From assembly GCA_949127775.1 (NCBI GenBank), contig CASBQF010000094.1, forward strand, positions 80,198-123,923: a stretch of DNA of 43,726 bases. The letters are read 5' to 3'. Positions within the stretch are counted from its first letter, which is position 1. Every line of letters starts with the position of its first letter. The position numbers and the translations under genes are program-made. The stretch is from Oscillatoriales cyanobacterium PMM_0080 (GTDB lineage: Bacteria; Cyanobacteriota; Cyanobacteriia; Cyanobacteriales; Microcoleaceae). Below, piece by piece: positions 1-43,726 of this stretch. The notes beneath the pieces were generated by a model that was not told where the DNA came from, searched no databases, and saw only the letters and a list, made by a program, of their open reading frames with translations.

Positions 1-747
1 ATCGATTTGATGCTCGCAGCAATTTCCTATTCCTGTTTAATTTACGTAGATTTCAGCGGTTACTCAGATTTAGCAAACGGCATCTCTTGCTTGCTGGGTT
101 TCAAACCGATCGCCAATTTTAATATGCCCTATCGATCGCTCAGCTTACAAGAATTTTGGAAACGGTGGCACATCAGTCTTTCGGAGTGGCTTAGAGATTA
201 CGTTTACTTCCCCTTGGGCGGCAATAAATACGGCAAATTGCGGAAATACCTAAATTTAGTGATGACAATGGCGATCGGCGGATTTTGGCACGGCGCAGGT
301 TTAAACTTTATCGTTTGGGGAGCAATTCACGGTTTAGGATTAGTTGTCAACCATCTATGTAAAGATGTTCCCCAGGCGATCGGCCTCAAATTCGACTTTT
401 ATAATTCAAGAATTGCCAAATTTATGAGTTGGCTGTTAACCTTTAGTTTTGTCACCTGTAGCTGGGTATTTTTCGGCACACCCAACTGGGAAACTGCGGT
501 TAGGTTTTTTCAGGGAATATTTCGTTTTTCCGCTGCAACTGTTCAATTCAACTTTTGGCAATTGTACTTAGTCATTGGAGTCATTGGCGCAATCAACCTG
601 TGGGGCGATCGCATTTCCCAACTATTGCAAACCGTATTTTCCTTAAAAAACATATTCTTTCGGATTGTCTTAGTTTCCCTGTTCGTGTATGCTATTTTGA
701 TGCTGGGGCCGAGTACCGTCCCGCCTTTTATATACTTTAATTTCTAA
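1..747 (+). CDS. MBOAT family O-acyltransferase (AlgI/DltB-like), 5' truncated
   Basis: This is the C-terminal half of a polytopic membrane O-acyltransferase of the kind that moves acetyl groups across the membrane onto exported polysaccharide. The reading frame is open to the first base of the window, so the start lies outside; the family is usually about 450-500 residues and about 248 are present. Visible family marks are the WHISLSEWLRDYVYFPLGG block, the GGFWHGAG block and the membrane His in the AIHGLGL segment, which is the invariant MBOAT histidine. Several hydrophobic helices follow. An SGNH-type protein starts 5 nt after the stop, the usual pairing of an MBOAT channel with an extracytoplasmic acyl-transfer partner. 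The substrate polymer cannot be read from this sequence. Confidence 0.88.
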   Translation: MDLMLAAISYSCLIYVDFSGYSDLANGISCLLGFKPIANFNMPYRSLSLQEFWKRWHISLSEWLRDYVYFPLGGNKYGKLRKYLNLVMTMAIGGFWHGAGLNFIVWGAIHGLGLVVNHLCKDVPQAIGLKFDFYNSRIAKFMSWLLTFSFVTCSWVFFGTPNWETAVRFFQGIFRFSAATVQFNFWQLYLVIGVIGAINLWGDRISQLLQTVFSLKNIFFRIVLVSLFVYAILMLGPSTVPPFIYFNF

Positions 748-752
748 CAAAG

Positions 753-1721
753 ATGAGAGACCGAGAAATTCTGCTGATCGTTACTTCTGTAATTCTAACT
801 TTAATATTTACCAACTTATCCTTATTTCTAAAAAGCTTTTCCTCAACACCTTTCGCCAGCCCCGAAATCAAACAAGCAGCAAGGCAGATTGAGCTGGATG
901 GTTTCAGGAAATCCGAACAAGATTTTTGGAGCAAAATCAAAGATATCAACTTCGATAGCATTCCCAAAAAATCAGAATCCGCCCCAGTCAAAACCGCAAG
1001 AAAATCGGCAGTTGTACCTCAAACAACTGCTAAAAAATCAATTGCAGCCAAACCAAAATTAACCGTACTTTATCGCAAATTTTTATTTATTGGAGATTCC
1101 GTAATGTTCGACTTAGGAACTCAACTCCAGTACACTCTCAAGGAAAAATACAATATCGCCGACACGAAAAATGAGTACAAAGCATCGAGCGGATTAAATC
1201 GGATAGATTATTATGATTGGTATGCCAGAACCACCGAAATCATCAAGGATTACCGACCCGATGTAGTAGTAGTTTTGTTCGGAGGCAATGATACTCAAGA
1301 TATCGCTGATTCTCAAGGTAAATACCGGGCAATTATGACAAAAGAATGGCAAAAAGCTTATCAAGAAAGAGTCCAAAAATATGCCAAATTACTTGACTCT
1401 TCTTCCGTCAAAAAAGTGTACTGGGTAGGTCAATCGATATCCAACAAATCTCAGTATATCCAACAGTTTCCTGTGATGAATGATATTTATAAAAGTGCCA
1501 GTAAATCTTCTCCAAAAATCGAATTCATTTCTACTTGGGATACGTTTGCAGAATCGGGTAAATTTGTCCCTGTAGTTGCTGATAAATCTGGGAAGCGAGG
1601 CTATGTAAAAATCAATGATGGTGTGCACTTTACCTCCCACGGAGCTCAAATTATCAGCGACTTAATTGTTGATAAAATGGCTACGGATAAAGTCTTAAAA
1701 GTCCCTAAGAATAAACCCTAA
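753..1721 (+). CDS. membrane-anchored SGNH/GDSL hydrolase (DUF459-like)
   Basis: A 322-residue protein with an N-terminal membrane anchor (about residues 6-27), a Lys/Ser/Pro-rich linker (about 70-103) and an SGNH hydrolase domain. The catalytic blocks are visible: IGDS with Ser116, a strand ending FGGND with Asn179, and DGVHF with Asp289 and His292. By family knowledge such proteins act outside the membrane as esterases or acyltransferases. The gene is 5 nt downstream of the MBOAT gene on the same strand and is almost certainly co-transcribed with it. The inferred role is the extracytoplasmic half of a polysaccharide O-acetylation system, as in AlgI/AlgJ or PatA/PatB pairs. Specificity is unknown. 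Start chosen at the ATG right after the upstream stop. Confidence 0.82.
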   Translation: MRDREILLIVTSVILTLIFTNLSLFLKSFSSTPFASPEIKQAARQIELDGFRKSEQDFWSKIKDINFDSIPKKSESAPVKTARKSAVVPQTTAKKSIAAKPKLTVLYRKFLFIGDSVMFDLGTQLQYTLKEKYNIADTKNEYKASSGLNRIDYYDWYARTTEIIKDYRPDVVVVLFGGNDTQDIADSQGKYRAIMTKEWQKAYQERVQKYAKLLDSSSVKKVYWVGQSISNKSQYIQQFPVMNDIYKSASKSSPKIEFISTWDTFAESGKFVPVVADKSGKRGYVKINDGVHFTSHGAQIISDLIVDKMATDKVLKVPKNKP

Positions 1722-1750
1722 AATTTAATAACTGGTTCCCATTTGGAGTC

Positions 1751-1858
1751 AGAAACCGGGTTTCTTGGATTTGGGGGCGATGTGTAGGAGTCAGAAACCG
1801 GGTTTCTTCATTCAACCTCGGTGAAGATGCCAAAAATATCGCAGAAACCCGGTTTCTT
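1751..1858. repeat. palindromic intergenic repeats, family 1 (AGAAACCGGGTTTCTT)
   Basis: Three near-palindromes: AGAAACCGGGTTTCTT at 1751-1766 and 1793-1808, and its reverse complement AGAAACCCGGTTTCTT at 1843-1858. The last two form a pair 34 nt apart, and the same paired layout recurs at 2581-2646 and 13810-13876. The position just beyond the stop codon of a leftward gene would let it act as an RNA hairpin or decay barrier, but no terminator T-run is seen. Confidence 0.85.
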
Positions 1859-1879
1859 GGATTATCGACTAGCTGGATG

Positions 1880-2530
1880 TTATTCTTGAATGTCACTTGT
1901 TTGCTGGCTTACTTCCTCTGATTCAACTTCAAAATTAATTCGTTCATAAATCTCTGTCAGTGCCATTTGAAATTCTACAGATTCTAGGGTTAATACAGAT
2001 TCCTCTGAATCATATTCTGTTAATACCCATTTCCCGTTAGAGTTTTTAGCAAATTGCTCAATGTGATAGCTATATTGATCTACTAAAATGTATTCCTGAA
2101 ACTCAGGAATTGAGCGATACGCGAGAAATTTGCCACCGCGATCATAGTCTTTGGTAGAATTAGATAAAACCTCGACGATTACCAGAGGATTTGTGACAAG
2201 TGTTTTGTTACTTCCTTGATATTGTGGTTCTCCTTGAATCACCATGATATCGGGATAGACGTAGCGGCGAGTTAGGGGTATCCACAGGCGCACATCATTG
2301 ATAAATGTTTCGTAATCTTGACCATTCACACTCAAGGGGAATTTTCGGCAAAAATTCAGTGCGATTTTGTTGTGGTTTGCTGTTCCGCCTGTCATTGGTA
2401 TAATCTCTCCATCGTGGTATTCACTTTTGTCGATCGCACTTTCTTCTAATGCGAGATATTCCTCCGGGGTGTAGTGGCGTTTTTCGGTTGATGATTGCTT
2501 GGTGATTGCTGGTTTTTCTTGGGTTTGCAT
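1880..2530 (-). CDS. Uma2 family (DUF820) PD-(D/E)XK nuclease-fold protein
   Basis: A 216-residue member of the Uma2 family, which is hugely expanded in cyanobacteria and has a restriction-endonuclease-like fold but no established cellular role. Diagnostic stretches are YTPEEYLALEE, SEYHDGEIIPMTGGT, the YPDIMVI strand with its Asp, and the IVEVLS strand with its Glu followed by DRGGKFLAYRSIP. These carry the acidic residues of the putative active site. A Shine-Dalgarno-like AAGGGA lies just before the ATG. Family-1 palindromic repeats flank the gene on both sides (1793-1858 and 2581-2646), so it may have arrived or duplicated as a repeat-bounded cassette; that is inference. A second, diverged Uma2 gene is at 32526-33116. 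Confidence 0.88.
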   Translation of the reverse strand: MQTQEKPAITKQSSTEKRHYTPEEYLALEESAIDKSEYHDGEIIPMTGGTANHNKIALNFCRKFPLSVNGQDYETFINDVRLWIPLTRRYVYPDIMVIQGEPQYQGSNKTLVTNPLVIVEVLSNSTKDYDRGGKFLAYRSIPEFQEYILVDQYSYHIEQFAKNSNGKWVLTEYDSEESVLTLESVEFQMALTEIYERINFEVESEEVSQQTSDIQE

Positions 2531-2580
2531 AGTCGTTCCCTTCTACTCTGAAGTGATTTCATGATAACGTGTGGAGTCTC

Positions 2581-2646
2581 AGAAACCGGGTTTCTTCACG
2601 AAATTTTGGTTAAGATGCAAAAGTTATCGCAGAAGCCCGGTTTCTT
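2581..2646. repeat. paired palindromic repeat, family 1
   Basis: AGAAACCGGGTTTCTT at 2581-2596 and a one-base variant of its reverse complement at 2631-2646, separated by 34 nt. It lies between the stop of gloA (2650) and the start of the Uma2 gene. The 34-nt spacer resembles that of the copy at 1793-1858 (shared AAGATGC and TATCGCAGAA words), so the unit is the pair, not the single palindrome. Confidence 0.85.
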
Positions 2647-2649
2647 GGA

Positions 2650-3045
2650 TTAGTCGAGTCGATTTTCCAGTTGAATTAATTCAACTTTATAGCCATCTGG
2701 ATCTTCCACAAAAGCAATGACAGTTGAACCGTGTTTCATCGGGCCGGGTTCACGACTAACTTTACCACCACGGGCTTTAATTTCATTGCAAGTAGCGTAA
2801 ATGTCATCAATGCCGATCGCAATATGGCCGTAAGCATCCCCTAAACTGTACTCTGCGACGCCCCAATTGTAAGTTAATTCCAAAACTGTAGTATCGGACA
2901 TATCGCCGTAGCCCACAAAAGCCAGGGTGAATTTACCATCTGGATACTCTTTTTGTCGCAGCAGTTTCATCCCCAGCACTTCGGTATAAAATTTGAGGGA
3001 CTCTTCTAGGTTTCCGACTCGCAGCATTGTGTGTAGTAGTTGCAT
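2650..3045 (-). CDS. gloA: lactoylglutathione lyase (glyoxalase I)
   Basis: Glyoxalase I isomerises the hemithioacetal of methylglyoxal and glutathione to S-lactoylglutathione in the cytosol, the first step of methylglyoxal detoxification. At 131 residues it has the normal length of the bacterial enzyme (E. coli 135). The vicinal-oxygen-chelate fold is clear: the N-terminal [18 protein letters not shown], the central ELTYNWG and the C-terminal [14 protein letters not shown]. All four metal ligands are in place: His5, Glu56, His74 and Glu122, the pattern of the Ni/Co-type E. coli enzyme. The gene is single, leftward, and ends directly against a family-1 repeat pair. Confidence 0.95.
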
Positions 3046-3145
3046 TTATCTCACTCCCAAATTTTTAAGCTTTCTCCAATTTTAGCTATTTCTTGGTGAA
3101 AAAACTCGCGCCTCAACCGTCACAATTGCCGCAGGCTCCTGCTAT

Positions 3146-3303
3146 ATATCAAATCCGGTAGGATCGAAATTAATATTACTCACAGCCACCAGGAGACGGC
3201 AGTGCCGTGTCCCTACCGTGATTAATTGTAGGGACACGGCACTGCCGTCTCCTCTATATCTGCCATCTCCTCTATATCATTCCGATAACACCGGAATTGA
3301 TAT
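3146..3303. repeat. 158-bp nested inverted-repeat element (MITE-like)
   Basis: The outer arms are ATATCAAATCCGGT (3146-3159) and ACCGGAATTGATAT (3290-3303), matching at 13 of 14 positions. Nested inside is a perfect 26-bp inverted repeat, 3191-3216 against 3228-3253, with an 11-nt loop; its core ACGGCAGTGCCGT is itself palindromic. The right end reaches the stop codon of the cupredoxin gene. The same ACGGCACTGCCGTGTCC core recurs at 41411-41473. No coding capacity. Confidence 0.8.
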
Positions 3304-3815
3304 TATCCCTGTACTTCCACCACGCCTCTAAACATATTCATGCCGCAAGTAAATAGGTATCGTCCAGGTTTTTGAGGGGTGAATTCAACAGCCGTTACCT
3401 GATTTAGAGGTAATTCTCGCACAATGTGAAAATCTGGTAACAACACTTTTTCAAGACAACTGTTGGGATCGCGCCTCAAGAAATTGAGCCTGACTAATTG
3501 ACCTGCTTTCACAACTACAGTGGCAGGCTCATAACCCCCGTCTACAGTAATAGTCAACTCTTGTATCCCCTGAATAGATTCAGCTTGCTGCCCTTTAGCT
3601 TTATTGAACAAAAACCACCACAATTCCAAACCAATTAATGTTAAACCACCTATTGTGACGCCAATTTTCAAACCTAGTGGCTGTTCAATGCTACGGAATT
3701 GAGTTTTTGAAGTAGAATGCTGGACGGACATTTCGGAAGCTTGAACTCCCGATGCCATTCCCATCACAAGTCCTAAACTCGCGAGACTTCCCCAAATTTT
3801 ACTAGGCTGTAACAT
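3303..3815 (-). CDS. membrane-anchored cupredoxin-domain protein
   Basis: A 170-residue protein with two hydrophobic segments (about 8-24, signal-like, and 48-70) and a C-terminal cupredoxin-like domain (about 83-170). Candidate copper ligands are Cys120, His130, Cys157 and Met159/Met161, the last three residues within FTCGMNMFRG. This resembles EfeO/CusF-neighbourhood cupredoxins more than plastocyanin. It is the third gene of an apparent leftward operon after the HMA chaperone and the Cu(I)-ATPase, starting 19 nt beyond the ATPase stop with a good GGAGG site. Inference: a periplasm- or thylakoid-lumen-facing copper acceptor for the ATPase. It is not plastocyanin, because length, ligand order and the membrane anchor all differ. 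Confidence 0.8.
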   Translation of the reverse strand: MLQPSKIWGSLASLGLVMGMASGVQASEMSVQHSTSKTQFRSIEQPLGLKIGVTIGGLTLIGLELWWFLFNKAKGQQAESIQGIQELTITVDGGYEPATVVVKAGQLVRLNFLRRDPNSCLEKVLLPDFHIVRELPLNQVTAVEFTPQKPGRYLFTCGMNMFRGVVEVQG

Positions 3816-3834
3816 TTTTTTAATTCCTCCAAAC

Positions 3835-6090
3835 TTAGGCTATAGATTTGGCTTTAAAATTCCGCAGACGTAAAGCATTAGTTACTACCGAAAGCGAACT
3901 AAAAGCCATTGCTCCCCCGGCGATAATTGGATTTAGCAGCCAGCCAAAAATTGGGTACAAAATGCCAGCGGCGATCGGTATTCCAGCGATGTTGTAAATA
4001 AAGGCAAAAAACAGATTTTCGCGGATGTTCCGCATGGTGGCGCGTGACAGTTGAATTGCTGTAACTATGCCTTGCAAATCTCCTGAAATTAAGGTAATGT
4101 CGCTGGCGGCGATCGCCACATCTGTGCCGGTACCGATCGCAATTCCCACATCTGCTAAGGCCAAAGCCGGCGCGTCGTTAATCCCGTCTCCCACCATCGC
4201 GACAATCTTGCCTTCCCTTTGCAGCGCTTGGATTTGAGCGGCTTTTTGGTCTGGTCTAACTTCGGCAAAAACGCGAGTAATGCCGACAGATTGGGCGATC
4301 GACTCCGCAGTCGCTCGATTGTCCCCAGTCAGCATCACCACCTCCAAACCGAGCTTTTGCAGTGCTTTCACCGCCTGCGCTGACGACGGTTTCAGGGCAT
4401 CAGAAATGCCCATAACTGCCTCAATTTTTCCCTCTACAGCCATCCAAACCACCGTTTTGCTCGAAACTTCCAAATCTCTCGCCCGCAGTTCCAGATAGTC
4501 AGTATCGCAGCCCATTTCCTGCATCCATCGGAGGGTTCCCAGGGCGATCGACTTTCCGCCAACAACCCCTCGCACACCGCTTCCCGCGACGGCCTCAAAA
4601 TCCCGAATATCTGTCAAATTCACCTCTTGAGATTTAGCGTATCTCACCACAGCTTCCCCGACAGGATGCTCCGAATTTCGTTCTACAGAAGCTGCCAATT
4701 CCAGCAACTTTAACTCATTGCTATCCGCCGTTCCTTTAACAGTCACAAAATCAGTTACAGTCGGCTTCCCTTCCGTGAGAGTCCCAGTTTTATCTAACAC
4801 AATAACTTGAATTTTTTGCGCTAATTCTAAACTATCGGCTCCTTTAATTAAAATCCCGTTTTCCGCACCTTTACCAGTTCCCACCATCACAGCAGTCGGA
4901 GTCGCCAAACCCAAAGCACAGGGACAGGCAATAATTAACACTTCCACCATTGTCACCGTTGCCAAAGTAGTGTTACCAGTCGCGTTAAACCAGATTACAA
5001 AAGTAGCTAAAGCGATGGCAATTACTACCGGAACAAACCAGCCCGTTACTTGGTCTGCTAACTTTTGAATCGGTGCTTTTGACCCCTGTGCCTCCTGTAC
5101 CATCTTGACAATTTGAGCTAAAAATGTATCTTTGCCAACCCTGGTAGCGCGAAACTTGAAGCTGCCAGTTTTGTTGATTGTCGCTCCGATAACTTCGTCG
5201 CCAAGCTGCTTTTTAGCGGGCAAACTTTCGCCCGTAACCATTGCTTCGTCAACCGTCGAAGAGCCTTCAATTACCTCTCCGTCAACGGGGATTTGCTCGC
5301 CCGGGCGCACCTGCACGATGTCGCCAATTTCCACTTGGGCGATCGGCATTTCTAACTCTTCGCCGTTGCGAATTATCCGAGCAGTTTTTGCTTGCAAACC
5401 CATGAGTTTGCGAATCGCTTCCGAAGTCTCTCCCTTCGCGCGATTTTCGAGGTTTTTCCCCAACAAAATTAAGGCGACAACGCTAGCAGCAACTTCGTAG
5501 TAAACGCTGGGAGTCAAGCCTTGGGAAGTGAAGAAACCGGGAAAAAATGTCACAAATACCGAATAAAAGTAAGCAGCACTCGTACCCAAAGCAATCAGGG
5601 TATCCATTGTCGCGACGCGCCGTTTAAAGGATTTCCAAGCGCCCACATAAAACGATTTGCCACACCAAAATTGTACAGGTGATGTCAGGACTAATTGCAG
5701 CCAATAATTGTGCAGCCATGCGGGGATGAATGGTAGGTGCAAGCCGGTCATCGCTGGAATACCACCCACAAGGAGCAGAATGCTGATGCTGCCTGCGATC
5801 CAGAGTTTTCGCTGCAATTTTTTAGATGCGGATTTGCGATCGGCTTTTTCTGCATCATCTTCCTCCGCCGCCATTTCTTGCAGCGGCAAAGCTTCGTATC
5901 CCGCCGCATCAACAGCCGATTGAATTGTTGCTAAGTTGGTTTGCTTCGAGTCATATTTGATGCTTGCTTGTTCCATTCCAAAATTGACACGGCATTCAAT
6001 TACGCCGGGAACAGATTTGATTGCTTGTTCGACAGACGAAGCACAGGATGCACAACTCATTCCCCGCAATTTAAGTGTAAGATTGTCCAT
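3835..6090 (-). CDS. copA: Cu(I)-translocating P1B-type ATPase
   Basis: A 751-residue copper pump using ATP to move Cu(I) out of the cytosol. Order of parts: one N-terminal HMA domain with GMSCASC (Cys13, Cys16); membrane helices at about 94-112, 125-145, 164-184 and 196-212; actuator TGES (286-289); CPC metal site (389-391); phosphorylation motif DKTGT (Asp433); HP motif (475-476); GDGIND (634-639). The last two helices carry YN (699-700) and MxxSS (728-732), the Cu(I)-specific signature of the P1B-1 class. An AGGAGGG site precedes the ATG. It lies between a copper chaperone (58 nt upstream) and a cupredoxin. Cyanobacteria have two such pumps, CtaA (import) and PacS (thylakoid); which one this is cannot be decided here, and the context favours resistance or trafficking. 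Confidence 0.93.
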
Positions 6091-6122
6091 AAATGCCCTC
6101 CTAAATTAGAAAATTTCCTTGC

Positions 6123-6150
6123 AACTGTCAATTGTCAATTGTCAACTGTC
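6123..6150. repeat. heptamer tandem repeat (STRR), CAGTTGA family
   Basis: Four 7-bp units, AACTGTC or AATTGTC, which on the other strand are GACAGTT/GACAATT, the same family as the arrays at 19639-19666 and 27468-27517. It overlaps the stop codon of the chaperone gene and fills the gap before the ATPase gene. Confidence 0.85.
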
Positions 6151-6343
6151 AACTGGCATGATAGCCAGCAGATGCGATCGCATTCCTAACTTCACTTTCC
6201 GGCTTAGCTGTTTGGATTGTGACCAATTTTGTCTTCAGATCCGCCTCAACAGTGGCTGCTGAGTCAATGGATTGGACTGCTTTTGTTATGGTATTCGCAC
6301 AAGCAGAACAAGCCATCTTAGGAACTTTTAGCTGTAAAGTCAT
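6149..6343 (-). CDS. HMA-domain copper chaperone (Atx1/CopZ-like)
   Basis: A 64-residue single HMA domain that would carry Cu(I) in the cytosol to the ATPase encoded next. It contains the MACSAC metal loop (MxCxxC) near the N-terminus, and the rest fits the beta-alpha-beta-beta-alpha-beta pattern, ending AIASAGYHAS. I place the start at the ATG ending at 6343 because a GAGG site sits about 8 nt before it and the metal loop then falls at the normal distance; an in-frame start 11 codons upstream would add a tail unlike the family. It is the first gene of the chaperone-ATPase-cupredoxin operon, behind a MerR-type promoter. Confidence 0.88.
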   Translation of the reverse strand: MTLQLKVPKMACSACANTITKAVQSIDSAATVEADLKTKLVTIQTAKPESEVRNAIASAGYHAS

Positions 6344-6392
6344 AATTTTAACCTCAGCAGAAACTACTCTGCTCAATCAATGAATTAACTTC

Positions 6393-6424
6393 ATTATAAA
6401 GTCTCCACTTAGCAGGAGAGTCAA
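6393..6424 (-). promoter_or_regulatory. MerR-family-type promoter/operator for the copper chaperone-ATPase operon
   Basis: Read leftward: -35 TTGACT (6424-6419), -10 TATAAT (6398-6393) and an overlong 20-bp spacer. The spacer lies in a 22-bp dyad (6400-6421) whose 7-bp arms, ACTCTCC and GGAGACT, match at 6 of 7 positions. The 19-20 bp spacing with a centred dyad is the hallmark of MerR-family activators (CueR, ZntR), and the arms resemble the ZntR/MerR ACTCT...AGAGT type. No merR-like gene is in the window, so the regulator would be encoded elsewhere. Confidence 0.65.
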
Positions 6425-6429
6425 GTCTA

Positions 6430-6457
6430 TTTTAGATTTTAGATTTTAGATTTTAAA
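6430..6457. repeat. heptamer tandem repeat (TTTTAGA)
   Basis: Three TTTTAGA units plus one TTTTAAA, lying exactly between the leftward MerR-type promoter and the rightward CopR-type box. It may be only a spacer, but copy-number changes would alter the distance between the two regulatory sites. Confidence 0.8.
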
Positions 6458-6458
6458 T

Positions 6459-6495
6459 TTCATCCTTATTTCATTTCTATGTGACAATGTAAATA
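6459..6495 (+). promoter_or_regulatory. CopR-type box 1 and -10 element, copM promoter
   Basis: Direct repeat TTCAT (6459-6463), 6 nt, TTCAT (6470-6474), an 11-bp period typical of OmpR/PhoB regulators. Fifteen nt later is the -10-like TAAATA (6490-6495). The same arrangement recurs at 7829 and 13939. The Synechocystis CopR site is, to my recollection, TTCAT-N4-7-TTCAT, so the cognate regulator is probably the CopR-like protein at 14655. Confidence 0.75.
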
Positions 6496-6524
6496 TAAGC
6501 GAACAATTTAACTATCTAAAATCT

Positions 6525-7247
6525 ATGAAACTCGTTTCATTAAAAACAGGTTTGACAGCGTTGATATTGACCTGTGCAACCGCCCTAACCAGCGGAATGC
6601 TTGCAGCCTGTTCAAAAGCTCCTACAAGCCAAACTCAAGCACCAAATATTACCGCCGCAACTGAAACAAATAACAAGCAAGACGTGGCACAAGGCGGTAT
6701 GGGTGGCATGGGTGGCATGGGTGGCATGAATCATAATATGTCAATGGATTTAGGCCCTGCTGATGCCGACTACGATTTGCGATTTATTGATGGCATGACA
6801 GTACACCATCAAGGTGCTGTCAACATGGCGAAAGAGGTGCTGAACAAATCCAAACGCCCGGAAATGAAAAAACTAGCAAATAACATTATTGCCGCTCAAA
6901 ACCGCGAAATCAATCAAATGAAACAGTGGCGAAAAAACTGGTACGCCAAAGCCGACAATACACCGATGGCTTATCATGCTCAAATGGGTCATATGATGGC
7001 AATGACTCCCGAACAAATGCAAAGCATGATGATGAGCATGGATTTAGGCGTTGCTGACGACCAATTTGACTTGCGCTTTCTGAATGCGATGATTCCCCAC
7101 CACGAAGGAGCTTTAGTGATGGCTGAAGATGCTTTGAAAAAGTCAAAACGGCCGGAAATGAAGAAATTATCTGAAGAGATTCTGACTTCGCAAAAGCAAG
7201 AAATTCAGCAAATGAAAGACTGGCGCAAAGCTTGGTACAAACAGTAG
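6525..7247 (+). CDS. copM: CopM-like Met-rich DUF305 lipoprotein, periplasmic copper binder
   Basis: A 240-residue exported protein with a signal peptide and a lipobox LAAC (Cys29), a short linker, a GGM repeat run (about 57-68) followed by MNHNMSM, and two DUF305 four-helix domains (about 84-140 and 182-238). Each domain has the pattern DLRF...M..HH.GA..MA and ends in a QMK.WRK.WY block. Met and His clusters (for example QMGHMMAM and MQSMMMSM) suit Cu(I) and Cu(II) binding. In Synechocystis CopM is a DUF305 protein secreted with the CopRS system. The gene here stands alone behind a CopR-type box, so copper induction is expected. No clear Shine-Dalgarno site. A decayed copy lies at 7351-7486. 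Confidence 0.82.
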   Translation: MKLVSLKTGLTALILTCATALTSGMLAACSKAPTSQTQAPNITAATETNNKQDVAQGGMGGMGGMGGMNHNMSMDLGPADADYDLRFIDGMTVHHQGAVNMAKEVLNKSKRPEMKKLANNIIAAQNREINQMKQWRKNWYAKADNTPMAYHAQMGHMMAMTPEQMQSMMMSMDLGVADDQFDLRFLNAMIPHHEGALVMAEDALKKSKRPEMKKLSEEILTSQKQEIQQMKDWRKAWYKQ

Positions 7248-7281
7248 TGACGGGCTGGATTAATTAATCGCAATATCTATA

Positions 7282-7337
7282 GGGGCGGGTTCACCGAAAT
7301 ATTAATCGTAAGTCAAAAAGCCCAGTAAACCCGCCCC
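7282..7337. repeat. paired inverted repeat, family 2 (GGGGCGGGTT)
   Basis: Perfect 10-bp arms GGGGCGGGTT (7282-7291) and AACCCGCCCC (7328-7337) around a 36-nt spacer, downstream of copM. A related pair is at 17525-17582 and a lone half at 34668-34678. Could fold as a hairpin after copM, but there is no T-run. Confidence 0.75.
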
Positions 7338-7350
7338 GGTATTAGTTCCA

Positions 7351-7486
7351 CAAACAAGACGTGACACAAATCTACATAATGAGTGATGTGAATCACAGTG
7401 TGTGCATTATTCAGGAAATATTTGCTTCACAAGAGCCAGAAATAGATTAAATAAAAAAGTGGCATAAAGTGTTGTACAAACAGTAA
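7351..7486 (+). pseudogene. decayed, internally deleted copy of the copM-like DUF305 gene
   Basis: The frame reads KQDVTQ, then VNHS, then QEIFASQEPEID, stop, IKKWHKVLYKQ, stop. Compare KQDVAQ, MNHN and EEILTSQKQEIQQMKDWRKAWYKQ in copM. Over the last 75 nt the two DNAs align without gaps at about 52 identities. The in-frame TAA at 7448-7450 replaces a Gln codon (CAA in copM). The matching start, both DUF305 cores and most of the Met-rich part are gone. The order and phase of the remaining pieces are kept, so this is a tandem duplicate in decay and not a chance match. Confidence 0.75.
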
Positions 7487-7537
7487 TTTAGCTCGATTAC
7501 GGCTATCAGTAGTTGTCTGAATTCAGATCATTTCATG

Positions 7538-7583
7538 TTTTACGTAAAAATACTGTAGACAATTTAGAAGCAGTCGCTATAAA
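7538..7583 (+). promoter_or_regulatory. candidate promoter with 12-bp palindrome
   Basis: A perfect palindrome TTTTACGTAAAA (7538-7549) is followed by a -35-like TAGACA (7556-7561) and a -10-like TATAAA (7578-7583), 16 nt apart and 40 nt before the ATG of the 65-residue gene. Sequence-based guess only; the palindrome could be an operator. Confidence 0.4.
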
Positions 7584-7622
7584 GTATGGAAGTCACCACA
7601 AAACTTTATACAGGGGTATTCT

Positions 7623-7820
7623 ATGATCTCGAACAGCTTTAAATTAAATACAACTTATCAATCAAATGCAGTCGTAGAGGGGCTAGTGAGCGCATTGATC
7701 AACGAAACTGAAGCCCAAGAAAAAATAGCAAAACAGGAAAAAAATCTCAAGCGCCATCCCTTGGCATTAGATCACACTTATATTCGTATTTTAGAAGCCG
7801 GAGGGCATCTAGGTTGCTGA
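7623..7820 (+). CDS. small hypothetical protein in the copper island
   Basis: A 65-residue protein I do not recognise. No signal peptide or membrane segment; the middle is charged and probably helical (ETEAQEKIAKQEKNLKRH), and the tail ends GGHLGC, a His and a terminal Cys that could bind metal. An AGGGG site sits about 6 nt before the ATG and a promoter-like pair lies upstream, so it looks like a real gene. It lies between copM and the RND operon, with the CopR-type box of the RND operon starting 9 nt after its stop. No function is proposed beyond the context. Confidence 0.5.
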   Translation: MISNSFKLNTTYQSNAVVEGLVSALINETEAQEKIAKQEKNLKRHPLALDHTYIRILEAGGHLGC

Positions 7821-7828
7821 GGCGAAAT

Positions 7829-7865
7829 TTCATCCTAATTTCATTTGTCAGTGAAAGACTAGGTT
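7829..7865 (+). promoter_or_regulatory. CopR-type box 2 and -10 element, RND operon promoter
   Basis: TTCAT (7829-7833), 6 nt, TTCAT (7840-7844), then 15 nt to a weaker -10-like TAGGTT (7860-7865). The flanking AAA before the first repeat and the T after the second are shared with the boxes at 6459 and 13939. A leader of roughly 140 nt separates it from the adaptor gene. Confidence 0.72.
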
Positions 7866-8010
7866 GAGGAGATAAATTTTAGCTCTTTGTCATTGCTTAG
7901 CAGTCGCTTCTTGGAAAATGCTAATAAGTAGCTCCGGTTAATTCGGTTAACTTACCTTTGGCAGAATACCAACCGTTAAGCATTTGGCACTCAACCTAAT
8001 TTTAAGGACA

Positions 8011-9960
8011 ATGCCAACGATGATATTTCATAAATATTCTCAATCTCCCACAATTATTAGCAGTTGTTCCGGGTTTCTTTTCAGCCTAATTTTGCTAACT
8101 TATCCTACCGCCGTTTTAGCTCATGCGGGACATGGAAATGAATTTCATCAAAGTGGCGAAACAAGTCAAACTCCGGCGGCTATTTCTGTCGATGCCGAAA
8201 CAGCAAAACGGTTAGGGATTAAAGTCTCCCCTGCCGCCCGACAGCGATTAGATATTGGCATCAAAACCACAGGACAAATTGAAACTTTACCCAACCAAAA
8301 GGTAGAAGTTACTGCTCCGGTGGCTGGCAAAGTGGTAGAGTTATTAGTTAAGCCTGGGGACAAGGTATCAAAAGGTCAATCGGTTGCTGTTTTGTCTAGT
8401 TCAGAGTTAGGACAATTGCGGGTTGAATCTCTCTCGAAACAAGCGGAAGCTGAGGCAGATTTGCAGCAAGCTCAAGGTGATTTGAAGCTAGCTACCGAAA
8501 ATTACGATCGCCAACTGCAAATATCAGCAGCAGAAATTGTACAAGCCAAAACTCAACTGACAGCAGTAACGAAGCAGTACCAACGAGAGCAAGAATTAGT
8601 CAATCAGCGCTCTGTTGTGAAAGTTGCTAAGGAAAATTATCAACGTCAGATTCAAATAGCTACTGCCGAAATTTCCGAGACAAAAATCGCACTGACAGTC
8701 GCTCAAGAACAGTTTGACAAAGACAAAGAATTAGTAGAAACAGGAGCTATTCCCCGCCGCACAATGCTGGAATCGCAAGCAAAACTAGCAGCCGCCAAAG
8801 CCGCCTTTGCGAAGGCAAAAAGCCGTCCCGAAGTTATCAAAGCCGAAACCGAAATTAAACAAGCCGAAGTAAACCTCCCCATGCGGGAATTGCGCGATTC
8901 CCAAGGCAAAGTAGGAGATGCAAAAGCTCAACTCACTAAAGCTCTGAGCCGCCGGGAAGTGCTGGAAGCCGAGAATCAAGTCAAACGCGGCAAAACTGCC
9001 GTGCAAGTCGCTCGATCGCGCATTCGGTTAGCTGGTGCAGCCTATCAAGCGCGCCTGCAACAATTAGGGGCTGTTGCAAATGAGCAGGGACTTGTCACCG
9101 TAATTGCTCCGATTTCTGGCACGGTAGCCGATCGCGCCATCACCCCAGGAGAGTCTGTAAACGCTGAAAAACCGTTGATGAGCCTCTTAAATGACAACCG
9201 CGTTTTTGCCACCGCCAATATCTACGAAAAAGACCTGAATCAGGTAAAACAGAGCCAGGAAGTGAGGGTGAAAGTTGCTAATTGGGGCGATCGCATTTTC
9301 AAAGCAAAAATCACCTTAATTGGCTCATCCGTGCAAGGAGAAACGCGAGTTGTGCCCGTGAAAGCAGAAGTAGATAATAGTAACGGCGAGTTAAAGCCGG
9401 GACTGTTTGCTGAGTTGGAAATTTTAACCGACAAAAATGTTACTAATGTTTTAGCAATTCCGACTACAGCAGTAGTGGATGTTAGCGGTAAAAAGACCGT
9501 TTACGTGCAGAATGGTGATGCTTATCAAGCGGTTGATATTGAAGTCGGTCAAACTGCCGGGGATTTAGTTGAAGTTAAGAGCGGTTTATTCGATGGAGAT
9601 TTGATCGTAACACAGCGCGCACCTCAACTTTATACACAATCTTTGCGGGGCGGTAGCAAGCCATCAACCAGCGAGGCAAAGACAGAGGCAACTCCCAAAG
9701 TAACAGAGGTTAACTTTAATAATTTACCCATACCTTTGTGGGCGGGAATTGGGGGAGGAATGGCGATCGCATCCCTAACTTTCACAGCCGGGGTATTGTG
9801 GGGAAATCGGCGCAAATTGCCAGCAATACCAGCATCTCAAAGTCCTGCCAACAATGGTTTTGCCACCTCTGAACCCATGTTGCGCGATGAATTTGTACAA
9901 AATGACAACCATCACGTTAAAAATGAAGATGGGGAAATTAAGATAGTCAATATTCAATAA
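8011..9960 (+). CDS. RND efflux periplasmic adaptor (CusB/CzcB-like; CopB of Synechocystis type)
   Basis: A 649-residue membrane-fusion protein linking an RND pump to an outer-membrane channel. It has an N-terminal signal/anchor, a His-containing AHAGHG stretch at the mature end, a first lipoyl half (KVEVTAPVAGKVVELLVKPGD), a very long helical hairpin (about 140-350), a second lipoyl half (VTVIAPISGTVADRAITPGE) and beta-barrel and membrane-proximal domains ending near residue 545. An unusual extra membrane segment (about 574-600) follows, then a polar tail. Hairpin arms contain internal duplications. The ATG at 8011 (after AAGGACA) is preferred to an upstream TTG at 7984; ATG 8020 is also possible. 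It is the first gene of the CopR-box operon adaptor-permease-lipoprotein, like copBAC in Synechocystis. Confidence 0.87.
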   Translation: MPTMIFHKYSQSPTIISSCSGFLFSLILLTYPTAVLAHAGHGNEFHQSGETSQTPAAISVDAETAKRLGIKVSPAARQRLDIGIKTTGQIETLPNQKVEVTAPVAGKVVELLVKPGDKVSKGQSVAVLSSSELGQLRVESLSKQAEAEADLQQAQGDLKLATENYDRQLQISAAEIVQAKTQLTAVTKQYQREQELVNQRSVVKVAKENYQRQIQIATAEISETKIALTVAQEQFDKDKELVETGAIPRRTMLESQAKLAAAKAAFAKAKSRPEVIKAETEIKQAEVNLPMRELRDSQGKVGDAKAQLTKALSRREVLEAENQVKRGKTAVQVARSRIRLAGAAYQARLQQLGAVANEQGLVTVIAPISGTVADRAITPGESVNAEKPLMSLLNDNRVFATANIYEKDLNQVKQSQEVRVKVANWGDRIFKAKITLIGSSVQGETRVVPVKAEVDNSNGELKPGLFAELEILTDKNVTNVLAIPTTAVVDVSGKKTVYVQNGDAYQAVDIEVGQTAGDLVEVKSGLFDGDLIVTQRAPQLYTQSLRGGSKPSTSEAKTEATPKVTEVNFNNLPIPLWAGIGGGMAIASLTFTAGVLWGNRRKLPAIPASQSPANNGFATSEPMLRDEFVQNDNHHVKNEDGEIKIVNIQ

Positions 9961-10016
9961 CAAATAACAAATAACAAATAACAAATAACAAATAACAAAT
10001 AACAAATAACAAATAA
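9961..10016. repeat. eight exact heptamer repeats (CAAATAA) between adaptor and permease genes
   Basis: Eight perfect tandem copies of CAAATAA fill the whole gap from the adaptor stop to one base before the permease ATG. There is no Shine-Dalgarno sequence in the gap, so the array is the entire ribosome-loading region. Perfect identity of the units implies recent or ongoing slippage. Confidence 0.95.
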
Positions 10017-10017
10017 A

Positions 10018-13000
10018 ATGTTCAGCACAATTCTGAGATGGGTAATTAATCGCCGCTGGCTAGTCGTTCTTGCCACCATTATTATTAGTCTTTGGACATT
10101 ATATATCATCCCCAAAATGTCCCTGGATGTCTTCCCACCTTTTGCGCCGCCACAGGTGGAAATTCAGACAGAAGCACCGGGTTTAGCACCGGAAGAAATC
10201 GAGTCTTTGGTAACATTACCGATCGAAAGTGCGATCAATGGAACTCCGGGAGTGACAGCAGTGCGATCGTCTTCGGCTGTCGGCCTTTCTGCCATTAAGG
10301 TAATCTTTGATTGGGGAACTGAAATATATCAAGCGCGCCAGTTAATAACCGAACGATTGCAGCAAGCTCAAAGCAAACTCCCCACAGGCGTAGAAACACC
10401 ACAAATTTCTCCGACAACTTCTCCGGTTGGTTTGGTAATTACCTATGCTTTTACGTCAGAAACTACTCCACTGATGGAAGTGCGCCGTTTGGTTGATTGG
10501 CAAGTTACAAATCGCCTTTTAGCAGTGAATGGTGTTGCTCAAGTGGTGGCTTACGGTGGCGAACAAAGGCAGTATCAAGTATTAGTAGAGCCTGCCAAAT
10601 TGAAAGCTTTTAATGTGTCGTTGCAGCAAGTTGCGGAAGCGACGAAGGCTGCGAATGTTAACGCGCCCGGTGGCTATTTAATTACACCGGATAAAGAAAC
10701 TTTGATTCGGGGTGTGGGGCGGATTGAGTCTGTGGCAGATTTGCAGCAATCTGCGATCGCCACTCGTCAAGGAACACCCGTCAGAATTGGTGATGTAGCG
10801 GATGTTAAAATTGGTGCTGCGATCAAGCGGGGAAACGGCAGTTTTAATGGCAAAAAAGCTGTGATTGTGATGGTAAACAGACAGCCGGTTGCGGATACTC
10901 CGGCGGTAACGAAGGCGGTTGAGAAGGCTATGGCTGAGGTGCAGCAAGCTTTGCCGAAAGATATTAAAGTTACTGTCACTTTTCGGCAGGAAGAATATAT
11001 CAATTCTTCGGTGGAAAATGTGCGATCGGCTTTAGTGGAAGGTAGCATCATTGTCACCATTATCCTCATCCCGTTTTTGATGAATTGGCGCACTCTGACG
11101 GTGGTTTTGCTCGATTTCTTCCTAACTTGGCTTTTCGGGCTGCTGGCGATGTATTGGCTGGGGCTGGGATTGAATACGATGACCTTGGGTGGGTTGTCGG
11201 TGGCGATCGGCACTGCGATCGACGATGCGATCGTCTATGCCGAAAATACCTACCGCAATTTACGAGAAAATACGGCTTCTGGGCATCCGCGCCCGGTGAT
11301 GGATGTGATTTTTGATGGCAGTCAAGAGGTGCGCGATTCGTTGATTGGAGCGACGGTAATTGGGATTGTGGTGTTTTCGCCGATTTTTACTTTACCAGGT
11401 GTTGAAGGTCGAATTTTTACGCCGATGGGAATTACTTATTTGGTAGTTGTGGTGATTTCTAGTCTAGAATCACTGTTCGTTTCTCCGGCGCTTTGTGCTA
11501 TTTTGTTGCCGAGCAAACGCATGAGTGCTGAGGAACCTTGGTTGCCGAGATTTTGCAAAAAAATATATCACTTTTTTATTGAGTTATCAATGCGCTATTC
11601 GGCGATAATTTTAGTTTTAGCTACTGCTAGTATGGTGGCTACATTAGTTATCTTGCCTTCCTTTGGACGGGTATTTTTGCCGGAGTTTCAGGAGCAAACT
11701 TTGGTGAATACGATTCAGCTTTATCCGGGTGTGTCTTTGGAGACGACGGATAGCGCTGCTTTTGCGATCGAAGATGCACTCAAGAATGATACCAGGTTTG
11801 AATACGTGCAAGTGCGATCGGGCAGAGCTCCGGGTGATGCTGATGCTGCGGGTGTCAATTTGGCTCACATCGATATCGGTTTGAGTGAGGAAGGGATGAA
11901 AAATCGGTCAAAAACTTTGGAGTCTTTGCGGCAGGAATTTGCGAAATTGCCGGGAGTTGCACCAAATATCGGCGGCTTTATTTCTCACCGGATGGATGAG
12001 GTTTTGTCCGGTGTCAGAAGTCAAATTGCTGTCAAAATCTTTGGCCCGGATTTGAATCAACTTCGCAGCCTCGGTGCTCAAGTTGAAACGCAAATGAAAA
12101 CAGTCAAGGGAATTGTGGATTTGCAACTCGAACCGCAGGTACCAGTGCCACAAATTCAAATTAAGTTTAACCGCCAAGCTGCGGGTAGATATGGTTTGAA
12201 AATTGGAGAACTTTCGGAAATCATTGAAACAGCTTTAAATGGAAAAGTTGTATCACAAGTTTTGGAAGTACAGCAAACTTTTGATTTAGTTGTTTGGTTA
12301 AAGCCGGAAGCTCGAAATAACTTAGAAACTATTCAGAATTTGTTGGTTGATACCCCCAACGGCAATAAAATCCCCCTGGCGCAAGTTGCGACTGTTACAT
12401 ATGGTACTGGCCCAAATACGATTAATCGTGAGAATGTTTCACGGTTGATTGTGGCGGCGGCTAATGCAAAAGGTCGAGATTTGCGATCGGTTGTGAATGA
12501 AATTCAAGCTAAAGTCAAACGAGAGGTGCAGTTGCCTTTTGGCTATTTTATCCAGTACGGCGGTCAATTTGAGGCGGAACAAAGGGCTTCGCAGAATATT
12601 ATGGTGTTTAGTGCGATCGCCTTTTTGGTCATTACCGTCTTGATGTACTTGTCCGTCAAGTCGATCGCCTCAACTGCGATGATTATGATTAATTTGCCCC
12701 TCGGCTTAGTTGGAGGAGTAATTGCTGTAGCCTTGACTGGCGGTATAATTTCTGTAGCTTCCCTGGTTGGCTTTGTCACATTATTCGGCGTAGCTACCCG
12801 CAACGGCTTGCTGTTAGTAGACAACTATAACTCTAAATTTGCCGAAGGAATGCCCTTGAAAGAAGCCGTTGTTAAAGGCTCGATGGAACGGCTCAACGCC
12901 ATCCTGATGACTGCTTTAACTTCAGCCTTGGGTTTAGCACCTTTAGTCTTAGAAGGCGGCCCAGGGAAAGAAATATTGCAACCTTTGTCGATCGTAGTTT

Positions 13001-13137
13001 TAGGAGGATTATTTACTTCTACGGCCTTAACTTTGTTAGTTTTGCCAGCCTTGTATGCTCAATTTGGGAGATTTTTCAGACCTCAAGAACCTCAGCCTAT
13101 TGTTAAAGACCAAAAAACTGGTTTAACTACTTTTTAG
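10018..13137 (+). CDS. heavy-metal efflux RND permease (CzcA/CusA family)
   Basis: A 1039-residue inner-membrane proton/metal antiporter of the HME-RND family, the pump of the tripartite system. It starts with the family's N-terminal helix (WVINRRWLVVLATIIISLWTLYIIP) and the DVFPPFAPPQVEIQTEAPGLAPEE porter start. It has two blocks of membrane helices (about 335-540 and 865-1025), and helix 4 carries AIGTAIDDAIVYAEN with the acidic pair used for proton relay. Length is normal. The CusA methionine triad for Cu(I) is not obvious at the aligned places (see findings), so the substrate rests on context: a CopR-type box, CopM and CopRS neighbours. Synechocystis calls the counterpart CopA, a name that clashes with the P-type ATPase. 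Confidence 0.92.
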   Translation: MFSTILRWVINRRWLVVLATIIISLWTLYIIPKMSLDVFPPFAPPQVEIQTEAPGLAPEEIESLVTLPIESAINGTPGVTAVRSSSAVGLSAIKVIFDWGTEIYQARQLITERLQQAQSKLPTGVETPQISPTTSPVGLVITYAFTSETTPLMEVRRLVDWQVTNRLLAVNGVAQVVAYGGEQRQYQVLVEPAKLKAFNVSLQQVAEATKAANVNAPGGYLITPDKETLIRGVGRIESVADLQQSAIATRQGTPVRIGDVADVKIGAAIKRGNGSFNGKKAVIVMVNRQPVADTPAVTKAVEKAMAEVQQALPKDIKVTVTFRQEEYINSSVENVRSALVEGSIIVTIILIPFLMNWRTLTVVLLDFFLTWLFGLLAMYWLGLGLNTMTLGGLSVAIGTAIDDAIVYAENTYRNLRENTASGHPRPVMDVIFDGSQEVRDSLIGATVIGIVVFSPIFTLPGVEGRIFTPMGITYLVVVVISSLESLFVSPALCAILLPSKRMSAEEPWLPRFCKKIYHFFIELSMRYSAIILVLATASMVATLVILPSFGRVFLPEFQEQTLVNTIQLYPGVSLETTDSAAFAIEDALKNDTRFEYVQVRSGRAPGDADAAGVNLAHIDIGLSEEGMKNRSKTLESLRQEFAKLPGVAPNIGGFISHRMDEVLSGVRSQIAVKIFGPDLNQLRSLGAQVETQMKTVKGIVDLQLEPQVPVPQIQIKFNRQAAGRYGLKIGELSEIIETALNGKVVSQVLEVQQTFDLVVWLKPEARNNLETIQNLLVDTPNGNKIPLAQVATVTYGTGPNTINRENVSRLIVAAANAKGRDLRSVVNEIQAKVKREVQLPFGYFIQYGGQFEAEQRASQNIMVFSAIAFLVITVLMYLSVKSIASTAMIMINLPLGLVGGVIAVALTGGIISVASLVGFVTLFGVATRNGLLLVDNYNSKFAEGMPLKEAVVKGSMERLNAILMTALTSALGLAPLVLEGGPGKEILQPLSIVVLGGLFTSTALTLLVLPALYAQFGRFFRPQEPQPIVKDQKTGLTTF

Positions 13138-13239
13138 TAATGATTCTGGCTATTGCCGAATAATTTTTGATAATTTTCCTTGACGCGCTGTTTTAAAATG
13201 CCATAATTTACAAATAATTGTCTGCAAATACTAAAGCAC

Positions 13240-13728
13240 ATGAAAACGATCAAATCAAGTTTAATTATTCTCAGCAGTGTCGGATTGCTATTTTTGGGAG
13301 CTTGCGGTAAAGGCGACGAAGCAAGCGATTCAAAAATCACTCCCACACCCCCTCCTGCTGCTTCAAAACCTGCTGCGTCTTCCGCTCCCGCAGCGGCTTC
13401 TGCTGGCACAAAAGGAGCTAAAGGAGGTCAAGTTGTCAATGCTGGTGCTTACCATTTAGAGTTTGTACCTGAAAAAGAAGCTACTGGAACTCACTTAGAC
13501 TTGTATCTGCAAAAAGGCGATAAAAAAGAAACAGTTGCTGATGCAAAAGTGTCCGCACAGGTGCAGTTACCGAATGGAAAGCAGCAAACCCTAGCTTTTA
13601 AATATGATCCAGCAGATAAACATTATACTGCTGTGTTTCCAGTCAAGGGTGCGGGTAGCTATCCTGTGAAGGTGAATGCGGATATTAAGGGAGAAAAAGT
13701 TGACGGACGTTTTACATTTACTCAGTAG
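13240..13728 (+). CDS. small lipoprotein of the RND operon (CopC-position protein)
   Basis: A 162-residue lipoprotein: hydrophobic signal, lipobox LGAC (Cys22), a low-complexity Pro/Ala/Ser linker (about 34-60) and a beta-rich domain beginning GGQVVNAGAYHLEFVPE and ending VDGRFTFTQ. It resembles the small exported proteins that follow czcA-type genes in cyanobacteria. Its place matches Synechocystis copC (third gene of copBAC), although I judge this from position and not from sequence. It lies 102 nt after the permease stop on the same strand. His in the domain (YHLEF, THLDL, KHYTA) may serve metal binding. Molecular function unknown. Confidence 0.72.
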   Translation: MKTIKSSLIILSSVGLLFLGACGKGDEASDSKITPTPPPAASKPAASSAPAAASAGTKGAKGGQVVNAGAYHLEFVPEKEATGTHLDLYLQKGDKKETVADAKVSAQVQLPNGKQQTLAFKYDPADKHYTAVFPVKGAGSYPVKVNADIKGEKVDGRFTFTQ

Positions 13729-13809
13729 TTTGAGTTAAACTTAGTTGTGGATGCCCGGTTGATTTTGGCGATCGGGTTTTTGTGTAGATGACTTACGCAT
13801 ACTAATCTC

Positions 13810-13876
13810 AGAAACCGGGTTTCTTGCGTGATTTATCGTTACTAAACGTAAGATTTTCGTAGAAACCCGGTTTCTC
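13810..13876. repeat. paired palindromic repeat, family 1
   Basis: AGAAACCGGGTTTCTT (13810-13825) and AGAAACCCGGTTTCT (13861-13875), a third copy of the paired unit seen at 1793 and 2581. It sits between the stop of the RND operon and the CopR-type box of the DUF2808 gene, again in a 3' position to the preceding gene. The spacer sequence differs from the other two, so only the palindromes are conserved. Confidence 0.8.
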
Positions 13877-13938
13877 GCCACCCATGCGTAAATCCTGTTA
13901 AGTTAGAATTGAATGATTAACTTTTAACTAGCTAAAAT

Positions 13939-13975
13939 TTCATCGCTATTTCATTCCTGACAGCAATACTAATAA
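13939..13975 (+). promoter_or_regulatory. CopR-type box 3 and -10 element, DUF2808 promoter
   Basis: TTCAT (13939-13943), 6 nt, TTCAT (13950-13954), 15 nt, TAATAA (13970-13975). This is the third copy with identical internal geometry. It lies about 40 nt before the DUF2808 start and could also drive the downstream two-component genes, giving autoregulation. Confidence 0.74.
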
Positions 13976-14015
13976 ATAAGAACAGAAATTAGTTACGTTG
14001 TCAGGGATTACCGCG

Positions 14016-14486
14016 ATGAAAAAGTTAATTTACGCTGCTGCATTTACCTTCCTGCTAGCATCTAATGCCCCCGCTACCATTGCCGGAGGAGCCATGCAGA
14101 ATGCTAATGTCCCCCACCTTGTTGGTAGCACTGCAACTCCTAACAGAGCTGGTTTTCAGGGTGCTACCCATCGTTTTGATGTTCATGTTCAGGGCAGATA
14201 TCTTGCAGAAATTGCGATCGCCCTTCCAGCAGATTTGAGCATCCGTGGAGGAATCGAGGTCAAAAATCAATCCAATCAGAAAATAGCAACTCAAGTTACT
14301 GTCAATAAACAGAAAGCCACGGTAGTTTTTGCTCAACCAGTCGCTGCTGACACCACAATCTCAATTTATATGCGCGGCATTCAGACTCACGGTTATAGCC
14401 GTAACTGGGGGTATGCGATATCTGGTAAAATGGTGGGGATAAACGCAGAGGTTCCCCTCGGTAGAGTTGCGATTCAAACTTACTAA
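14016..14486 (+). CDS. secreted DUF2808-like protein
   Basis: A 156-residue exported protein with a clean signal peptide (KKLIYAAAFTFLLASNAPATIAGG). The mature part is predicted all-beta, ending with a strand-rich ATVVFAQPVAADTTISIYMRG block and a terminal GRVAIQTY that resemble the C-terminal half of the cyanobacterial DUF2808 family. No function is known for that family. The ATG at 14016 is chosen, since the alternative TTG at 13998 would put six polar residues before a typical signal sequence; AGGGA lies 9 nt upstream. A CopR-type box directly precedes it, so it is probably a copper-induced envelope protein, and it sits immediately before the CopR-like gene. Confidence 0.68.
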   Translation: MKKLIYAAAFTFLLASNAPATIAGGAMQNANVPHLVGSTATPNRAGFQGATHRFDVHVQGRYLAEIAIALPADLSIRGGIEVKNQSNQKIATQVTVNKQKATVVFAQPVAADTTISIYMRGIQTHGYSRNWGYAISGKMVGINAEVPLGRVAIQTY

Positions 14487-14557
14487 TTCAAAGGTAAAGC
14501 TAATACCAGTTTTCAAAATTTATGCAATAGTTGCATGATTTTTGATAATTGGGATGA

Positions 14558-14614
14558 GGTGCGTCGCTATGAGATTGTCGGTTTTTAGTCGGAGATTGTT
14601 GATGGCGACACACC
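14558..14614. repeat. imperfect inverted repeat, GGTGCGTCGC type
   Basis: GGTGCGTCGC (14558-14567) and GCGACACACC (14605-14614), matching at 9 of 10 positions, in the 168-nt gap before the response regulator. It resembles the GTAGGGTGCGC repeat family at 25168-25275. A second small palindrome, ATGCAATAGTTGCAT, is at 14522-14536. Confidence 0.55.
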
Positions 14615-14654
14615 CTACGAACTGTTAAATTTAAATTTCAAATAGGTTATTTTT

Positions 14655-15344
14655 ATGAGAATTTTGCTAGTTGAAGATGAGCCGGATTTGGGAAAGGCGA
14701 TCGATCGCACTTTGAAGCAAGAAAAGTACATAGTTGACTGGGCCCAGAATGGGAATGAAGCTTGGGAATATCTAGACAGTCATTGGACTGAATACACCCT
14801 AGCCATTTTTGACTGGTTGCTTCCGGGATTGTCGGGAATAGAATTGCTGCGAAGATTGCGCGCTAAACATGGCTTTCTGCCAGTTTTGATGCTGACAGCC
14901 AAGGATAGGATGGAAGATAAAGTGGCGGGATTGGATGCGGGGGCTGATGATTATTTGGTCAAACCCTTCGGGATGGCGGAACTATTAGCAAGGTTGCGGG
15001 CGTTGCAAAGGCGATCGCCCCAAATTCAACCGCAACAGCTACAAATCGGCAATCTCGCTTTAGATTGCGGGAATCGCACGGCTTTTCATCTCAATCCAAA
15101 CGGCACAAACCAAACAATTTCCCTGACAAATAAAGAGTTTCAACTATTAGAATATTTGATTAAACATCCGAATCAAATTGTCACCACAGACCAAATTCGG
15201 AATCAAATATGGGAAGCCAGTGCAGATACTTTTAGTAATGTGGTAGCGGCTCAAGTGCGATTGTTGCGGCGTAAACTTGAGTCGGTTGGTGGTGCGAATC
15301 TAATTGAAACTGTCCACGGCGTTGGATACCGGATGAGAAATTGA
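14655..15344 (+). CDS. copR: OmpR-family response regulator, CopR-like
   Basis: A 229-residue response regulator. Its receiver domain (about 1-120) has the acidic pocket VEDE (7-9), phospho-acceptor Asp53 in FDWLLPG, Thr81 and Lys103 (VKPF). Its winged-helix DNA-binding domain (about 128-229) has the family's LTNKEFQLLEYLIKHPN and VHGVGYRMRN. It is closest in style to cyanobacterial CopR/RppA/NrsR metal-responsive regulators. Its assignment as CopR rests on context: three TTCAT-N6-TTCAT boxes in front of copM, the RND operon and the gene just upstream. OmpR-type regulators bind such direct repeats with an 11-bp period. The partner kinase is not adjacent: a toxin-antitoxin pair lies between them. 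Confidence 0.82.
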   Translation: MRILLVEDEPDLGKAIDRTLKQEKYIVDWAQNGNEAWEYLDSHWTEYTLAIFDWLLPGLSGIELLRRLRAKHGFLPVLMLTAKDRMEDKVAGLDAGADDYLVKPFGMAELLARLRALQRRSPQIQPQQLQIGNLALDCGNRTAFHLNPNGTNQTISLTNKEFQLLEYLIKHPNQIVTTDQIRNQIWEASADTFSNVVAAQVRLLRRKLESVGGANLIETVHGVGYRMRN

Positions 15345-15359
15345 ATTCTGCCTTGAAAA

Positions 15360-15412
15360 CCTCTTTGATACTCGGCGGTTGAAACCGCGCCTCCGCGGAC
15401 TCAAGAAAGAGG
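15360..15412. repeat. multi-stem structured element after the response regulator
   Basis: Closing arms CCTCTTT (15360-15366) and AAAGAGG (15406-15412) enclose a tight hairpin GCGGTT-GA-AACCGC (15375-15388) and a CCGCGG palindrome. It may be a repeat or an RNA structure between copR and the toxin-antitoxin genes. No T-run follows, so it is not called a terminator. Confidence 0.5.
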
Positions 15413-15496
15413 ATAACGTAATTTTTACTGGCTGGTGTCCTTATCCCAAGCGTATCTGGGTATAATATAGAAAACTCGATCGCAAAAATTACTACC

Positions 15497-15727
15497 ATGA
15501 AAAATTTAATCCAACAAGAGTTAGAAAAGCTCGATCTAGAACAACTCAAACAAGTATTTGAATTTATTGCTTTCCTAAAATTTCGTGCCAGATTAGTTAC
15601 TAATTTAACAGTAGACGAAACTAACTTAGCTGCACTCTACAGCGAATTTGCCGAAGAAGACAGACAACTTGCGGAACTCGGAATGAGTGAATATGCAGAA
15701 CTCCTAAAACATGAGGATTTGGTATGA
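15497..15727 (+). CDS. antitoxin of MazEF-type module
   Basis: A 76-residue acidic protein with an N-terminal helical part (LEKLDLEQLKQVFEFIAFLKFRAR), as in the cyanobacterial DUF2281-like or CopG-like partners of MazF toxins, and an acidic tail (SEFAEEDRQLAELGMSEYAELLKHEDLV) suited to toxin binding. I do not recognise the exact family; the identification rests on its 4-bp ATGA overlap with a clear MazF gene. A TATAAT lies about 30 nt before the start (near 15463), so the pair probably has its own promoter, as autoregulated modules do. Confidence 0.72.
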   Translation: MKNLIQQELEKLDLEQLKQVFEFIAFLKFRARLVTNLTVDETNLAALYSEFAEEDRQLAELGMSEYAELLKHEDLV

Positions 15728-16071
15728 CAATCAGACGGGGTGAAATCTGGATTGCAACCCTCGATCCTACCCAAGGTTCCGAACAGGCAGGTGTACGTCC
15801 CATAATTATTTTCCAGAATGATACTATTTCGAGATATACGACTACTGTTATCAGTATTCCTCTAACGACTAATCTGCGCCGCGTCTCTCTCCCTTCATCT
15901 GTTTTCATTCCCAGCGGTGAGGGAGGATTGACTCAAGATTCCGTTGCATTGTGCCATCAAATGCGAGTTTTGGATAAAACAAGATTGCGAAATAAAATTG
16001 GTGAAGTTAATCCAGAGACCTTGGTAAAATTAGAAAATAATGTATTATTTACCTTGGGATATTTACCTTAA
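15724..16071 (+). CDS. MazF/PemK family endoribonuclease toxin
   Basis: A 115-residue toxin of the MazF family, which cuts mRNA at short sequence motifs and stalls growth when the antitoxin is lost. The hallmark N-terminus RRGEIWIATLDPTQGSEQAG leads into a strand with VRPIIIFQND, followed by ISIPLTTN and ALCHQMRVLDKTRL near the active-site Arg/Thr region, all of family-typical length. It overlaps the antitoxin by 4 bp and ends 15 nt before the histidine kinase. Cleavage specificity cannot be inferred. Its place splits the two-component operon. Confidence 0.88.
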   Translation: MTIRRGEIWIATLDPTQGSEQAGVRPIIIFQNDTISRYTTTVISIPLTTNLRRVSLPSSVFIPSGEGGLTQDSVALCHQMRVLDKTRLRNKIGEVNPETLVKLENNVLFTLGYLP

Positions 16072-16086
16072 AAGAAACGACTAAAT

Positions 16087-17439
16087 GTGAATCAAAATAA
16101 ACTATTTAATCGCACTCGATCGCAATTAGCGATTTCCTACGCGGCAGTCATGGGTTTAATTTTAAGCTTGCTGGGATTTGGGGTGTATAGGGCGATCGCC
16201 CACGCGCACTGGATTGCGATCGATCGCGAACTAGAATCGGTAGCAGGGACACTCCACGATAGCCTCGAAATCAAGCTACAACAGCCCGGACGTTTGGAAC
16301 CAATCGTCAACGAACTTTTGCCAAACCTCCGCGTAATTGGAGTTAATGGCATGAAAGAACAGACTCCTCATCGCCATGTTTTAAGCGCTATTAGCGAAAG
16401 CTATTACTATATTCGTTTATTTGATGATTCAGGGAAATTGATTGCTACAGCAGGCGCTTATCCAGCCGAATTATCACCAGAATTTAACTCTAAACACTGG
16501 CAAACAATCACTGATAGCAAGGGCAATATTTATCACCAAATTTCTGTATCGCTGCACACTAGAACACAACAAGATTGGGGATATTTTCAAGTTGGGAGGA
16601 GTTTGCAAGAGTTCAATAGTTATCTCAGTACAGTGAGATTAATTTTGAAATTGGGATTGCCGACAGCATTAATTTTGGTAGGCTTTTCTAGTTGGTTGTT
16701 AGCAGGATTGGCGATGAAACCGATTTATGCTTCTTACCGACAAATTCAACAGTTTACAGCGGATGCCGCCCACGAATTACGCACTCCTTTAGCAGCATCC
16801 CAAGCAACCGTAGAATCGGCGCTGTTGATGCCACAATTGGATGAAAAAGAATCGCGGGAAATTTTGCGGACGATCGATCGCCAAAACCGACGATTGACTC
16901 AGTTAGTCACTGATTTGTTACTGTTGGCGCGGATGGACTCTCAACCGATCGCCGTTAGCGAAGCCCTCGAAGAGGATCGCCCTCAGTTGTGTTGTTTGAA
17001 TGACTTGGTGGGCGATTTGGTCGAGGAATTGGCTGCTTTGGCGATCGCCTCCGAAGTAGCGCTAACATCCGAAATCCGCGTACAGCAGCAATTGAATGTT
17101 GTCGGAGATGCCGATCGACTTTACCGTCTCGTTACTAATTTAATTGTCAACGCGATCCAATACACTCCGCCTGGCGGAAAAGTCACAGTCATCTTAGATT
17201 GCAGTCACCAAGAGGCGATAATTCAGGTACAAGATACCGGGATTGGGATGGCGGCGGCAGATTTAGGGCGCATATTCGATCGCTTTTATCGAGTCAATAG
17301 CGATCGATCGCGTCATACAGGTGGTTCGGGGCTCGGATTGGCGATCGCCCAAACCATCGCCCGCGCCCATCGCGGTAGCCTCAGTGCCCGCAGCGAATTG
17401 GGTTCGGGCAGCACCTTTTTCCTGCGGTTGCCTTTGTGA
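16087..17439 (+). CDS. copS: membrane sensor histidine kinase, CopS-like
   Basis: A 450-residue sensor kinase with membrane helices at about 14-36 and 186-208 bounding a periplasmic sensor domain of roughly 150 residues. That loop is rich in possible metal ligands (His39, His41, His57, the HRH at 95-97, His137, His150, His157, Met89). The HisKA domain has the H-box ADAAHELRTPLAAS (His229), directly after the second helix with no obvious HAMP. Then come the N-box LIVNAIQYTPP, G1 DTGIGM, an F-box DRFYR and G2 GGSGLGLAIA. The GTG start at 16087 is the only one that keeps the first helix whole. It is separated from its presumed partner regulator by the MazF module, 15 nt from the toxin stop. Copper specificity is inferred from the neighbourhood. 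Confidence 0.83.
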   Translation: MNQNKLFNRTRSQLAISYAAVMGLILSLLGFGVYRAIAHAHWIAIDRELESVAGTLHDSLEIKLQQPGRLEPIVNELLPNLRVIGVNGMKEQTPHRHVLSAISESYYYIRLFDDSGKLIATAGAYPAELSPEFNSKHWQTITDSKGNIYHQISVSLHTRTQQDWGYFQVGRSLQEFNSYLSTVRLILKLGLPTALILVGFSSWLLAGLAMKPIYASYRQIQQFTADAAHELRTPLAASQATVESALLMPQLDEKESREILRTIDRQNRRLTQLVTDLLLLARMDSQPIAVSEALEEDRPQLCCLNDLVGDLVEELAALAIASEVALTSEIRVQQQLNVVGDADRLYRLVTNLIVNAIQYTPPGGKVTVILDCSHQEAIIQVQDTGIGMAAADLGRIFDRFYRVNSDRSRHTGGSGLGLAIAQTIARAHRGSLSARSELGSGSTFFLRLPL

Positions 17440-17524
17440 GCTACTATGTGGGGGAAACCGAATCAGTTATTTAGGGTAATCCCTTGAGTAAAGCGTAGCG
17501 CGATCGCCGAAAATCATTAAGTAG

Positions 17525-17582
17525 GGGCGGGTTTAGCTAATAATTTACGAGACAAACGAGAATATGAGTGCAAAACCCGCCC
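17525..17582. repeat. paired inverted repeat, family 2 (GGGCGGGTTT)
   Basis: Perfect 10-bp arms GGGCGGGTTT (17525-17534) and AAACCCGCCC (17573-17582), 38 nt apart, between the kinase stop and htpG. Same family as 7282-7337; the spacers do not match, so only the ends are conserved. Confidence 0.75.
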
Positions 17583-17649
17583 TCCCCGCCTAATGTTTAT
17601 TTATCACCACCTACTTATCAACAATTAGCATTCACCACACAGAAAAATT

Positions 17650-19638
17650 ATGACAGTTTTAGAACAGGGAACAATCTCCATCCATACCGAGAATATTTTC
17701 CCGATTATCAAGAAATCGCTATACACCGACCATGAAGTCTTCTTGCGGGAACTAATTTCCAACGCCGTCGATGCCATAGCCAAACTCAAAATGGTTTCTC
17801 GATCGGGCGAATACAGCGGCGATATTGGCGAACCACAAATCAACATTGCGATCGACAAAGAAAACAAAACCCTCTCGATTACCGACAACGGCATCGGGAT
17901 GACAGCCGACGAAGTAAAAAAATACATCAATCAAGTCGCATTCTCCAGCGCCGAAGAATTTATTCAAAAATATCAAGGCAGTGGCGACGACGCAATTATC
18001 GGTCACTTTGGACTCGGTTTCTACTCTTCTTTCATGGTCGCTCAGAAAGTAGATATAGACACCCTTTCTTACCAAGAAGGCGCACAAGCAGTACATTGGT
18101 ATTGCGATGGTTCACCCGCTTTTGAACTATCAGAATCTGCCCGCACAGAACGCGGTACTACGATTACTCTTACTCTCCAAGACGAAGAACTAGAATATGT
18201 AGAAGCCACTCGCATTAAGCAGTTAATCAAAACTTACTGCGATTTCATGCCAGTTCCGATCAAATTTGAGGGAGAGGAACTTAACAAGCATAAGGCAATT
18301 TGGCGGGAAGCAGCCAGCAATTTGCAGAAAGAAGATTACTTAGAATTGTACCGCTATCTTTACCCATACCAAGATGAGCCGCTACTTTGGGTACACTTGA
18401 ATACAGATTATCCTTTCATTGTCAACGGCATTCTCTTCTTCCCCAAACTGCGGCCAGATGTGGATGTTACTCAAGGTAATATCAAGTTATTTTGTAACCA
18501 AGTTTTTGTTAGCGAGCACTGCGAAGAAATTATTCCGAAATTCTTGATGCCGCTGCGGGGAGTCATTGACAGTACCGACATTCCGCTAAACGTGTCTCGT
18601 AGTTCGCTACAAAGCAATCGCACTGTGCGGAAAATTGCTGATTATATTGCGAAAAAAGTAGGCGATCGCCTAAAAGAACTTTACCGCGACGATCGCAATG
18701 AGTACATCCGTTGCTGGCAAGATATCGGTACTTTTGTCAAGTTCGGCACTCTCAACGATGACAAGTTCAAAAAGCAAGTCGAAGATATCTTAATCTATCG
18801 CAGCACCTACCAACCAACGGTAGAAAAGTCAGATACTGTAACGCCAGAAGTGCAGGTGCAAACTGAGGACGGAGATTTGTGGCAAGATGTCAATCCTAAG
18901 TCGGAAAACTCTACTTCAACACAGCCTTACACGACGCTGAAAGAGTATTTGGAACGCAATCAAAAAACTCACGAAAATCGCGTGTTTTATTGTACGGAAC
19001 CAGCATCCCAAGCAACTTATGTCGCACTGCACAAAAGCCAAGGTTTGGAAGTGCTGTTTATGGATTCTTTCATCGACACGCACTTTATCAGTTTCCTAGA
19101 AAGAGAGTACCAAGAAGTTAAGTTTTCGCGGGTTGACTCCGATTTAGATGATACGCTGATTGACAAGGAAAAAGAAGCGGAAATTGTCGATCCGACTACC
19201 AATAAAACTCGCAGCGAACAAGTTAAAGAATTGTTCCAAAAGGCGATCGGCAAACCCAAAGTGAATATCCGCACTGAAGCTTTGAAGTCAGACGCTGTAG
19301 AGGCCGCACCACCTGCGATCGTCCTATTACCCGAAGCTTTGCGTCGGATGCGCGATATGACGGCGCTTTTGCAGCAGCAAGCGGCCGAATTCCCCGAAGA
19401 ACACGTTTTGCTGGTGAATACGGCGCACCCGCTGATTCAAAATCTGGCTAACTTAAGTCAGGGTGCGATTATTCAAGACGGTGGCGAGTCTCCCTCGGCT
19501 GAGTTGGCGGGTATGATTTGTCATCACGTTTATGACTTGGCTTTGATGGCCCAGAAGGGTTTCGATGCTGAGGGGATGAAAGAGTTCGTAGAGCGATCGA
19601 ATCAAGTGTTGACAAAATTGACTGAACGTGCAATGTAA
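17650..19638 (+). CDS. htpG: chaperone HtpG (Hsp90)
   Basis: A 662-residue cytosolic ATP-dependent chaperone of the Hsp90 family. The N-terminal ATPase domain shows TENIFPIIKKSLYTDHEVFLRELISNAVDAI, the ATP-binding SITDNGIGMT and the lid GHFGLGFYSSFMVA. The middle domain contains NVSRSSLQSNRTVRKIADYIAKKV, and the C-terminal dimerisation part ends near NQVLTKLTERAM. Length is normal for cyanobacterial HtpG (about 650-660). It is monocistronic: structured repeats lie on both sides. It has no evident link to the copper genes apart from adjacency. Confidence 0.97.
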   Translation: MTVLEQGTISIHTENIFPIIKKSLYTDHEVFLRELISNAVDAIAKLKMVSRSGEYSGDIGEPQINIAIDKENKTLSITDNGIGMTADEVKKYINQVAFSSAEEFIQKYQGSGDDAIIGHFGLGFYSSFMVAQKVDIDTLSYQEGAQAVHWYCDGSPAFELSESARTERGTTITLTLQDEELEYVEATRIKQLIKTYCDFMPVPIKFEGEELNKHKAIWREAASNLQKEDYLELYRYLYPYQDEPLLWVHLNTDYPFIVNGILFFPKLRPDVDVTQGNIKLFCNQVFVSEHCEEIIPKFLMPLRGVIDSTDIPLNVSRSSLQSNRTVRKIADYIAKKVGDRLKELYRDDRNEYIRCWQDIGTFVKFGTLNDDKFKKQVEDILIYRSTYQPTVEKSDTVTPEVQVQTEDGDLWQDVNPKSENSTSTQPYTTLKEYLERNQKTHENRVFYCTEPASQATYVALHKSQGLEVLFMDSFIDTHFISFLEREYQEVKFSRVDSDLDDTLIDKEKEAEIVDPTTNKTRSEQVKELFQKAIGKPKVNIRTEALKSDAVEAAPPAIVLLPEALRRMRDMTALLQQQAAEFPEEHVLLVNTAHPLIQNLANLSQGAIIQDGGESPSAELAGMICHHVYDLALMAQKGFDAEGMKEFVERSNQVLTKLTERAM

Positions 19639-19666
19639 CAGTTGACAGTTGACAGTTGACAGTTGA
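19639..19666. repeat. heptamer tandem repeat (CAGTTGA x4)
   Basis: Four exact CAGTTGA units beginning at the base after the htpG stop codon. Same family as 6123-6150 and 27468-27517; all three start at or overlap the end of a coding sequence. Confidence 0.9.
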
Positions 19667-19673
19667 CAGCGAA

Positions 19674-19710
19674 GTTTTTAGGCAGGGGATTTAAGCCCCA
19701 GCCTAAAAAC
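19674..19710 (+). terminator. hairpin after htpG
   Basis: Perfect 10-bp arms GTTTTTAGGC (19674-19683) and GCCTAAAAAC (19701-19710), continued inward by GGGG/CCCC across one mismatch. No clean U-run follows, so termination efficiency is uncertain. A second hairpin, CCACCTTTAGGTGG (19714-19727), follows immediately. Confidence 0.5.
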
Positions 19711-19747
19711 AATCCACCTTTAGGTGGGGCGTTCTACCCAGTTGATA

Positions 19748-19753
19748 TATAAT
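19748..19753 (+). promoter_or_regulatory. -10 element of rpmB
   Basis: A perfect TATAAT 40 nt before the rpmB ATG, followed by a GGAGGG ribosome site (about 19785-19790). The -35 region is poor. Confidence 0.5.
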
Positions 19754-19793
19754 AAAAGGCTGCACGCAAAAAACAAGTAATCTGGAGGGCAAT

Positions 19794-20030
19794 ATGTCAC
19801 GGAAATGTCAGCTAACGGGCAAGAAGGCGAATAACGGTTTTGCAGTTTCTCACTCGCACCACCGCACTCACAAGTTGCAAGAAGCAAATTTGCAGTGGAA
19901 GCGGGTTTGGTGGCCACAGGAGAAGCGCTGGGTGAGACTTCATATCTCCACCAAGGCAATTAAAACCTTGCAAAACAAGGGCTTGGAAATTATGGCTAAG
20001 GAAGCTGGAATTAACTTGTACAAAATGTAA
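19794..20030 (+). CDS. rpmB: 50S ribosomal protein L28
   Basis: A 78-residue basic protein with the L28 signature [26 protein letters not shown] at the start and the conserved [20 protein letters not shown] in the second half. It is a component of the large ribosomal subunit. The single zinc-ribbon-like Cys5 lacks partners, as in most cyanobacterial L28 proteins. It has its own promoter and a strong terminator. The length matches that of cyanobacterial homologues. Confidence 0.97.
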
Positions 20031-20045
20031 TTAACTGCTTAAGAA

Positions 20046-20108
20046 AGGACTAAAGTCCTGACTACAAACCTTTTTTTAGGTTCGTAGTAAAGACTTTAGT
20101 CTTTTTTT
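20046..20108. terminator. bidirectional hairpin terminator between rpmB and the cyclase genes
   Basis: A long imperfect hairpin: the outer arm around GGACTAAAGTC (from 20048) pairs with GACTTTAGTCTT (to about 20104), and the inner arm GACTAC.AACCT pairs with AGGTT.GTAGT. T-runs lie in the loop and after the right arm, and A-rich sequence lies before the left arm. It separates the rightward rpmB from the leftward adenylate cyclase gene and can serve both. Confidence 0.8.
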
Positions 20109-22183
20109 TATATCCACTTTCTACATTGCAATAAATAAGTATTCATCATACCTTTGCCTTTAACTGCGATCGTACCGCGACTCTCAAAAATATACTTGTC
20201 CTGCAATAACTGATAGGTTCTAGATGTCACCTGAATGCACCCAGGTTTGCCGTGGGATTCCATACGTGAAGCTGTATTAACAGTATCTCCCCACAAATCA
20301 TAGATAAATTTTTTAATCCCAATCACTCCCGCAACTACCGGGCCACTATTGATCCCGATTCTAATACTAAAATCTTGATTGTGAGTATTACTGAAATCGC
20401 TAATTGCATCCAGCATATCTAGGGCCATTTCGGCGATCGCATCTGCATGATCATTTCGAGGAGTTGGCAATCCTCCCACTACCATATAAGCGTCACCAAT
20501 AGTTTTAATCTTTTCCAGTCCATGCTTTTCTGCTAGATAGTCAAATGTTGAAAAAATCTCATTCAGCAAGGAAACTAATTGCGTTGGAGAAACTCGTGCA
20601 CTGAGTTGGGTAAAACCTACGATGTCCGCAAACAAAACAGTCGCATTTGCAAAAGTATCGGCGATTGTACTGTCTCCTCGCTTCAAACGATTTGCTATTT
20701 CTTCTGGTAAAATATTTAACAGCAAGCGTTCTGATTGTTCCTGTTGATATTGTAGCGCTTTTAAAGTTTCATTGAGAGCATTAGTCCGTTCTTCGACTCT
20801 AAACTCTAACTCGTCATTCAGTTGGACAAGCTGCATTTCAGCCCATCTGCGATCGGTGATATCAGTACCTATCGCCAGCAATCCTATAAACTTCCCTTCC
20901 GCATCACATAGCGGTTTATTTGCCCAGGATACCCAAACTCGCTCCCCGCAGCGCCGGATACTTTCATTTTCATTTCGCGTGTACTTTTCTGGGTTATTTA
21001 ATATTTTGTCTAACATTACGGTAAGGTCATTTCCTGCTGTATCTGTTAGCGGAAGAATTGTGCCAACTGCATTTTTACCCAGTATTTCTTCTTTATCATA
21101 ACCAAAGAATTGCTCGGCAAATTCGTTAAAAAAAGTAATGTTCCCTTCGATGTCTAATTTTAAAATAATGCTGTTAGCATTTTCTACTAAGTCCCGATAC
21201 TTAATTTCGCTTTCCCGTAAGGAATCCTGTGCGGATTCGCGTTCGGTTATCGTTGCTGCCAATAACAGCGAAGTAATCACAATTACACTCATGAAAGCCT
21301 GCAAAAATAAGATAGCCTGATTGATGCTTTGTGCTTTGGCAATAAAGGGGCCGGCGCCCTGGGAACCTCCCCAAATCGCGATACTAGATACTATAAAAGA
21401 TGAGATGACAGCACCGCGTTGACCAAATTGAATCGTTGCCCATATTACCAATGGAAATGACAAGTATTCCAGGGGATATCCTGAGACATTACTGCCAGTT
21501 TTGGAGGTATATACTAGCCAACTGACTGTGACTAATGACAGCAGGCAAACCCCGCGCCATATTCTATTTTTAATTGTTTTAGTGCTTTTATTTTCTGGAT
21601 AGTATGTCGTTAGTTTTTGGTATGTAATTAATAGCAGAGGAGTAAAAATTAAAACTCCCAAAGTGTCCCCCAGATACCAATTCCACCGAATTGTCCAATA
21701 TTCGCTCCAGTCAACTAAACCAGTTAGACACAGGCGCAGTGTGCCGAGAGTACAGTTAATTTGAGTGGAAACTATAGCACCAAAAAAGACGAAGTTGATG
21801 ACATCGATCAGCCGATCGAGTGATGGGCGAAACTTGAATTTTTGTAGCAAGGTAAATGCACACAAAGCTTGTAAACAAGCACAAAAAGCACTAATTGCTG
21901 CACTTGTTAAGGATATTTTGATGTTAATAGTATCGTAAAGAAATACACCTAAAGCTATTCCCGGCCAAACACGACGACCAAATAATAAAAGTGAGGCTTG
22001 GGCGATTCCTGCGGGTGGCCAGACACAGGTGGCTAATTTATTTACGCCGGGGATTGAAACTGCTATTTTTGCTCCCAAGGCGTAAGCAAAGGCAATGAGA
22101 GCTACTTTTGCAAAGTATTGCCAATTTGGGGATTGAAGTAATCGCAGAAACTGCTGTTTTTTTTCGTGCATACTAAGTCTCAT
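20108..22183 (-). CDS. MASE1-PAS adenylate cyclase (class III)
   Basis: A 691-residue membrane-bound signalling enzyme making cAMP. An N-terminal MASE1 sensor (about 20-310) has eight or so membrane helices and the WPPAGIAQASLLLFG motif. A PAS domain (about 328-450) is followed by a coiled coil (about 455-500) and a class III cyclase domain (about 510-690). Catalytic residues are visible: Asp in FADIVGFT, Lys and Asp in KIKTIGDAYMV, and YDLWGDTVNTASRM with the Asn/Arg pair. The Lys and the Asp before LWGD are the adenine-selecting residues, so adenylate rather than guanylate cyclase. It lies 4 nt behind its larger paralogue and is surely co-transcribed with it. Confidence 0.9.
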   Translation of the reverse strand: MRLSMHEKKQQFLRLLQSPNWQYFAKVALIAFAYALGAKIAVSIPGVNKLATCVWPPAGIAQASLLLFGRRVWPGIALGVFLYDTINIKISLTSAAISAFCACLQALCAFTLLQKFKFRPSLDRLIDVINFVFFGAIVSTQINCTLGTLRLCLTGLVDWSEYWTIRWNWYLGDTLGVLIFTPLLLITYQKLTTYYPENKSTKTIKNRIWRGVCLLSLVTVSWLVYTSKTGSNVSGYPLEYLSFPLVIWATIQFGQRGAVISSFIVSSIAIWGGSQGAGPFIAKAQSINQAILFLQAFMSVIVITSLLLAATITERESAQDSLRESEIKYRDLVENANSIILKLDIEGNITFFNEFAEQFFGYDKEEILGKNAVGTILPLTDTAGNDLTVMLDKILNNPEKYTRNENESIRRCGERVWVSWANKPLCDAEGKFIGLLAIGTDITDRRWAEMQLVQLNDELEFRVEERTNALNETLKALQYQQEQSERLLLNILPEEIANRLKRGDSTIADTFANATVLFADIVGFTQLSARVSPTQLVSLLNEIFSTFDYLAEKHGLEKIKTIGDAYMVVGGLPTPRNDHADAIAEMALDMLDAISDFSNTHNQDFSIRIGINSGPVVAGVIGIKKFIYDLWGDTVNTASRMESHGKPGCIQVTSRTYQLLQDKYIFESRGTIAVKGKGMMNTYLLQCRKWI

Positions 22184-22187
22184 AGTT

Positions 22188-25166
22188 TCAGATAACTAAT
22201 TTAATGCCTGTCAGAAAATAAGTGTTCATTTCACCTTTACCTTTGACTTCTATTGTGCCACGACTTTCCAATAAATACTTGTCCTGCAATAGCTGATAAG
22301 TTGCACAGGTGACTTGAATGCACCCAGGTTTGCCGTGGGATTCCATGCGGGAAGCAGTGTTAACGGTGTCTCCCCACAAATCATAAATGAATTTTTTGAT
22401 GCCGATAACTCCGGCGACAACTGGGCCGCTGTTGATGCCGATTCTGATGCTAAAATCTTGATTATGAGTATCGCTGAATTCAGTAATTGCCTGCTGCATA
22501 TCCAGGGCCATTTGGGCGATCGCCTCTGCATGATCGTTTCGGGGCATCGGCAGCCCTCCAACCACCATGTAAGCGTCGCCAATCGTCTTAATTTTTTCCA
22601 AGCCGTGCTTTTGGGCTAGGCGATCGAATGTGGAAAAAATCTCGTTAAGCAAGGAAACTAACTCTGTTGGAGAAATTTGGGAACTAATTTGGGTGAAACC
22701 GACTATATCTGCAAACAATACTGTGACTTCGGCAAAAGTATCGGCGATGATGCTTTGGTCTTGTTTGAGTCTTTCGGCGATCGCTTGTGGCAAAACGTTG
22801 AGTAGGAGGCGATCGGATTTTTCTTGTTCTAATCGTAAAGCTGCCTCAGCTTCTTTGCGAGTTGTGATATCTTCAACAGTACCTTCGTAATACAGTAAAT
22901 TTCCATGTATATCGCAGACAGTATAAGCATTTTCGGCAATCCAAATTATACTGCCATCTTGACGGTAAACTTGAGATTCAAAATGCGATACTTTGCCGTT
23001 TGTTTGCAGTAGTTGGATGATTTTAGTACGACGTTCTGAGTCTACATATAGCTGGCGGTTGATATCAGTTAAATTCCCCATCAACTCCTCGCGAGAACTG
23101 TAACCATAAATATCAATTAACGCATGGTTAATACTGAGATATTCCCCATCTGGAGTAGTTTGAAATATGCCGAGAATCGCATTTTCAAAAATGTTGCGAT
23201 ATTTTGTCTCAGCTTGCCGCAGCGCTTCTTCAGCGCGCTGTCGTTCTCGCGCTTCCACTGCAAAAGTTACAGAGTCTGTTATAGAAACAGCGAAACTTTG
23301 TTCCTCAATAGTCCAATAGCGCGGCATTTCTATGTGTTCCAAACAGAGCACTCCTGCTATTTCTCCGCCTATTTGAATCGGAGTATCTAGCATGGAAGTA
23401 ATGCCTAATGGAATTAGGTGTGATTCCAGAAATTCTCTAGTTCTCAAATCTTTTTGTGCGTCAAAAGCAGCAATGGCGCGTTCTTCTTGTAGTGCTTTAA
23501 AATAGACAGGATAGTCTGCTTCTGCTAATTCCATACCCTTTGAATGCTGGTTGAGAGTACGATCGAACAAATCGAGGCAGTTCATCTTGGATTTAGTGCG
23601 ATCGTACAGCCAGACGCTCGATCGGGCAACTTCCAGAGTACGGCTAGCAGTTTCAGTTATTTCTTGAAGAGCTTTTGTTAAGTCGCCTTGATTCAGCGCT
23701 TTATTTTTGGCTAATTTTATTAATGCCGATTTCTGTTTTTGTAGCTGAAGTTCGCTTTGTTGCAGAGCATTTGTCCGTTCTTGCACTCGAATTTCCAACT
23801 CTTCATTCAGATGAAGCAGCGCTATTTCTGCTTTTCGGCGATCGGTGATATCTGTACCGATGCACAGGATGCCCAGCAGCGATCCCGCTGCATCAAACAG
23901 CGGTTTATTTGCCCAAGCTACCCAAATGCGATCGCCATTGCGCCGAATATTTTCATTTTCATAGCTGGTAAAGCGATCGGGATTTTGTAAAATCTCCTTA
24001 TAAACCAACTCTAAGTTATTCCCTTCGATGTCGGTTGGGGGAATAATTGTTCCCACTGCATTTTTACCAATGATTTCTTCCTGATTGTATCCAAAAAAGA
24101 TTTCCGCAAACTCATTAAAAAAAGTAATCGTGCCGTTAGGCTCCAATTTTACAATAATACTGTTAGCATTTTCCACCAATTCTCGATATTTAATTTCGCT
24201 GTTTTTCAGGGAAATTTCTGCCTCGGCACGTTCGGCTACCGTCGCTGCCAATAATAGCGAAGTAATCGTAACTATAGCCATAAAAGCTTGCAGAAATAAG
24301 ATAGCCTGATTGATATCCTCGGCTTTAGCTATAAATGGGCCACCTCCGTGAGAACTGCCTAAAATTGCGATACTTGAGACGATGAACGATGCCAGGACAG
24401 CGGCCCGCTGACCGAATTGGAGCGCTGCCCAAATTATCAAAGGAAACGGCAAATATTCCAGGGGATAGCGAGAAATAGAAGCTTCATTCTTCGACTCAAA
24501 GACCAGCCAGCTAACTCCAATTAATAATATTAACCATACTGCCCGCCAAATCAAATAATTTTTGGGGCGCTTTGTTTGTATTTTTAAGCGATCTGCGGTT
24601 ACTTTAGGGCGAAAAAATATCAGGATTAAGGGAGTGAAAATTAAAACTCCCATTGTGTCTCCCAACCACCAATTCCACCGAACCGACCAATATTCTGCCC
24701 AATCTACTTTGCCCGCTAAATATATGGAAAAAGCGCCAATAGTACAACTGATTTGAGTAGAAATTAGACCGCCAAACAAGATTAAATTAACTACATCTTT
24801 CAAACGTTCTAAAGACGGACGAAACCCCAGCCAGCGCAGCACACTAGCTGCAAAAACAGCTTGCAAAATAGCACCAAGATTTCCTCCCACCCAAACCGCG
24901 AATATCTGTTCGCTTGGGTTAACTAAATTGAGAAAAAATACACCCAAAACAATCGCAGGCCAGACTTTTCTGCCAAACAATAAAAGTCCGGCTTGTGCAA
25001 TTCCTGCGGGCGGCCACACCGAGGAAGCAAAGGGATTGACACCTTCAATTGCAAATGCTAGTCTCGCCCCCACGGCGTAAGCGATCGCCACGATAGTTAC
25101 TTGGGCTAAGTAGCGCCAAATTCGGGATTGAGGGAATCGAAGAAACTGATTTAGGTTCAGATTCAT
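22188..25166 (-). CDS. MASE1-PAS-GAF-PAS adenylate cyclase (class III)
   Basis: A 992-residue paralogue of the downstream gene, with the same MASE1 membrane sensor (about 15-315), PAS (about 330-455) and C-terminal cyclase (about 815-985). Between them it carries a GAF domain (about 490-650, SSVWLYDRTKSKMNCLDLFD to FAVSITDSVTFAVEA) and a second PAS with PAC (about 660-785). The catalytic Asp, the Lys in KIKTIGDAYMV and the Asp in YDLWGDTVNTASRM mark it as an adenylate cyclase. The last 160 residues are nearly identical to those of the neighbour, so the pair arose by tandem duplication with gain or loss of the GAF-PAS cassette. MASE1 ligands are unknown. Confidence 0.9.
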   Translation of the reverse strand: MNLNLNQFLRFPQSRIWRYLAQVTIVAIAYAVGARLAFAIEGVNPFASSVWPPAGIAQAGLLLFGRKVWPAIVLGVFFLNLVNPSEQIFAVWVGGNLGAILQAVFAASVLRWLGFRPSLERLKDVVNLILFGGLISTQISCTIGAFSIYLAGKVDWAEYWSVRWNWWLGDTMGVLIFTPLILIFFRPKVTADRLKIQTKRPKNYLIWRAVWLILLIGVSWLVFESKNEASISRYPLEYLPFPLIIWAALQFGQRAAVLASFIVSSIAILGSSHGGGPFIAKAEDINQAILFLQAFMAIVTITSLLLAATVAERAEAEISLKNSEIKYRELVENANSIIVKLEPNGTITFFNEFAEIFFGYNQEEIIGKNAVGTIIPPTDIEGNNLELVYKEILQNPDRFTSYENENIRRNGDRIWVAWANKPLFDAAGSLLGILCIGTDITDRRKAEIALLHLNEELEIRVQERTNALQQSELQLQKQKSALIKLAKNKALNQGDLTKALQEITETASRTLEVARSSVWLYDRTKSKMNCLDLFDRTLNQHSKGMELAEADYPVYFKALQEERAIAAFDAQKDLRTREFLESHLIPLGITSMLDTPIQIGGEIAGVLCLEHIEMPRYWTIEEQSFAVSITDSVTFAVEARERQRAEEALRQAETKYRNIFENAILGIFQTTPDGEYLSINHALIDIYGYSSREELMGNLTDINRQLYVDSERRTKIIQLLQTNGKVSHFESQVYRQDGSIIWIAENAYTVCDIHGNLLYYEGTVEDITTRKEAEAALRLEQEKSDRLLLNVLPQAIAERLKQDQSIIADTFAEVTVLFADIVGFTQISSQISPTELVSLLNEIFSTFDRLAQKHGLEKIKTIGDAYMVVGGLPMPRNDHAEAIAQMALDMQQAITEFSDTHNQDFSIRIGINSGPVVAGVIGIKKFIYDLWGDTVNTASRMESHGKPGCIQVTCATYQLLQDKYLLESRGTIEVKGKGEMNTYFLTGIKLVI

Positions 25167-25167
25167 T

Positions 25168-25275
25168 GCGCACCTTACTACTCGTTAATGTAGGGTGCGC
25201 AGTGCGCACCTTACCTCTATACATTGCGCACATTACTACCTGTGAATATAGGTGCAGCGCGCACCTTATCGTTAC
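25168..25275. repeat. cluster of GTAGGGTGCGC repeats
   Basis: The gap between the cyclase and proS genes holds repeated TGCGCACCTTAC words and their complement: 25167-25178, an inverted pair at 25190-25214 and degenerate copies near 25224 and 25260. The 25-bp unit at 25190-25214 is the reverse complement, but for the centre base, of 33896-33920. Confidence 0.75.
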
Positions 25276-25281
25276 AATAAC

Positions 25282-27087
25282 TTATTTGATGGCGGCATCA
25301 ATCCACTGTTTTAAAGTAGAATTGACTTCCTCAATCAGAATTTCATGGGATTTGTGAGTTGCTCTTTCGACAACTTCAACTTTCCCTAGGCTCAGGGAAC
25401 GGCCGGTCACAATGCGATAGGGAATGCCGATTAAATCGGCATCTTTGAATTTGACTCCAGCTCGTTCGTCGCGGTCATCTAGTAAGGTTTCAATGCCAGA
25501 TTGGTTAAGTTCTGCGTAGAGTTTTTCGGCGACTTCTACTTGTTTAGCATCGGAAATCTTGGGGATACAGATGATCACATGATAGGGTGCGATCGCCACT
25601 GGCCAAATAATTCCATCTTTGTCGTAGGATTGTTCTACGGCAGATTGAGCTAGTCGCGATACACCGACGCCGTAGCAGCCCATCACAAAGGGCATTTCTT
25701 CGCCTTGTTCGTTGGTGTAGGTGGCCCCCATTGCTTGAGAGTATTTTGTGCCTAATTGGAAGATGTGGCCGACTTCGATGCCTCGGGCACTTTGCAAAGT
25801 TTGTTCGGGATTGTGCACCGCCCGATCGCCCTTTTTGGCACTTCTGACACCGACAACCGTTGCAGGTAGGGGAAATTCTTTGTCCCAATTCGCGCCGACA
25901 ACGTGGTATCCTGACTCGTTAGAACCAGTGACAAAGTTGGTGAGATCGACGGCGGTGCGATCGATCAAACGCAAAAACTTAGAATTAACCTGCTTACTCC
26001 CAGCGATATAATCATCAGCAACATCGGGAGCCATATAACCCAGAGGCAAAGATTTAGCCGCCCATTTTCCTTGAGCTTCCGCATCAGGAACCGTCAAAAA
26101 TAGGATTGTTTTAGCTTGATAATTCCCAGCTAATTTTGTTAATTCATTCAACAACTTAACCTGATTCACATCTTGGTCGCCGCGAATACTTACCAAGACC
26201 AAGACAGTCATGCCATTATCATAAACAGCCTGATAAAGCACATTTTTGACAACTTGCGTCGGAGAACACTTCAAAAACTTACAAAGTTTATTAATCGTTT
26301 CAGTTCCCGGCGTTTCCCGCTTTTCAAAACTTGCAAAAGGCGAAGATTCCGCATCAGCCGGCATCGACACAGCCTTCTCCACATTAGCAGCATACTGACC
26401 ATCTTCAGTATAAAGAACTTCATCCTCACCCGCGTCTGCCAGCACCATAAACTCTTGAGAACCAGAGCCACCAATTGCGCCAGAATCAGCATCTACCGCT
26501 CGAAATTCCAAGCCCGATCGGCGCAGCATATTGCTATAAGCCTGAGCCATCTCCTGATAAGTTTTTTTCAGGCTTTCTTCATTAGTATGGAAAGAATAGC
26601 CATCTTTCATAATGAACTCGCGGCCGCGCATCAAGCCAAATCTAGGGCGAATCTCATCGCGAAATTTGTTTTGAATTTGATAGAGATGTACGGGTAATTG
26701 CCGATAGGAACGAATCATATCTTTAGCAATTGTAGTAATTACTTCTTCGTGAGTTGGGCCCAGTCCCACTTCTCGCTGCTGCCTGTCTTTCATAGCAAAC
26801 ATAATACCTTCAGCTTGAGTGTAGGTATCCCAGCGGCCAGATTCCCGCCACAAATCGGCCGGTTGTAGTTGCGGCAGGAGGCATTCTTGAGCACCAGTCG
26901 CATCCATTTCTTCGCGCACAATTTGCGAGACTTTTTTGAGGACTCGCCACATTAAAGGGAGATAAGCATAAATCCCACTACCGATGCGCCGGATGTATCC
27001 AGCACGGAGTAATAGTTTGTGGCTGGGGATTTCTGCTTCTGCTGGATCTTCCCGCAGGGTGACGAAAAGCATTTGAGAGAGTCGCAT
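25282..27087 (-). CDS. proS: prolyl-tRNA synthetase
   Basis: A 601-residue class II aminoacyl-tRNA synthetase charging tRNA(Pro). This is the bacterial type with an editing insertion. Motif 1 lies near [25 protein letters not shown], motif 2 in [19 protein letters not shown] and motif 3 in [18 protein letters not shown]. The insertion between motifs 2 and 3 (about 230-390) is the YbaK-like editing domain that clears Ala-tRNA(Pro). The C-terminal anticodon-binding domain starts near [24 protein letters not shown]. Length is as expected (E. coli 572). The start [13 protein letters not shown] is canonical. Confidence 0.97.
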
Positions 27088-27132
27088 GGCTGGTTTCCTT
27101 AAAATACCGGATAATTGTCATCTTAGATTAAC

Positions 27133-27149
27133 TTCTGATATTATCAGAA
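27133..27149. promoter_or_regulatory. perfect 17-bp palindrome in the proS divergent region
   Basis: TTCTGATA-T-TATCAGAA is a perfect dyad, 46 nt upstream of the proS ATG and 24 nt upstream of the divergent small gene. It could be an operator for either gene. No regulator is suggested by the neighbours. Confidence 0.45.
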
Positions 27150-27172
27150 CTAAGCCAGATTTGATTAAATCC

Positions 27173-27487
27173 ATGAATAAAATTTTGCAAAATTATCAAA
27201 AAGGTATGACAGCATATGATAATTGTCACAATTCTACTCTGCAATCTCAGTGGATTGCCTTACAAGATGAAATAGGAGAGTTTGTTCAAGAACCCAACTT
27301 AAGCGAAATTTGGGATATTCTTCATGCTGCTGGTCGATTGCTGTACAAACTAATCGGAATTCCTTTACATTTTGTCGCCTATCCTACTGTTCGCAAACAT
27401 AGCGAACGTTTTGAGGAGTACGGCTGTATTCGCAGCCGGCGCAACTGCGAGGGTAAATGCTGCAAACAATTGACAGTGGACAGTTGA
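27173..27487 (+). CDS. conserved-looking hypothetical protein
   Basis: A 104-residue protein I cannot name. It is mostly helical, with no signal or membrane segment. The C-terminal third has a Cys/Arg-rich segment (YGCIRSRRNCEGKCC) and, before it, a YPTVRKHSERF motif that looks like a nucleic-acid or cofactor-binding patch; this is a guess. The upstream in-frame ATG at 27086 would overlap the proS start on the other strand, so the internal ATG is preferred. The last residues (QLTVDS) are encoded by the start of a heptamer array, suggesting that the original C-terminus was altered by repeat growth. Confidence 0.55.
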   Translation: MNKILQNYQKGMTAYDNCHNSTLQSQWIALQDEIGEFVQEPNLSEIWDILHAAGRLLYKLIGIPLHFVAYPTVRKHSERFEEYGCIRSRRNCEGKCCKQLTVDS

Positions 27488-27517
27488 CAGTTGACAGTGG
27501 ACAGTGGATAGTTGATA
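27468..27517. repeat. heptamer tandem repeat (CAGTTGA/CAGTGGA)
   Basis: About seven 7-bp units mixing CAGTGGA, CAGTTGA and TAGTTGA. The array begins inside the end of the preceding coding sequence and supplies its stop codon. Confidence 0.88.
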
Positions 27518-27520
27518 GCG

Positions 27521-27625
27521 CAATACGGTATCAGTTAGGCTTGTCCGAAGAGAGGAACGAAGTAGTCGCAGAGTCGATTTTTGCGAGCGTTTTGGCTCCA
27601 AGATCGTCTTAACTGAACGGTATTG
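27521..27625. repeat. 105-bp element with imperfect terminal inverted repeats
   Basis: Left end CAATACGGTATCAGTTAGG (27521-27539) and right end CTTAACTGAACGGTATTG (27608-27625) are complementary apart from a one-base indel and a few mismatches. Noncoding, MITE-like, directly after the heptamer array. Confidence 0.6.
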
Positions 27626-27668
27626 GTTTATGGTGAGACTTTTAAACTGTTTATAGCTGACAATTCTC

Positions 27669-28622
27669 ATGACTAGATTTATTCACGACCAATTTGCCAA
27701 ACAGTATCTCAAAGAACTATTAACTCCTCTCGGCAATGTCGAAACCAGCCGCGATATTGTTGGAGAAGTGAGGCAGGCTGACGTTTTATTTGGCCCAAAA
27801 TCGGCATCAGAAATCGCAGCCACAACCCTCGGAATTTTGGGTAAAATTGCAGCAAAACCTGCGATGATTGAACCATTTCGCAGTCCCGTACAATCCACAG
27901 AAATTCGCAGTTGTCTGGGCAAACTCTTCGATCTGCACGCCGAATTTGAACGCATCGCAGCCAGAGATAATACCCGGATTGCAGAGGCAGATTTCCCACA
28001 ACTTTGGATACTGTCGCCGACAGTTTCCGACGCGATACTAGCTGGATTTGGGGCGACTCCTGAACCTGAAAATTGGGTAAGTGGAGTTTATTTTTTGGGT
28101 TCGTCTCTGAAAGCAGCGATTATTGCAATTCACCAACTCCCCCGCACTCCTGAAACTTTGTGGCTGAGAGTTTTGGGGAAGGGAAACGTGCAGAAGCAAG
28201 CTATTGCCGAATTGAGAGAATTACCGTCAGATAATGTTTTTAGGTTAAATGCGCTAGAATTATTGTACAACTTGCGAACGATTTTAGAAGTCCGCAAAGA
28301 CATGGATCGAGAAGATCGGGAGTTAATCATGGAACTGTCACCCCTATATTTGCAACGGCTTGAAGATGCGACTCAGCGAGGTATTGAGCAAGGTATCGAG
28401 CAAGGTATCGAGCAAGGTATTCAGCAAGTTCAGCGCACTAAACGCCTGATGGTTGAGAGTATGCTACAAGTGAAATTTGGCGAGATTGATGAAGAATTAG
28501 CCCAAATAATCGAGCCTTTGATTTTACTAGAAATTCTCGATCGCACGCGACTGATTATGGAGCTCGATCGCACTGAATTACTAGCTCGTTTTGATATATC
28601 GAAAAACCCACCGGAATCCTAA
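27669..28622 (+). CDS. cyanobacterial hypothetical with GIEQG repeats (Rpn/YhgA-style)
   Basis: A 317-residue protein of a type common in filamentous cyanobacteria. The N-terminus FIHDQFAKQYLKELLTPLG, followed by EVRQADVLFGP, resembles the nuclease-like core of DUF4351/Rpn-style proteins. Near residue 238 is a run of GIEQ repeats (GIEQGIEQGIEQGIQQ), then a helical tail with VKFGEIDEELAQIIEPLILLE and LDRTRLIMELDRTELL. The role of the family is not established; some Rpn relatives are DNA nucleases. A truncated, frameshifted duplicate follows at 28678-28951. The gene stands alone; no Shine-Dalgarno site is evident. The family call is tentative. Confidence 0.65.
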   Translation: MTRFIHDQFAKQYLKELLTPLGNVETSRDIVGEVRQADVLFGPKSASEIAATTLGILGKIAAKPAMIEPFRSPVQSTEIRSCLGKLFDLHAEFERIAARDNTRIAEADFPQLWILSPTVSDAILAGFGATPEPENWVSGVYFLGSSLKAAIIAIHQLPRTPETLWLRVLGKGNVQKQAIAELRELPSDNVFRLNALELLYNLRTILEVRKDMDREDRELIMELSPLYLQRLEDATQRGIEQGIEQGIEQGIQQVQRTKRLMVESMLQVKFGEIDEELAQIIEPLILLEILDRTRLIMELDRTELLARFDISKNPPES

Positions 28623-28628
28623 CTCAGC

Positions 28629-28657
28629 AGCGCACTCTACGATATGTAGGGTGCGCT
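28629..28657. repeat. hairpin repeat AGCGCACTCTAC, copy 1
   Basis: AGCGCACTCTAC (28629-28640), GATAT, GTAGGGTGCGCT (28646-28657); arms match at 11 of 12 positions. It follows the stop of the 317-residue gene, and the same hairpin follows the duplicated tail at 28958-28986. Confidence 0.75.
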
Positions 28658-28677
28658 GAATATCACTTGACTGTTTA

Positions 28678-28951
28678 TTATAGATAGAGAAGATGTGGAG
28701 TTGATTATGAAACTGTCACCCATCATTTGCAACGGCTTGAAGATGCGACTCAGCAAGGTATCGAGGAATGTAAACGCGTGATCGTTGAGAGTCTGCTACA
28801 AGTTAAATTTGGCGAGATTGATCAAGAATTAGCCAAAATAATCGAGCCTTTGATTGAATTAGAAACTCTCGATCGCACGCGACTGATTATGCAGCTAGAT
28901 CGATCGCAATTACTGGCACATTTCGATACTCAAAATCAAACGGAATCATAA
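28678..28951 (+). pseudogene. truncated, frameshifted duplicate of the preceding gene's 3' end
   Basis: The DNA repeats the last third of the 317-residue gene. In one frame it gives DREDVELIMKLSP, matching DREDRELIMELSP. One base is then missing near 28722-28727 and the match continues in another frame as LQRLEDATQQGIEE...VESLLQVKFGEID...LDRTRLIMQLDRSQLL to a stop at 28951. Most of the GIEQ repeats are absent. The N-terminal two thirds were never copied or have been lost. An ATG-initiated 74-residue frame (28727-28951) remains open, but it is best read as a relic. Confidence 0.82.
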
Positions 28952-28957
28952 ATCAGT

Positions 28958-28986
28958 AGCGCACTCTACGATATTTAGGGTGCGCC
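28958..28986. repeat. hairpin repeat AGCGCACTCTAC, copy 2
   Basis: The same left arm as at 28629, a GATAT loop and a right arm TTAGGGTGCGCC with two changes. Its place after the duplicated gene tail shows that the duplication included the downstream hairpin. Confidence 0.75.
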
Positions 28987-28992
28987 GCATCG

Positions 28993-29305
28993 TACCTTAC
29001 GACTATAGATCGCCCCGCCTCAAACTTGCCGCTTCTGAGCGAACTCTACTGCAAACCGTCTCACAAAAACTCATTTCTGACTTTAGACTGATTTATTTTT
29101 AAGCTTCAACAGCCATAATCAGCAGTAAGGATGAAAGAACTAAAGAACTGATTTAATTCTCATTCTAATCTAACGAACAAAGGCTTCCGTAAGATAAAGC
29201 CTGACAAAAACAAACCACAATCTAAAAAGTTCAAACTCCCCTAGGTAAAAGTTAGGGGTAAATTTGAATATGCCTAAATTGGAAAAAAACTGTAGGAGGT
29301 AAATT
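28993..29305. other. 313-nt noncoding leader of the large repeat-protein gene
   Basis: No open frame with coding character is seen on either strand. The end holds a strong AGGAGG ribosome site about 7 nt before the ATG at 29306. I could not pick out a convincing -35/-10 pair. The length leaves room for a long leader or distal control. Confidence 0.5.
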
Positions 29306-32300
29306 ATGTTTGAAAGCAAGTTATTAATGTCGTTGTCCAGTCCCCTACTCAGTAGTGTTCAAATACCAATAGAAATAGATGTGCCATACAACCACCCCGA
29401 TATCGAAGGGTTGACGTTTCTGAGTCCTCAGTTTTTCGTGGCATTAATCGCCGGAGTCATCATGGCTTTCGGCTTTCAATTCCTGTTAACAAATTTCTCA
29501 ATCGCTGCCAAAATCTCAAATTGGGATGAGGCTTTACCCGACACTGACGATGATGACGAGTCGGAAAGTTTAGGCACTAAAGTTCGCAAGATCGAAGGTT
29601 TAGTCGGAGGTTGGATTTTAGTTACAGTTAATCTAGCTTTATTTCTGGCTTGTTTTCTGGCGGTCAAACTAACTTCAATTGCCAGCGTAGATGGAGCGGC
29701 AATTATTGGTATAGTCATCTGGGCAGCATACTTTTTAACCTTGGTATGGCTCGGTTCTAGCGCCGTCGGTTCGATGATTGGTTCCTTGATAAAAACTGCT
29801 TTTTCAGGCGTTCAAGGCATTATGGGCACTGCTGGTGCAGCCATGAGCGGCAAGATGGCCAGCGACCAAATGGTCAATACTGTAGAGGCATCTGTTGCTG
29901 CTGTCCGTCGCGAATTGAGTTCGGCTGTAGACCCGGATAGCATTCGTGAAACACTGCAAGATTATGTCGGTACTTTGCAGTTGCCAAAGTTGGATGTCAA
30001 GGAAATTCGCGGTCAATTTGAAAAGTTGCTGGGCGATGCGGATATCAAATCTCTTGCTGGAAGCGACGTTTTGAAGAATATTAATAGCCAGACTTTTGTG
30101 GATTTAATTAGCAGTCGTACTGATTTTTCCAAGGAGGAAATAAATCAAGTTTCTGAGCAGCTCGAAGGCGTTTGGAAGCAAACATTTGGCAAACAGCAAG
30201 AGCAGAAAGATCCAAATTTAGAGTTGGTTGATTTTCTGAAGTTTGCGGCTCCTGATTTGCTGAAATCTGACGAACTCAATGCCAAGTTGTCTCAAATTCT
30301 GGAAACTCGGGAAAACAAATCAGAATCGTCGAGTCCGGGCGGCATGAAGCGAGTGATGCAAATGGGCGTAGAAGCTCTTGTCGGTACTGTTTTATCGCGG
30401 ACAGATTTGTCGGATTTGGATGTTGAAAAAATCTCTGGTCAGTTGCAGCAACTGACAGCAAAAGGGACGGAGAAAGCTAAATCTTTGGCTTCTAAAGTTG
30501 GTGACAAAGTGCCTGCACTGCCTTTTAATACAGCTAAGGCTGATGTGGAAAACTACTTGATGAATACCCAACCTTGGCATCTCAACCGAGAAACAATTAA
30601 GCAGGAATTTAGGGATGTAATTTACGACCCGGAAGCTTCCCCGGGGGCGGTTTTGCGCCAGTTAGAGCAGTTTAATCCTGAGTATTTTGTAGGGATTCTG
30701 GGCCGCCGCGAGGGCTTTGCTTCTGAACAAGCACAGGAAATTGCCGAACAGCTTGAAAGTGTCCGCCAAGAAGTTTTGGAAATTGTGCGAGATGCTGCTG
30801 GTGATGAACAGTCTCAAGATTTGCGCAGCCGGATTGAGAATTATTTGCGATCGACTGGCAAGGATGAATTGAGTCCTGAAGGTATCGAAAAAGACTTTCA
30901 AGCGCTTTTGGAAGACCGAGATGTTGGTTTTGAGGCTTTGCGCGATCGCCTGTCACAATTCGATCGCGATACTCTGGTACAGTTGCTCGGTCAGCGGGAA
31001 GATTTCAGCCCCGAGGAAGCAGATCAGTTAATTGGGCGGCTTGAAAGTTCGCGCGATGGCGTAATTTCAAAAGCTCAGGAATTGCAAGAGCAAGCGAAGT
31101 CGAAAGCACAAGAAGTACGCCAAAAGGTAGAAGAATATCTCCGCAATACTAACAAGGAAGAACTCAATCCTGAAGCTATAGAACGCGAGTTTCAAACTTT
31201 ATTTGAAGACCCGCAATCTGGATTGAAAGCGCTGGGCGAACGCTTATCTCAATTCGACCGCGATACGCTGGTGCAGTTGCTTTCGCAGCGCCAAGACCTC
31301 AGCGAAGAACAGATAAATGGGGCGATCGACAAGATCGAATCTGTGCGCGACAACATCATCCACGCGCCGCAAATAGTTGCAGACAAAGCCAAGGAACAGT
31401 ACGAAGAAGTTACGACTAAGATTGGTGAGTACCTGCGGAATACCAACCTCGAAGAACTCGATCCTGAAGGGATTAATCGGGATTTGACTAAATTGTTTGA
31501 AAATCCCAAAGAGGGTGCTGTCGCACTGCGGGAAAGACTTTCTCAGGTCGATCGCGAAACCTTGGTCAAGCTGCTTTCACAACGGGAAGATTTGAGCGAA
31601 GAACAGATCAATCGGACGATCGATCGCGTGCAAAATTCGATTCGCACGATCGTGAAATCGCCCCGCCGCTTGGCATCTCGCGCTCAAAAAACTGTACGGG
31701 ATTTCCAAGGAAGTTTGGAAAATTACCTGCAAAATACGAATAAGGATGAACTCAATCCTGAAGGTATTAAACGCGATTTGCAGTTGCTGTTTAATGAACC
31801 GGGAGCGGGTATCCAAAGTTTGGGCGATCGGCTGAAGCATTTCGATCGCGATACGCTGGTAGCCTTGCTGTCGCAGCGTGAGGATATTTCGGAAGAGGAA
31901 GCCAACAAAATTGCCGACCAAATTGAATCTGTCCGCAACCAAGTTGTCGAACAAATTCAAATGGTGCAAGACAAGTTTCAATCTGTCCTAGATGGTCTTT
32001 TCGGTCGAATTCGTGATTACCTCAATTCGCTCGATCGCCCGGAGCTCAACTACGAAGGCATCAAGCGGGACTTCCGCAAAGTGTTTGACGATCCGCAGGG
32101 TGGATTTGACGCAATTAAGCAGCGTTTGGGCGAGTTCGATCGCGGTACTTTAGTAGCGCTGCTGAGTTCTCGTTCAGATATTTCCGAGACTGACGCTCAC
32201 CGAATTGTTGACCAAATGGAAGGAGCGCGGGACACCGTTCTGTCGCGCTCTGAACGCCTGCAAACTGAAGCCAAAAAACGCATTAAAGAACTCAAAAATA

Positions 32301-32443
32301 AGACCAAACAGCAAGCAGAAGATGCGCGAGAAGCTGCTGCAACTGCCGCTTGGTGGCTGTTCGGTACGGCTCTAACTTCTGTGGTTGTTTCGGCTTTGGC
32401 TGGAGCAATAGCTGTCGGCGGTATTTCGGGTTTGTTTAGCTAG
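29306..32443 (+). CDS. large membrane protein with 98-residue tandem repeats, function unknown
   Basis: A 1045-residue protein I do not recognise. It has three hydrophobic helices near the N-terminus (about 40-63, 100-121, 130-152), an acidic stretch (78-87, with TDDDDE), and then a long polar, helical body ending in one C-terminal helix (about 1016-1040). The body contains six clear repeats beginning near 414, 510, 608, 706, 804 and 902, so the last four intervals are exactly 98 residues. Two degenerate repeats begin near 217 and 310. The consensus has YLRNTN.EEL.PEGI.RDF..LF, then RLSQFDRDTLV.LLSQREDLSEE, with coiled-coil linkers. It is anchored at both ends, so the repeat array would form a long loop or rod on one membrane face. 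A strong AGGAGG site precedes it and a strong terminator follows. Monocistronic. Confidence 0.85.
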   Translation: MFESKLLMSLSSPLLSSVQIPIEIDVPYNHPDIEGLTFLSPQFFVALIAGVIMAFGFQFLLTNFSIAAKISNWDEALPDTDDDDESESLGTKVRKIEGLVGGWILVTVNLALFLACFLAVKLTSIASVDGAAIIGIVIWAAYFLTLVWLGSSAVGSMIGSLIKTAFSGVQGIMGTAGAAMSGKMASDQMVNTVEASVAAVRRELSSAVDPDSIRETLQDYVGTLQLPKLDVKEIRGQFEKLLGDADIKSLAGSDVLKNINSQTFVDLISSRTDFSKEEINQVSEQLEGVWKQTFGKQQEQKDPNLELVDFLKFAAPDLLKSDELNAKLSQILETRENKSESSSPGGMKRVMQMGVEALVGTVLSRTDLSDLDVEKISGQLQQLTAKGTEKAKSLASKVGDKVPALPFNTAKADVENYLMNTQPWHLNRETIKQEFRDVIYDPEASPGAVLRQLEQFNPEYFVGILGRREGFASEQAQEIAEQLESVRQEVLEIVRDAAGDEQSQDLRSRIENYLRSTGKDELSPEGIEKDFQALLEDRDVGFEALRDRLSQFDRDTLVQLLGQREDFSPEEADQLIGRLESSRDGVISKAQELQEQAKSKAQEVRQKVEEYLRNTNKEELNPEAIEREFQTLFEDPQSGLKALGERLSQFDRDTLVQLLSQRQDLSEEQINGAIDKIESVRDNIIHAPQIVADKAKEQYEEVTTKIGEYLRNTNLEELDPEGINRDLTKLFENPKEGAVALRERLSQVDRETLVKLLSQREDLSEEQINRTIDRVQNSIRTIVKSPRRLASRAQKTVRDFQGSLENYLQNTNKDELNPEGIKRDLQLLFNEPGAGIQSLGDRLKHFDRDTLVALLSQREDISEEEANKIADQIESVRNQVVEQIQMVQDKFQSVLDGLFGRIRDYLNSLDRPELNYEGIKRDFRKVFDDPQGGFDAIKQRLGEFDRGTLVALLSSRSDISETDAHRIVDQMEGARDTVLSRSERLQTEAKKRIKELKNKTKQQAEDAREAAATAAWWLFGTALTSVVVSALAGAIAVGGISGLFS

Positions 32444-32478
32444 AATTTCAACAAGTTTCAATTAAAGTTCTCCTGATT

Positions 32479-32508
32479 ATAGGCTGGCTGTTTGCTAGCC
32501 TATTTTCT
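32479..32508 (+). terminator. Rho-independent terminator of the repeat-protein gene
   Basis: Stem ATAGGCTGGC (32479-32488) with GCTAGCCTAT (32494-32503), 10 pairs including one G-T, a 5-nt loop and then TTTTCTT. Confidence 0.85.
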
Positions 32509-32525
32509 TGGGAATAATATCAAAG

Positions 32526-33116
32526 TCATTCGGGATTGACGGTTGGCGGAAAAACTCTCGATAAATCCAGTGCCAAGTCGTGAAAACAAGGCAGATTAAC
32601 TGACTCGTTGGGCAGCAGAATCAGTGTCCTGCGATAACCAAATTGACCAGGGGCATTCTGATACGGCTCGCTGTAACATTCCAAGCAAGTTTGTGATAAA
32701 TTAAATATCCAATAGTTAGAGATTCCCGCTTCAGCATAAAGGGGGAGCTTAACCTGTTTGTCGTAACTCAAAGAAGAATCTGCAATCTCAATCAGCAACA
32801 GTATATCCGCTGGACAGGGATGAGAGGATAGATAGTCGTCAGGGCGATTTTGCACGATCGCGCGATCGGGTTCTGGTTCGCTGTCATCCGGCAAAATAAT
32901 CGGTTGTTGCCCTCGCAGTGTCGCCCGTTCTCCCAGCAGCTTAAATAACTCGCGTTCCAAGCGTGTCTCGCAAACAGAATGAGCGGTACCTTTAGCTGCC
33001 ATTTTCACAAGTTCTCCATTAATTAACTCAACTCGCTCGTCCTCAGCAAAAAATCCCAGTTCTGTCAAGCGGTGATATTCCGCTGTGGTGAAGCGTTTAG
33101 CAGTTGCGATCGTCAT
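32526..33116 (-). CDS. Uma2 family (DUF820) PD-(D/E)XK nuclease-fold protein
   Basis: A 196-residue Uma2-type protein, diverged from the one at 1880-2530. Family marks: FTTAEYHRLTELGFFAEDERVELINGELVKM, the EPEPDRAIV strand (the Asp of the putative active site), the LLLIEIADSSLSYDKQVKLPLYAEAGISNYWIFN block (Glu and Lys) and an acidic C-terminal segment. A GAGGTGA site precedes the ATG. It converges on the preceding repeat-protein gene, sharing the terminator region. The function of the family is unknown. Confidence 0.88.
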   Translation of the reverse strand: MTIATAKRFTTAEYHRLTELGFFAEDERVELINGELVKMAAKGTAHSVCETRLERELFKLLGERATLRGQQPIILPDDSEPEPDRAIVQNRPDDYLSSHPCPADILLLIEIADSSLSYDKQVKLPLYAEAGISNYWIFNLSQTCLECYSEPYQNAPGQFGYRRTLILLPNESVNLPCFHDLALDLSRVFPPTVNPE

Positions 33117-33399
33117 AGCAAGTCACCTCTGTACAGGTCTGTTGAAATTATACAGGTTTGCTTGACAAAAACGATTTCATAAGCAGTAGGCTTAAAAAGT
33201 GTTGTTTGGGCGATCGCATCATCCTTTAGTTGTAAATTTTCTAGCACCTTCCTAGCCTCCACCACCAATTACTATCGGGGATCATCTCTACCTTCAGCAA
33301 GATTCTAACCTCGCTATTTATTCGCTAACTTTCATTAAGTAGCAAAAAAAGTTTTCGCACTAAGAAAACTGAGCAATACATATTATTTTGGAGGGTTGA

Positions 33400-33879
33400 A
33401 TGACATTTACTACTTCCGGTGCCTACGACCAAGGAAAAGCAGATATTCAGAGCTTGAGTGTAGACGACCAATTAGGTTTGCTGTGGTTTGTTTACACCGA
33501 AATGGGCAAGTCAATAACGCCAGCAGCTCCCGGTGCTGCCGGTTCCGAAATTGCTCAGGGTTTGTTCGATCAAGTCAAGCCGCTACCCCACGAAGAACAA
33601 CTCCAAGTAATGCGCGACATTGCCTCAAAAGCCAATACAGAAATCAGCCGGATGTACGGCTCGATGAGTCCAGAAACCAAGCTGGCTTTTTGGTATTTTC
33701 TAGCACTCGGAATGGACGAGGGAACGATTATACCCATTCCTCCCGACTATGAACTTCCCGAAGCAGGAAAAGCTTTATTAGGCAAGATTCAAGGCATGGA
33801 CTTCCAGAAGCAAATTGATTTTCTGCGCGGTACTGTTCTAGAAATGGGTGCAGAAGCCGCTCCGGGCGCTGGCATTTAA
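33400..33879 (+). CDS. helical carotenoid protein (OCP N-terminal-domain homologue)
   Basis: A 159-residue all-helical protein homologous to the carotenoid-binding, quenching half of the orange carotenoid protein, with no C-terminal NTF2-like sensor domain. Key positions corresponding to OCP residues are kept: Trp29 and Tyr32 in LLWFVYTEMG (OCP Trp41/Tyr44), Trp98 and Tyr99 in KLAFWYFLA (OCP Trp110) and Arg143 in FLRGTVLEMG (OCP Arg155, used for phycobilisome contact and domain interaction). It would bind a keto-carotenoid and either quench phycobilisome excitation or singlet oxygen, depending on clade; the HCP clade cannot be fixed here. No C-terminal-domain homologue lies nearby. A perfect GGAGGG site precedes the start. 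Confidence 0.9.
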   Translation: MTFTTSGAYDQGKADIQSLSVDDQLGLLWFVYTEMGKSITPAAPGAAGSEIAQGLFDQVKPLPHEEQLQVMRDIASKANTEISRMYGSMSPETKLAFWYFLALGMDEGTIIPIPPDYELPEAGKALLGKIQGMDFQKQIDFLRGTVLEMGAEAAPGAGI

Positions 33880-33895
33880 TTTTAGTATTAGTAGA

Positions 33896-33920
33896 GTAAG
33901 GTGCGCAGTGCGCACCCTAC
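33896..33920. repeat. GTAGGGTGCGC-family inverted repeat
   Basis: GGTGCGC and GCGCACC arms with a 3-nt centre, flanked by GTAA and CTAC. The reverse complement, apart from the centre base, of the unit at 25190-25214. It lies between two convergent genes. Confidence 0.75.
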
Positions 33921-33929
33921 AAATTCTAG

Positions 33930-34604
33930 CTAATAACTGAATTGTGGGGATCTGTTTCCCACAACTTCCGGCGTATTTGCGATTAAATGCAGATTCTCGC
34001 AGGCAACAGTTAGCAAAGGTTGACCGATGTTTAAACTGGCCAAAAGACTCTCTTCAGGTATTTCTAATTGACCTCGAATTAAGCCAGTGTGAGCTTGAAA
34101 TTCTCCTTTAAACAACAGCAAATCGCTGCGGTGAGCGCTGAAAACATTTCCGCTCAAAGGCAGCGGTAAGGCTAAACTTTGTTTGCTGTAATTGAGACTG
34201 CACAGTTGACGGTTCCCTTGACTAACTGTGACGCGGTAGCCTAGCGGTGCTACTTTTACCGAATCGCTACCTTCCCAACTAAATTCAGCTAATTCTTTAG
34301 GAAGTCCCCAAATTTCGCGCCCGCCAGCTACTGAGTTAGGATTGTCTACGTAGATGTGGGAAATCCAAGCGCCCCATTTTCCCGCATAATTGGCGATCGC
34401 ACTTACGACAATTAACTCGTTATATTCCATTACAGAGCCTAACCCATAAGAGCATATATAAATGCAGCCTAGAGTTTTTCCCGGCAATAAAGAGACAATT
34501 TCTAACTCAGACGGAACCAGGGGGCGCACGAGTGCAACATCTACTAATTGTAAAGTCGCGAGCGCATAGCCTTGAAGCTTCCAAGGTGCAGGTGGGTATA
34601 ACAT
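33930..34604 (-). CDS. acetoacetate decarboxylase-like (ADC superfamily) protein
   Basis: A 224-residue protein with the ADC fold. The diagnostic block is ISHIYVDNPNSVAGGREIWGLPKELAEFSW; it contains the lysine (PKEL) equivalent to the Schiff-base Lys115 of clostridial acetoacetate decarboxylase, and the preceding Glu/Arg neighbourhood is also recognisable. True decarboxylation of acetoacetate is not guaranteed, because many family members use the lysine for other condensations or hydrolyses and cyanobacteria lack solventogenesis. It is convergent with the carotenoid protein gene and shares the short repeat between them. Confidence 0.78.
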   Translation of the reverse strand: MLYPPAPWKLQGYALATLQLVDVALVRPLVPSELEIVSLLPGKTLGCIYICSYGLGSVMEYNELIVVSAIANYAGKWGAWISHIYVDNPNSVAGGREIWGLPKELAEFSWEGSDSVKVAPLGYRVTVSQGNRQLCSLNYSKQSLALPLPLSGNVFSAHRSDLLLFKGEFQAHTGLIRGQLEIPEESLLASLNIGQPLLTVACENLHLIANTPEVVGNRSPQFSY

Positions 34605-34706
34605 TTGAAGTTATTTTAAGCTTGAGATTTTAGATATATTTTAGCTTAGGGCCTAAAAAAGTGGTGTGGGGCGGGTTTACTAATATGATTAATTGGCATC
34701 AGGTAT

Positions 34707-34801
34707 TATAGCAACCGCAAAGGTGATTAAGGCATTTATGCGATCGTTCCCGATCGCCCTTCGGCCGGTTCAATGACCAAAGCGCCTTAGCGACTGCTAT
34801 A
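34707..34801. repeat. 95-bp dyad element, with a lone family-2 half repeat upstream
   Basis: End arms TATAGCA (34707-34713) and TGCTATA (34795-34801) are perfect, and inner arms TAAGGC (34728-34733) and GCCTTA (34784-34789) are also perfect. Noncoding and MITE-like. Just before it, GGGGCGGGTTT (34668-34678) is one half of the family-2 pair without its partner. The rest of the 34605-34872 gap shows nothing else. Confidence 0.6.
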
Positions 34802-34872
34802 TTAGTAAAATCCGCCAATATAAATATTATCCGCGTTTATCGGCTTTCATCTGCGGTTAAAAATCTCCAAAT

Positions 34873-36354
34873 TTACTTACTAGCATATCCAGTGTTTACC
34901 AAAAATTCGCGCAACTTCCCAAAGAATTGAGTTCGATCGCTCTTTTGATAAACTCCCTCCAATAATCGCCAGCCTTCCGCCTCCTGCCCCATAATATACT
35001 TGCTCGCCATGAAGGCCGCAAATACCCCTTTTACCTCTGTGTCTTCGCTCGATCGCTTCCGAGATTCCAGCCACAGCTCAGCGCCATTGGTGTATACTTC
35101 CACCGGATACTGCTTCGTAACATCTTCCATTTTACCTTGACGATAGTGCCAAATTTGCAGCGGTAAACGAGAATCAGCATAATTTGTAAAAGCCTCGGCA
35201 AATCGCCCGTCCTGACTCTTGAATTCCAGGATCTCATTTCTGTAAAAATCGACAATTTCGTAGCTCACATTGCCCCAGAAATGCTTAATATGCGTGTATT
35301 TCTTTGCTACCGAGTCGTAGCGGTAAATAAATGAATAGTTACAGCAGCGGATGCCACTATTGATTGACACCAAATCTGCCAGCACTTCCGGTTCCTTGTC
35401 GCCGTCTAAATCGCGGATTCGCAGCGATAATAAACGCCCTTGGGATACTTGCTCACTCGTCTTTTTATCGGGATTGTCTACTAGAGAACGAGTGGGAATT
35501 AGCACTGGTTCTTCTAACAAACTTTGACCGTTGCGGATAATTTTAATGCGGATATTTTTACCGTTTTCTCCTTCTTTTACAAAAGAAACTTCTGCCCGAA
35601 CTTTCCCAGACTCAGATGTTTCTGTGGTTCTCGGTGGGCCGACATCCGGCGGAACTTGAGCGATATATTGTGCAGGAACTAAGGCAGTTTGTCCCGGTTT
35701 GGCGATCGCCTGACAGAGGAAAGTTGCTACTTCGGCGCGAGTAGCATTGCGTGTCGGTTCGAGTTGTTTGACTGCGGGATAGTTAACAACGAGTCGTTTT
35801 TCGGCGGCGGCGGCGATCGCATTTCTAGCCAGTTCGGGAATTTCCCGCGCATCTTCAAAAGTCGCATTCAAAATCTCAGCAGTCGATCCCGCAGGAGTAT
35901 ACTTCAAACCGCTGCTTAAAGCTACCAAAACCTGCCAGCGGGGAATGTTTAAAGTTGGGTTAAAAATACTGCCACTATAGCCGGAAAGAAAACCAGTTTG
36001 ATAAGTTTCTCGAATCGCTTTAAAGCCCCAGTAGTTTGTAGGAATATCTGCAAAAGTAACTGGATTTCGGACAATCTTAGCATCGGGAAAAGCCCTGCGC
36101 AGCATCGCCGCAAACTCAGCACGGCTGACTGGGCGATTCGGGCGAAAAGTGCCATCTTCGTAATAGCCACTGATGATTTTTTTGTCTGCTAACTCCTCAA
36201 TACACGCTTGAGCCCAATGATTTTTAACATCTTGAAATTTGGCTTCAGCCAGTGCTGGCGCTACATTCAGCCCTGGAAATACTAAATTGCCGATGATTAT
36301 CCCGAGGGCTACCACCAAACTGATGATAGCTTGACGTTTGTGCGATCGAACCAT
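34873..36354 (-). CDS. SLH-domain exported protein
   Basis: A 493-residue exported protein with a signal peptide (to about residue 37) and three S-layer homology repeats (about 39-95, 100-160 and 165-222). Markers are FQDVKNHWAQACIEELADKKIISGYYEDGTFRPNRPVSRAEFAAML, then FADIPTNYWGFKAI and a third diverged repeat. The C-terminal half has a DLDGDKEPEVLADL segment of the FG-GAP/VCBS type, a Cys pair (RCCNYSF) and Trp/Tyr-rich strands, with no enzyme motif recognised. SLH repeats bind secondary cell-wall polymer or peptidoglycan and, in cyanobacterial porins, anchor the outer membrane; here a beta-barrel is not evident. A GAGGAG site lies 9 nt before the start. Confidence 0.85.
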   Translation of the reverse strand: MVRSHKRQAIISLVVALGIIIGNLVFPGLNVAPALAEAKFQDVKNHWAQACIEELADKKIISGYYEDGTFRPNRPVSRAEFAAMLRRAFPDAKIVRNPVTFADIPTNYWGFKAIRETYQTGFLSGYSGSIFNPTLNIPRWQVLVALSSGLKYTPAGSTAEILNATFEDAREIPELARNAIAAAAEKRLVVNYPAVKQLEPTRNATRAEVATFLCQAIAKPGQTALVPAQYIAQVPPDVGPPRTTETSESGKVRAEVSFVKEGENGKNIRIKIIRNGQSLLEEPVLIPTRSLVDNPDKKTSEQVSQGRLLSLRIRDLDGDKEPEVLADLVSINSGIRCCNYSFIYRYDSVAKKYTHIKHFWGNVSYEIVDFYRNEILEFKSQDGRFAEAFTNYADSRLPLQIWHYRQGKMEDVTKQYPVEVYTNGAELWLESRKRSSEDTEVKGVFAAFMASKYIMGQEAEGWRLLEGVYQKSDRTQFFGKLREFLVNTGYASK

Positions 36355-36443
36355 AGAACAGACTCCTCTAGTTGCAAATTTGCGATCGAAGCTTTTATAA
36401 GCTACATATAATATCAGGTATTTTCACCTAATAGCTCGCTTAT

Positions 36444-37439
36444 TTAGAATTTAGAATTCAAAGTCATCTCCATCAACATTTTCATTTTGATTGTTAATTC
36501 TTCTGGATTACCTGCCATTTTAATAGTCATTTCAGAATTAGAATTGATAGAAACGATAGAACGAACAGGCATTAATTGATCCAGTCGCATTATAACTTCT
36601 CCCTGACCCTCAGACACAAAAGATTTTATAGCCATAGTAGAACCAGCAGGTAATTGGGGTAAAGTCAAATTTTGGGGATTTGCTTGTTGTTCTACGCTAG
36701 TTTTGAGAGTAACAACTCCATCTTGCAAGTCAATCAATTCGTAAATAGCAGTTTGATTCACGTTCATGCCACCTGAATTAGATGGAAAAGAAATACGCCA
36801 TTTAGCACCTTTGCCAACTGCTTCTGCCGGCAGAGGCGAGCCAAGCTGTTGTAAGGATTTAGACATATTTTGAATCATTTGTTTGAAGTTGTTGTCAGCT
36901 TCTGCGGGCAAAGTAAAGCTACCTCCTTTATTACCGCCCCGACTATCCATGATGAAAGAACCTTTCAATCCAACTAACCGTTTGACTACGGATCGCATAC
37001 TATCTAGGGCCGCAGTTGGCAAATTTGAAGTATCGCCAGAAACATCTGCCTTAGTGTAAGAGAACTCGTAGTGAATATCTCCATTGGCATCAATTTTCGT
37101 GGCTTGTGTTTCTATAGTTAAGACCATAGTCGGAACTTTATTCGTGTTCGTACTTCTGCCGGCTGTAGACACTTCCATATCCATTTTCACAGCCATAGTC
37201 GTCGTTTGTTTAACACCTAAACTTGGTTTTAAACGCAACTGTTGTCGCGGTTCCACTCCCGGATTTACCAGTTCGACTTGAGAGCGTTTCGAGTCGATCG
37301 CAGGTACGGACAGCTCACTGGCTGGCTGCTGTTGTACAACACGTGGGGTTTCAGCACGGAGGGAAGTGGGAGAAAGCCCGATCGCCCATCCCGTACTTGC
37401 CAAACAAAGAGATGCTACAAACAGTGTTTTTTTCATCAT
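36444..37439 (-). CDS. secreted hypothetical protein (DUF6263-like)
   Basis: A 331-residue exported protein with a signal peptide (MMKKTLFVASLCLASTGWAIGLSPTSLRA). The body is beta-rich and Met-rich, with a KQTTTMAVKMDMEVSTAG strand, an IDANGDIHYEFSYTKADV segment and a repeat-like EMTIKMAG.PEELTIKMKMLMEMTLN end. This resembles the DUF6263 secreted family, whose function is unknown. It starts 4 nt after the polysaccharide deacetylase stop and is therefore the second gene of a two-gene operon. I infer an envelope role from that context only. Confidence 0.65.
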   Translation of the reverse strand: MMKKTLFVASLCLASTGWAIGLSPTSLRAETPRVVQQQPASELSVPAIDSKRSQVELVNPGVEPRQQLRLKPSLGVKQTTTMAVKMDMEVSTAGRSTNTNKVPTMVLTIETQATKIDANGDIHYEFSYTKADVSGDTSNLPTAALDSMRSVVKRLVGLKGSFIMDSRGGNKGGSFTLPAEADNNFKQMIQNMSKSLQQLGSPLPAEAVGKGAKWRISFPSNSGGMNVNQTAIYELIDLQDGVVTLKTSVEQQANPQNLTLPQLPAGSTMAIKSFVSEGQGEVIMRLDQLMPVRSIVSINSNSEMTIKMAGNPEELTIKMKMLMEMTLNSKF

Positions 37440-37443
37440 GATT

Positions 37444-38136
37444 TTAATTTGCCTTTATTGCTTGAATATTTGCCTGTTGCCACAGTCGATCGACTGTCAC
37501 AAACTTGTTACCTTTATATAATAGCAGTGGAATTATTTTATCAGCAGAAGCCGCGACATCTTCGCCGCCGCAATAGCCATCGTGAAGTACAATAATTGAA
37601 CCATTTTCTGTTTGCTGCACAACACGACTCGTAACTTTCATCACCCCAGGCCGTACCCAATCCTCCGGGACGACACTCCACATCACAGGGCGATATTCCC
37701 ACTGTTGCAACAACTCTAATGTTCGCGGTGTAAAAATGCCATTCGGCGGCCGCACGTCGCGGATCAGTTTTGGGTCTAAATCACAAGCTTTACTAATTGC
37801 TTTTTGCGTATCTTCTAAACTTTGTTTGAGTTGATGAGTTTTGAGTTTGGGAAACGATATATGCTGGTAGCCGTGGAGACCAATCCAGTGTCCGCGATCG
37901 TACACTTCTTTGGCAATTTCTGGATGCCTATCCACACAAAAACCCAGCCAGAAAAAACTCGCTTTGATGTCGTATTTATCTAAGATTTTTAACAGTTGAG
38001 ATGTGTGCTGTCGATGTGGCCCATCGTCAAATGTTAGGGCAATTTCTCGGCTGTTGATATCTCCCATCCACAGACATCTGGGAAACGCCGATTTGAGAAT
38101 GGGATGAACTACAGGAAACAGTGGTGCTAGTGGCAT
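37444..38136 (-). CDS. polysaccharide deacetylase (NodB/CE4 family)
   Basis: A 230-residue carbohydrate esterase of family 4, which removes N- or O-acetyl groups from peptidoglycan or polysaccharide using a metal ion. The motifs are: TFDDGPH (motif 1, with the catalytic base and metal Asp), HGYQH (motif 2, HxxxH type metal His), RPPNG (motif 3, Arg), a motif-4 region WSVVPEDWVRPG and IIVLHDGY (motif 5, His). There is no obvious signal peptide, so either a short anchor or cytoplasmic retention must be considered; the N-terminus LFPVVHPILKSAFPRCLW is mildly hydrophobic. Its downstream partner is a secreted DUF6263-like protein. Confidence 0.9.
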   Translation of the reverse strand: MPLAPLFPVVHPILKSAFPRCLWMGDINSREIALTFDDGPHRQHTSQLLKILDKYDIKASFFWLGFCVDRHPEIAKEVYDRGHWIGLHGYQHISFPKLKTHQLKQSLEDTQKAISKACDLDPKLIRDVRPPNGIFTPRTLELLQQWEYRPVMWSVVPEDWVRPGVMKVTSRVVQQTENGSIIVLHDGYCGGEDVAASADKIIPLLLYKGNKFVTVDRLWQQANIQAIKAN

Positions 38137-38215
38137 TGGTTAATGTTGTTAAGTGCGATCGGCTAGAAAAGAAGCTGCGCTACAATAGAATCAAGTTAAC
38201 TCAATCGAGGTCAAT

Positions 38216-38509
38216 ATGACAACTGCCGTTGATATTGGAACGCTAATTGTTCGCACCCCCGGAACTTGCGGCGGCCGCTCCCGCATCGCCGAAACTCGAA
38301 TTACCGTAGAAAATATTGCTATTGATTTCAATGCAGGGCTGACTCCAGAACAAATCATTGATGAAAAACCGCACTTGACTTTAGCACAAATTTATGGTGC
38401 ATTAGCCTACTATTATGCGAACAAAGACGAAATTGACGCGAATATAGCAGCAGAAACTGCTGAGTGGGAGCGCTTGGAAGCCGAATATATGGTAGGTAAG
38501 GTATCGTGA
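38216..38509 (+). CDS. DUF433 antitoxin
   Basis: A 97-residue DUF433 protein, a helix-turn-helix antitoxin family (VapB45-like) usually paired with a PIN-like DUF5615 toxin. The typical core is PGTCGGRSRIAETRITVENIA, followed by DFNAGLTPEQIIDEKPHLTLAQIYGALAYYYANKDEID. A GAGGT ribosome site lies before the start and a TACAAT -10-like hexamer at 38181-38186. Its stop overlaps a GTG start of the partner by 4 bp, but that partner has an internal stop. Confidence 0.88.
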   Translation: MTTAVDIGTLIVRTPGTCGGRSRIAETRITVENIAIDFNAGLTPEQIIDEKPHLTLAQIYGALAYYYANKDEIDANIAAETAEWERLEAEYMVGKVS

Positions 38510-38877
38510 GTCAAATTCGTTTGTATCTCGATGAAGATATTCAGAAACAAGCTCTGATATTGGCTCTACGTAATTCTGGAGTAGATGTATTGACTACCTC
38601 TGAAGCTAACAGAATCAGCTATGTAGATGAAGAATAGCTAATTTGGGCAACTGAGCAAATGCGAGTCATTTACAGCTTTAATAGGAGAGATTTCAGCAGT
38701 TTGCACAGTAAGTTTATAGCGAAAGATAGAAATCATGCCGGAATCATTCTTGCGCAACAACAGCGTTACTCAGTGGGCGAGAAAATGCGAGGAATTGTGA
38801 ATCTGATGGCTGCTAAGTCAGCAGAGGAAATGATAAATAACTTGGAATATTTGGGAGCTTATATTCGAGCTGAATAA
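38506..38877 (+). pseudogene. DUF5615 PIN-like toxin interrupted by an amber codon
   Basis: Starting at GTG 38506 (overlapping the antitoxin stop), the frame reads VSQIRLYLDEDIQ...SYVDEE, then TAG at 38635-38637. It continues in the same frame as LIWATEQMRVIYSFNRRDF...HAGIILAQQQRYSVGEKMR to TAA at 38877. Family members read DEEQL at the break, so a single CAG-to-TAG change explains it. The rest of the 123-codon frame is intact and shows no further decay, so the loss is recent or the stop is suppressed. The piece after the break has its own ATG at 38659, but it lacks the N-terminal acidic residues of the active site. Confidence 0.85.
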
Positions 38878-38961
38878 CTGTCTGCAAGAGATGAGGAATC
38901 GCCAATCACAAAATACCTTAACTCTTTTGATAGATCCTCAAACTATCTCCGATCGCACTCA

Positions 38962-39117
38962 CCTCTATCTCAAGATGCGTTTGTGAAATCCTACAACAGC
39001 GTATTTGACGAAAGCAACGACTCTATCCAAGCTGAACACACCGCCTGGGACGCCATTCATCAAAAATATGGAGAAGATGAACAGGGCGTTTGGACTAAGG
39101 AAAAAGTCACAGTTTAG
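38962..39117 (+). pseudogene. ChaB-like relic without a start codon
   Basis: The frame following the toxin stop encodes SQDAFVKSYNSVFDE, then EHTAWDAIHQKYGEDEQGVW and a short tail to a stop at 39117. This matches the conserved C-terminal core of ChaB proteins (AW.AV...YE.DE.G.W). No ATG is available upstream in frame; a GTG at 38983 would give only 45 residues. The stretch 38878-38961 before it is open in the same frame but resembles nothing. Best explained as the remains of a chaB-type gene. Confidence 0.55.
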
Positions 39118-39156
39118 TTGCCAGAAAGTGCTAAACTCATAAAATATAAAATCTAG

Positions 39157-39180
39157 CCTCTAAAATTTATGTTCTAGAGG
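39157..39180 (+). terminator. weak hairpin
   Basis: CCTCTA (39157-39162) and TAGAGG (39175-39180) with a 12-nt loop, then TTTGTATCATTTT. A possible terminator for the degraded locus upstream, or a spacer element before the flavoprotein gene. Confidence 0.3.
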
Positions 39181-39237
39181 TTTGTATCATTTTAGATATT
39201 AGATTTGAGATTAGCGAGAAAAAATTTGTCCGATCGA

Positions 39238-40485
39238 ATGCTAAAAATTACAGTCATCGGCGGTGGCGCAGCGGGGTTTTTTAGTGCAATTACCTGTGCC
39301 AAAACCTACCCGCAAGCCCGCGTCACTTTACTAGAAGCTGGCCGCCAACTCTTGGCAAAAGTTCGCATTTCTGGTGGCGGGCGCTGCAATGTTACTCATG
39401 CTTGTTTTGATCCCGGTATTTTAGTGCAGAGTTACCCCAGAGGAGGGAAAGCTCTGCGCGGTGCTTTTAGTCGATTTCAACCCCGCGATACTGTTGAATG
39501 GTTTGCCAGTCACGGTGTGCAGTTGAAAACAGAAGAAGACGGGCGAATGTTTCCAATCACAGACGATTCCGCCACAATTGTTAACTGTTTGATCCGCGCC
39601 GCTGAGGATGCAGGTGTGAAAATTCGCACGGGCGATGCAGTCGTTTCAGTAAAGAAGTTAATGGGGAACGGTGCAGAAGACGGCCGCGGGGACACTGCCT
39701 CTATGTTTGAAGTTGAGTTGAAGTCGGGGGAGATATTCAAGTCCGATCGCATTTTACTCGCTACAGGCAGCAATCCGTCGGGTTTTAAGTGGGCAAAAGA
39801 GTTAGGAAATACCGTAGAACTGCCTGTTCCTTCTCTATTTACTTTTAATATTTCTGATAGCAGAATCAAAGATTTAGCCGGAGTTTCGGTGCCTAATGCT
39901 AAGGTAAAATTGCCGGGAGCAAAATTAGAACAAAGCGGGCCTTTGCTAATTACTCACTGGGGTTTGAGCGGGCCTGGTGTACTAAAACTTTCGGCTTGGG
40001 GCGCGAGATTTTTGCACGATCGCCATTATCGAACATCTGTGCTGATTAATTGGCTTCCCCAGTACAACGCGGAGGTTTTGCGGCAGCAACTGGTAGCGGT
40101 CAAATCGCAGTTGTCGCACCGATTGATCGTGTCTAGCTGTCCGTTTCCGATGCCGCGACGCCTCTGGGAACGTTTGACAAGTTCGATCGGCATTGATGAC
40201 CAAAAACGCTGGGCTGACTTATCTAATAAGGCGATCGATAAACTCCTGCTAGAACTCGTTCAAGGCGAATATCAGATTGCCGGAAAAGGCGCATTTAAGG
40301 AAGAATTCGTCACCTGCGGCGGTGTCAACCTCAAAGAAGTCGATTTCAAGACAATGGAAAGCCGTCGCTGTCCCGGACTTTTCTTTGCTGGCGAAATCTT
40401 GGATATCGACGGCGTAACGGGCGGTTTCAACTTCCAAAGTGCGTGGACTACGGCGTGGTTGGCTGGAATTGCGATCGGCAAATGA
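39238..40485 (+). CDS. HI0933/YhiN-family NAD(P)/FAD-dependent oxidoreductase
   Basis: A 415-residue flavoprotein of the HI0933 (BaiN/YhiN) family. The N-terminal FAD-binding Rossmann motif is ITVIGGGAAGFFSAI, followed by the family's ISGGGRCNVTH block and a distal DIDGVTGGFNFQSAWTTAWLAG that closes the FAD site. An ILLATGSNPSG segment lies in the middle. The ATG at 39238 is preferred, because the upstream TTG (39205) would add 11 residues before the dinucleotide-binding strand. The physiological substrate of this family is unsettled. There is no clear Shine-Dalgarno sequence and no operon partner. Confidence 0.9.
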   Translation: MLKITVIGGGAAGFFSAITCAKTYPQARVTLLEAGRQLLAKVRISGGGRCNVTHACFDPGILVQSYPRGGKALRGAFSRFQPRDTVEWFASHGVQLKTEEDGRMFPITDDSATIVNCLIRAAEDAGVKIRTGDAVVSVKKLMGNGAEDGRGDTASMFEVELKSGEIFKSDRILLATGSNPSGFKWAKELGNTVELPVPSLFTFNISDSRIKDLAGVSVPNAKVKLPGAKLEQSGPLLITHWGLSGPGVLKLSAWGARFLHDRHYRTSVLINWLPQYNAEVLRQQLVAVKSQLSHRLIVSSCPFPMPRRLWERLTSSIGIDDQKRWADLSNKAIDKLLLELVQGEYQIAGKGAFKEEFVTCGGVNLKEVDFKTMESRRCPGLFFAGEILDIDGVTGGFNFQSAWTTAWLAGIAIGK

Positions 40486-40591
40486 TCTGATCGAGAAACA
40501 AGGAAATGTGTAGTGCACTGCGCAACTTAAACTATTGGTAGTGCAAAAAATTAAATTTTGTGTAAGTCATGTTTAGTTATCTAAAAAATTG

Positions 40592-40626
40592 CAAATAACA
40601 AACAACCAATTACAAATTACCAATTA
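40592..40626. repeat. degenerate heptamer array abutting the aldolase ATG
   Basis: Five consecutive 7-mers, CAAATAA, CAAACAA, CCAATTA, CAAATTA and CCAATTA; the last base of the last unit is the A of the ATG. Related to the exact CAAATAA array at 9961-10016. Confidence 0.7.
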
Positions 40627-41399
40627 TGAGTGCCATAAAAATTCCCAAAGTCACAATCCAACCGCCGACATTCAACTCAATAGAAGAAGAACGTCGCCAC
40701 CGAAAACAGCGTCTAGCCGCCGCTTTAAGATTATTTGCAAAGTTTGGTTTCAGCGAAGGAATCGCCGGACACATCACAGTCCGCGATCCCGAATACCTCG
40801 ACCATTTCTGGGTAAATTCCTTTGGAATGCACTTTAGTTTAATTCGAGTCAGCGACCTAATTTTAGTCAACCACAAAGGCGAAGTTGTTGAGGGAAATAA
40901 ACCCGTAAACGAAGCAGCATTTGCGATTCATTCCCAAGTACACAGCGCCCGCCCCGATGTAATCGCAGCAGCCCACGCCCATTCTCCCTACGGCAAAACT
41001 TGGTCAACACTAGGCCGCCTGCTTGATCCGCTGACGCAAGATGCTTGTTCTTTTTACCAAGATCATGCCTTATTTGACGATTACACCGGAGTTGTCTTGG
41101 AAATCGAAGAAGCTAAACGCATCGCCCAAACTTTAGGTGACAAAAAAGCGATTATTCTTCAAAATCACGGACTACTAACAGTTGGTGAAACAGTAGATGA
41201 AGCGGCTTGGTGGTTTATTGCAATGGAACGTTCTTGTCAAGTACAGTTAATGGCAGAAGCAGCAGGAAAACCGATTCTCATCAAGCCAGAATGTGCGAAT
41301 CTGACACAGCAGCAAGTAGGATCACATCACATGGGATGGTTTAGCTTTCAACCGCTTTATGACACGATCGTGCGCCAGGAACCAGACTTATTAGATTAA
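40626..41399 (+). CDS. class II aldolase/adducin-family protein
   Basis: A 257-residue zinc-dependent aldolase-fold protein related to fuculose- and ribulose-phosphate aldolases. Metal and catalytic elements: NEAAFAIHSQVHSARPDVIAAAHAHSPYG contributes the Glu and the HxH zinc pair, and IILQNHGLLTVG contributes the third His; the GIAGHITVRDP loop is the phosphate-binding type. Fungal and bacterial members of this longer subgroup often act on unknown sugar phosphates or as decarboxylases, so the substrate is left open. The ATG overlaps the end of a heptamer array and no Shine-Dalgarno site is present. Confidence 0.88.
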   Translation: MSAIKIPKVTIQPPTFNSIEEERRHRKQRLAAALRLFAKFGFSEGIAGHITVRDPEYLDHFWVNSFGMHFSLIRVSDLILVNHKGEVVEGNKPVNEAAFAIHSQVHSARPDVIAAAHAHSPYGKTWSTLGRLLDPLTQDACSFYQDHALFDDYTGVVLEIEEAKRIAQTLGDKKAIILQNHGLLTVGETVDEAAWWFIAMERSCQVQLMAEAAGKPILIKPECANLTQQQVGSHHMGWFSFQPLYDTIVRQEPDLLD

Positions 41400-41410
41400 C
41401 TAACACACGA

Positions 41411-41473
41411 TATCCGTAGGGAAACGGCACTGCCGTGTCCTAATATCCGCAGGAAAACGACACTGCCGCGTCC
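41411..41473. repeat. two direct copies of a 30-bp GC-rich repeat
   Basis: Two 30-bp units (41411-41440 and 41444-41473), 26 of 30 identical, with a 33-bp period. Both contain the CACTGCCG core seen in the 26-bp inverted repeat at 3191-3253. They follow the aldolase stop. Confidence 0.75.
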
Positions 41474-41497
41474 TTTTTGCCGAACATAATTAGAGAT

Positions 41498-42397
41498 TTA
41501 TCTAGAAACCGATTCCAGCCAAGTAATCAAATCTTGTTGACTGGTAAAATCTAACAATAGTTCACCTAAATCATCCAATTGTTCAGCAGATAGCTGCTGG
41601 ATACGAGTTTGAATTTCCGGCGAAATCTCACCAGTACATCGCCGGAGTAGACGCATAATTAATTCTATCTGCCCCTCAATTTTACCTTCTTTGACACCTT
41701 TAATCACAGCACCGCGTTGGTCTTCAAAAAACATTTCCCGTTTTTCTAAAGCTCCTAATTCCTCAAGATTTAAACTAGACCTATTAGCGATATTAAAAGC
41801 TGTTTGCATTTCTGGTACTGATGCAAATTTTTCCGGTATTTCCTCCAAGTCAGGAGCGTTTTTGATAAAATAAGTCCAACTTTGAATCAAGCCTTCAACT
41901 TCTTCTAATTTTTTATTAAATTTAGGTAGCTCCAGGAAAAACAACTCTATTTCTCTATAATATTCGATGTTGTCTTCGACTTCTTTAAAGACAAAATGGG
42001 TGAGAAATTTATCGGTGTTTTCAAACAACACAAAATCGGCAATTGTCAAGGAAATCAAGGGATTTAATTTTAAGTAGCCTTCTCTTGGTTTGAGTTGAGT
42101 GGCGTAGGTTTCGGCTGCATTATAGATGACGCGCTTGCTAAAATCTTCTACATTAATTACCTGCATTTCGATGATGACAGTTGTATTTCCTGTAATTGTG
42201 GCTTTGACATTGAGGTAAGTGTCTTTTGAACCAGTAATGCTTGGTGCAGCGTAGGGATCGATAATTTCCAGGTATTGAATTGTCGGCTCTGCGTTGTAGA
42301 GCATGGCATTTAGAAAGCTAATCAAAACTTCTTTGTGCTGGGGCGATGCAAAGATTTTTTTGAAACCAAAGTCTGTCTTGGGATTGATGAAGTTCAT
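41498..42397 (-). CDS. Rpn/PD-(D/E)XK family protein, copy 1, catalytic Asp replaced
   Basis: A 299-residue member of the Rpn/YhgA (PDDEXK_2 transposase-like) nuclease family. It starts MNFINPKTDFGFKKIFASPQHKEVLISFLNAMLY and has the IIEMQVINVEDFSKRVIYNAAETYA block that carries the Glu-x-Gln of the active site. At the usual catalytic Asp (LDV) this copy has Asn: LNV, codon 42209-42211 (AAT on the minus strand). The neighbour has GAT. The C-terminal part is helical with an EGKIEGQ segment. The in-frame ATG at 42472 is rejected as a start, because it lies in the neighbour's end and the conserved MNFINPK start is internal. It is part of a tandem duplication with 42448-43371. Confidence 0.85.
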   Translation of the reverse strand: MNFINPKTDFGFKKIFASPQHKEVLISFLNAMLYNAEPTIQYLEIIDPYAAPSITGSKDTYLNVKATITGNTTVIIEMQVINVEDFSKRVIYNAAETYATQLKPREGYLKLNPLISLTIADFVLFENTDKFLTHFVFKEVEDNIEYYREIELFFLELPKFNKKLEEVEGLIQSWTYFIKNAPDLEEIPEKFASVPEMQTAFNIANRSSLNLEELGALEKREMFFEDQRGAVIKGVKEGKIEGQIELIMRLLRRCTGEISPEIQTRIQQLSAEQLDDLGELLLDFTSQQDLITWLESVSR

Positions 42398-42425
42398 AAT
42401 TGGTAACGGGTAATTTATGATTGGT
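42398..42425. repeat. heptamer array abutting the ATG of Rpn copy 1
   Basis: Read leftward: ACCAATC, ATAAATT, ACCCGTT, ACCAATT, directly followed by ATG. Same organisation as at 43372-43399, 40592-40626 and 9961-10016. Confidence 0.7.
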
Positions 42426-42447
42426 AAATCATGTTGCAAAACAAAAA

Positions 42448-43371
42448 TTATGCTGACACTGATTCCAGCCAAGTAATCAAATCTTGTTGACTGGTAAAAT
42501 CTAACAATAATTCACCTAAATCATCCAATTGTTCAGCAGATAGCTGTTGGATACGAGTTTGAATTTCTGGCGAAATCTCACCAGTACGTCGCCGAAGTAG
42601 ACGCATAATTAATTCTATTTGCCCCTCAATTCTACCTTCTTGGCGTCCTTCTTGGCGTCCTTCTCGACGACCTTTAATCACAGAACCACGTTGGTCTTCA
42701 AAAAACATTTCCCGTTTTTCTAATGCTTGTAATTCCTGAAGGTTTAAATTTGACCTATTGGCGATGTTAAAAGCTGTTTGCATTTCTGGTACTGAGGCAA
42801 ATTTCTCCGGTATTTCCTCTAAGTCAGGAGCGTTTTTGAGAAAATAAGTCCAACTTTGAATCAAACCTTCAACTTCTTCTAATCTTTTATTGAATTTAGG
42901 TAGCTCCAGAAAAAATAACTCTATTTCTTTGTAATATTCGATGTTGTCTTCGATTTCTTTAAAGACAAAATGGGTGAGAAATTTATCGGTGTTTTCAAAT
43001 AATACAAAATCGGCAATTGTCAAGGAAATCAAGGGATTTAATTTTAAGTAGCCTTCTCTTGGTTTGAGTTGAGTGGCGTAGGTTTTGGCTGCATTATAAA
43101 TGACGCGCTTGGTAAAAGCTTCTACATTAATTACCTGCATTTCGATGATTACAGTTGTGTTTCCTGTAATTGTGGCTTTGACATCCAGGTAAGTGTCTTT
43201 TAAACCAGTAATGCTTGGTGCGGCGTAGGGGTCGATGATTTCTAGGTCTTGAATTGTCGGCTCTGCGTTGTAGAGCATGGCATTCAGGAAGCTAATCAAA
43301 ACTTCTTTGTGCTGGGGCGAGGCAAAGATTTTTTTGAAGCCAAAATCTGTTTTGGGATTGATGAAGTTCAT
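42448..43371 (-). CDS. Rpn/PD-(D/E)XK family protein, copy 2
   Basis: A 307-residue near-twin of the neighbouring copy, most of it identical. It keeps the catalytic Asp (YLDV, codon 43183-43185) and the IIEMQVINVEAF block with Glu-x-Gln, so it has the intact putative nuclease site. It differs by an 8-residue expansion of an EGRQ repeat near residue 235 (GRREGRQEGRQEGR), the kind of short repeat that expands by slippage. Rpn proteins in E. coli are DNA endonucleases that promote recombination; the cyanobacterial clade is uncharacterised. Four heptamers directly precede the ATG. Confidence 0.85.
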   Translation of the reverse strand: MNFINPKTDFGFKKIFASPQHKEVLISFLNAMLYNAEPTIQDLEIIDPYAAPSITGLKDTYLDVKATITGNTTVIIEMQVINVEAFTKRVIYNAAKTYATQLKPREGYLKLNPLISLTIADFVLFENTDKFLTHFVFKEIEDNIEYYKEIELFFLELPKFNKRLEEVEGLIQSWTYFLKNAPDLEEIPEKFASVPEMQTAFNIANRSNLNLQELQALEKREMFFEDQRGSVIKGRREGRQEGRQEGRIEGQIELIMRLLRRRTGEISPEIQTRIQQLSAEQLDDLGELLLDFTSQQDLITWLESVSA

Positions 43372-43399
43372 AATTGGTAACGGGTAATTTGTAATTTGT
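43372..43399. repeat. heptamer array abutting the ATG of Rpn copy 2
   Basis: Read leftward: ACAAATT, ACAAATT, ACCCGTT, ACCAATT, then ATG. The two proximal units match those of copy 1 exactly, so the array was part of the duplicated unit. Confidence 0.7.
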
Positions 43400-43426
43400 A
43401 AACGGTGTTTAATTGTGGAATATTCA

Positions 43427-43726
43427 TTATAACAGTCCTTCCATTTCTAAGTCTTCAATAATCTGCAAGCCTCGTGGATCGCCGACTCGCAATAGCGAAG
43501 ATTTAGCATCTTCTCGTACGCCCATATCTTGGTCTTCTTCTAAAGATTCAATCAAAGCATCGATCGCCCCAGCATACACTACATTATTCGGTAACTCACG
43601 CGCTAGCTGCCCGATCGCCCAAGCAGAGTTACTTCGCACAGCAGATACAGCATCCCCCCGCAGCGATTGAATCAACGGCGGAATCGCAGCAATCACCACA
43701 TAGTAACCAACCTTTGCCATTTGACC
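43427..43726 (-). CDS. HEAT-repeat protein, 5' truncated at the window edge
   Basis: About 99 C-terminal residues of an alpha-helical HEAT-repeat protein of the cyanobacterial PBS-lyase-like type (AAIPPLIQSLRGDAVSAVRSNSAWAIGQLA, then AIDALIESLEEDQDMGVREDAKSSLLRVGDPRG). The frame is open to the last base of the window (two more codons before the ATG at 43720), so the true start probably lies beyond it. Such proteins are phycobilin lyase or NblB relatives, or general scaffolds; this fragment does not tell them apart. Ends with EMEGLL. Confidence 0.78.
   Translation of the reverse strand, partial: GQMAKVGYYVVIAAIPPLIQSLRGDAVSAVRSNSAWAIGQLARELPNNVVYAGAIDALIESLEEDQDMGVREDAKSSLLRVGDPRGLQIIEDLEMEGLL

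Follow-up and report, generated by a model that had tools for sequence, protein, structure and literature searches.

Three sequence boxes in a 43,726-base stretch of the Oscillatoriales cyanobacterium PMM_0080 genome (the window) stand in front of genes of copper-handling type, and we consider it likely, with a probability of about 0.8, that they are operators of an OmpR-family regulator of the RppA/CopR type, most likely the one encoded in the window itself, acting by class II activation in response to copper. Under the mechanism that we propose, periplasmic copper would activate the neighboring RppB/CopS-type kinase, the regulator would become phosphorylated, and a regulator dimer would bind head to tail on the two heptamers, spaced with an 11-bp period, that make up each box. 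Because the heptamers occupy the place of a -35 element and are followed after 10 nt by an extended -10, the bound regulator would substitute for the -35 contact and recruit RNA polymerase, in the manner of PhoB-like class II activation. Box 1 would drive the CopM gene, box 2 the RND exporter and box 3 the DUF2808 gene, which would take in this unit the place that copM holds in copMRS. Read-through from box 3 across the intervening toxin-antitoxin-like genes may further reach the regulator and kinase, amounting to positive autoregulation.

Each box consists of two ATTTCAT heptamers (ATTTCAT-N4-ATTTCAT; Table 1). Searched in its shorter form, TTCAT-N6-TTCAT, the motif has exact matches at 6459-6474, 7829-7844 and 13939-13954, all on the plus strand and the only ones in the window, which confirms the three copies that a sequence-only reading of this DNA had placed before the CopM-like, RND-adaptor and DUF2808 genes. 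Three exact matches compare with 0.17 expected, and none of 100 shuffles contained at least three; with one mismatch allowed, five matches compare with 5.66 expected. The flanks that the same reading had described as shared, AAA before TTTCAT and a T after the second repeat, are present in all three window boxes but are not general, as across related sites 94% have an A directly before TTTCAT, while the AA ahead of it reaches 50-55% and the T that follows the box 57%.

Table 1. Boxes, predicted promoter elements and genes of the block, in window coordinates
Feature	Position	Strand	Details
Copper-translocating P-type ATPase	3835..6090	-	TIGR01511 650.6 bits, cut-off 397; context gene, no box assigned
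HMA-domain copper chaperone-like gene	6149..6343	-	Pfam HMA 51.2 bits; divergent from copM
Box 1	6457..6474	+	ATTTCAT-N4-ATTTCAT, upstream of copM; matrix score 39.3
Predicted extended -10, box 1	6482..6490	+	TG-A-CAATGT; conserved positions in 88 related sites
copM-like gene	6525..7247	+	NCBIfam CopM 136.3 bits, cut-off 90; two Pfam DUF305 stretches
Box 2	7827..7844	+	upstream of RND exporter genes; matrix score 45.1
Predicted extended -10, box 2	7852..7860	+	TG-A-AAGACT; conserved positions in 88 related sites
RND periplasmic adaptor	8020..9960	+	NCBIfam RND_mfp 156.7 bits, cut-off 94.9
CusA/CzcA-family RND pump	10018..13137	+	TIGR00914 783.8 bits, cut-off 701.45
Small predicted secreted protein after pump	13240..13728	+	no family above cut-off
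Box 3	13937..13954	+	upstream of DUF2808 gene; matrix score 29.6, lowest of three
Predicted -10, box 3	13962..13970	+	AG-C-AATACT; AG replaces TG
DUF2808 gene	14016..14486	+	Pfam DUF2808 28.8 bits, cut-off 25.3, longer start used
RppA-type (CopR/NrsR family) response regulator	14655..15344	+	NCBIfam RppA 399.9 bits, cut-off 250
Toxin-antitoxin-like genes	15497-16071		between regulator and kinase
RppB-type (CopS/NrsS family) sensor histidine kinase	16087..17439	+	NCBIfam RppB 693.6 bits, cut-off 400

Downstream of every window box, a TA begins exactly 15 nt past the second TTCAT (6490, 7860 and 13970), as had been stated. Its proposed role as the start of the -10 did not hold up, since the pattern TAnnnT occupies this position in only 19 of 88 related sites (TA alone in 54). 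In the hexamer beginning 10 nt past the second repeat, on the other hand, A-11 and T-7 occur together in 85 of the 88 sites and an extended -10 TG is present in 75; the full signature is found in 72 of 88 at this placement and in at most three at each other offset tested (18-45). The -10 is predicted to be an extended -10 with its hexamer five bases upstream of the TA hexamer proposed earlier, and an ordinary TAnnnT element at the 15-nt position, for all that TA stands there in the three window sites and in most related ones, is very improbable beside the far better conserved upstream hexamer. No conserved element other than the heptamer repeat was detected upstream of the -10 across the 88 sites, nor any separate -35. 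The boxes have the layout of PhoB/OmpR class II promoters, in which an 11-bp heptamer repeat abuts a conserved -10, and judged from sequence the arrangement is a PhoB-like class II geometry; in phoA, too, 10 nt lie between the Pho box and the -10. Box 3 combines the weakest score with the lack of TG, which we counted against the operator explanation.

Several genes of the block score above curated family cut-offs. The CopM-like protein exceeds the NCBIfam CopM cut-off and has two DUF305 stretches, the pump exceeds that of the CusA/CzcA heavy-metal RND family (TIGR00914), and the regulator and kinase both exceed the NCBIfam cut-offs of the RppA/RppB two-component family. Homologues of the small protein after the pump have a box of their own in two relatives (L132 and L135). 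The regulator is 64% identical to CopR of pSYSX, with which it has the helix segment SNVVAAQ-RL-RRKL in common, and scores 181.1 bits against the proteobacterial CopR/CusR/SilR model TIGR01387, below the cut-off of 279.2. The kinase is the sole RppB-type match at 1e-40 in its own genome, with 130 of 151 candidates scored; a second protein over the RppA cut-off (269 bits) is found on contig C232. In both trees, NrsRS of PCC 6714, assigned from gene content, forms a separate clade, and the backbones lack resolution. The CopR/CopS-like pair of the sequence-only reading is present as an RppA/RppB pair, but CopRS and NrsRS alike fall within this family, and neither is favored by the trees; copper is the probable signal, judging from the target genes.

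Throughout the 6.36-Mb genome, the loose motif TTCAT-N6-TTCAT has 21 matches against 15 for a reversed control. The longer core ATTTCATCNNNATTTCATT, from which two leading A were trimmed after the fourth site had been seen, has four exact matches, none with one mismatch and 11 with two, and its control has five at up to two mismatches. Equal frequency in random DNA, named at the outset as evidence against the motif, is nearly what the loose form displays, but not the longer core. When the pattern is extended to take in the promoter, it finds four sites, with one in the control: the three window boxes and a fourth within a second copper cluster, where box 4 is directed at a hybrid regulator gene on contig C375. 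The proposed genome scan for extra sites near copper genes thereby yielded one further strong site, and of the claimed local copper regulon the copper-like targets stand, but not its strictly local extent. On contig C311, a loose-motif match ahead of an mntC-like gene was left out of the regulon as a likely manganese-regulator site, possibly one for ManR. It parallels Synechocystis, where mntC and also nrs have similar sequences without a copper response (PMC4182526), a finding that we counted against the operator explanation.

A survey of 386 cyanobacterial genomes found 212 core matches in 115 genomes, against 25 control matches in 23. Genes from a metal reference set, self-compiled from the window, pSYSX, PCC 7112 and C375, lie no more than 700 nt downstream of 88 of 146 examined core matches and of none of the 25 control matches, leaving 58 of the 146 without a partner. 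A second reference set pairs 120 of 146 (26 unpaired), but it includes proteins from the matches themselves and is thus partly circular, so that 88/146 is the preferred figure. Pfam was run on 14 eye-picked genes behind matches lacking a partner in the first set, identifying four multicopper oxidases, three DUF411 proteins, two PLP enzymes, one TPR protein and one TylF-type methyltransferase, with no family over cut-off for the other three. Moreover, a box lies within 500 nt upstream of copM at 58 of 79 named loci (Anabaena sp. PCC 7120 is not among them), compared with 2 of 79 in an antisense control; the remaining 21 have no box in those 500 nt, a few of them because the contig ends. Chance likeness in AT-rich intergenic DNA, to which the loose genome-wide counts and the one-mismatch counts in the window would lend themselves, is contradicted by the phylum-wide excess. 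It is also at odds with the exact window copies, the four promoter-pattern sites, the matching boxes of the pSYSX copM and copB promoters, the copM loci and the conserved A-11/T-7, and is extremely improbable.

Among order-level genomes, 57 have both a strong RppA and the motif, eight RppA only, 10 the motif only and 30 neither (Fisher test p about 1e-10, phylogenetic kinship ignored). No box scoring at least 13 was found on the plasmid of S. elongatus PCC 7942 that carries rppA, rppB and a DUF305 gene; this plasmid, the motif-only and RppA-only genomes, the boxless copM loci, the core matches unpaired in either reference set and the small excess of the loose motif were also counted against the operator explanation. 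The motif-only genomes, together with the RppA-like protein of C232 and the aim of box 4 at the hybrid regulator of C375, would suit boxes read by a different OmpR-family regulator, such as either of these two. We hold this to be quite unlikely, as the window regulator has the stronger RppA score, is a CopR relative lying within the box-3 transcription unit, and is accompanied by the only RppB-type kinase match at 1e-40 among the 130 candidates scored.

The promoter code ATTTCATCCTNATTTCAT, 10 nt and an extended -10, is sharp and testable and permits copper regulons to be proposed from sequence. It also makes DUF2808, DUF411 and an SbnA-like PLP enzyme with a membrane-protein neighbor candidate copper-defense genes. 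Going further, the box could serve a copper-detoxification regulon that spans the phylum and is larger than copMRS/copBAC, acting as its operator and driving in many filamentous relatives the SbnA-like enzyme and an adjacent ANKH-like membrane protein for copper-induced chelator synthesis and export, with DUF2808 as a periplasmic sensor accessory, a proposal that we regard as speculative and rather doubtful. SbnA itself supplies a siderophore pathway with a precursor of 2,3-diaminopropionate. In the genome to which the window belongs, the best match to the SbnA-like enzyme has 38% identity, so that a close homologue is missing there. If the link is true, it would supply candidate genes for the copper ligands released by cyanobacteria, whose identity is, to our knowledge, an open question. 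Titles and abstract openings of the open-licence PMC papers searched showed nothing on the box in filamentous strains, on DUF2808 and copper or on SbnA-like enzymes and copper, which is a weak negative; four of the papers mention DUF2808.

Of the known systems, copMRS/copBAC on pSYSX of Synechocystis sp. PCC 6803 agrees with the window in box, N6 spacing (at the copM and copB promoters) and promoter geometry, as well as in gene families (CopM, RND adaptor, CusA/CzcA pump, RppA/RppB). There, copM and copB expression requires CopRS, and the CopR site is given as TTCATN4-5TTCAT (PMC4182526), a spacing here corrected to N6. Unlike in Synechocystis, the window copM and regulator genes lie in separate units, DUF2808 precedes the regulator, and toxin-antitoxin-like genes separate regulator from kinase. 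Plasmid pOSC7112.01 of Oscillatoria nigro-viridis PCC 7112 encodes a regulator 90.8% and a CopM 82.1% identical to those of the window, and boxes precede its CopM gene, its RND genes, a Csp-type gene and its DUF2808 genes; it differs in being plasmid-borne and in having two DUF2808-rppA-rppB units and, in two stretches scanned, 13 boxes scoring at least 13. The Pho box of PhoB in Escherichia coli likewise comprises two 11-nt units, with seven conserved and four less conserved bases (PMC4415409), and differs in heptamer (CTGTCAT) and signal.

The NrsRS/nrsBACD system, assigned on PCC 6714 pSYLC by gene content, belongs like the window pair to the RppA/RppB family. By eye, its first efflux gene is preceded by a variant box TTTCACCTGAATTTCAT, in which the first repeat departs from that of the cop box, and by a -10-like hexamer with unchanged spacing. 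This variant, the common family and the trees that do not separate the window pair between CopRS and NrsRS would fit the same box and regulator type answering to nickel, cobalt or zinc, if the kinase is taken as NrsS-like in sensing. Such a signal is unlikely, given that the targets and neighbors are CopM, a copper-type ATPase, an HMA chaperone and a CusA/CzcA pump, and that the nrs region of PCC 6714 has no box scoring at least 13 with the cop matrix. Copper as the signal is further favored by Anabaena sp. PCC 7120, whose copM homologues all7633, all7594 and all4988 are all copper-induced; all7633 faces genes for a metallochaperone and a copper ATPase and has two RND genes downstream of it, which is the layout of the window (PMC4335983). 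The suggested extension of Synechocystis logic to a filamentous strain finds support in the box match at copM and copB, but has a precedent in this Anabaena. This kind of regulon is already known; the strain is new, the promoter code sharper and the candidate targets in relatives unexpected.

In this filamentous cyanobacterium, the window probably carries a regulon of the CopR type, a reading well supported by comparison. The TTCAT-N6-TTCAT repeat stands in exact form at all three places where the sequence-only reading had put it (0.17 copies expected in the window), and, as that reading also stated, a TA lies 15 nt past the second TTCAT each time. With one mismatch permitted, the window yields 5 matches versus 5.66 expected, so that the signal resides in the exact copies. 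Over all 431 contigs of the assembly (6.36 Mb), the loose motif gives 21 matches versus 15 for its reversed control, while the longer core ATTTCATCNNNATTTCATT occurs four times exactly, never at one mismatch and 11 times at two, its control reaching 5 matches at up to two mismatches. Adding the promoter part and allowing up to three mismatches recovers the same four sites (control 1). The fourth, on contig C375 of this genome, neighbours a Csp-type four-helix gene (34.6 bits, below the cut-off of 100), a second CopM gene (104.8 bits, cut-off 90), a small protein similar to the HMA chaperone of the window, and a putative hybrid response regulator; it points to the gene of this regulator and has the Csp and CopM genes at its back.

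Boxes, predicted promoters and associated features in the window and in other stretches
Feature	Location	Setting	Predicted -10
Box 1	window 6459	between divergent HMA chaperone gene (copper P-type ATPase gene behind) and CopM-family gene	TG-A-CAATGT
Box 2	window 7829	precedes RND adaptor and CusA/CzcA-family pump	TG-A-AAGACT
Box 3	window 13939	precedes DUF2808 gene, then regulator and kinase (RppA and RppB by NCBIfam)	AG-C-AATACT
Cupredoxin-domain gene	window 3303-3815		
ORF, ~65 codons (by eye)	window 7623-7820	in the copM-box 2 interval, stopping shortly before the box	
Short ORF	window 15497-15727	between regulator and kinase	
PemK/MazF-type toxin gene	window 15724-16071	between regulator and kinase	
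PLP enzyme and ~440-aa neighbour	L231:35319-37778; L232:4378-6825; L236:16693-19148; L068:17147-19534	stretches from relatives (L068, PCC 7112 plasmid)	
DUF2808-rppA-rppB units	L068:36947-39663; L069:2806-6870	PCC 7112 plasmid	
Loose box copy	L015:1501-1516	contig C311, own genome	

Since the nearest relative examined (L317) has no PemK match between regulator and kinase, the short ORF and PemK gene look like an insertion in the window, and we assume read-through past this pair to the kinase. In PCC 6714, two toxin-antitoxin-type genes by annotation lie directly upstream of the regulator.

Phylum-wide, 115 of 386 genomes hold 212 copies of TTTCATCNNNRTTTCAT, and 23 hold 25 of its reversed control. 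We examined 146 distinct matches from 105 stretches around listed places, including the C375 site and excluding the three window sites; 88 have a gene matching the first reference set within 700 nt downstream on the same strand, as do none of the 25 reversed matches. A reference set enlarged with proteins from some remaining matches, and hence partly circular, assigns 120 and leaves 26 (control 0/25): CopM 27, RND adaptor 27, PLP enzyme 14, RppA-type regulator 10, RND pump 8, DUF2808 8, multicopper oxidase 7, DUF411 5 and others 14. A matrix-scored box lies within 500 nt upstream of 58 of 79 named copM loci (antisense strand, 2), some from strains overlapping the training genomes and a few truncated upstream.

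The boldest lead is a gene for a cysteine-synthase-type PLP enzyme that relatives carry behind the box (14/146 matches). Tested on L231, its best NCBIfam match is SbnA, at 304.9 bits below the cut-off of 349.95; the ~440-aa neighbour matches Pfam ANKH in the two proteins tested (29.8 and 27.9 bits, cut-off 22). In L231, L232 and L236, the pair is divergent from rppA-rppB.

Numbered from the first T of TTTCAT, four positions past the box are informative across the 88 sites: T +24 (88%), G +25 (91%), A +28 (99%) and T +32 (97%). In a -10 hexamer, A-11 stands four bases before T-7, with TG just upstream in the extended form. The full TG-A-T signature appears at this offset in 72/88 sites and in at most 3 at any other offset from 18 to 45; A and T also recur in 37 of 58 box matches lacking a first-set gene. 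The C375 site lacks the TG. The earlier proposal of a TAnnnT -10 starting 15 nt after the second repeat fits 19/88 sites. The Pho-box definition in PMC4415409 is matched by two heptamers at an 11-bp period. The gap from box to -10 is 10 nt, as in E. coli phoA.

Among 105 order-level genomes, uncorrected for relatedness, a strong RppA match (best E ≤1e-103, up to seven candidates scored per genome) and the motif co-occur in 57, with RppA only in 8, motif only in 10 and neither in 30. The motif-only genomes are G199, G278 and eight others; the first two have the box ahead of a CopM gene. Two proteins of the own genome exceed the RppA cut-off, one in the window (399 bits) and the other on contig C232 (269 bits). 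The DNA-binding-domain segment SNVVAAQ-RL-RRKL, taken for the recognition helix, is common to the window regulator, CopR and the PCC 6714 regulator. The latter adjoins an inferred nrs cluster whose first efflux promoter bears a variant box with the same spacing, and trees place the window pair within the RppA/RppB family beside PCC 7112 and relatives, leaving nearness to CopRS or NrsRS unsettled. The box itself therefore indicates an RppA-type regulator, and copper as the signal is read from the target genes. Counting against a simple picture, no box scores at least 13 on the plasmid that carries rppA, rppB and DUF305 in S. elongatus PCC 7942. The PCC 7112 plasmid has one DUF2808-rppA-rppB unit behind RND and cation-diffusion genes and another that follows three DUF2808 genes, an arrangement suggestive of two metal circuits whose boxes are almost the same.

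In Synechocystis, pSYSX CopR and CopS (gene identities from PMC4284471) carry RppA and RppB names in RefSeq annotation, and the window regulator and this CopR share 64% identity. In Synechocystis, copM and copB are expressed only with CopRS present, according to PMC4182526. The DNA upstream of copM, ATTTCATCCTGATTTCAT, and of copB, ATTTCATCTTGGTTTCAT, has N6 spacing, whereas the formula printed in PMC4182526 is TTCATN4-5TTCAT. Similar sequences at the mntC and nrs promoters gave no response in the strains tested there (PMC4182526); the loose copy on C311 precedes the gene of an mntC-like metal-binding lipoprotein and parallels the mntC match. In Anabaena PCC 7120, copM homologues are copper-induced, one of them in the same gene layout as the window (PMC4335983); for Anabaena, CopRS homologues are named in passages of PMC12282138 that leave the box unmentioned. 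The regulon would be ordinary in kind, its detail sharper than we found in print.
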